Positions 1 to 25,042 of a stretch of DNA of 25,042 nt are shown piece after piece. Source of the stretch: a virus. The notes below the pieces were generated by a model. The model saw only the letters and a list, made by a program, of their open reading frames with translations, was not told the DNA's origin and ran no database searches. The translations under genes were made by a program, and so were the position numbers. Numbering within the stretch: position 1 is the first letter of the stretch; each line of letters opens with the position of its first letter. The stretch covers positions 1-25,042 of the IMG/VR virus record IMGVR_UViG_3300046457_000211, one strand, 5' to 3'.

Positions 1-44
1 TGGCGCGCGTTCTCGCGCATGAGGGAATGGATCTGTTCGGTCAT
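1..44 (-). CDS. 5' end of a small phage gene (cut by window edge)
   Basis: A reading frame opens with ATG at 44-42 on the minus strand, 3 nt after the TGA stop of the methyltransferase gene, and runs open to the window edge, giving MTEQIHSLMRENAR as the visible N-terminus. The tight TGA-CCC-ATG junction suggests it is translated after the methyltransferase from the same transcript. Only 14 complete codons are visible, so no family can be assigned. No clear Shine-Dalgarno is seen (only a weak AGG), consistent with translational coupling. It could instead be a chance open stretch. Confidence 0.45.
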   Translation of the reverse strand, partial: MTEQIHSLMRENAR

Positions 45-47
45 GGG

Positions 48-1700
48 TCAGAAGCCTGAAAGGTGAGAGAGCAGATCGAGCTGGCGCATGTCAGCAGGCG
101 GCGCTTCGGGTTCCGGCGCGGGCTCCTGCTTGAGCAGCTCGAATTTGATGCGCGCATCGGCGATCGCCACATACCCCGCATCGAGCTCGATGCCGATGAA
201 GTTGAAGCCCTCGCGCATGGCGGCTTTGCCGGTCGAGCCCGAGCCGCAGAATGGATCGAGAACCGTGCCGCCCGGCGGCGTCACGAGGCGGCAAAGATAG
301 GCCATGAGCTCAGTGGGCTTCACGGTCGGATGATTGTTTCCGCCGAGCTCGCCCGCCGCTTCGGCGACTTGCACCTTGCGCAGCGTCGTGCCCTGCTTGA
401 ATTTCGGGCCGGGATGCTGGAGCCCTTCGTGACGGTCGGCAGGCGACGCTTTCGGGCAGTAGATAAACCTGTTACCCGTAGACGGCTCGCAGCCCTTCGC
501 CCCAACTTCCGAGCTCGTCGGCGTGATGCTGAATGTGACAGGCTCGGCAGAGCCATCGGATGACCAATGGCTTGCTGTAATCGTCGTGATGCCGGTCGGC
601 TCTCTCGTTGCCACAACGCTCACAGGGCTGTTCGTCGGGGAAAGATTTTTTTGCTGCCACTCGCGCAAGAACTTTGGCGCGATATTCTGTATCGCCGTGG
701 TAACGGCTTCGGCGAGCTTCCTTGATTCGCTCGGCGTTACGGCTATAGAAGGTGCCTTCGCAGCGCTTAACTGCATTCCCGCGTGGCGCAGCGAGATTGC
801 TGCATCGCTTTGAGCAATAGCGTCGAGTACGTTTGACAGGGACAAACTGGACGCCGCAGTGAGCGCAGGAAATAGGCGCAGGTTTTGGATGAGCCATTCT
901 TCGTCGCTAGTCTCGATCTGTTTGAAAAAGCGTGCCGCCGACGTGTCCTGATCCACGCGCGGTTCAGTTGCCGGGCGGCCGTCGAACCGCCCGTAGACGT
1001 TGTTCGTTTTCGAGCTCGGCTCGTTGCCGGTCACAGGCGCACGCGCGCCCGGAGCGTTCGGGAAGAGCGCGAGCACTTCAGGCGATCCATCGTGGATGAC
1101 GTTCGCGGGCCAGCGGCCGACGTATTCGCGCTCGACGCGCTCGGCACCGCGCCGCGCTTCCGCTGTACCGGCTGCGCCGAAGGCATTGCCGCTGCACGCT
1201 TCGAGCGAGCCGATGCGCTCAATGCGCACTTCGTCGCCGACGCGGCACGCATCGATATAGAGCGCGCCGGGACCGTGTTTCTCGACGTTCGCCGCGACCG
1301 TGCCATCGAGAGCCTTGCGCGCGACGCAGATCGGCTCATGCGCCGGTTTAAGTGCCGTGCCGCGCCCTTCGCCGATGTTTCGCGACTTCGGAAAGCCAGT
1401 CGCGTAGACCCACATGATTTGATCGCGCAGCTCGAAGCCCGCGTCCTCAATGGCGCAAGCCATGCGGTGATACGTGCGCGAGCCCGAGAAGGCGAGCAGA
1501 TGCCCGCCGGGCTTCAGCACGCGCAGCGCTTCGCGCCACAGATCGACATTGTTCGCGATGCCGGATTTATCCCACGCTTTACCCATGAAGCCGAGCTCGT
1601 AGGGCGGGTCGCACACGATCGAATCGACCGAGTTTTCTGGCATTGAGGCAAGCACGACAAGGGAATCGCCGTGATGGAGTGTGTAGCGCTCTTTCATCAT
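48..1700 (-). CDS. DNA methyltransferase (beta-class N4/N6 type), interrupted by an HNH insertion
   Basis: Predicted AdoMet-dependent DNA methyltransferase that would modify adenine (N6) or cytosine (N4) in phage DNA, for example to evade host restriction. Catalytic motif IV DPPY is at residues 31-34, a conserved HPTVKP lies at 457-462, and AdoMet-binding motif I LDPFCGSGST at 481-490. This IV-TRD-I order is that of the beta class. At 550 aa it is longer than typical phage relatives. The excess is a roughly 140-residue block between ARFFKQIE (256-263) and RFIYCPKAS (411-419), where uninterrupted relatives generally run almost directly from RFF to YCPKAS. That block has lower GC and coincides with an HNH frame in another phase. 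The activity of the interrupted enzyme is therefore uncertain. It starts at tandem ATGs with GAGGAAAA about 12 nt upstream. The 1747-1780 operators separate it from the divergent operon at 1804. Confidence 0.9.
   Translation of the reverse strand: MMKERYTLHHGDSLVVLASMPENSVDSIVCDPPYELGFMGKAWDKSGIANNVDLWREALRVLKPGGHLLAFSGSRTYHRMACAIEDAGFELRDQIMWVYATGFPKSRNIGEGRGTALKPAHEPICVARKALDGTVAANVEKHGPGALYIDACRVGDEVRIERIGSLEACSGNAFGAAGTAEARRGAERVEREYVGRWPANVIHDGSPEVLALFPNAPGARAPVTGNEPSSKTNNVYGRFDGRPATEPRVDQDTSAARFFKQIETSDEEWLIQNLRLFPALTAASSLSLSNVLDAIAQSDAAISLRHAGMQLSAAKAPSIAVTPSESRKLAEAVTTAIQNIAPKFLREWQQKNLSPTNSPVSVVATREPTGITTITASHWSSDGSAEPVTFSITPTSSEVGAKGCEPSTGNRFIYCPKASPADRHEGLQHPGPKFKQGTTLRKVQVAEAAGELGGNNHPTVKPTELMAYLCRLVTPPGGTVLDPFCGSGSTGKAAMREGFNFIGIELDAGYVAIADARIKFELLKQEPAPEPEAPPADMRQLDLLSHLSGF
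472..897 (-). CDS. HNH homing-type endonuclease nested out of phase inside the methyltransferase gene
   Basis: A 141-aa frame lies wholly inside the methyltransferase gene on the same strand but in a different phase. It has an N-terminal zinc-finger-like part (CAHC at 11-14, CSKRC at 28-32), a basic linker, and a C-terminal HNH core: CERC at 92-95, DRHHDDYSKPL at 101-111 and WLCRACHIQHH at 115-125. This is the CxxC...HH...CxxCH...H arrangement of small phage HNH endonucleases that nick or cut DNA and spread by homing. It begins about 30 nt after the methyltransferase ARFF motif and stops in TAA just before RFIYCPKAS, so it fills the extra block almost exactly. The surrounding flanks are too short to hold a group I intron core. 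There is no strong ribosome-binding site, only a weak GAAGA. The protein family is clear; whether it is expressed, and how the host gene tolerates it, is inference. Confidence 0.82.
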   Translation of the reverse strand: MAHPKPAPISCAHCGVQFVPVKRTRRYCSKRCSNLAAPRGNAVKRCEGTFYSRNAERIKEARRSRYHGDTEYRAKVLARVAAKKSFPDEQPCERCGNERADRHHDDYSKPLVIRWLCRACHIQHHADELGSWGEGLRAVYG

Positions 1701-1746
1701 GGGCGCTATTTTTCCTCACGAAGTACCCACAAGGCAAGGAAAATAG

Positions 1747-1780
1747 TTTATCCTTCAGGTAAATCTACCGGGACGGTAGA
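1747..1780. promoter_or_regulatory. Two adjacent A-type operators between divergent genes
   Basis: Two 17-bp palindromes touch end to end: TTTATC-CTTCA-GGTAAA (1747-1763) and TCTACC-GGGAC-GGTAGA (1764-1780). Both fit the window-wide site A consensus TTTAYC-N5-GRTAAA. They lie between the minus-strand methyltransferase and the plus-strand operon at 1804. On the plus strand the second site would overlap a weak -10 (TAGAAA from 1777) with a poor -35 (TTCAGG, 17 bp upstream). On the minus strand the first overlaps a weak -10 (TAAACT). The operators are well supported by recurrence; the promoters themselves are weak matches. Confidence 0.7.
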
Positions 1781-1803
1781 AATTCTTCGAGAAGGAACCA
1801 GTA

Positions 1804-2232
1804 ATGACACCGTGGGAAGAAGAAAACCAGCGGAAGGAAGCCGAGAAGGCGGTGAAGCTGCAATGGTTGCGGTCGTTGCGGCCGGGCCACAAGGTAGCCG
1901 TGCGCAACTCTGGTAGTGCAAACGGCTATGAAATCTATGAAGTCGCCCGCATCACGCCAACGCAGATCGTCGTGAACTACAACAGCGCGGTCGAATACCG
2001 CTACAGCAAGAAGGACGGCAAGCGCATCGGCGGCCGGTCGAGTTGGCACTTCCCGCGCGGCATCGAGCCAGTGAAACCGAAGATCATGGAAATGGTCGAG
2101 CTGAGCAACCTTCGCCAATGGTTCGCCAATCTTGCGGACGACAACCGGAGGCTGAGCCTCACCACCCTTCGAGCGCTGAAAGCCGCCGTCAAGCCGATCA
2201 TCGCAGCAGACGGAGGCAACGATGCTGCTTGA
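1804..2232 (+). CDS. Hypothetical phage protein, first gene of the long plus-strand operon
   Basis: 142 aa, starting at ATG 1804 with a good Shine-Dalgarno (GAAGGAA, 1791-1797). Residues about 28-90 form a small beta-rich module: a GHKVAVRNSG start, an EIYEVARITPTQIVV strand, then an aromatic/basic stretch ending in FPRGIEPV. This resembles a short module seen in many phage proteins of unknown role, in which a K/R-x-DG-R-x-GG segment marks the site to be modelled. The last 50 residues are helical (LSNLRQWFANL, LTTLRALKAAVK). It overlaps the next gene by 11 nt, so the two are probably co-translated. It is the first gene after the A-type operators. I do not recognise a specific function. Confidence 0.85.
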   Translation: MTPWEEENQRKEAEKAVKLQWLRSLRPGHKVAVRNSGSANGYEIYEVARITPTQIVVNYNSAVEYRYSKKDGKRIGGRSSWHFPRGIEPVKPKIMEMVELSNLRQWFANLADDNRRLSLTTLRALKAAVKPIIAADGGNDAA

Positions 2233-2743
2233 CCTTCGCCCACCGCGCAACCGCGCCCGCTACGTCGATGAAATCGGCCCCGTTACCTGCATGGCCGTGC
2301 GCGACCGCTATGTCATGGTGCGGCGCCCGAAAGAGAAGCCCTTCGTTATCACGCTGCGCGAGTGGCACCGGAACGCCGGGACAATGCCGACCGAGAAGCA
2401 ATGTCACCCGAGCGACAAGCTCATGCTGAAGGCGTTCGCCGACGAAGGCGAGCTCACGATCGAGCGGCTGCAGGAGAAAGTCGGGCTGAAGCCGCGCACC
2501 TTGCGCGAGCGGCTGCGCCGGTTTCACGAGTCGAAGCTCATCTATGTGTGCGGCTGGATTCCGCCCGGCGGGCCGGGCAGACACGCGCGCATCTACGCGC
2601 TCGGCGACAAGAAGGACGTGCCCGAGCCGAAATTCAACGCAAAGGCGTCGAAGAACAAATACGCGAAAAAGATGCGCGCCGTAATCCGCGCGCGCACTCG
2701 CAAGACTCCCCCCAATCCTTTTGAGCAACTCCTGACCCAATGA
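2222..2743 (+). CDS. Winged-helix-turn-helix DNA-binding protein (candidate regulator)
   Basis: 173 aa. Residues about 62-128 look like a MarR-type winged helix: helix SDKLMLKAFADE, then GELTIERLQEKVGLKPRTLRERLRRFHESKLI (a helix-turn-helix with K-x-R-T-L-R-E-R-L as recognition helix), then a wing containing PGGPGRHARIYALG. The N-terminal 55 residues are beta-rich and may be a separate module. A strongly basic tail (about 137-165, many K/R) would favour nucleic-acid contact. This makes it one of two plausible binders of the repeated operators in this window (inference). It overlaps the preceding gene by 11 nt and the next by ATGA, so it is expressed within the operon controlled by the 1747-1780 operators, which would allow feedback. 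Ligand and target are unknown. Confidence 0.85.
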   Translation: MLLDLRPPRNRARYVDEIGPVTCMAVRDRYVMVRRPKEKPFVITLREWHRNAGTMPTEKQCHPSDKLMLKAFADEGELTIERLQEKVGLKPRTLRERLRRFHESKLIYVCGWIPPGGPGRHARIYALGDKKDVPEPKFNAKASKNKYAKKMRAVIRARTRKTPPNPFEQLLTQ

Positions 2744-3354
2744 GCGAACTACAAAGACTCCCGACGCCCGGCTCGACGTGGAAGCATCGCGGCGGCGACG
2801 AATACACCGTCATCGGCCTGACGAGCGAGCCCGACGCCGAGAAGGCCGAGAAATTCCCGCGCACGGTGTTCTATCGCGGCCCGGACGGGCGCCAATGGAC
2901 GCGCACGCTCCAAAGCTGGCGCGGCAGCTTCACGTTCGTGCGCGAGGCGGCCGACGCCTATCCGACGAAACGCATTCTGGAGCATGCCGAGTATCTCGCG
3001 GCGGGCACCGAGCGCCTGATTGAAGCCATATGCGAAGGCATCGACGCGCAGCAGGCGATTGATGAAGGCACCGACGACGAAGAGAAGGCGAAAGCCCGCC
3101 TGCATGACGCGCACGAGACGTTCAACGAGGCGCTGCGCGGCTCGCGTATCGACATTCACGAATTCCGCAAGCGCGCGGCCCGCTACACGCCTGCACTGGA
3201 GCGCGGCGCGGAGCTCGACGGCGTGCTCTTCCGCTACTGGATCAGCGAGGCGGCTGCACGCCCGGCACGCGTCGCGACGGCGCTCGCGAACTGCATCACG
3301 GCACCGGACTATCGAGACACCCTCACCCGCATGATGCAAAAGGACAGCGCATGA
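2740..3354 (+). CDS. Hypothetical phage protein with DUF1653-like N-terminal domain
   Basis: 204 aa, starting at the ATGA overlap with the previous gene. The N-terminal part (about 8-70) has the pattern GSTWKHRGGDEYTVIGLT followed by VFYRGPDGRQWTRTL and a W-x-G-S-F end. This resembles the small beta domain of DUF1653-like and related phage proteins, where a W-K-H-x-K/R-G-G-x-Y start is typical. The remainder (75-204) is helical and charged, with an acidic loop (DEGTDDEEKAK) and possible coiled-coil character. No catalytic motif is visible. Its position within a coupled run suggests co-expression with the winged-helix gene. The family match is moderate and by pattern only. Confidence 0.82.
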   Translation: MSELQRLPTPGSTWKHRGGDEYTVIGLTSEPDAEKAEKFPRTVFYRGPDGRQWTRTLQSWRGSFTFVREAADAYPTKRILEHAEYLAAGTERLIEAICEGIDAQQAIDEGTDDEEKAKARLHDAHETFNEALRGSRIDIHEFRKRAARYTPALERGAELDGVLFRYWISEAAARPARVATALANCITAPDYRDTLTRMMQKDSA

Positions 3355-3587
3355 AAGACGTCGTCGTAGTAGGCGGCGGCCGCAGGCTCGGCCGCTCGCA
3401 TCTCGCCGTGCTTGCGTCGGCGCTCGCCGTCTCAGGCGTGAACGTCAGCATCGACGCGCTCTACGAGCTGGATCAGCGCAAGACGGCCGAGCGCGCGCAG
3501 GTTATCACCGACGAGGACCGCGAGCGCATGAAGGCGGCCGAAGAGAAGCGCGCGCGGCGCGCGGCCAAGCGGAAGCTCGTCGTATGA
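3351..3587 (+). CDS. Small hypothetical phage protein
   Basis: 78 aa, starting at the ATGA overlap with the upstream gene. It begins with a hydrophobic MKDVVVVGGGRRLGRSHLAVL stretch, superficially like a nucleotide-binding GxGxxG loop. The protein is far too short for a Rossmann enzyme, so I treat that as a resemblance only. The hydrophobic middle (LAVLASALAVSGVNV) could be a membrane-associated or buried helix. The C-terminal third is a charged helix (DEDRERMKAAEEKRARRAAKRK) with a basic end. It ends in an ATGA overlap with the next gene. Function unknown. Confidence 0.75.
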   Translation: MKDVVVVGGGRRLGRSHLAVLASALAVSGVNVSIDALYELDQRKTAERAQVITDEDRERMKAAEEKRARRAAKRKLVV

Positions 3588-3898
3588 GCGGCCCGAACTT
3601 CCGGCTCATGGTGCGCAACATGCGAAAGCTGCACGAGCGCGAGCGGCTTGCGCTCATCGGCGAGCAGGCGATCGCAACGGCCGCCGCTGTCTCGACCATG
3701 ACCAAGGCGAAACGCGCGCACTGGAAGGCGCTCAGCGATTTTCGCGCAGAGCACGGCCCCGAAGTATGGGCGGGCGACTTCCACGACGAGAAGCTGCATG
3801 CCGCCAAGAAGGCGCGCGACGAAGCCACAGCGACCGCCCGGCGCGAGCGCGCGCGACTGCGCGCCGCAATCAATCACCACCTGAAGGAGTCCGCGTGA
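3584..3898 (+). CDS. Small basic helical phage protein, function unknown
   Basis: 104 aa, starting at the ATGA overlap. The sequence is almost entirely predicted helix and rich in Lys, Arg, Glu and Ala (MRKLHERERLALIGEQ, KAKRAHWKALSDFRAEHG, KKARDEATATARRERARLR), which suggests a helical bundle or coiled coil. There are no cysteines and no catalytic motif. The net charge is positive, so nucleic-acid association is possible but not shown. Its stop overlaps the GTG start of the DUF4031 gene (GTGA), which keeps the coupled pattern of the operon. Not recognised. Confidence 0.77.
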   Translation: MSGPNFRLMVRNMRKLHERERLALIGEQAIATAAAVSTMTKAKRAHWKALSDFRAEHGPEVWAGDFHDEKLHAAKKARDEATATARRERARLRAAINHHLKESA

Positions 3899-4239
3899 CG
3901 GTCTACGTGGACGACATGAAGGCGAAGTTCGGCCGCATGGTCATGTGCCACATGCTCGCCGACTCGGACGACGAGCTGCACGCAATGGCCGACAAGATCG
4001 GCGTCGCGCGTCGATGGTGGCAGAGCCCGCAAAAGACGAGCGGCAGCCACTACGACATTGCACTGAGCAAGCGCGCGCTCGCCGTCGCGGCGGGCGCCGT
4101 CGAAATCACATGGCGGCAGGCGGGCGCGATGAACCGCCGCCGCATCGTCACCGGCCAGCTCGGCAGCCCGCATGACGCCGAGCAATGGCTTTCCGACTAT
4201 CTCAACGAGCGGCGTCAAGTGCGCGCAGCAACCACCTGA
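3895..4239 (+). CDS. DUF4031 family protein
   Basis: 114 aa. I place the start at GTG 3895 (GTGA overlap with the previous stop), preceded by a strong GAAGGAG 7 nt upstream. This gives the usual family N-terminus TVYVDDM, whereas a longer in-frame start would add an unrelated extension. Recognisable family features are TVYVDDM at the start, MLADSDDELHAMADKIGV (20-37), the aromatic RRWWQSP, SHYDIALSKR with a conserved His-Tyr-Asp, and the GAVEITWRQAG segment (67-77). DUF4031 proteins are common in phages and actinobacterial or proteobacterial genomes. Their biochemical role is not established as far as I know. The conserved Asp and His residues are compatible with metal or nucleotide binding, but this is speculation. 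Confidence 0.85.
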   Translation: MTVYVDDMKAKFGRMVMCHMLADSDDELHAMADKIGVARRWWQSPQKTSGSHYDIALSKRALAVAAGAVEITWRQAGAMNRRRIVTGQLGSPHDAEQWLSDYLNERRQVRAATT

Positions 4240-4248
4240 GGCAACACT

Positions 4249-4608
4249 ATGAATGTAGTCATCGACGGCGTGCGCTATGTGCCCGCGCCGACCCCTTGCG
4301 AGAAGCCCGAGCTGCTGGACTTCGTTTTCGCGTCGAGCGACTTGGGGCGCGATCTGACCATCCGCGAATACCTCATCAAACTGCTTTCGACGCTCTGGAA
4401 TGAAGGCGAAGGCTTCAGCAGCAAGAACCCGTTCGGTAATGGCGGTTGGGAATTCGAGCTTTATCGCGCGCTTGTGAAGGCGGGCGCAGTCGAAGGCACG
4501 CTGGACGAGGAAGGCTATCTCGACCGCTTCCCGCGCGAGAGCCAAGAGAAGGCAAACCGCATCGTTTTCGGCCTGATCGACCAGCTCGGCGCACCGCCGA
4601 AGCCGTAG
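4249..4608 (+). CDS. Hypothetical phage protein
   Basis: 119 aa, starting at ATG 4249 with GAGG about 8 nt upstream. The first 15 residues (MNVVIDGVRYVPAP) resemble the short beta-hairpin start seen in several small phage proteins. A recurrent pattern follows: IREYLIKLLSTLWNEGEGFSSKNPFGNGGWEFELYRALVKAG (about 44-86), then EEGYLDRFPRESQEKANRIVFGLIDQL. This second block is familiar from phage and prophage proteins of unknown function; the aromatic-rich GNGGWEFELY segment is the best signature for a search. It ends the first coupled run, and the promoter at 4635-4688 follows directly. Confidence 0.85.
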   Translation: MNVVIDGVRYVPAPTPCEKPELLDFVFASSDLGRDLTIREYLIKLLSTLWNEGEGFSSKNPFGNGGWEFELYRALVKAGAVEGTLDEEGYLDRFPRESQEKANRIVFGLIDQLGAPPKP

Positions 4609-4634
4609 CAATCCCCGCGTTTCCCCTGTATAGT

Positions 4635-4688
4635 TTTACCCGAGAGATAAATAAACCGCTTGCCTTTGTTCGGTTAGGCGACTAATAT
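4635..4688 (+). promoter_or_regulatory. AB-type promoter 1 (site A, -35, site B/-10)
   Basis: Site A TTTACC-CGAGA-GATAAA is at 4635-4651, -35 TTGCCT at 4660-4665, a 17-bp spacer follows, and -10 TAATAT is at 4683-4688. The palindrome TTAG-GCGA-CTAA (site B, 4674-4685) covers the end of the spacer and overlaps the -10. The site A centre is 40 bp before the -10, about -52 from the expected start. It drives the secreted-protein gene at 4718. It is one of five near-identical promoters in the window; its downstream leader differs from the other four. Confidence 0.87.
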
Positions 4689-4717
4689 GACTCTCACCAC
4701 TTCACAGGGGAAACCAA

Positions 4718-5062
4718 ATGAAAAAAACGATCGTCGCATCCCTTCTTGCGGCCGCCGCATTCAGCGCGCACGCCGAATTCCTGATGTACACCGACAACGA
4801 GGCGGGCGGCCTTATCCAGTTTTCGGATATGGCCTGCTCGAAGATCACCGGCTTCCCGAAGCTCAGCCACATGCAGGGGCTCGGCGCGGTAATCACGGAT
4901 GCGGCAGGGAGAGCGGTTCTTCTCGGCTGCTATCGGTACACGGAGCCGAATCTGCAAGTGACGTGGGCAAACGGCGAAATGCGCTTCTATCGCGCCGACT
5001 CTGTGACGTTCACCGCAGCAGGCAAGCGCCTCTTTTCCGACCTGAGCAAGACTTCGAACTGA
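4718..5062 (+). CDS. Secreted (periplasmic) phage protein with Sec signal peptide
   Basis: 114 aa, starting at ATG 4718 with CAGGGGAAA upstream. The N-terminus is a textbook Sec signal: basic KK at 2-3, a hydrophobic core TIVASLLAAAAF, and an A-x-A site (AHA, 17-19), so cleavage is expected before Glu20. The mature protein (about 95 aa) carries two cysteines (40 and 71) that could form a disulfide in the periplasm. There is no lipobox and no other membrane segment. It is the only clearly exported product here and is first behind an AB-type promoter. An envelope role such as superinfection exclusion or altering the host surface is plausible, but no motif identifies one. Confidence 0.88.
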   Translation: MKKTIVASLLAAAAFSAHAEFLMYTDNEAGGLIQFSDMACSKITGFPKLSHMQGLGAVITDAAGRAVLLGCYRYTEPNLQVTWANGEMRFYRADSVTFTAAGKRLFSDLSKTSN

Positions 5063-5063
5063 T

Positions 5064-5675
5064 ATGAACACGAACAACGAACCGGCATTCCCGGACGACC
5101 TGAATCCCGCGCTCGTCGGCGCGATCGCCAAGTTCATCGGCCAGATCACCGGCCTGACGCCGCCGCCGACTGACGCCTTCCCGCTCGAATGGCACGGCTT
5201 CCTTCGCGAGCTCGTGCAGAGCATCGACGCGATCAAAGCGGATCAGAAAACCGAGCGCGTCCTTCTTGCTCTTGATCCGACAAAGGCGACCGAAGTCGCG
5301 AATATGCGCATGAGCTATGCGTTTCTCGTGACAGCCGACGACTCGCTCAACGAACTCAGCCCGATCGAAGTGCTGCACGGCACCGTCTTGAGCGACTTCC
5401 GTTCGCAGCTTGAGGCTTGCCAGCAGCGCATTCTGGATCTGCCGCTCGCGCAGCGCTTCGCGAAGGTTCTCGCGCTCTGGCGCATGGAACAGGCTGCCGA
5501 GCGCGACCGCCCGCTGAAGCCGTCCGACGCCGGGCATCAAGTCGCGGCTCTGATCGAGGATCTCGAGAAGCGCGGCATCTTCGCGACCGTCGAGCGCGTG
5601 AGCGTGCCGCCGTTCGCAATGGGCAATCACGTCGCGCGCGTCAAGACGTGGCGCAAGCGGGAGCGCGCCGAGTGA
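5064..5675 (+). CDS. Hypothetical phage protein
   Basis: 203 aa, starting at ATG 5064, one base after the previous stop. The N-terminal half contains ALVGAIAKFIGQITGL and FLRELVQSIDAIKADQ and is likely helical. The second half holds SQLEACQQRILDLPLAQRFAKVLALWRMEQAAERD and HQVAALIEDLEKRGIF, also helical. The C-terminal tail is basic ([12 protein letters not shown]). There are no transmembrane segments, and no metal or catalytic motif is seen. It ends in a GTGA overlap with the next small gene. Co-expression with the secreted protein under promoter 1 is expected. Function unknown. Confidence 0.82.
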   Translation: MNTNNEPAFPDDLNPALVGAIAKFIGQITGLTPPPTDAFPLEWHGFLRELVQSIDAIKADQKTERVLLALDPTKATEVANMRMSYAFLVTADDSLNELSPIEVLHGTVLSDFRSQLEACQQRILDLPLAQRFAKVLALWRMEQAAERDRPLKPSDAGHQVAALIEDLEKRGIFATVERVSVPPFAMGNHVARVKTWRKRERAE

Positions 5676-5857
5676 GAGGTTTCATCCTCACGTATCGCGG
5701 CAAGCCAATGCCCGAGACGTTCCGATTTTCACGCGAGGCGTGCAAGGCATGCACGGCCGCGTGGAAGGACGAAGAGACCGGGCGCTTCCGCGACTTCAAA
5801 TTCTGGCAAAAACAAGGCTTCCGCGTTCGCGGGGCATGGCTTGAGGTAGACCAATGA
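5672..5857 (+). CDS. Small hypothetical phage protein, GTG start
   Basis: 61 aa. The start is GTG 5672, overlapping the previous stop as GTGA, with GGGAG about 8 nt upstream. The frame stays open further upstream, but that part has a shadow-like composition and lies under the preceding gene. The protein reads [20 protein letters not shown], then a CKACTAAW segment and an aromatic, basic C-terminal half ([21 protein letters not shown]). Two cysteines three apart could bind metal with other residues, but there is no full zinc motif. The ATGA overlap with the ClpX-type zinc-finger gene places it in the same coupled run. Not recognised. Confidence 0.75.
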
Positions 5858-6267
5858 GCGCACGCGCAATCGAACCGACGCCGTCATGGGACGGCAAGGG
5901 GCTGCCGCCGGTCGGCATGGACGTGCTGATCGATACCAACTCGTCGGGGCTCGTCATGTGCACCGTGACCGGTTATCACGTCGAGGGGCATCTCGAAGGC
6001 GACACGGCCTATCACCGCGTATTCGTTGACGTCGTCTACAAGGGCACCGACGCGCCGAACTGCCGCCTGCTGAGAGACGTGAAGCCCGTTCCGCCGGTCC
6101 CGCCCGAGCAGTGGGGCAAGTTTTTCATGTGCGACTTCTGCAACAAGACGCAGGAGCAAGTCGAGAAGATCATCGCGGGCGAGCGCGACACCGCTATCTG
6201 CAATGAGTGCATCGACTTGTGCAATCAGATCATCGCCGAGCACAACGCGGCAAAGGAAAAGGCATGA
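5854..6267 (+). CDS. Phage protein with C-terminal ClpX-type zinc-binding domain
   Basis: 137 aa, starting at the ATGA overlap. Residues 11-76 form a beta-rich module common in prophage proteins ([10 protein letters not shown] ... [13 protein letters not shown] ... RLLRDVKPV). Residues 92-128 match the zinc-binding domain found at the N-terminus of the ClpX unfoldase: CDFC (93-96), [10 protein letters not shown], then CNEC (116-119) and IDLCNQII. In ClpX this C4 domain dimerises and binds adaptors and some substrates. There is no AAA+ ATPase domain here. A protein with only this docking domain might pair with host ClpX or capture its adaptors and so shift ClpXP proteolysis; this is inference. 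The four cysteines are intact, with one residue more between pairs than in E. coli ClpX as I recall it. Confidence 0.87.
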
Positions 6268-6971
6268 CCGAAGAGCAACTTGTAGAGGCGTGGCTCGAAA
6301 AAATGGGGCTCACGAACTCGGTCAACGAGGATCAGCGGCAGACGCTCGCGGCCTTCGCGACGTATGTGCGCGCTACCGATGCGAGCAATTCGCAGCCCGT
6401 CGCGCGCGTGACCATCACGAAGCCCGGCGACAGCCTCACCGGCATGTCGTTTCTTTCGCTCAACGACTACGGCCGCGCGACGCTCGGCAAGGGCCGCCAC
6501 TTGCTCTATTCGCACCCGCCGGGCGCGCTCTACACGATGGATCAGATGCGCGAGTACGCGGCCGCTTTCCATAAGTCGCGCGTCGAGGCAAGCGGAGCGC
6601 GGCCCGAGTGCGTGGACTGCGGCGACAGCATCGAGGCGCACGATCCGGGCACTTGCGGGAACTGCCATTCGATCAAGTATGCGCGCGGCGCGCAAACTGA
6701 AGCGCTGGAGCGCGAGCATCTCGGCGACGCAGAGCAGCGCACGGGGATCTACGCGCCGAAGGCGGATGACTCGAAGCCCACGACGCCGTGCGAGTGCCGC
6801 GCGTGCCTGAAGGGAAAGACCGTCGATACCGGCTTCGGCCCTATGCCGGTCGAAATGACGCGAATGATCGTGTGCGCAACGTGCGGCAATAAACGCTGCC
6901 CGCACGCGAACGACCACCGCAACGCCTGCACCAATTCCAACGAGCCCGGACAGCCCGGCTCAGCCTATTGA
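6264..6971 (+). CDS. Cysteine-rich phage protein with two zinc-ribbon-like clusters
   Basis: 235 aa, starting at ATG 6264 (ATGA overlap); a longer in-frame start at 6207 would read back through the previous gene and is rejected. Residues 1-110 are a mixed domain with a helical start and [14 protein letters not shown]. Cluster 1 is CVDC...CGNC (116-134). Cluster 2 begins CECRAC (176-181) and ends in [20 protein letters not shown] (203-222), followed by [12 protein letters not shown]. This C-terminal block recurs in many phage and prophage proteins, often joined to different N-termini, and presumably binds zinc. Several such modules in one operon suggest roles in binding nucleic acids or host proteins, but none is demonstrated. 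Confidence 0.87.
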
Positions 6972-6978
6972 GGACCGT

Positions 6979-7404
6979 ATGACCGAAGCAAAGAAGATGA
7001 CCGCCGAGCACAAGCTCAAACACCTGATCCTGCTGCGAGCCGTCGAGATGAAGTACATCGAGCCGCTCACCGAAGAAGTCACGGCCGAGAACGTGGACGA
7101 GCTCTTCGAGGCGAACAATCAGGATTGGGAGCTTCAAGACCCAAAGAACGAGCTGCGCGGCGGCCAGCACGAAACCGACGTGCCGGTCGAGTATCAAGGG
7201 CGCGGCCTGAGCTACTACGAGTCGCGATCGGTCGCGATGCAGTATCTCGACGGCTCATGGATCGGTTGGACATATTGGTATGGCGGCGGCAAGCACGCCG
7301 AGCCCGAGGCGATCGACTGGATCGAGGCGGCTTACGACTTGGAAGTGACCGAAGAGCCGCGCACGATCATCCACCGCACGTTCACGAAGGTAGAGCCCGC
7401 ATGA
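6979..7404 (+). CDS. Hypothetical phage protein
   Basis: 141 aa, starting at ATG 6979 with GAGG 6 nt upstream. The N-terminal 40 residues are helical (EHKLKHLILLRAVEMKYI), followed by an acidic stretch (EEVTAENVDELFE). The C-terminal half has YEWS-like aromatic patches: SYYESRSVAMQYLDGSWIGWTYWYGGGKHAEPEAIDWIEAAY (about 77-118), a pattern typical of small phage proteins of unknown function. The protein is acidic overall. It ends in an ATGA overlap with the next gene. The aromatic GWTYWYGGGKHAEPE segment is the best handle for homology searches. Confidence 0.84.
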   Translation: MTEAKKMTAEHKLKHLILLRAVEMKYIEPLTEEVTAENVDELFEANNQDWELQDPKNELRGGQHETDVPVEYQGRGLSYYESRSVAMQYLDGSWIGWTYWYGGGKHAEPEAIDWIEAAYDLEVTEEPRTIIHRTFTKVEPA

Positions 7405-7703
7405 GCAAGACACACGTATTCGAGCGCTTCGACGTCGATACGAGCGGGACCGGCGAAGTGTGGGCGGCGGGCGACGGCGAATGGGTCAAGTCCGAGGACG
7501 CGATCAACCGCGAAGCCGTCCTGCAGGCGCAGATTCGCACGCTAGAGACGCAATTGAAGGACGCGCGCGCCTTCGCCCGGCTCGCGCGCGACGCGGCTCT
7601 GGAGGAAGCGGCGGCTATCGCCGAGTCGAGCTTCATCTATGCAACCGTCACGGCGCAGTGCATCGCGAAAAATATCCGGTCAAAGAAGGAGAAGAAGGCA
7701 TGA
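7401..7703 (+). CDS. Small hypothetical phage protein with coiled-coil segment
   Basis: 100 aa, starting at ATG 7401 (ATGA overlap). Residues 1-30 are beta-like and acidic (FERFDVDTSGTGEVWAAGDGEWVKSED). Residues 34-65 form a likely coiled coil (REAVLQAQIRTLETQLKDARAFARLARDAALEEA). The tail is basic (IRSKKEKKA). Phages often carry such short coiled-coil proteins of unknown role. The longer in-frame opening back to 7125 runs under the previous gene and is not believed. It ends in an ATGA overlap with the following gene. Confidence 0.8.
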   Translation: MSKTHVFERFDVDTSGTGEVWAAGDGEWVKSEDAINREAVLQAQIRTLETQLKDARAFARLARDAALEEAAAIAESSFIYATVTAQCIAKNIRSKKEKKA

Positions 7704-7963
7704 GCGAAAAGAACAACGGCGGCCCGGCGTTTCCGGCGATCGATCGCTTAGACAAAAGCACCGACGGTTTCCCGCACTATGACGTCGTCGGAGCAGAAGG
7801 CATGACGCTGCGCGACTACTTCGCGGCCAAGGCGCTTCCCGCGCTTATCGCTCGCGTCGGTTCGGATATCGATATGCAAGGGCGGTACGAAGCATTGAAC
7901 GAAGGGCTCGCGATTACTGCCTATGAATTGGCTGACGCCATGCTGAAAGCGAGGGACGAATGA
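7700..7963 (+). CDS. GGPAFP / MTLRDYFAAKA family phage protein
   Basis: 87 aa, starting at ATG 7700 (ATGA overlap) with AGAAGGAGAAG upstream. It shows the usual order of a very common small phage and prophage family: NNGGPAFPAI near the start (5-14), GMTLRDYFAAKALPALI in the middle (34-50) and AYELADAMLKARDE at the end. These proteins are found mostly in accessory regions of phages of proteobacteria; their function is unknown as far as I know. The complete pattern and normal length argue that the gene is intact. Confidence 0.9.
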   Translation: MSEKNNGGPAFPAIDRLDKSTDGFPHYDVVGAEGMTLRDYFAAKALPALIARVGSDIDMQGRYEALNEGLAITAYELADAMLKARDE

Positions 7964-8325
7964 GCCAGATGAAGGACTTTCTCGACGGCGTCGTCGGCGT
8001 GGTCGAGGCGAGCTCGTATGAGGCGCTTTGCCTCTGGCGCGAGTATCACAAACAGCTCAAATGGACGTGGGAGCAAGGAATTGGCGGCTATCTGCCGACC
8101 ATCGGCCAGCTCGACGGCCGCCCGGTCGTGCTCAGTCTCTTCGTCCACAAGATCAACGGGCACAAGCTGCTTTTCATCGACCCGACAAGTCAGGTAGTGG
8201 ATCACCAGATGATCGAAGCGTGGTTGAAGGCGAATCTCCCGGCGACGGCATTCCAGCCCGGCGGCGAATATCTCAACAGCCAGAACGCCATGAACTTTCA
8301 CAACGTTTTTCCGAGGAAGGAATGA
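7960..8325 (+). CDS. Hypothetical phage protein
   Basis: 121 aa, starting at ATG 7960 (ATGA overlap). It has a helical N-terminus (MKDFLDGVVGVVEASSYEALCLWREYHKQL) followed by a beta-rich middle (GRPVVLSLFVHKINGHKLLFIDPTSQVVD, about 53-81), then MIEAWLKANLP and a short tail with NAMNFHNVF. The 'HKLLFIDPTS' strand with a following helix is similar in outline to LYFIDPA in the protein at 9251, though whether they are related is unclear. No catalytic signature is seen. It ends in an ATGA overlap with the HTPGPW-family gene. Confidence 0.83.
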   Translation: MSQMKDFLDGVVGVVEASSYEALCLWREYHKQLKWTWEQGIGGYLPTIGQLDGRPVVLSLFVHKINGHKLLFIDPTSQVVDHQMIEAWLKANLPATAFQPGGEYLNSQNAMNFHNVFPRKE

Positions 8326-8642
8326 CAACCAAACACACGCCCGGACCTTGGATCGCGCTGCCCGAGGAAGGCGACAAGCCTTACGTGCGAATTCGCGGCA
8401 CCCGGCTCGGCAGGCGCTACAAGATCGCCAACGTAATGAATGCGGGCTATGACAACCCGCCCGAGCGTGAGGCGGAAGAAACGCGCGCGAACGCCCGCCT
8501 GATCGAAGCATCGCCCGATCTGCTCGAAGCGCTGCAAGAGGTTTTCGTGATCGGCGACCGTCTCGTAGCGGACGTGTACGGGCACGAGTTCAAAGAGAAA
8601 GCCCGCGCCGCAATTGCCAAGGCCACGGGAGGGACGGCATGA
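8322..8642 (+). CDS. HTPGPW / NARLI-A-PDLLEAL family phage protein
   Basis: 106 aa, starting at ATG 8322 (ATGA overlap) with GAGGAAGGA directly upstream. It carries both signatures of a very common phage and prophage family: HTPGPW at residues 5-10 and NARLIEASPDLLEAL at about 62-76, separated by a variable beta-rich segment (RIRGTRLGRRYKIANVMNAG). The C-terminal helix (HEFKEKARAAIAKA) is also typical. Members sit in accessory regions of phages and their role is unknown. The upstream in-frame extension lies under the preceding gene and is not part of the family. Confidence 0.9.
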   Translation: MTTKHTPGPWIALPEEGDKPYVRIRGTRLGRRYKIANVMNAGYDNPPEREAEETRANARLIEASPDLLEALQEVFVIGDRLVADVYGHEFKEKARAAIAKATGGTA

Positions 8643-8869
8643 GCAACGCAATCGCCAACAAGCGACGGCTTTCGGTCGCAGTCGCGCGCCTGATCCATCG
8701 CACGAACGCCGGTCTGGACGACATTCACGAGGCATCGAACGCGCTCGCGCAGGTTTTCAGCGACATGCTCGGCGTGGACGTGGAGCTGCGCATGCGCATC
8801 GACGCGAAGCAGATGAAGGACGTGATCGCGCTCGCCGATGCGATGGAAGCGCAGAAGGGAGGCGCATGA
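8639..8869 (+). CDS. Small helical phage protein, function unknown
   Basis: 76 aa, starting at ATG 8639 (ATGA overlap). It is nearly all helix, basic at the N-terminus (NKRRLSVAVARLIHRTNAGLDDIHEASNALAQVFSDML) and with an amphipathic C-terminal helix (DAKQMKDVIALADAMEAQKG). No metal ligands or catalytic motifs are seen. It could be a small bundle-forming binding protein. It ends with ATGA overlap into the next gene, preceded by AAGGGAGG, a strong ribosome-binding site for that gene. Not recognised. Confidence 0.78.
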   Translation: MSNAIANKRRLSVAVARLIHRTNAGLDDIHEASNALAQVFSDMLGVDVELRMRIDAKQMKDVIALADAMEAQKGGA

Positions 8870-9198
8870 ACAGCTTCCGCAGCCGCGTCACCCAAGTTAG
8901 CATCGGCGGCCGCGTCATCTATGACGCGTTCGCGCGCCCGCTTCCGGAGCGCCCGGACTCGCGCGACGTCATCGCGCGCCTTCTGCGCGAAGGCGAGCTT
9001 TCGAGTTACACGCAGTCGCGCGACGTGACACTGACGTTCAACGGGCAGATCTGGACGCTGCCGCCCGGCGGCGGCACCTTCACCGTGACGACCGGCGGAA
9101 AGCCCGTCGCATCGACGCCGCGCCGCAGTGTCGGCATGCGATCGCGCGCTGCCGCATTGGCTGAAGCGGCGTTCATTCTCAACGCGCAACACTGGTAA
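8866..9198 (+). CDS. Hypothetical phage protein, last gene of the run before an internal control region
   Basis: 110 aa, starting at ATG 8866 (ATGA overlap, GGGAGG upstream). The middle has a beta pattern (DVTLTFNGQIWTLPPGGGTFTVTTGGKPV, about 57-85) that suggests a small beta domain, flanked by a basic N-terminus and a helical C-terminus (AAALAEAAFILNAQHW). Its TAA stop (9196-9198) lies inside a half-site of the 9194-9219 operator cluster, so the gene end and the regulatory DNA overlap. No family recognised. Confidence 0.78.
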   Translation: MNSFRSRVTQVSIGGRVIYDAFARPLPERPDSRDVIARLLREGELSSYTQSRDVTLTFNGQIWTLPPGGGTFTVTTGGKPVASTPRRSVGMRSRAAALAEAAFILNAQHW

Positions 9199-9221
9199 AT
9201 AATTTACCTCTTAGGTAAAAT
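9194..9221 (+). promoter_or_regulatory. A-type operator with extra half-site, overlapping a possible promoter
   Basis: Three half-sites occur in a row: GGTAAA (9194-9199), TTTACC (9203-9208) and GGTAAA (9214-9219). The last two make a perfect site A (TTTACC-TCTTA-GGTAAA); the first two make a second, tighter palindrome. A -10-like TAAAAT (9216-9221) overlaps the right half-site, with a weak -35 (TGGTAA, 9193-9198) 17 bp upstream. There is no site B here. A factor bound to site A would cover the promoter, so repression is the simplest reading. Confidence 0.65.
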
Positions 9222-9251
9222 GGGCGGGTTCTCAACAATAAAACCCGCCCA
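9221..9251 (+). promoter_or_regulatory. Perfect 10-bp RNA hairpin ending at a start codon
   Basis: TGGGCGGGTT (9221-9230) and AACCCGCCCA (9242-9251) are exact inverted repeats around an 11-nt loop. The A of the ATG at 9251 is the last paired base. There is no U-tract afterwards, so it is unlike a terminator on the plus strand. In read-through mRNA this stem would hide the start region of the cupin-like gene. A transcript started at about 9228 from the local -10 would lack the 5' arm. Confidence 0.7.
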
Positions 9252-9871
9252 TGAACGAACGCTTCTTCAAGCAGCTCTTGAACGAGCTCGACGCTGACGC
9301 TGCTGTGCCGCACTCGACCATCAATCACCACGTCGAAGGGCTCGATTATCTGTGCCTGCACCGCACGGACGCGCTCACCGCCAAGCTCTATTTCATCGAC
9401 CCGGCGCGCACCGGCAAAGTGCCCGGCGCAATGCTCGTCGCGCCGCATTCGCACCGCTACGCGTTCCATACGATTGTGCTAGCGGGCGAAATCAAGCACG
9501 AGCGCTATCACGTCGAGCCCTATGAAGAGGGTTATTACGACCGCTTCAGCTACTCGCCCGAGACGCGCGAGCGAACGCTCATGGCGCCGTGTGAGCTGAT
9601 CGTGCGCAGCGCCCGCGTGCATGAGGCGGGCAACTATATCTACGAATCGTATTGGGTCGAGCCCGACGAAGTGCACACGCTCATCGTGCCGAAAGAGCCC
9701 GTCATGCTCGGCCTCGTTCAATTCGCCGACTCGCGCGTGCGCTCTGACGTTTTTCTGTCGGGAATCGCGCGCGGCAAGATGGACTTCGCCGACTCGCGAC
9801 GCCCCACGATTGAGGAAGTCGAAACCATGCGCGCACGCGCGCTTAAAGCACTGGAGAACCGCGAGCTATGA
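9251..9871 (+). CDS. Cupin-like phage protein
   Basis: 206 aa. ATG 9251 is the only sensible start, although no Shine-Dalgarno precedes it and a 10-bp hairpin abuts it. Residues about 43-90 look like a cupin metal site: LYFIDP, then HSHRYAFHTIVLAGEIKHERYH with His66, His68, His73 and later His83/His87. A second beta block follows (CELIVRSARVHEAGNYIYESYWVEPDEVHTLIVPKEPVMLGL, about 115-157), which would complete the barrel. Cupins include dioxygenases, isomerases and non-enzymatic binders; nothing here fixes the substrate. Phages of proteobacteria carry similar proteins of unknown role. It ends in ATGA overlap with the next gene. Confidence 0.8.
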   Translation: MNERFFKQLLNELDADAAVPHSTINHHVEGLDYLCLHRTDALTAKLYFIDPARTGKVPGAMLVAPHSHRYAFHTIVLAGEIKHERYHVEPYEEGYYDRFSYSPETRERTLMAPCELIVRSARVHEAGNYIYESYWVEPDEVHTLIVPKEPVMLGLVQFADSRVRSDVFLSGIARGKMDFADSRRPTIEEVETMRARALKALENREL

Positions 9872-10329
9872 CCCCCGAAATCAGATACTTCGTCAGCTTC
9901 ACTGGCGGCACCAAGGACGAACAGTACACCGCGCGCGGGAACATCGAATTGACCCTTGATGGACCCGTAACGAGCATGGAGCAGATTCGAGAGATGACGC
10001 GGCACATCGAGCACGTCGAGCAGCTCAAAGCCGTCGTCATCACGCACTGGCAGCGCTTCGAGGAAGAGAAGCCGAAGCTCTACAGCGCGACGCTCAAGAC
10101 GCGCGAGCAGATGGAGCGCGACATTCCACGCGATCATTTGGGGTGGTGGCATGACGTATGCCCCGGCGCGACGATGAAGCTGCGCGAGGCGACGGCCGCC
10201 GACATTGAACGATGCTACGTGCGGGAAGGCAAAACGCGCGACCCGGCCGACTATCTGTGCGAGAACATGGAGCGCGGCTCGCTCGTGCTGCGCGCGGCCG
10301 TCGCCGAGCTGACGGAGATCCACGCATGA
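9868..10329 (+). CDS. Hypothetical phage protein
   Basis: 153 aa, starting at ATG 9868 (ATGA overlap). The N-terminal 75 residues have alternating strands and helices (IRYFVSFTGGTKDEQYTARGNIEL ... MEQIREMTRHIEHVEQLKAVVITHWQRFEEE). The C-terminal half includes REQMERDIPRDHLGWWHDVCPGATMKLREATAADIERCY. The 'CPGATMKLREATAADIERCYVREG' part has the look of a small acetyltransferase-like or unknown phage module, but it is too short for GNAT and I do not call it. Two cysteines and a tryptophan pair are the notable residues. It ends in ATGA overlap. Confidence 0.8.
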   Translation: MTPEIRYFVSFTGGTKDEQYTARGNIELTLDGPVTSMEQIREMTRHIEHVEQLKAVVITHWQRFEEEKPKLYSATLKTREQMERDIPRDHLGWWHDVCPGATMKLREATAADIERCYVREGKTRDPADYLCENMERGSLVLRAAVAELTEIHA

Positions 10330-10535
10330 GCACGACCGTCCGACTCATATGCGAAGTTGAAGTCACCGTCGATACGTGGGATTCGGGTTCGACATTCGAC
10401 TCGCTCGCGGCGCAAGCCGTGCGCGAAGGGAAGCAGATTCTCGGCAATATGCGCCATAAGGGCGTGCCGGTGAGCCTGCTAAACGTCAAAGAAGTGAAGT
10501 TCGTCACGCACTCGCGCAAGTGGGAAAAAGATTGA
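10326..10535 (+). CDS. Small beta-rich phage protein, function unknown
   Basis: 69 aa, starting at ATG 10326 (ATGA overlap). The sequence alternates strand-helix-strand: VRLICEVEVTVDTWDS, then TFDSLAAQAVREGKQILGNMRHKG, then VPVSLLNVKEVKFVTHSRKW. This simple beta-alpha-beta outline resembles small phage proteins involved in binding rather than catalysis. An upstream in-frame opening (to 10212) lies under the preceding gene and is rejected. Its stop overlaps the probable TTG start of the next gene as TTGA. No family recognised. Confidence 0.78.
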   Translation: MSTTVRLICEVEVTVDTWDSGSTFDSLAAQAVREGKQILGNMRHKGVPVSLLNVKEVKFVTHSRKWEKD

Positions 10536-10942
10536 ACAACGTCATCGACATTGAAGAGCTGCGCATCACGCGCGACACGCGCGCCTATCGGCCGCCGCCC
10601 GAGTGCAGACATATGCGCATCACGCTCGACAGCAACGGCGAGACGATCCATTGCGACGACTGCAAGAAGCAGCTCAGCGCATGGTGGACGCTGAATCACT
10701 ATCTCGACGCATTCCGCCGTGAGCGCGACACCCTCATCCGCCGCGAGGAAGCGCTCAAGGAAGCCGCCGAGAAGTCGATCCATACGAAGGCCGCGCAGGA
10801 CGTCGAAAAGGCGTGGCGGAGCCGCACGATGGTTCCGTACTGCCCGCATTGCAGTGAGGCGATTTTCCCGACAGACGGATTCGGGCGCGGGCTCGTCAAC
10901 AAGGCGATCGCACTGCGTCGGCGCGAGGCGAAGAAGGCATGA
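10532..10942 (+). CDS. Zinc-finger-like phage protein, probable TTG start
   Basis: 136 aa if started at TTG 10532, which overlaps the previous stop (TTGA) and has GGGAAAAAG about 7 nt upstream. A GTG at 10520 would add four residues but has no ribosome-binding site. Using the TTG numbering, the first cluster is C-x-H...CDDC (25, 27, 41, 44) in ECRHMRITLDSNGETIHCDDC, followed by the aromatic SAWWTLNHYLDAF. This is a familiar phage motif in which a C/H-x-x-V-x-L-D segment precedes CxxC and a W/F-x-x-L tail. A long helix (60-95) leads to a second CPHC (104-107). It probably binds zinc; target unknown. It ends in ATGA overlap. Confidence 0.85.
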   Translation: MNNVIDIEELRITRDTRAYRPPPECRHMRITLDSNGETIHCDDCKKQLSAWWTLNHYLDAFRRERDTLIRREEALKEAAEKSIHTKAAQDVEKAWRSRTMVPYCPHCSEAIFPTDGFGRGLVNKAIALRRREAKKA

Positions 10943-11157
10943 CAGGCGACCTCTTCGCGATCGAGGAAGTCGAGATTCCGGCCGCGCAGCCCGAGCTTGA
11001 CGCGTGGACGCGCGTCACGCAGCGCGCCTATCTCACGAATCTCGCGCGCGACGTGCACCGCTACCGTGCGCAAGGCAACGACACCAGCGCGCACGCGTGC
11101 AACTTCAACGCGCGCGGCGTGCTTCACAAACTCAACGGATTGGGGGGACAGTGGTGA
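10939..11157 (+). CDS. Small phage protein, function unknown
   Basis: 72 aa, starting at ATG 10939 (ATGA overlap). It begins MTGDLFAIEEVEIP, a short acidic opening, then a helical body (WTRVTQRAYLTNLARDVHRYRAQGND) and an end AHACNFNARGVLHKLNGLGGQW. The single cysteine and several histidines do not make a recognisable metal motif. The stop overlaps the GTG start of the first DUF2591 gene (GTGA), with a run of GGGGGG just upstream acting as that gene's ribosome-binding site. Not recognised. Confidence 0.78.
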   Translation: MTGDLFAIEEVEIPAAQPELDAWTRVTQRAYLTNLARDVHRYRAQGNDTSAHACNFNARGVLHKLNGLGGQW

Positions 11158-11543
11158 GAGTCGAAGAATTGAAGGGCGCCGAGCTCGACTATTGGGCAGC
11201 AAAAGCCGATGGCGTTCGTCTCGTGCGCTTGCTGCGCGCAGACGGCGATCGCATTCGCGCAGACCGCTGCGAAACTCGCTTCGGCGAACAGTGGGATTGG
11301 GATTTGTATTCACCGTCGAGCGCATGGATGCACGGCGGCCCGCTGATCGAGAAGCACAACATCGGCTTCACGCTCTGCGAAGCGACGAGCGCCATTCCCG
11401 GCCAGCCCTATGTCGGACGCTTCTATAAGGCGTTCATGTGGGACCGCGCCTATATGCAAAGCGGCAAGACGCATCTCGAAGCCGCCATGCGCATGATTGT
11501 TTCCCACAAATACGGCCCGAAGGTGCCCGATGAAAGTATCTGA
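11154..11543 (+). CDS. DUF2591 family protein, paralogue 1
   Basis: 129 aa from GTG 11154 (GTGA overlap, TTGGGGGGAC upstream). It starts VEELKGAELDYWAAKADG (3-20), the characteristic opening of DUF2591 phage proteins (usually V-x-E-L-x-G-x-L-L-D-Y-W-V-A-x-A-x-G). It continues with DLYSPSSAWMHGGPLIEKHNIGF (about 52-74) and ends in THLEAAMRMIVSHKYGPKVPDE. All three hallmark blocks are present, so the gene seems intact although shorter than its neighbour. Function is unknown as far as I know. It overlaps paralogue 2 by 14 nt, which points to local duplication and divergence. Confidence 0.87.
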   Translation: MRVEELKGAELDYWAAKADGVRLVRLLRADGDRIRADRCETRFGEQWDWDLYSPSSAWMHGGPLIEKHNIGFTLCEATSAIPGQPYVGRFYKAFMWDRAYMQSGKTHLEAAMRMIVSHKYGPKVPDESI

Positions 11544-12009
11544 GCTTACCGGCGTCATGCTGGATCTATGGGTCACGAAGGCAGACGGCGCCACGATCGT
11601 CCCGAAGCACGAATTCGCGAAGGCGCGCGAGAACACAGCATGGCTCACCGACGACAAATGGATCGGCGACGAGCCCGGTAGCGAGCCGTGCAAGCTGATT
11701 CGTTGGGGGCCGGACCTGTACGGCGTGTTTTCGCCTTCGACTACATGGAGCGATGGCGGCCCGATCATCGAGCGCGCTGCAATCGGCTGGCGCGATCGCG
11801 GGCGCAATGCGCACGTAGGCGTGCACAAAGGGCTTTCCTCATGGGAGGATCAGCCGTGGGAGGCGTGGTATTGCGACGACGGCCCCGAAGGCGGCAATCC
11901 CGAGATGAATCACGTTCAGGTAGGACCGACGCTTCTCGTCGCCGCCATGCGCGCCTACGTCGCGTCGAAATTCGGCGATACTGTCCCCGACGAACAGGAG
12001 CCCGCATGA
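11530..12009 (+). CDS. DUF2591 family protein, paralogue 2
   Basis: 159 aa from ATG 11530, inside the end of paralogue 1, with GAAGGTG upstream. Hallmarks occur in the same order as its neighbour: VSELTGVMLDLWVTKADG (3-20), DLYGVFSPSTTWSDGGPIIERAAIGW (about 60-85) and VGPTLLVAAMRAYVASKFGDTVPDE near the end. It has an extra internal segment containing SSWEDQPWEAWYCDDGPEGGNP before the final helix that paralogue 1 lacks. Whether this is an insertion here or a loss there cannot be told from the window. Tandem copies in one operon may form a heteromer. The biochemical role is not established. Confidence 0.88.
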   Translation: MKVSELTGVMLDLWVTKADGATIVPKHEFAKARENTAWLTDDKWIGDEPGSEPCKLIRWGPDLYGVFSPSTTWSDGGPIIERAAIGWRDRGRNAHVGVHKGLSSWEDQPWEAWYCDDGPEGGNPEMNHVQVGPTLLVAAMRAYVASKFGDTVPDEQEPA

Positions 12010-12365
12010 GCTTTCCCCCTCTTCCCATCGTGCAGCTCGTGCCGCCGCGCGAGCCCGAGGACGCGCAGCTCGACAATCTGACGAACGAGTTGATCCTCAC
12101 GGCCACGCGCGGCGAGAACTGCATGCACGCGCTCGGCCGCCGCATCGTGTACATGTGCACACGGTTCGAAGGCGTTCGCGCAGACGAGCGCTTGCGGCAC
12201 CGCGCGAACGACGTGATCCATGAGAACTTCGAGCTTATGCGCTCGTATCGCGGCCGCGCATGGCGCGATGACGGGCTCGAAATCACGACCGCCGTGCCGC
12301 GCATCGACAAGTCGCAGCTATGGATCGATATGATCGCGCCCGGCCCGAAGGCGACGACTGCATGA
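12006..12365 (+). CDS. Hypothetical phage protein
   Basis: 119 aa from ATG 12006 (ATGA overlap, AGGAG upstream in CAGGAGCCCGC). It opens with a proline-rich MSFPPLPIVQLVPPREPED tail, then helices LDNLTNELILTATRGENCMHALGRRIVYMCTRFEGVRADERLRHRANDVIHENFELM. The C-terminal part contains RIDKSQLWIDMIAPG. The proline-rich start may be a flexible binding segment. Two Met-Cys pairs are present but do not form a metal motif. It ends in ATGA overlap with the last gene of the operon. I do not recognise a family. Confidence 0.8.
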   Translation: MSFPPLPIVQLVPPREPEDAQLDNLTNELILTATRGENCMHALGRRIVYMCTRFEGVRADERLRHRANDVIHENFELMRSYRGRAWRDDGLEITTAVPRIDKSQLWIDMIAPGPKATTA

Positions 12366-12604
12366 GGATCGTGCCCGTAGTTGAGCGCCGCCGCGTCGTC
12401 GGCTGGAACGTGTACCACCCGCCCGAGTACGTGCGGACGTGCCGGGTCGGCGGATACGACGAGCTCGTGCTTGTGCGCGCCGACTCATTCGAATTCGTGC
12501 CGCTCAGAGACGGCTTGGAGCGCGGCTTCACGCTCGACCTCATCACCGATTGGGACGGCCACGGACTGCCCTACGCATACGATACGAGCCGCTACCGTTC
12601 GTGA
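12362..12604 (+). CDS. Small phage protein, last gene of the plus-strand operon
   Basis: 80 aa from ATG 12362 (ATGA overlap). It is beta-rich and aromatic: VVERRRVVGWNVYHPPEYVRTCRVGGYDELVLVRADSFEFVPLRDG (about 7-50) and then FTLDLITDWDGHGLPYAYDTSRY. The R-x-V-x-G-W-N/V-Y opening resembles small phage beta-barrel proteins whose function is unknown. It ends at 12604, just before the hairpin at 12620-12641 that separates this operon from the opposing helicase operon. Confidence 0.8.
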   Translation: MRIVPVVERRRVVGWNVYHPPEYVRTCRVGGYDELVLVRADSFEFVPLRDGLERGFTLDLITDWDGHGLPYAYDTSRYRS

Positions 12605-12619
12605 TTCGCGAATAGCGAA

Positions 12620-12641
12620 CGGGCCGCTCACAGGCGGCCCG
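12620..12641. terminator. Hairpin between converging operons (probable bidirectional terminator)
   Basis: CGGGCCGC (12620-12627) and GCGGCCCG (12634-12641) form a perfect 8-bp stem with a 6-nt loop, in the 47-nt gap between the plus operon (ends 12604) and the minus operon (ends 12652). The plus-strand side is followed by CTTTGTC, a weak U-rich tract; the minus side has only scattered T. The position makes termination the likely role, perhaps with imperfect efficiency. Confidence 0.7.
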
Positions 12642-12651
12642 CTTTGTCAAG

Positions 12652-12816
12652 TCAAAGCGTATAGGTTCGCGCCAGCACCTCAGAAGTCACCGCCCTGCGA
12701 GCAGCCTGTCCCTCATAGCGCCGCTCACACTCGGCGACGCGCGCCCATAGATCGGCAATCGCTCGCTCGTCCACCGTTCGCCGCTTTGCCGCCGCGATCA
12801 ATTCGAGAACCGTCAT
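12652..12816 (-). CDS. 54-aa small gene coupled to the helicase gene
   Basis: The reading frame starts at ATG 12816, one base after the helicase TGA (TGA-T-ATG), with AGGAG 12 nt upstream inside the helicase end, and stops at TGA 12654-12652. The product is short, charged and helical: MTVLELIAAAKRRTVDERAI, then LWARVAECERRYEGQ and an RRAVTSEVLARTYTL end. There are no metal or membrane motifs. The tight junction argues for translation together with the helicase, so it could be a partner or regulator of that protein (inference). It fills most of the gap between the helicase and the terminator hairpin. Confidence 0.65.
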   Translation of the reverse strand: MTVLELIAAAKRRTVDERAIADLWARVAECERRYEGQAARRAVTSEVLARTYTL

Positions 12817-12817
12817 A

Positions 12818-15800
12818 TCAGAACAGCGCTCCTTGCTCTTCGTCCACCTTCTGAGCGTGCAGGAACGACGCGAGCCCCGTATCGTCCATGCCCTCGAGCG
12901 GCGACGTCATGAGCTCGCGCAGCACGTACTTCTTCGCGAGCCGCTCGCGAGCCTTCGCCACCGACGCATGGCGCGGCACATGATCGATTAGCTCGATCGC
13001 GTTCTTCTGCCCGATGCGATTGATCCGCCCCTGCCGCTGCGCGTGCACCATCGCCGTGTCCGGCGTATCGTAATTCACCAGCCAGTTACCCGACTGGAGA
13101 TTCGCGCCGGTCGCGGCCGCATCGGAGCAGACCACGATATCGGCCTTGCGCTCGCCGCTGTCAGGATTGAACGCCTGAATCTTCGCCGCCTTCTCTGCGC
13201 TCGAATCGGAGCCCGTAATCGTCACGACGCGATGCCCTTCGGCCTCGAGCCGCGCGCGCAGATTCTCGACGGCGCGGCGCGACGTGGCGAACACGACGCC
13301 CGGCTTGCCCTTGCGCTTCGCCGCCTCTTGCGCGACGCGATCCAGACCGGCGGCTTGCGGATGATCGTAGATGATCGAGCGCTCGGCGGCATTGCGCAGG
13401 AGCCCCGCCGACTTGCCGAGCTCGTGCGCGATCGCCTCGTGCTGATCGGCGGGCACGCCATCGAACATATGCGGCGCGAGCGCCTTGACCGCGCCGACGT
13501 CGAGATCGCCCATCAAGCGGCTGATTTTCACCTTGCCGAGATTCGAGTCGAGCGCCTTGAGCGCGGCGTGCTGCGCGTCGGATAGGTCCGTATGCGCCTC
13601 GCTGCGCGTGACCGGCACGTCCGGCTTGATGCTTGCCGTGTAGAGATGCCGCGCCATCTCGCGCTTGAGCCCGTCCTTCGCCGCGATCGTATCGCCGCCA
13701 TACATGCGCATGAACGCGCCGCGATCGTTGTAGCGCGCCGGGTCCATCTTCTGAAGCAGGCTGAAAATCTCCGACGCGTCATTCTTGACTGGATCGCCGG
13801 TCGCGTGCACGTAATACGGCTCGGCGTCGCCGTGCTTATCGGTCAGCGCCGCGACCGTGTGCGACAGCGTCGAATCCTCTTTCCCCTCGCGATCGAGCAG
13901 ACCGTGCGCCTCATCGGCCATGATGAAGTCGAAGTCGATGCCGTGCTTCGCGAGCGCGCCGCGCACGTAGGCGGCCCGCTCGGCGCGATCCATGCCGCGC
14001 ATTTTCTCGGCGGCCGCTTCCGGCGTGATGCCGTCATGCTCGGCGGCCATGTGCAGCACGTCATCGCGAAGCGCCTGATGCGTCACCACCGTGAAGTGGT
14101 TTTCCGGGTCTTTGTACGCGGCCATGCGGCTTTCGCGCGTGCCGCCGGGCTCGCAATGCCACTTGAAGGCGCCCGCTTTCAGGAAGCGCAGCGCTTCGGC
14201 GCCGAATTGGCCCTGAACGATCGACGGCACCGCGAACAGCCCCTTCTTGACCTTGCCTTCGCCGTGGAGCTGCGCGAACGCACCGAGCCCAATGCCCGTC
14301 TTACCCGAGCCGACACCGAAGCCGAGCGCGACGCGCTTGTTCGCGCCGATCATCTTGATTGCGCGCTGCCGCTTAGCGCCTTCCGGCCCGCTCATCGATG
14401 CGTGGAAGAGCTTGACCGGCTGCCCCGGCTTGAAGCCGCCGCCGATCGCCTGAATGACGCTCGCGAGCTTGTTCTCGGCCGCGTGCCCGATCGTGCGGCG
14501 CTCATCGGCCGCGAGCGGCTTCTCTTCGTGCGTTTCCGGCTCGTCGTCGGAGCTGAAGAAGCCCATCTGCGCCTGTTCGAACGCGGCCTTCTGTTCTTTC
14601 ACCGCGTCGAGCTTGTCCTTGACGCTGCCCGACTGGAATTTGCCGTCCGCGCCCTTCTGAAGCCCGGCGATGAGCGACTTTTCCTTCGCGATGCGCTCTT
14701 CGCGCGCCGCTGGATCAACCGCGTCGAGATGGTTCAGGTTGTTCCGGATGACCGTGCGCCCGAGCTTGAGCGGCGCGTCGGCGTGGAGCGTGTTGTATGC
14801 CTTCGCGAATTCGTCCGTCACGCGCGAGCGGATCAAGTCCTGAATCGCCTCGTAGGCTTTCGGCTGCGATCGCAGTTGCTTCGCGTAGTCGTCCCACGTC
14901 AGCCCGGCGGCCTTGATGTTGCCCGCGAGCTCATCGCGCGCCGACGCCCAAGCGGACCAGCTCGGATTCTCCGACTCTTCGCCGAACATGTCCGTCACCG
15001 TCTTTTCGGGCTCGTCCTGCATGAGCTTGTCGTACTGCGCGAGCATCGACGCGCGTTCGGGCGAATCGTGCGCGACGTTCTTGTGGAACCATGCGCGCAG
15101 CGCGGCCCTATCCGCGCGCGTGAGGCTGCCGATTGCCTTGTAGGCGACAACGCCCTCAGGCACGGCCGCGAGCGCCCTGTGCGCGGCGTCTTGCGCCTTG
15201 TCGTCGGCTTCGAACGCCTGTTTGTTCAGCGTGGAGCGCTGCCCGCCCCAATGCGACGCCACGAACGCGTCAGCATAGCCATCGAAGAGCGGCGCGAGCT
15301 GTTCGGCGCGCTGGAGTTGCTTGCCGTCGAGCTTGTTCGGCGCTACCGCGTCAAGAGCAGCACGGTATTCGTCGCTTCGAGCGGCTCCGACTTTGTCGAA
15401 GAATGCCGCCGATTGCACGTCCGACAGGATATCGGCGGGCGCGTCGCCGTCCGCATACCGGCCCCCGATATAGTCGCGCAGCGATGCCTGCAGATCGTCC
15501 GCCTTGCCGTCGAACGGCTTCGCAAGCCGTTGAGCCACGCCAGCATCGAGCTTGAGCGCCAGATCAGCGCGATTTGCAAAGCCCTGAGGAAGCCAGTTCG
15601 CCTCATCGTGTTTCCCCTCCATGATGTCAAGATTGCGCCGCACGCGGGCAATGCCCTCGTGATCCACGTTGCGCGCGAGCTTGTCGAGCCCCGACGCATT
15701 GAGCGTCAGGAACACGTTCACGCCGGTTCGCTCCAGCTTGTAATCGCCCGGCACCATGCCGAGCGCGCGCACCTGACGCACAGCCGACTCGAGCGGCGCG

Positions 15801-17875
15801 CGACCGAGCGACACGGTCAGACTGTTGCGCTGGCGCTCCTTCATCGCCGCCACGAGCGCGGCATTGGCTTCCATCTCGCCCAACGACATGCCGAGCACCT
15901 TGTCAGCCGCCGCGAGCGCTTCTGTGCGCCGCTTGTTGATGCCGACCTTCGTCACGACGTCGTCAGCCCCGTCAGCGGCCTGCATTTCGAGCTTGGCGGC
16001 CTCTTCGTGAAGCTGCTTGACCTGATCGAGCGCCGCGCCCGCCACGCTCATATAGCGCTGCTTGTGGAAATCGGCGAACTGATCGGCCATCTCGTCGGCG
16101 CGATCGTCGCCAAGATCGGCACGCAAGCGGCGCGCGAGCACCTGAGCGGCCCCGGCCATGCCGAGCACGTCCACCACCGAGCGATCCACGAGCGAGGCGC
16201 CAGCGGCCGCCTGAGACAGCGCATTGAGCGCATTGAAGGCGCCTGCCGTCGCGTGCGTGCCGAGCGTCTCTTCGGTCGATTTGCTCACTTCGGCGAGGAA
16301 TGAGCGCGTAGACAGCGTCGCGAGCTCGTCCTTGAGCGCCTCTTGTGCCTGCTGAGCCGTCGCCGGATGCACCTCGAGGACATACGCCTGCGGCTCGACG
16401 TCGCGCGCCTGATCGACGTCACGCGATGCCTTGCGCGCGGCCGCGACGACCGCCTGCATTTTCTTCTGCGCGACCAGCAGCGCCGCCGCCTGTTTCGCCT
16501 GGACGACTTGCGGCTTCAGATCGGGCTTCTGGAGCTGCGCGGCCGCAATCTCCGCGTCGATTTTCTCGGCTTGGATCTGTTTCGAGTCCTGTGCGGCCTG
16601 TTCCGCTGCCGCCTGTACGTCGTCCTTGCCCTGTATCGCCTTGACCTCGTCGGCGAGCCCCTCTTCTGTCAGCCCCGCCTTTTCCGCCCGAACCTTGAAA
16701 TCCGGCGCGAGCCCGTTCTCGTTCACCGGCTTGACCGCGTCAAGATCAGCCACCGACAAGACCGCCGCGTCATCACTGACAAGCGGCACGTCCGGCCCGA
16801 ATGCCTTGTCGATTTGCTCTGGATCAGCCAACAGCGCTTGTCTCTGGAGCCCGACAGCGGCCTTCGCTTTCGCCAGAAGCTCGGCGTGATAAGCCTCTGC
16901 GGCCTTTTTTGCGGCCTTGTCGGACAAGCCTTGTAGCTGCGCCGCTGGCAGTGAGAGCGAATCCGCGCCCCATCCCATTGCTTCAGCGACAGTCGAGATG
17001 AAGTCGTTCTCGGCTTGGCGTCTCTGATCCTTTATCTGCTGGCGAACAAGCTGCTTGGCTTCGTGCGTGCCGTTGAGCTTGTCCTGCTTGACCTGAGCTT
17101 GTCGCGCCTCCCTGTTTGCGGCTTGTCGTTCAGCGCTTTCTTGTCGATACTCGCTTTCCGACTTGACGCCACGCAGCTTCAGGTAGTTGAGCTTCCCACC
17201 CGCACCACCGATAACGTGCATCACCCCCGAGCCGTGGTGCGTCTCCTGCACGAGCACCGGCACCCCCTTGGAGCCTTCCCCATGCGGATGCACCGTAATC
17301 CACCGTGCGCCCGCTGGAATCGCCTCTGTGCTCCCCTCTGCCTTCTGGAGTATCTCTCCCCTGTGGGAATGGTCCTCTTCGGCCTCAGGCGTCAAATTTG
17401 ACCCTAGCCGAATCCGCCCGGCGTCATCCACCACGAAGCGCGGCTCGACGGCTTGACGCGGCTGTACGGCCATATCCGGATATTTCGGCGCGAGGACCGA
17501 CCAATCGAACGGAACGCCAATGAGCGGCGTGTCCGCATCGCTTCCCCTGTACGGCGTGAGCGCTGGCAGATCGCCCGCGAGCGCCTTGCGCATCACGCGC
17601 ACCGGCTCGAAATGCGTCACGCGCCGCGCCCCGATATCGTCCACCGTGGGCACCGGCTCCAGCTCTACGGCCCAATGCCCGGCAGCAACCACCAGCCGTG
17701 CGCAGAACTCCCCCGCCCCACTCTTACGCATCCACCCGCATGCATCGGCATTCGCCAGCACGCGCGCCACGTCTGAGCTTTTTAACTGATTGGTTAATGA
17801 CACAGCGAACGAGAACGCGAGCGCACCGTCGCGGAGCTGATAGGCGGAATCGGTTTGATAGGTCATAGCGGCCAT
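12818..17875 (-). CDS. Giant SF2/SNF2-like DEAH helicase-domain protein
   Basis: 1685 aa. The C-terminal third is a superfamily 2 helicase/translocase. Walker A GVGSGKTG is near 1188-1194, DEAH is at 1321-1324, a motif III-like HATGDP follows, then domain 2 with VVFATSRRAVENLRARLE and VVCSDAAATGANLQ, and motif VI QRQGRINRIGQ near 1614-1624. The IGQ ending of motif VI and the overall layout resemble SNF2-type translocases. Residues 190-238 hold a repeated-looking glycine-rich block (HPHGEGSKGVPVLV ... HVIGGAGGKLNYLKL) also familiar from large phage proteins. About 240-1130 is helical and Ala/Gln/Lys-rich. DarB-like antirestriction proteins carry such helicases and can be injected with phage DNA; the parallel is inference, and no methyltransferase domain is present here. 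Start choice between Met1 and Met4 is unresolved, as neither has a clear ribosome-binding site. Confidence 0.9.
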   Translation of the reverse strand: MAAMTYQTDSAYQLRDGALAFSFAVSLTNQLKSSDVARVLANADACGWMRKSGAGEFCARLVVAAGHWAVELEPVPTVDDIGARRVTHFEPVRVMRKALAGDLPALTPYRGSDADTPLIGVPFDWSVLAPKYPDMAVQPRQAVEPRFVVDDAGRIRLGSNLTPEAEEDHSHRGEILQKAEGSTEAIPAGARWITVHPHGEGSKGVPVLVQETHHGSGVMHVIGGAGGKLNYLKLRGVKSESEYRQESAERQAANREARQAQVKQDKLNGTHEAKQLVRQQIKDQRRQAENDFISTVAEAMGWGADSLSLPAAQLQGLSDKAAKKAAEAYHAELLAKAKAAVGLQRQALLADPEQIDKAFGPDVPLVSDDAAVLSVADLDAVKPVNENGLAPDFKVRAEKAGLTEEGLADEVKAIQGKDDVQAAAEQAAQDSKQIQAEKIDAEIAAAQLQKPDLKPQVVQAKQAAALLVAQKKMQAVVAAARKASRDVDQARDVEPQAYVLEVHPATAQQAQEALKDELATLSTRSFLAEVSKSTEETLGTHATAGAFNALNALSQAAAGASLVDRSVVDVLGMAGAAQVLARRLRADLGDDRADEMADQFADFHKQRYMSVAGAALDQVKQLHEEAAKLEMQAADGADDVVTKVGINKRRTEALAAADKVLGMSLGEMEANAALVAAMKERQRNSLTVSLGRAPLESAVRQVRALGMVPGDYKLERTGVNVFLTLNASGLDKLARNVDHEGIARVRRNLDIMEGKHDEANWLPQGFANRADLALKLDAGVAQRLAKPFDGKADDLQASLRDYIGGRYADGDAPADILSDVQSAAFFDKVGAARSDEYRAALDAVAPNKLDGKQLQRAEQLAPLFDGYADAFVASHWGGQRSTLNKQAFEADDKAQDAAHRALAAVPEGVVAYKAIGSLTRADRAALRAWFHKNVAHDSPERASMLAQYDKLMQDEPEKTVTDMFGEESENPSWSAWASARDELAGNIKAAGLTWDDYAKQLRSQPKAYEAIQDLIRSRVTDEFAKAYNTLHADAPLKLGRTVIRNNLNHLDAVDPAAREERIAKEKSLIAGLQKGADGKFQSGSVKDKLDAVKEQKAAFEQAQMGFFSSDDEPETHEEKPLAADERRTIGHAAENKLASVIQAIGGGFKPGQPVKLFHASMSGPEGAKRQRAIKMIGANKRVALGFGVGSGKTGIGLGAFAQLHGEGKVKKGLFAVPSIVQGQFGAEALRFLKAGAFKWHCEPGGTRESRMAAYKDPENHFTVVTHQALRDDVLHMAAEHDGITPEAAAEKMRGMDRAERAAYVRGALAKHGIDFDFIMADEAHGLLDREGKEDSTLSHTVAALTDKHGDAEPYYVHATGDPVKNDASEIFSLLQKMDPARYNDRGAFMRMYGGDTIAAKDGLKREMARHLYTASIKPDVPVTRSEAHTDLSDAQHAALKALDSNLGKVKISRLMGDLDVGAVKALAPHMFDGVPADQHEAIAHELGKSAGLLRNAAERSIIYDHPQAAGLDRVAQEAAKRKGKPGVVFATSRRAVENLRARLEAEGHRVVTITGSDSSAEKAAKIQAFNPDSGERKADIVVCSDAAATGANLQSGNWLVNYDTPDTAMVHAQRQGRINRIGQKNAIELIDHVPRHASVAKARERLAKKYVLRELMTSPLEGMDDTGLASFLHAQKVDEEQGALF

Positions 17876-17925
17876 TGTCGAGTCACGACCGCGCCCGTAT
17901 CACGACTTTCCGCCGGGTCAATAGT

Positions 17926-17990
17926 TATACCTATGGGGTAAAATAAAGTTGCTCTACCCCCTTGCGTTCGTCTGGTTAGTCGCCTAATAT
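17926..17990 (+). promoter_or_regulatory. AB-type promoter 2, shared with the divergent helicase start
   Basis: Site A TATACC-TATGG-GGTAAA is at 17926-17942, -35 TTGCGT at 17962-17967, a 17-bp spacer, and -10 TAATAT at 17985-17990. Site B TTAG-TCGC-CTAA is at 17976-17987. The A centre is 51 bp before the -10 (about -63). On the minus strand, toward the helicase, site A overlaps a -10-like TATAAC, but no good -35 lies 17 bp above it. So one site may govern both directions. The plus transcript starts the block of small genes at 18027. Confidence 0.88.
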
Positions 17991-18026
17991 CACTACATCG
18001 ACGCAGCCACTAACAAAGAGCCCACC

Positions 18027-18281
18027 ATGAACGAAAAGCAAGCAATCGAATTCGCAAGCGAGCACGCAATCCCCGTAGGCGTGGACCGCGTTCGCCGAAT
18101 CAAGGTGAAAGGCAGTTGGACGCGCGAATTTTCGTTCACGGTCGGGAACCTCACCGTTAAGCGCCGACTCGGCGAGGACACATGGCAAGCGCTCGGCCGC
18201 TCGGAAAGATTCAAGCGCGGCGAAGCGATCGAGAAATGCGTGCGCCACCTTCTCAACGCCGAAAGCGACCAATCCGAGTAA
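18027..18281 (+). CDS. Small phage protein, function unknown
   Basis: 84 aa, first gene behind promoter 2, ATG 18027 with AAAGAG about 8 nt upstream. Sequence: an N-terminal helix (EKQAIEFASEHAI), a basic beta block (VDRVRRIKVKGSWTREFSFTVGNLTVKRRLG, about 20-50), then a helix (GEAIEKCVRHLLNAES). This alpha-beta-alpha layout with a basic sheet could bind nucleic acid, but no family is recognised. A strong hairpin-terminator follows immediately, so part of the transcripts probably end after this single gene. Confidence 0.8.
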   Translation: MNEKQAIEFASEHAIPVGVDRVRRIKVKGSWTREFSFTVGNLTVKRRLGEDTWQALGRSERFKRGEAIEKCVRHLLNAESDQSE

Positions 18282-18285
18282 GCCC

Positions 18286-18307
18286 AAGCCCGCCGCGCGC
18301 GGGCTTT
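18286..18307 (+). terminator. Hairpin terminator after the 18027 gene
   Basis: AAGCCCGC (18286-18293) pairs with GCGGGCTT (18299-18306) around a 5-nt loop and runs into TTTGTC. The stem is perfect and GC-rich, but the U-tract is only three bases, so termination may be partial and read-through could feed the gene at 18335, which has no recognisable promoter of its own. Confidence 0.72.
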
Positions 18308-18340
18308 GTCGGTACCAGACACCGGAGCCGCACCATGACC
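18305..18340 (+). repeat. Duplicated leader sequence, copy 1
   Basis: The 36-bp stretch beginning TTTGTCGGTACCAGA and ending GGAGCCGCACCATGACC is repeated at 18894-18930 with one substitution and one inserted C. In both places it directly follows a GC hairpin, and it carries the ribosome-binding site (GGAG), the ATG and the second codon of the next gene. It therefore looks like a duplicated translation-initiation leader. Confidence 0.85.
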
Positions 18341-18655
18341 ATCTACTACCACCCGCGCGTAATGAAATTCGAGTCCTCCCACGCTCGGCAAGACGAACGT
18401 GCGAAGGCGCTCGGCATCGTCATCAACCGAACCGGCGTGACCGCGAGCGACGCGACGGTCGTCATCTCGTATGAGAAGTACACCGCCGACTATCGCACCG
18501 TGCGCGAGCGCCCCTTCGTCGTCTACAGCCGCCACACCGGCACACGCACCTACCGCAGCGCGTTCGCGACGCTCGATGGAGCGGCGAAGGCAGCCCACAA
18601 GATCGAAGCGGCCATGAGAGCCGCCACCCAACCCGGAGCCCCTAGATCGGAATGA
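18335..18655 (+). CDS. Hypothetical phage protein
   Basis: 106 aa from ATG 18335, with CGGAG in the duplicated leader 8 nt upstream. It begins MTIYYHPRVMKFESSHARQDERAKALGIVINRTG and continues with a beta part (DATVVISYEKYTADYRTVRERPFVVYSRHTGTRTYRSAFATLDGAAKAA, about 44-92) and a helical end. The middle is reminiscent of small phage beta proteins in which a V-x-x-R-x-T-G-T-R-x-Y segment precedes a helix. An in-frame opening upstream lies under the previous gene and terminator and is rejected. It ends in ATGA overlap with the RMF-like gene. Confidence 0.8.
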   Translation: MTIYYHPRVMKFESSHARQDERAKALGIVINRTGVTASDATVVISYEKYTADYRTVRERPFVVYSRHTGTRTYRSAFATLDGAAKAAHKIEAAMRAATQPGAPRSE

Positions 18656-18870
18656 CCAAACCAAAACAGAGCCCATCGGAACGCCGCTTCTCGTGGTTCC
18701 TGCATATCGGCACCTGCTACAAGCGCGGCTATGAGGCGCAGCAAGCGGGCGAGCCGTACGAATCGCCATACCGCACCGGCTCAGGCGTGCAGCAGCAGAG
18801 GCGCGGCGCATGGGAACGCGGATACAAGCGCGCGGCGCAAGGACTCCCGCTCGATGACTCTAACGGCTAA
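18652..18870 (+). CDS. RMF/CrpP-like small protein (candidate ribosome-modulation factor relative)
   Basis: 72 aa from ATG 18652 (ATGA overlap). Its arrangement is like that of ribosome modulation factor: a basic start, RGYEAQQAG (25-33, RMF has RGYQAGIAG), a PY pair (39-40, as in RMF CPY), then a QQRRGAWERGYKRA helix (48-61, RMF has QRSQWLGGWREA). RMF dimerises stationary-phase 70S ribosomes in gammaproteobacteria. The related CrpP fold also occurs on mobile elements. The match is by pattern over about 45 residues and lacks the RMF cysteine before PY, so a different role is possible. If correct, the phage might act on host translation. Confidence 0.72.
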   Translation: MTKPKQSPSERRFSWFLHIGTCYKRGYEAQQAGEPYESPYRTGSGVQQQRRGAWERGYKRAAQGLPLDDSNG

Positions 18871-18876
18871 CCCCTC

Positions 18877-18896
18877 ACCCCGCCCCGGCGGGGTTT
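18877..18896 (+). terminator. Hairpin terminator after the RMF-like gene
   Basis: ACCCCGC (18877-18883) pairs with GCGGGGT (18888-18894) around a 4-nt loop, followed by TTTGTC. It closely mimics the arrangement at 18286, and both are followed by the same leader. The short U-tract suggests partial termination. Confidence 0.7.
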
Positions 18897-18930
18897 GTCG
18901 GTACCAGATACCCGGAGCCGCACCATGACC
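18894..18930 (+). repeat. Duplicated leader sequence, copy 2
   Basis: Second copy of the leader at 18305-18340, differing by one C-to-T change and one extra C. It supplies GGAG and the ATG of the gene at 18925. The protein-coding regions downstream of the two copies are not similar apart from Met-Thr, so the duplication is confined to the leader. Confidence 0.85.
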
Positions 18931-19170
18931 AACCGAGATATTCAGATCGACAACGAGCACGGCGGATTCTTCCTCTACGACGCCAACGAGCCCGACACCG
19001 CGCCCGCGCTCGCGCGCCGCATCCCGACCGAAGCCGACGCAAAGCGCTTCGCCGCAGTGGATCAACTGCTCGACGTCGCGCGTCGCGTCGCCGCGCTGGA
19101 CGCTTGGCAGCAAGTACCGCCCGAACTGATCGAACAAGCGGAGCAAGCCGTAAAGGCCGCCGCCAAGTAA
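18925..19170 (+). CDS. Small acidic phage protein, function unknown
   Basis: 81 aa from ATG 18925, chosen because the GGAG of the duplicated leader lies 8 nt upstream; an in-frame TTG at 18895 would start inside the hairpin. It opens MTNRDIQIDNEHGGFFLYDANEPDTAPALARRIPTEADAKRF, then helices (VDQLLDVARRVAALDAW, ELIEQAEQAVKAAAK). The first half is acidic and probably extended, the second a helical pair. No metal or catalytic motif is seen. It is not recognised as a known family. Confidence 0.78.
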   Translation: MTNRDIQIDNEHGGFFLYDANEPDTAPALARRIPTEADAKRFAAVDQLLDVARRVAALDAWQQVPPELIEQAEQAVKAAAK

Positions 19171-19180
19171 GGAGCCCACC

Positions 19181-19573
19181 ATGCCCACCATCACCCGCAC
19201 CGATGCGGCCACCGGCAAAGCAGTCGCGCCGCTCATCACCAACGAAACGCTCATGCTCGGCGAGCGCTTCCGCCTGATCGGCAACACGACGGTTTTCGAA
19301 GCCGTGGCGCTGCGCAGCATTCTCGGACAGCCCGCCGTTGACGGCCTGAGCCTGTGCGGCAAGTTCCGCACGACTGCGCGCATCGTGGACACGGCGCAAG
19401 TCGGCCCGAGGCGCCTTTACTGCGAAGGCCACAGCCACAAGCTCGGCTACGTCATCCGCTACGAGCTGAGCAACGCCGCGCCTGTGCGCCATTACCGCGA
19501 CCTTCGCCGCGCGCGCCGCTTCATGGATCGCTACAACCGACTGTGCGAACGCGCAGCAGCACGGAGCCACTAA
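19181..19573 (+). CDS. Hypothetical phage protein
   Basis: 130 aa from ATG 19181 with AAGGAG 7 nt upstream, a strong site overlapping the previous stop. The first half is beta-rich (GERFRLIGNTTVFEAVALRSILG, CGKFRTTARIVDTAQVGPRRLYCEGHSHKLGYVIRYEL, about 27-97). The end is a basic helix (RDLRRARRFMDRYNRLCERAAARSH). This layout, a beta domain followed by a basic helix, may bind nucleic acid, but no hallmark is present. Three cysteines are spread out and do not form a zinc motif. Not recognised. Confidence 0.8.
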   Translation: MPTITRTDAATGKAVAPLITNETLMLGERFRLIGNTTVFEAVALRSILGQPAVDGLSLCGKFRTTARIVDTAQVGPRRLYCEGHSHKLGYVIRYELSNAAPVRHYRDLRRARRFMDRYNRLCERAAARSH

Positions 19574-19577
19574 CACC

Positions 19578-19778
19578 ATGACGAAGCCAGCAATGGCCCT
19601 TACGTGGCGCGGAGAGACGCCCCGCCCGATCGGCCGCGACGCCGCCGCCCGCGTCATTCGCGGCAACCGCCGCGCCGCGCCCGAGCTGCGCATCGAAGTG
19701 AAGCGCATCCACCGCGAGACGTACATCACGAGCACTTTTCTCGGCGTCGGCTGCTGCATCCACCGTGCCGACCGGTAA
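19578..19778 (+). CDS. Small basic phage protein
   Basis: 66 aa from ATG 19578, with CGGAGCC about 13 nt upstream, somewhat far but the best available. It is strongly basic: RRAAPELRIEVKRIHRETYITSTFLGVGCCIHRADR in the second half, and TWRGETPRPIGRDAAARVIRGNRR before it. The paired cysteines at 58-59 in VGCCIHR are notable. A small basic protein like this could bind nucleic acid. It is the least certain coding call in this block, as its composition is close to that of shadow frames, but spacing and start fit the row of genes. Confidence 0.65.
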   Translation: MTKPAMALTWRGETPRPIGRDAAARVIRGNRRAAPELRIEVKRIHRETYITSTFLGVGCCIHRADR

Positions 19779-19813
19779 CGCCTGATCCAAAACAAGAACA
19801 GGGAGCCCCCACC

Positions 19814-20029
19814 ATGTCTAAAGCGACCACCCGAGCCGCTCTTACGCTCCAGCACTGCGAGAGCATGCGCAAGCTGCAACGCGCGACCATCAAGCAGCTT
19901 GAGCGCGCCATCATGGGCGCGACGACGTTACCGGCGGCGCAAGCCGAAGTCCGGATCATTTGCGACGCGCTGCACCGCGCGCACATGGACGCGGAGACGC
20001 TCTTCCGCAAGCGGCTCGCGGGGCTTTGA
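19814..20029 (+). CDS. Small helical phage protein
   Basis: 71 aa from ATG 19814 with GGGAG 9 nt upstream; the in-frame opening upstream of it is under the previous gene. It is almost entirely helix: TRAALTLQHCESMRKLQRATIKQLERAIMG (5-34), then AAQAEVRIICDALHRAHMDAETLFRKRLAGL. The look is of a two-helix hairpin. Two cysteines are far apart. The stop is followed by an AT-richer gap before the next gene at 20124. No family recognised. Confidence 0.78.
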   Translation: MSKATTRAALTLQHCESMRKLQRATIKQLERAIMGATTLPAAQAEVRIICDALHRAHMDAETLFRKRLAGL

Positions 20030-20030
20030 T

Positions 20031-20045
20031 TCGGATACATTCCGA
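20031..20045. repeat. Short perfect inverted repeat in the 20030-20123 gap
   Basis: TCGGA-TACAT-TCCGA is a 5-5-5 inverted repeat just after the previous stop. The rest of the gap is AT-richer than its surroundings, with TAAGATACATAAT further on, but no -35/-10 pair of decent quality and no copy of sites A or B. It may be an unrelated operator or part of a weak promoter. Confidence 0.4.
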
Positions 20046-20123
20046 GTAAATCAACCTGTAAGATACATAATCCGCTTGACCAAAAATCGCCCGGCAAGTG
20101 CCGCGCATCTCAACGGGGAACTC

Positions 20124-20426
20124 ATGACCAAAGCCACCCTCACCGCCATGCCGCGCGCGCGCTGGAAGCCCGAGCTCGGCATTTCCTTCGCGATCGTCGG
20201 CACGCACATTCTGTGCGGCCACATGCGCGCGGCGAAGGACGCCGACGACGCCGCCGAGCTCGCGCGCCGCTGGAATGAGCACGACAAGCTGCGCGCCGCA
20301 CTGATGCGCCTGATCGCCGCTGAGCGCGCCCCGCGCGCCGAATGGATCGCCGCACTCGATCAAGCCCGACAAGCGCTTGGCGAGCCCGACAAGACCCGGA
20401 AAACCACCACCGCATACGCCGCCTGA
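20124..20426 (+). CDS. Hypothetical phage protein
   Basis: 100 aa from ATG 20124 with ACGGGGAA upstream; a longer opening exists in frame but runs under the previous gene. It begins MTKATLTAMPRARWKPELGISFAIVGTHILCGHMRAAKDADDAAELARRWNEHDKL, then a helix (LRAALMRLIAAERAPRAEWIAALDQARQAL). The 'ARRWNEHDKLRAAL' segment resembles the N/E-x-H-D-x-L-x-x-x-L helix of many small phage proteins of the 'WNxHDxLxAAL' type, which usually have unknown roles. The final residues (EPDKTRKTTTAYAA) are flexible. It is followed after 2 nt by the DUF2786-like gene. Confidence 0.82.
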   Translation: MTKATLTAMPRARWKPELGISFAIVGTHILCGHMRAAKDADDAAELARRWNEHDKLRAALMRLIAAERAPRAEWIAALDQARQALGEPDKTRKTTTAYAA

Positions 20427-20428
20427 CC

Positions 20429-20956
20429 ATGACCGACAACGACAAGATCCACGCCCGCCTGATGAAGCTATACGAGCTCGCCAAGCGCGGCGAGCACGGC
20501 GAGCGCGAGAACGCGCAGCGCTTCCTCGAGAAGCTGCTCGAAAAGCACGGCATGACGATCGCCGACTTGGACGACGCCGCGACGCGCTATTACCGCCTGT
20601 CCTACAAGAGCGAGCTCGAATACAAGCTGCTCACGCAGATCATTTGCACTGTGCTTCAGGTGAATACGTTCCGGGCGAAGCTCACGCCGAAGAGCCGATA
20701 CATCGAGATCCAGCTCACGAAGGCGCAACACCTTGAAATCGAAATGCAGTTCGCGATTTACCGGCGCGAGTTCGCGCGCAACATCGATCGCATGTTCGCG
20801 GCGTTCATCCACACGAACGGACTCACCGGCCCGGCGCGCGACGCCGAAGATGATCCACGCCCCACGCGCACCTACAGCGACGAGGAAGCCGCCGCTATCC
20901 GGCGCATGATGCGCGGCATCGAGCGCACACCGATTCACAAAGCCATCGAAGGCTAA
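20429..20956 (+). CDS. DUF2786-like phage protein
   Basis: 175 aa from ATG 20429, 2 nt after the previous stop. Residues 5-50 match the DUF2786 pattern: KIHARLMKLYELAKRGEHGERENAQRFLEKLLEKHGMTIADLDD, that is K-I-x-x-L-L-x-L-A-x, E-x-E-N-A-x-x-F-L-x-K-x-x-x-L-M-x-K-H-G-L/M. A helical and charged remainder follows, with QLTKAQHLEIEMQFAIYRREFARNIDRMFAAFIHTNGL (about 96-133). DUF2786 proteins are frequent in phages and plasmids; no function is established as far as I know. It is the last gene before promoter 3. Confidence 0.83.
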   Translation: MTDNDKIHARLMKLYELAKRGEHGERENAQRFLEKLLEKHGMTIADLDDAATRYYRLSYKSELEYKLLTQIICTVLQVNTFRAKLTPKSRYIEIQLTKAQHLEIEMQFAIYRREFARNIDRMFAAFIHTNGLTGPARDAEDDPRPTRTYSDEEAAAIRRMMRGIERTPIHKAIEG

Positions 20957-20958
20957 GC

Positions 20959-21027
20959 GTCACCCCGCAGATAAGCGAACTTTTTTATCTGTGGGGTATT
21001 GTGCTTTCCGCGTTAGTCGCCTAATAT
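20959..21027 (+). promoter_or_regulatory. AB-type promoter 3 with two A-type sites
   Basis: Weaker site A GTCACC-CCGCA-GATAAG is at 20959-20975 and site A TTTATC-TGTGG-GGTATT at 20984-21000, the latter overlapping -35 TTGTGC (20999-21004). Spacer 17 bp, -10 TAATAT 21022-21027, site B TTAG-TCGC-CTAA 21013-21024. The nearer A centre is 30 bp before the -10 (about -42), the other 55 bp. The two A sites together also form a 13-bp imperfect hairpin (12 of 13 pairs), which could act as a terminator for the upstream gene. Confidence 0.87.
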
Positions 21028-21058
21028 TCTCACATCGACAACGCAACCGGAGCACACC

Positions 21059-21391
21059 ATGACCCGCAATCAAGAAATCGCTCAGACCATCCTCTCGCAG
21101 ATCGGCGGCCAGCGTCGCCTTGTCCTGATGACCGGCGCGAAGCAATTCGTCGCGATCGAGTCGGGCCTGCAGTTCAAGATCGGCGGCGGCGCAAAGGACG
21201 GCATCAATTGCGTGCGCGTCACCCTCACGCCGATGGACGAGTACGAAGTCGAGTTCCTGCGCGTGCGCGGCATGACGTGCAAGACGGTCGCGAAGCACGA
21301 AGGCGCGCACGCCGAGGACTTGGCGCCGCTCTTCTCGAAGCAGACCGGCTTCACGCTCGCGATTCCGCGCGTCGTCGGCATCAACGCCTAA
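21059..21391 (+). CDS. Hypothetical phage protein
   Basis: 110 aa, first gene behind promoter 3, ATG 21059 with CCGGAGC about 9 nt upstream. It starts MTRNQEIAQTILSQIGG, then LVLMTGAKQFVAIESGLQFKIGGGAKDGINCVRVTLTPMDEYEVEFLRVRG (about 22-71) and KTGFTLAIPRVVGINA-like end (QTGFTLAIPRVVGINA). The beta-rich body with GAKQFVAIESGLQFKIGGG is a familiar pattern of small conserved phage proteins in which N-x-V-x-V-x-L-x-P-x-D-x-Y follows; function is unknown. A hairpin with no U-tract follows the stop. Confidence 0.85.
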   Translation: MTRNQEIAQTILSQIGGQRRLVLMTGAKQFVAIESGLQFKIGGGAKDGINCVRVTLTPMDEYEVEFLRVRGMTCKTVAKHEGAHAEDLAPLFSKQTGFTLAIPRVVGINA

Positions 21392-21394
21392 CAC

Positions 21395-21420
21395 GAGCCC
21401 GCCCGGCCGCCGCCGGGCTC
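21395..21420 (+). other. Intergenic GC hairpin without U-tract
   Basis: GAGCCCG (21395-21401) and CGGGCTC (21414-21420) form a 7-bp stem with a 12-nt GC loop between two genes. ACCTGAGAG follows instead of a U-tract, so this is not a standard intrinsic terminator. It may stabilise an RNA 3' end after processing or slow polymerase. Confidence 0.55.
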
Positions 21421-21434
21421 ACCTGAGAGACGCC

Positions 21435-21689
21435 ATGTACACGCTCGCGATCCAATCCCCGATTTTCGACAACCGCGATTGCATTCGCGGCACCCGCACG
21501 ACGATTCTGCGCGAGTTCGGCGCGTTTGAGACGCTCGCGTGGGCGTTCCGCAAGGCCGATCGGCTTCACGACGAGTGGAAGCTCGACTTAGGCGACGGCG
21601 ACAACGTGCAGGTATGGCAGGACGGCAAGCGCGTGCAGCGCCCGCGCGCGGAGTGGGCAAAAGACGACGACTTCGAGCTTCCATTTTGA
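21435..21689 (+). CDS. Small hypothetical phage protein
   Basis: 84 aa from ATG 21435 with TGAGAG about 8 nt upstream. Sequence: MYTLAIQSPIFDNRDCIRGTRTTILREFGAFETLAWAFRKADRLHDEWKLDLGDGDNVQVW then DGKRVQRPRAEWAKDDDFELPF. The end resembles a small beta-hairpin (DNVQVWQDGKRV) with an acidic, flexible tail. No metal or catalytic motif is seen. It is followed after 7 nt by the gene at 21697. Not recognised. Confidence 0.8.
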   Translation: MYTLAIQSPIFDNRDCIRGTRTTILREFGAFETLAWAFRKADRLHDEWKLDLGDGDNVQVWQDGKRVQRPRAEWAKDDDFELPF

Positions 21690-21696
21690 GGCGCGC

Positions 21697-21846
21697 ATGA
21701 GAACCGCAAGCTGGATCATCCGCGAGAAGGCCACCGGCCGCGTGATATGCGAGACATTCGAGCGGCGCACGGTTGACGCGCTCAACACCGCGCGATACGA
21801 AGCCGTCCCGATACTCGAATACCTGCAAAGCCTCAACCGCCAGTAA
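21697..21846 (+). CDS. 49-aa conserved phage protein (WIIREKATGRVICETF type)
   Basis: A 49-aa frame from ATG 21697, with TTGAGG 6 nt upstream, to TAA 21844-21846. It reads MRTASWIIREKATGRVICET, then FERRTVDALNTARYEAVPIL and EYLQSLNRQ. This matches a small protein common in phages and prophages of proteobacteria: a W-x-I-x-E-K-A-T-G-x-x-x-x-E-T-F hairpin, a helix and the L-N-T-x-x-Y-E-x-V-P-I-L-E-Y/W-L end. All hallmarks are in place and the size is normal. Function is unknown. It is followed directly by a terminator and promoter 4. Confidence 0.85.
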   Translation: MRTASWIIREKATGRVICETFERRTVDALNTARYEAVPILEYLQSLNRQ

Positions 21847-21849
21847 CCG

Positions 21850-21877
21850 ACCCGGCCCGGCGCCGGGTTTTGCTTTT
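21850..21877 (+). terminator. Intrinsic terminator upstream of promoter 4
   Basis: ACCCGGC (21850-21856) pairs with GCCGGGT (21862-21868) around a 5-nt loop, followed by TTTGCTTTT. The GC stem and T-rich tail suit rho-independent termination of the 21059-21846 transcript. It abuts site A of promoter 4 at 21877. Confidence 0.8.
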
Positions 21878-21939
21878 CTACCGGCCCGATAAATTATTTT
21901 CGATTCCCTATTGCGTTCCGTGTATTAGGCGACTAATAT
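21877..21939 (+). promoter_or_regulatory. AB-type promoter 4
   Basis: Site A TCTACC-GGCCC-GATAAA is at 21877-21893, -35 TTGCGT at 21911-21916, a 17-bp spacer, and -10 TAATAT at 21934-21939. Site B TTAG-GCGA-CTAA is at 21925-21936. The A centre is 49 bp before the -10 (about -61). The leader CTACATCGACAACGCA is nearly the same as in promoter 3 and similar in 2 and 5. Confidence 0.88.
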
Positions 21940-21971
21940 CTCTACATCGACAACGCACGCGGAGATGCAGC

Positions 21972-22178
21972 ATGAAAACGGAACTTATCGCGAAGTATCT
22001 GACGAAGAGCGGCCAAATCGGCTTCGAAGTGTTCCGCACCACCTTCGCGAGCGGCAAAGTCGGCTACCGCTACAGCGGCAAGTTCGGCGCGGGCTGCGGC
22101 GACCTTCAGCAGATCAAGAACGCGATCGCCGTCACCCTCGCGAGCAAGCGCGGCATTCAGACCATCATCGCAATCTAA
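21972..22178 (+). CDS. Small phage protein, function unknown
   Basis: 68 aa from ATG 21972, with GCGGAG about 10 nt upstream. A longer in-frame opening (from 21870) would run through promoter 4 and is rejected. Sequence: MKTELIAKYLTKSGQIGFEV then FRTTFASGKVGYRYSGKFGAGCGDLQQIKNAIAVTLASKRGIQTIIAI. It looks like a small beta sheet with one helix. It is the first gene behind promoter 4, and its placement between the promoter and a GC hairpin suggests an abundant short transcript. No family recognised. Confidence 0.82.
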   Translation: MKTELIAKYLTKSGQIGFEVFRTTFASGKVGYRYSGKFGAGCGDLQQIKNAIAVTLASKRGIQTIIAI

Positions 22179-22185
22179 CCGACGC

Positions 22186-22201
22186 GCCCGGCCCGCCGGG
22201 C
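22186..22201 (+). other. Intergenic GC hairpin without U-tract
   Basis: GCCCGG (22186-22191) and CCGGGC (22196-22201) form a 6-bp stem with a 4-nt loop in the gap before the gene at 22227; TCCCTCTTC follows, not a run of T. Likely an RNA-stability or pausing hairpin rather than a strong terminator. Confidence 0.55.
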
Positions 22202-22226
22202 TCCCTCTTCACTCAGGAGTCACCGC

Positions 22227-22517
22227 ATGAAAAACGTCCAATACGTCTCAGTCACCGAGCTTCACGCGGGCGACGTCGCGCTCTTCCACGGCGCGCAATT
22301 CGAAATCGTGTCCACTGGCGAATCACGCGGGCACATCGACGGCGTGGCGGCGTACAACAATTCGTTCAACGACTTCGTCGGCCCGTCGCCCGTCGCCACG
22401 CCGCGCGGCCGCTGGATCAGCGGCGAAGTGGTCGAGGGATACTTCGGCCCGGATCGTGACTGGTTCTTCCAAGGCAATCGCCGTCACGTCGTCGCAATCA
22501 AGCCGCGCGCACAATAA
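22227..22517 (+). CDS. Hypothetical phage protein
   Basis: 96 aa from ATG 22227 with CAGGAG 8 nt upstream. Sequence: MKNVQYVSVTELHAGDVALFHGAQFEIVSTGESRGHID, then VAAYNNSFNDFVGPSPVATPRGRWISGEVVEGYFGPDRDWFFQGNRRHVVAIKPRAQ. The first half, with the T-x-L-x-x-G-D-V-x-x-x-x-G-x-x-F-E-I-V-x-x-x, matches a small phage beta domain often seen in DNA-metabolism-adjacent accessory regions; the second half is aromatic with GYFGPDRDWFFQGNRRH. No catalytic signature is evident. Function unknown. Confidence 0.84.
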   Translation: MKNVQYVSVTELHAGDVALFHGAQFEIVSTGESRGHIDGVAAYNNSFNDFVGPSPVATPRGRWISGEVVEGYFGPDRDWFFQGNRRHVVAIKPRAQ

Positions 22518-22526
22518 CCCCCCCGG

Positions 22527-22542
22527 CCCGCTTCGGCGGGCT
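22527..22542 (+). other. Intergenic hairpin with UUCG tetraloop
   Basis: GCCCGC (22527-22532), TTCG, GCGGGC (22537-22542) form a 6-bp stem closed by C(UUCG)G, an especially stable RNA tetraloop. There is no U-tract (TCACCGGAG follows, which carries the next gene's ribosome-binding site). A 3'-end stabiliser or processing element is the most likely role. Confidence 0.65.
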
Positions 22543-22559
22543 CACCGGAGCAAACAAGC

Positions 22560-22799
22560 ATGGCCGTCAACTGGAAACACGTCGCAGACACGTTGCAGAT
22601 CCAAGGCATCGACATTAAGGCGAATTTCAATTCGTTGAGCGAGGCGCAAGTCGGGTTCATCACCGAGCAGGCGAAGAAGAGCGGCTACCGGCCGCCGAAG
22701 AACGCGAGCAGCTCGGCCGCCGATATGTTCTACGCGGCGATCCAGCGCAAGATGAAGGTGCGTCCGAATGCATCCGTCATCGCGCGGCGCCTTGCGTAA
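22560..22799 (+). CDS. Small hypothetical phage protein
   Basis: 79 aa from ATG 22560, with CCGGAGC about 10 nt upstream. Sequence: MAVNWKHVADTLQIQGIDIK, then ANFNSLSEAQVGFITEQAKKSGYRPPKNASSSAADMFYAAIQRKMK and a basic end VRPNASVIARRLA. The helical body with a YRPPKNA turn and a basic tail suggests binding to nucleic acid or a partner protein. No family recognised. The next gene starts 13 nt after its stop. Confidence 0.8.
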   Translation: MAVNWKHVADTLQIQGIDIKANFNSLSEAQVGFITEQAKKSGYRPPKNASSSAADMFYAAIQRKMKVRPNASVIARRLA

Positions 22800-22811
22800 C
22801 CGGAGCCGCGC

Positions 22812-22988
22812 ATGAACGTCCAATCGACGCAGAAAATCCCGCTCGATGCGCTGAAGGCACAAGCCGTGCACGTCACGCGCCGCGACGAAGGCGTCATCGA
22901 ATACCAATTCGCCGACAAGTCATTCATCGAAGTCACCCCGCGCGGCGACGTGTTCCGATACCTGCCGTCCGGCTGGCGCATTTCCTGA
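22812..22988 (+). CDS. 58-aa small phage protein
   Basis: A 58-aa frame from ATG 22812, with CGGAGCC about 8 nt upstream, to TGA 22986-22988. Sequence: MNVQSTQKIPLDALKAQAVH, then VTRRDEGVIEYQFADKSFIE and VTPRGDVFRYLPSGWRIS. The IEYQFADKSFIEVTPRGDVFRY segment looks like a small beta hairpin pair. It lies in an orderly row of genes with matching leaders, which favours a real gene. No family recognised. Confidence 0.72.
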   Translation: MNVQSTQKIPLDALKAQAVHVTRRDEGVIEYQFADKSFIEVTPRGDVFRYLPSGWRIS

Positions 22989-23004
22989 TCCACCGAGAGA
23001 GCCC

Positions 23005-23199
23005 ATGCAAAACCACTACGAAATCAACGTCTCGCTCAACGGCAAGCATCTCTTCGCGACCGCCGAGCGATCGGCGCGCGACAAGCAAGACGCCGAGCGG
23101 CTCTTCCGGCTCTTCGCCGAGAAATTCCCCGAGCGCGACGGCTACAGCATCCGCGTCACGCATTGGCAGGCGCAAGGCGAGCGCGTCACCTTCGAATGA
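23005..23199 (+). CDS. Small conserved phage protein (HYEINVSLNGKHLFAT type)
   Basis: 64 aa from ATG 23005 with GAGAG 8 nt upstream. It has the order of a small conserved phage family: HYEINVSLNGKHLFATAERSARD (4-26), then a helix (KQDAERLFRLFAEKFPE) and an end GYSIRVTHWQAQGERVTF. I recall this pattern from phages and prophages of Burkholderia and relatives; the function is unknown. A strong terminator follows 4 nt after the stop region, before promoter 5. Confidence 0.85.
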   Translation: MQNHYEINVSLNGKHLFATAERSARDKQDAERLFRLFAEKFPERDGYSIRVTHWQAQGERVTFE

Positions 23200-23203
23200 A
23201 TCG

Positions 23204-23228
23204 AGCCCGGCCCCGCGCCGGGCTTTTT
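23204..23228 (+). terminator. Strong intrinsic terminator upstream of promoter 5
   Basis: AGCCCGGC (23204-23211) pairs with GCCGGGCT (23217-23224) around a 5-nt loop, followed by TTTTTGTTT. This is the clearest rho-independent terminator in the window. It ends the 21972-23199 transcript and directly abuts site A of promoter 5. Confidence 0.88.
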
Positions 23229-23229
23229 G

Positions 23230-23293
23230 TTTATCTGGCGGGTAACTTTTTTTGCATCTACCCCTTGCGCGTGCGTCGTTAGGCGACTAATAT
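23230..23293 (+). promoter_or_regulatory. AB-type promoter 5
   Basis: Site A TTTATC-TGGCG-GGTAAC is at 23230-23246, -35 TTGCGC at 23265-23270, a 17-bp spacer, and -10 TAATAT at 23288-23293. Site B TTAG-GCGA-CTAA is at 23279-23290. The A centre is 50 bp before the -10 (about -62). A TCTACCCC half-site-like run sits just before the -35, as in promoter 2. Confidence 0.88.
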
Positions 23294-23326
23294 AACTCCA
23301 TCGACAAACACAACGGGAGCACGAAG

Positions 23327-23668
23327 ATGGCGACGAAATTCCACGGTTACGCGCGCAAGACCTTCAAGTATCGCGACGGCGCGAAGCAGCACGACGAGCG
23401 CCAGTATGTCGGCGTGTTCAAGCGGCTCGAATCGAACCACCCGGTCGTGTATGACCAGTACGGCGATCACGCCGAGCAGCGCGTGACGTTCGTTGCCCCG
23501 CGCGGCGTGAGCATGCAAGACGCGATCGATGCGATCTACGACGCGTCGCGCTTCGGCTGCACTTGCTCATATGACTGCTGCGGCCACTGGCAAGGCAGCG
23601 CGAGCAACGTGACGCGCACGAAGGGCCGCGAATTCTCGGCATTGGTCTACAGCTACCGCAACGTCTAA
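23327..23668 (+). CDS. Phage protein with cysteine-rich C-terminal motif
   Basis: 113 aa, first gene behind promoter 5, ATG 23327 with CGGGAG about 9 nt upstream. The N-terminal half is basic and beta-like (FHGYARKTFKYRDGAKQHDERQYVGVFKRL). The C-terminal part has FGCTCSYDCCGHWQG (about 83-97) followed by R-x-x-G-R-E-F-x-x-L-V-Y-S-Y-R-N. This C-x-C-x-x-x-C-C-G-H/C-W-Q pattern recurs in small phage proteins and suggests zinc binding. Its role is unknown. It is the fourth or fifth metal-ligand-rich product in the window, besides those at 5854, 6264 and 10532 and the HNH protein. Confidence 0.85.
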   Translation: MATKFHGYARKTFKYRDGAKQHDERQYVGVFKRLESNHPVVYDQYGDHAEQRVTFVAPRGVSMQDAIDAIYDASRFGCTCSYDCCGHWQGSASNVTRTKGREFSALVYSYRNV

Positions 23669-23678
23669 GGAGCCCGCC

Positions 23679-23885
23679 ATGACGCACAACGAAGTCACCT
23701 GCCTCGCAACAATCGCCGTGCTTTGCAAAGCTCACCGCCGCAGCGTGCGCACCATCCGCAACGCGCTCGAATACGGCGATCGCGACATGTGCCGCCAGTT
23801 CTCCGACGTCGCGGGCGTGCTCGTGCTCCACCGGATTCGCGCACAGACCGCGCTCGACTTCCAGAAGAAGAAGGGCCAGCAGTAA
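23679..23885 (+). CDS. Small hypothetical phage protein
   Basis: 68 aa from ATG 23679, with AAGGAG overlapping the previous stop. Sequence: MTHNEVTCLATIAVLCKAHR, then RSVRTIRNALEYGDRDMCRQFSDVAGVLVLHRIRAQTALDFQKKKG. The body is helical and basic at the C-terminus. Three cysteines do not form a zinc motif. The recurrent layout of RNALEYGDRDMCRQFSD, with a helix that ends acidic and a basic tail, is not recognised by me. A hairpin follows in the gap to 23940. Confidence 0.78.
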   Translation: MTHNEVTCLATIAVLCKAHRRSVRTIRNALEYGDRDMCRQFSDVAGVLVLHRIRAQTALDFQKKKGQQ

Positions 23886-23891
23886 AACCCC

Positions 23892-23912
23892 GGAGCCGTG
23901 CGATGCGGCTCC
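23892..23912 (+). terminator. Hairpin in the 23886-23939 gap, possible weak terminator
   Basis: GGAGCCG (23892-23898) and CGGCTCC (23906-23912) form a perfect 7-bp stem with a 7-nt loop, followed by CGTACTTTCTC. The tail is only modestly T-rich, so termination would be partial. It separates the promoter-5 genes from the last three plus-strand genes, which have no visible promoter of their own. Confidence 0.5.
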
Positions 23913-23939
23913 CGTACTTTCTCACCTTGGATCAACGCA

Positions 23940-24314
23940 ATGACCGAACAAAACGAGATGACGGACGCCGAGGCGGCGATCTGGAACGAACTGACGCCGC
24001 GTGAAATGCAATTTGTGTCGCCCGAGGCGATCGAAGCAGTCTTGCGCGCGCAGGCGGCGAGCGCCGCTAAGCAGACGTCCGAGTTCGGCACATTCGACGC
24101 GTGGATGACGTCGGAATACGGGCTGAATGAGCAGGCAGCGAGGCGCGCATCGTTCGGCTTCGATGGAATGCGCGCAGCGTTTCAGATCGGACACCATGCC
24201 GCGCAAGCTGATGCGCGCGACGCGGCGCGCTATCGCATGGCTCGCAAGCATCGCTACATCAACCGAGTCGAAGAGCACGAAATCGACACGCTCATCGCCA
24301 AGGCGAAACCGTGA
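23940..24314 (+). CDS. Hypothetical phage protein
   Basis: 124 aa from ATG 23940. A longer in-frame GTG start at 23898 lies within the hairpin and would need a GGAG only a few bases away, so I prefer 23940, preceded by TTGGATCAACGCA, nearly the same leader as at 24615. Sequence: acidic start (EQNEMTDAEAAIWNELTPREMQFVSPEAIEAVLRAQAA), then FGTFDAWMTSEYGLNEQAARRASFGFDGMRAAFQIGHHAAQADARDAARYRMARKHRYI and HEIDTLIAKAKP. The 'AFQIGHHAAQADARDAARYR' part is common in phage accessory proteins (usually A-x-x-A-G-x-x-A). Function unknown. Confidence 0.82.
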   Translation: MTEQNEMTDAEAAIWNELTPREMQFVSPEAIEAVLRAQAASAAKQTSEFGTFDAWMTSEYGLNEQAARRASFGFDGMRAAFQIGHHAAQADARDAARYRMARKHRYINRVEEHEIDTLIAKAKP

Positions 24315-24631
24315 CGCCCGGCGAACTTCGATCCATGTTTAAGTGCGAATTTCCGCCGCCTGATGCGCGGCTTTTCTCACTGGCGCGCGCGTATCACGAG
24401 CGCACCGAAGCCTACGACCGCACGGTATGCACCGGCCCGATCGGGCGCGACGGCATCCTGCCCGCGACGCCGCGCGAGATGGGCCTCATCAACCGCAACG
24501 CGAGCATCGTCATGCGCGAGATACTGAACGAAGGCCAGATGCTCGGCTTCACGCTTGCGGAGCTGCGCCGCGCGATCGCCCACTACGACTTACCTATCAC
24601 CGATGGATCAACGCATGCCCGCAAAGACTGA
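24311..24631 (+). CDS. Hypothetical phage protein, GTG start
   Basis: 106 aa from GTG 24311, overlapping the previous stop as GTGA. Sequence: MTPGELRSMFKCEFPPPDARLFSLARAYHERTEAYDRTVC, then GPIGRDGILPATPREMGLINRNASIVMREILNEGQML and LAELRRAIAHYDL. The middle contains a recurring phage pattern, Y-H-x-R-x-E-A-Y-D-R-x-V-C-T-G-P, followed by P-x-x-x-x-E-M-x-x-I-N-x-N-A. The role is unknown. It overlaps the RHH gene by 17 nt. Confidence 0.84.
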   Translation: MTPGELRSMFKCEFPPPDARLFSLARAYHERTEAYDRTVCTGPIGRDGILPATPREMGLINRNASIVMREILNEGQMLGFTLAELRRAIAHYDLPITDGSTHARKD

Positions 24632-24815
24632 ACGCACCACCACGAACGCCGAGCGCGTCGCCAAGAGCCGCGAGAAAACGCTTGCCGCTGGCGGCCGCCG
24701 CCTCACGATCGTCCTGCAGCCCGAGACGAACGACAAGCTCAATCGGCTAATCGAGAAGCACTCGTCAACCGCGACGAGTGTCATCGAATGGCTGATTAAC
24801 AGCGCGAAGGGCTGA
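24615..24815 (+). CDS. Ribbon-helix-helix (CopG/Arc-type) DNA-binding protein
   Basis: 66 aa from ATG 24615, with GGATCAACGC upstream; an alternative ATG at 24603 would add four residues and has no ribosome-binding site. After a basic N-terminal arm (1-26) comes RRLTIVL (28-34), the beta strand that would pair in the dimer and enter the major groove, then helix A PETNDKLNRLIEKH (36-49), a turn, and helix B TATSVIEWLINSA (52-64). This is the Arc/CopG/MetJ layout. Such proteins bind short palindromes cooperatively as dimers of dimers. It is a candidate binder of the 12-bp B site or the 17-bp A site, but nothing in the sequence proves which. It is the last plus-strand gene of the block. Confidence 0.88.
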   Translation: MPAKTERTTTNAERVAKSREKTLAAGGRRLTIVLQPETNDKLNRLIEKHSSTATSVIEWLINSAKG

Positions 24816-24819
24816 TGGA

Positions 24820-25026
24820 TCAGCGCTTTCCGCGCTTTTTCGTGAACGTGGCTTTCGCCGCGTTCGCGCGCGCCGTCGCGAGTTCGTCGCGCAGCTCGGC
24901 GCACTTCTGTTCGACGGCCACGAGCTCACGACGCGCCGAAACTAGATCCATGCGCGTTCGCTCGGCCATCGCGAGCGCGTCCAACTTTTCCCGCTCGGCG
25001 CGCTCAATCTCCTGCGACGAATTCAT
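24820..25026 (-). CDS. Coiled-coil phage protein, possibly longer
   Basis: 68 aa from ATG 25026, converging on the RHH gene with a 4-nt gap. Residues 5-55 form a long heptad-like helix (SQEIERAEREKLDALAMAERTRMDLVSARRELVAVEQKCAELRDELATARAN), with a basic tail (FTKKRGKR). Such proteins can be scaffold-like or regulatory; there is no membrane segment to suggest a spanin. The frame stays open to the window edge (IALLAMNSS), so the true start could be outside. The ATG also forms an ATGA overlap with another frame's stop, suggesting that a coupled upstream gene ends here. Confidence 0.65.
   Translation of the reverse strand: MNSSQEIERAEREKLDALAMAERTRMDLVSARRELVAVEQKCAELRDELATARANAAKATFTKKRGKR
24822..24840 (+). 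terminator. Hairpin terminator for the plus-strand block
   Basis: AGCGC (24822-24826) and GCGCT (24832-24836) form a 5-bp stem with a 5-nt loop, ending in a T5 run (24836-24840). It lies just past the RHH stop and inside the 3' end of the converging minus-strand gene. The stem is short, so efficiency is uncertain; a separate small dyad (GCTGAT-GG-ATCAGC, 24811-24824) precedes it. Confidence 0.55.
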
Positions 25027-25042
25027 CGCCAGCAGCGCGATC

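Follow-up and report, generated by a model that had tools for sequence, protein, structure and literature searches.

In the stretch of virus DNA analysed here (hereafter the window; 25,042 nucleotides, IMG/VR record IMGVR_UViG_3300046457_000211), a DNA methyltransferase gene carries an out-of-frame open reading frame (ORF) for an HNH-type endonuclease, and this arrangement is very probably that of a homing endonuclease gene that spares its host gene by dual coding, or overprinting, instead of splicing. The nuclease is nested at the same site and phase, within the same methyltransferase family, in 45 of 45 loci. Judged from these sequences, the element belongs to a widespread second family of the ShiLan kind with an unrelated HNH, and both overlapping readings are, on the evidence below, kept by selection.

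The host gene and the element are laid out as follows, in window coordinates and in order of translation:

48 to 1700, minus strand: host gene, a beta-class N6/N4 DNA methyltransferase (PF01555, phrog_67), 550 codons when read through the insert
1610 to 1599, minus strand: host motif DPPY (motif IV)
924 to 941, minus strand: host motif SAARFF, which forms the upstream half of the insertion site, from alignment
462 to 923, minus strand: inserted element (462 nt, 154 host codons); protein and DNA alignments show that the empty relatives L001, L002 and L005 lack it
898 to 923, minus strand: 5' flank of the element, with an HNH-frame TAG four codons upstream of the ATG and an SD-like sequence that is weak in the window
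472 to 897, minus strand: nested HNH-type endonuclease ORF, 141 aa, ATG start and TAA stop (phrog_2340, phrog_1271)
577 to 597, minus strand: HNH core motif DRHHDDY, residues 101–107, mostly invariant in 26 sequences
523 to 537, minus strand: HNH motif, second half, from H121 to H125, with both histidines invariant
462 to 470, minus strand: RFI, which closes the element at its 3' end and re-creates the RFF-Y strand of the host motif
450 to 461, minus strand: host motif YCPK, which forms the downstream half of the insertion site, from alignment with empty relatives
332 to 315, minus strand: host motif HPTVKP
257 to 228, minus strand: host motif I, DPFCGSGSTG

The host methyltransferase matches PF01555 (7.9e-34) and phrog_67 (5.6e-80), with the alignment split around the middle. 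As the original prediction had it, the HNH ORF lies out of phase on the same strand in a low-GC block of the methyltransferase gene (GC 0.54–0.58 in the block versus 0.63–0.70 around it), and the methyltransferase frame, which is +1 relative to the HNH frame, runs across the insert without a stop. The extra host codons, put at about 140 in that prediction, number 154. Alignment with uninterrupted relatives, the check proposed with that prediction, fixed the borders of the element. Three methyltransferases that are 80–87% identical to the window's (L001, L002 and L005) lack the extra residues and read SAARFF-YCPKAS without the block; because the junction in these empty relatives is CGCTTTTTC^TACTGCCCG, the insert is exactly 923 to 462, with some leeway at the border from a 9-nt degenerate repeat at the element ends (CGCTTTTTC / AGGTTTATC). 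The part of the element outside the ORF amounts to 26 nt before the HNH ATG and 10 nt after the stop, or 36 nt. Most relatives have an element whose 3' end restores RFx ahead of the host Y (RFxY), and the flanking host residues SAARFF, Y, C and K were invariant in our first alignment. Invariant flanking residues are usual at homing sites. The insertion had been placed in the target-recognition region between motif IV and motif I; its position between DPPY and the C-terminal NHPTVKP/motif I stands, but the site is strictly conserved and is not demonstrably a variable target-recognition segment.

Elsewhere in the window, a 903-codon ORF (13592 to 16303, plus strand) runs antisense to a 1685-aa helicase gene (12818 to 17875, minus strand; phrog_62), and is probably a by-product of high-GC codon bias.

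In the nested protein a DRHHDDY...CHxxHH core accompanies paired CxxC zinc motifs, and its ORF matches phrog_2340 (endonuclease, 4.6e-11) and phrog_1271 (HNH, 2e-5) in PHROGs. The best E value to Pfam HNH was 0.045, in two members only. A structural model of the nuclease (pLDDT 86) places strands at residues 100–103 and 114–116 and a helix at 118–129, a beta-beta-alpha arrangement. Fold matches of this model to Hpy99I, the GVE2 HNH and EcoKMcrA are weak (Z 3–4) and tied with other zinc folds, and a Foldseek search of the model against the PDB gave no significant match. The best hit of an hmmsearch against PDB sequences was a CRISPR Cascade CasD chain (E 0.085), from entries that also appear as Cas5-HNH in the fold matching. 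Pfam matches to the Cas12f/TnpB zinc ribbon were judged to reflect shared CxxC geometry only. We assign the putative nuclease as HNH-type on its motif, the PHROGs matches and the weak beta-beta-alpha-Me fold match. In an AlphaFold model of the methyltransferase with its insert the core is confident, while the insert scores mostly <50 apart from a weak helix; given this low confidence, we make no claim on the fold of the insert.

A scan of viral contigs yielded 29 close relatives, and all 29 lie in methyltransferases of this one family, with an open host frame and no change of phase. Profile search added 14 further members and a bacterial genome scan one, its sole true member, in Paraburkholderia phenazinium (L084); a plasmid collection searched for relatives gave no match. 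Including the window, this search for the same HNH at other loci, which the original prediction had proposed, produced 45 loci (about 39 once near-identical copies are merged), every one of them in the same host family and at the same site. Over these loci, a total of 5,879 codons, the host frame contains 0 stops, the HNH frame 1, and the four other frames 84, 261, 327 and 359. Five more distant, non-nested HNH relatives (L129, L131, L133, L134 and L135) have 2–6 stops at that phase, though two short matches (L130 and L132) are open. In L125, a TGA replaces a zinc cysteine codon of the HNH and the host frame is still open, indicating that the host reading outlives the nuclease. The suspicion that the insert kills the methyltransferase is thus not borne out, the host frame being open in every locus, even in the HNH-dead L125.

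For the window alone, an open host frame is unremarkable (P about 0.17–0.6 in synonymous shuffles). Across 26 HNH genes, by contrast, synonymous shuffles contained a mean of 17.5 host-frame stops and a minimum of 10, where the observed number is 0, and shuffling with host codon usage made the P of a stop-free host frame far lower. The host-frame peptides also resemble one another more than stop-free shuffles do (z of 5, 12 and 15 for the three thirds), with the strongest constraint over TGITTIT...FSIT. Similarity in the +2 frame was likewise raised; because codon conservation lifts that frame too, part of the similarity signal could be shared ancestry, and we therefore made a sharper test based on codon positions.

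Conserved His, Asp and Tyr residues of the HNH use opposite synonymous codons depending on their position (His, p = 3e-13; Asp, 2e-9; the rows of these codon tests are non-independent and all their p-values descriptive). For His, CAC prevails 25:1 at column 109 and CAT 23:1 at column 129. In the flanking methyltransferase, which served as a control, conserved His and Asp have no position-specific codons (0.3 and 0.17), and Tyr, Phe and Asn show some codon heterogeneity (p from 2e-4 to 3e-3). Arginine offers a comparison within single codons, because the HNH frame leaves both its first and its third base free. The third base, which falls on host position 2, is chosen in a strongly position-specific way (p = 3e-37, V = 0.53), whereas the first base, which is host position 3 and mostly silent, is nearly free (p = 0.03, V = 0.34). 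This contrast is the signature predicted by amino-acid selection on the host frame, and at the codon level the Arg test and the flank control speak against shared ancestry as the whole cause. Two-fold third-base identity is about equal in the HNH (0.61) and the flanks (0.58), so synonymous sites are near saturation. The insert had been described as junk-like, a view that finds no support in the shuffles and codon tests, which point to a host-frame peptide constrained at the amino-acid level; the dual coding proposed alongside it gains support from this constraint and from the family-wide count of 0 host-frame stops.

On a tree of 58 methyltransferases, from which the insert columns were left out, invaded and empty genes are interspersed, with 14 changes between the two states, at least 7 of them forced by well-supported branches. 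The three methyltransferases nearest to the window's are all empty. In 260 of 276 pairs, similarity is higher between the HNHs than between their hosts, and HNH and host distances are weakly correlated (r2 0.21). As read from the tree and these distances, the pattern is that of an element that homing has spread horizontally and that is in part inherited vertically, and the scattered presence and empty nearest relatives agree with the mobile HNH insertion that had been predicted.

Since an HNH-frame TAG lies four codons ahead of the window ATG, the HNH must start internally, with no simple read-in. An SD-like match of at least 4 nt precedes the HNH start in 24 of 36 members, as against 6.1 ± 2.2 expected from random positions (maximum 16); at the window HNH start the match is just 3 nt. 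We also considered a frameshift from the host frame into the HNH and set it aside, given this stop and the short upstream distances that recur in most relatives. The predicted RNA fold of the HNH start region is no more stable than that of shuffles.

In the reading that we favor, the HNH nuclease would cut the conserved SAARFF^YCAKAS site in intact methyltransferase alleles that co-infecting phages carry, and repair of the cut allele would copy the element in. The host mRNA would be translated through the element to give a methyltransferase with a loop of ~154 residues whose end re-creates RFxY, and internal initiation at the HNH ATG on that mRNA would yield the nuclease. As truncating the host would be costly and synonymous sites of the HNH are free, selection for a stop-free host frame would set the synonymous codons, and the host frame would encode a tolerated, partly conserved peptide. 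Here we infer nuclease activity, cutting of the empty site and methyltransferase activity with the loop in place.

HNH homing endonucleases are often intron-borne, and the clean insertion between codons would suit a self-splicing or other intron in which the HNH is an intron-encoded homing endonuclease and the block is removed from the mRNA. We nevertheless consider an intron very unlikely. The 26 + 10 nt outside the ORF, together with the lack of a group I or group II match when the window and 20 relatives were scanned with Rfam, uphold the original judgement that a group I core has no room here, and the fold of the insert RNA is no more stable than shuffles (z −0.8). Splicing, moreover, would not require a host frame that is stop-free and residue-constrained in all 45 loci. 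Family-wide openness and codon constraint also weigh against a recent insertion, opened by chance, that has left a dead, junk-bearing methyltransferase; the window by itself would allow this (P 0.17–0.6), but the host motifs are intact on both sides of the insert and L125 has kept its host frame after HNH loss, making such an accident extremely improbable.

Could the HNH be the cognate restriction enzyme of its methyltransferase, in a restriction-modification pair? PacI and Hpy99I are precedents for small restriction enzymes of the HNH type, and the latter turned up as one of our weak fold matches. Yet a cognate nuclease would be expected beside the gene and not within it, many close methyltransferases lack an HNH, whose presence is scattered, the two are loosely co-inherited (r2 0.21), and all copies occupy one conserved host site, as homing predicts; we give a restriction-modification pair scant credence. 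The constraint on the host-frame peptide, greatest over TGITTIT...FSIT, would also fit an unusual intein or a host domain, with a functional or protein-splicing peptide on which the HNH was later overprinted. This too we hold to be highly improbable, as a search with the host-frame peptide found only the same contigs, always with the HNH, the peptide has neither a credible family match nor intein motifs, and free-standing relatives of the HNH exist.

An overprinted homing endonuclease has a published precedent. The arrangement had been called unusual, but its kind was described in 2025 under the name of ShiLan domain, from a mycobacteriophage DNA methylase with an out-of-frame HNH (PMC11855218; first report of the element in PMC9957025); that element has another site and an unrelated HNH. 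The window element resembles ShiLan gp65 in that an HNH is inserted out of frame in a phage DNA methylase, both methylases belonging to one family, and in that the host frame, +1 of the HNH, is free of stops. Both kinds are also patchily distributed, repeat host-like residues at one end, and have neither intron nor intein. The sites differ (FEPI^VVARKPL in ShiLan versus SAARFF^YCAKAS here), and the ShiLan HNH is not usefully alignable with the window HNH (blastp best E 0.03). ShiLan elements, of which about 10 copies were compared, have a GTG start with no detectable RBS (PMC11855218), whereas most members here have an ATG and SD-like sites. The window element therefore falls outside the ShiLan domain in the narrow sense of same site and homologous HNH, and has all the features of an out-of-frame HNH insertion in general, namely a methylase host, an open frame, disjunct presence and no detectable intron or intein. 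With its other site and unalignable HNH, it represents a new family of a known kind.

Pacc40 gp60, compared here by the paper's description, likewise contains a hidden out-of-frame HNH-like ORF in a phage methylase, but the host is a divergent helicase-methylase and the site is another one (PMC11855218). Intron-borne (I-HmuI type) and free-standing phage HNH genes (phrog_2340, phrog_1271) have in common with the element the HNH motif, zinc-binding cysteines and expected homing; they avoid harm by RNA splicing or an intergenic position, whereas the element here would do so by dual coding. Inteins also insert at a conserved motif and are translated with the host, but the window element has no splicing domain and its nuclease is in another frame.

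Further out-of-frame HNHs occur in the loci that we collected. A second, ShiLan-like one at FEPI^VVARKPL (L053:981-1553, L073:918-1514, L122:1427-2083, L125:1568-2077) gives two overprinted nucleases in one methyltransferase gene; these are uncultivated phage contigs, not named mycobacteriophages. A third site, near SKAIDKAAG, holds an out-of-frame HNH/zinc ORF of 202 aa (L078:1887-2492); it belongs to the methyltransferase gene (L078:1477-3339, annotated as a single protein) of the E. coli phage Escherichia phage BUCT618. Out-of-frame HNHs in the other phase are found near GFPKS in the same methyltransferase family (L048:1076-1594, and L080:1841-2473 in Mycobacterium phage Optimus gp142), and an unrelated one occupies a loop just downstream of NAGLE (L070:325-759) on a contig that also carries the window-type HNH family. 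Inteins with an out-of-frame HNH inside were seen in two terminase-like genes (L136:1519-3987 and L138:1354-3927, HNH ORFs L136:2105-2890 and L138:2000-2929) and in a methyltransferase (L029:1902-4346, HNH ORF L029:2344-3336), the inteins being recognized by a PF14890 match in L136 and L138 and by motif in L029.

This family extends the known kind by a second insertion site with its own HNH lineage, by its member count and by codon-level evidence of dual coding. The analysis also contributes a copy whose nuclease is dead while the host frame is intact, internal SD-like sites, and more out-of-frame HNHs, both in the host family and within inteins. Because most members here have an SD-like internal start, the question of how ShiLan elements are translated becomes testable. 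Such elements are probably under-counted, since a gene caller annotates a single long methyltransferase and overlooks the nuclease. The family-wide statistics go beyond a single case and point to a selfish nuclease that hides in a coding gene by dual coding, with the host frame under amino-acid selection. On balance, we lean toward the view that several unrelated HNHs occupy four or more sites in this phage methyltransferase family, that some inteins likewise have an out-of-frame HNH, and that overprinting is in general a third route, beside introns and inteins, by which a homing endonuclease gene can reside within a coding gene, its synonymous codons shaped for a real, selected host-frame peptide.
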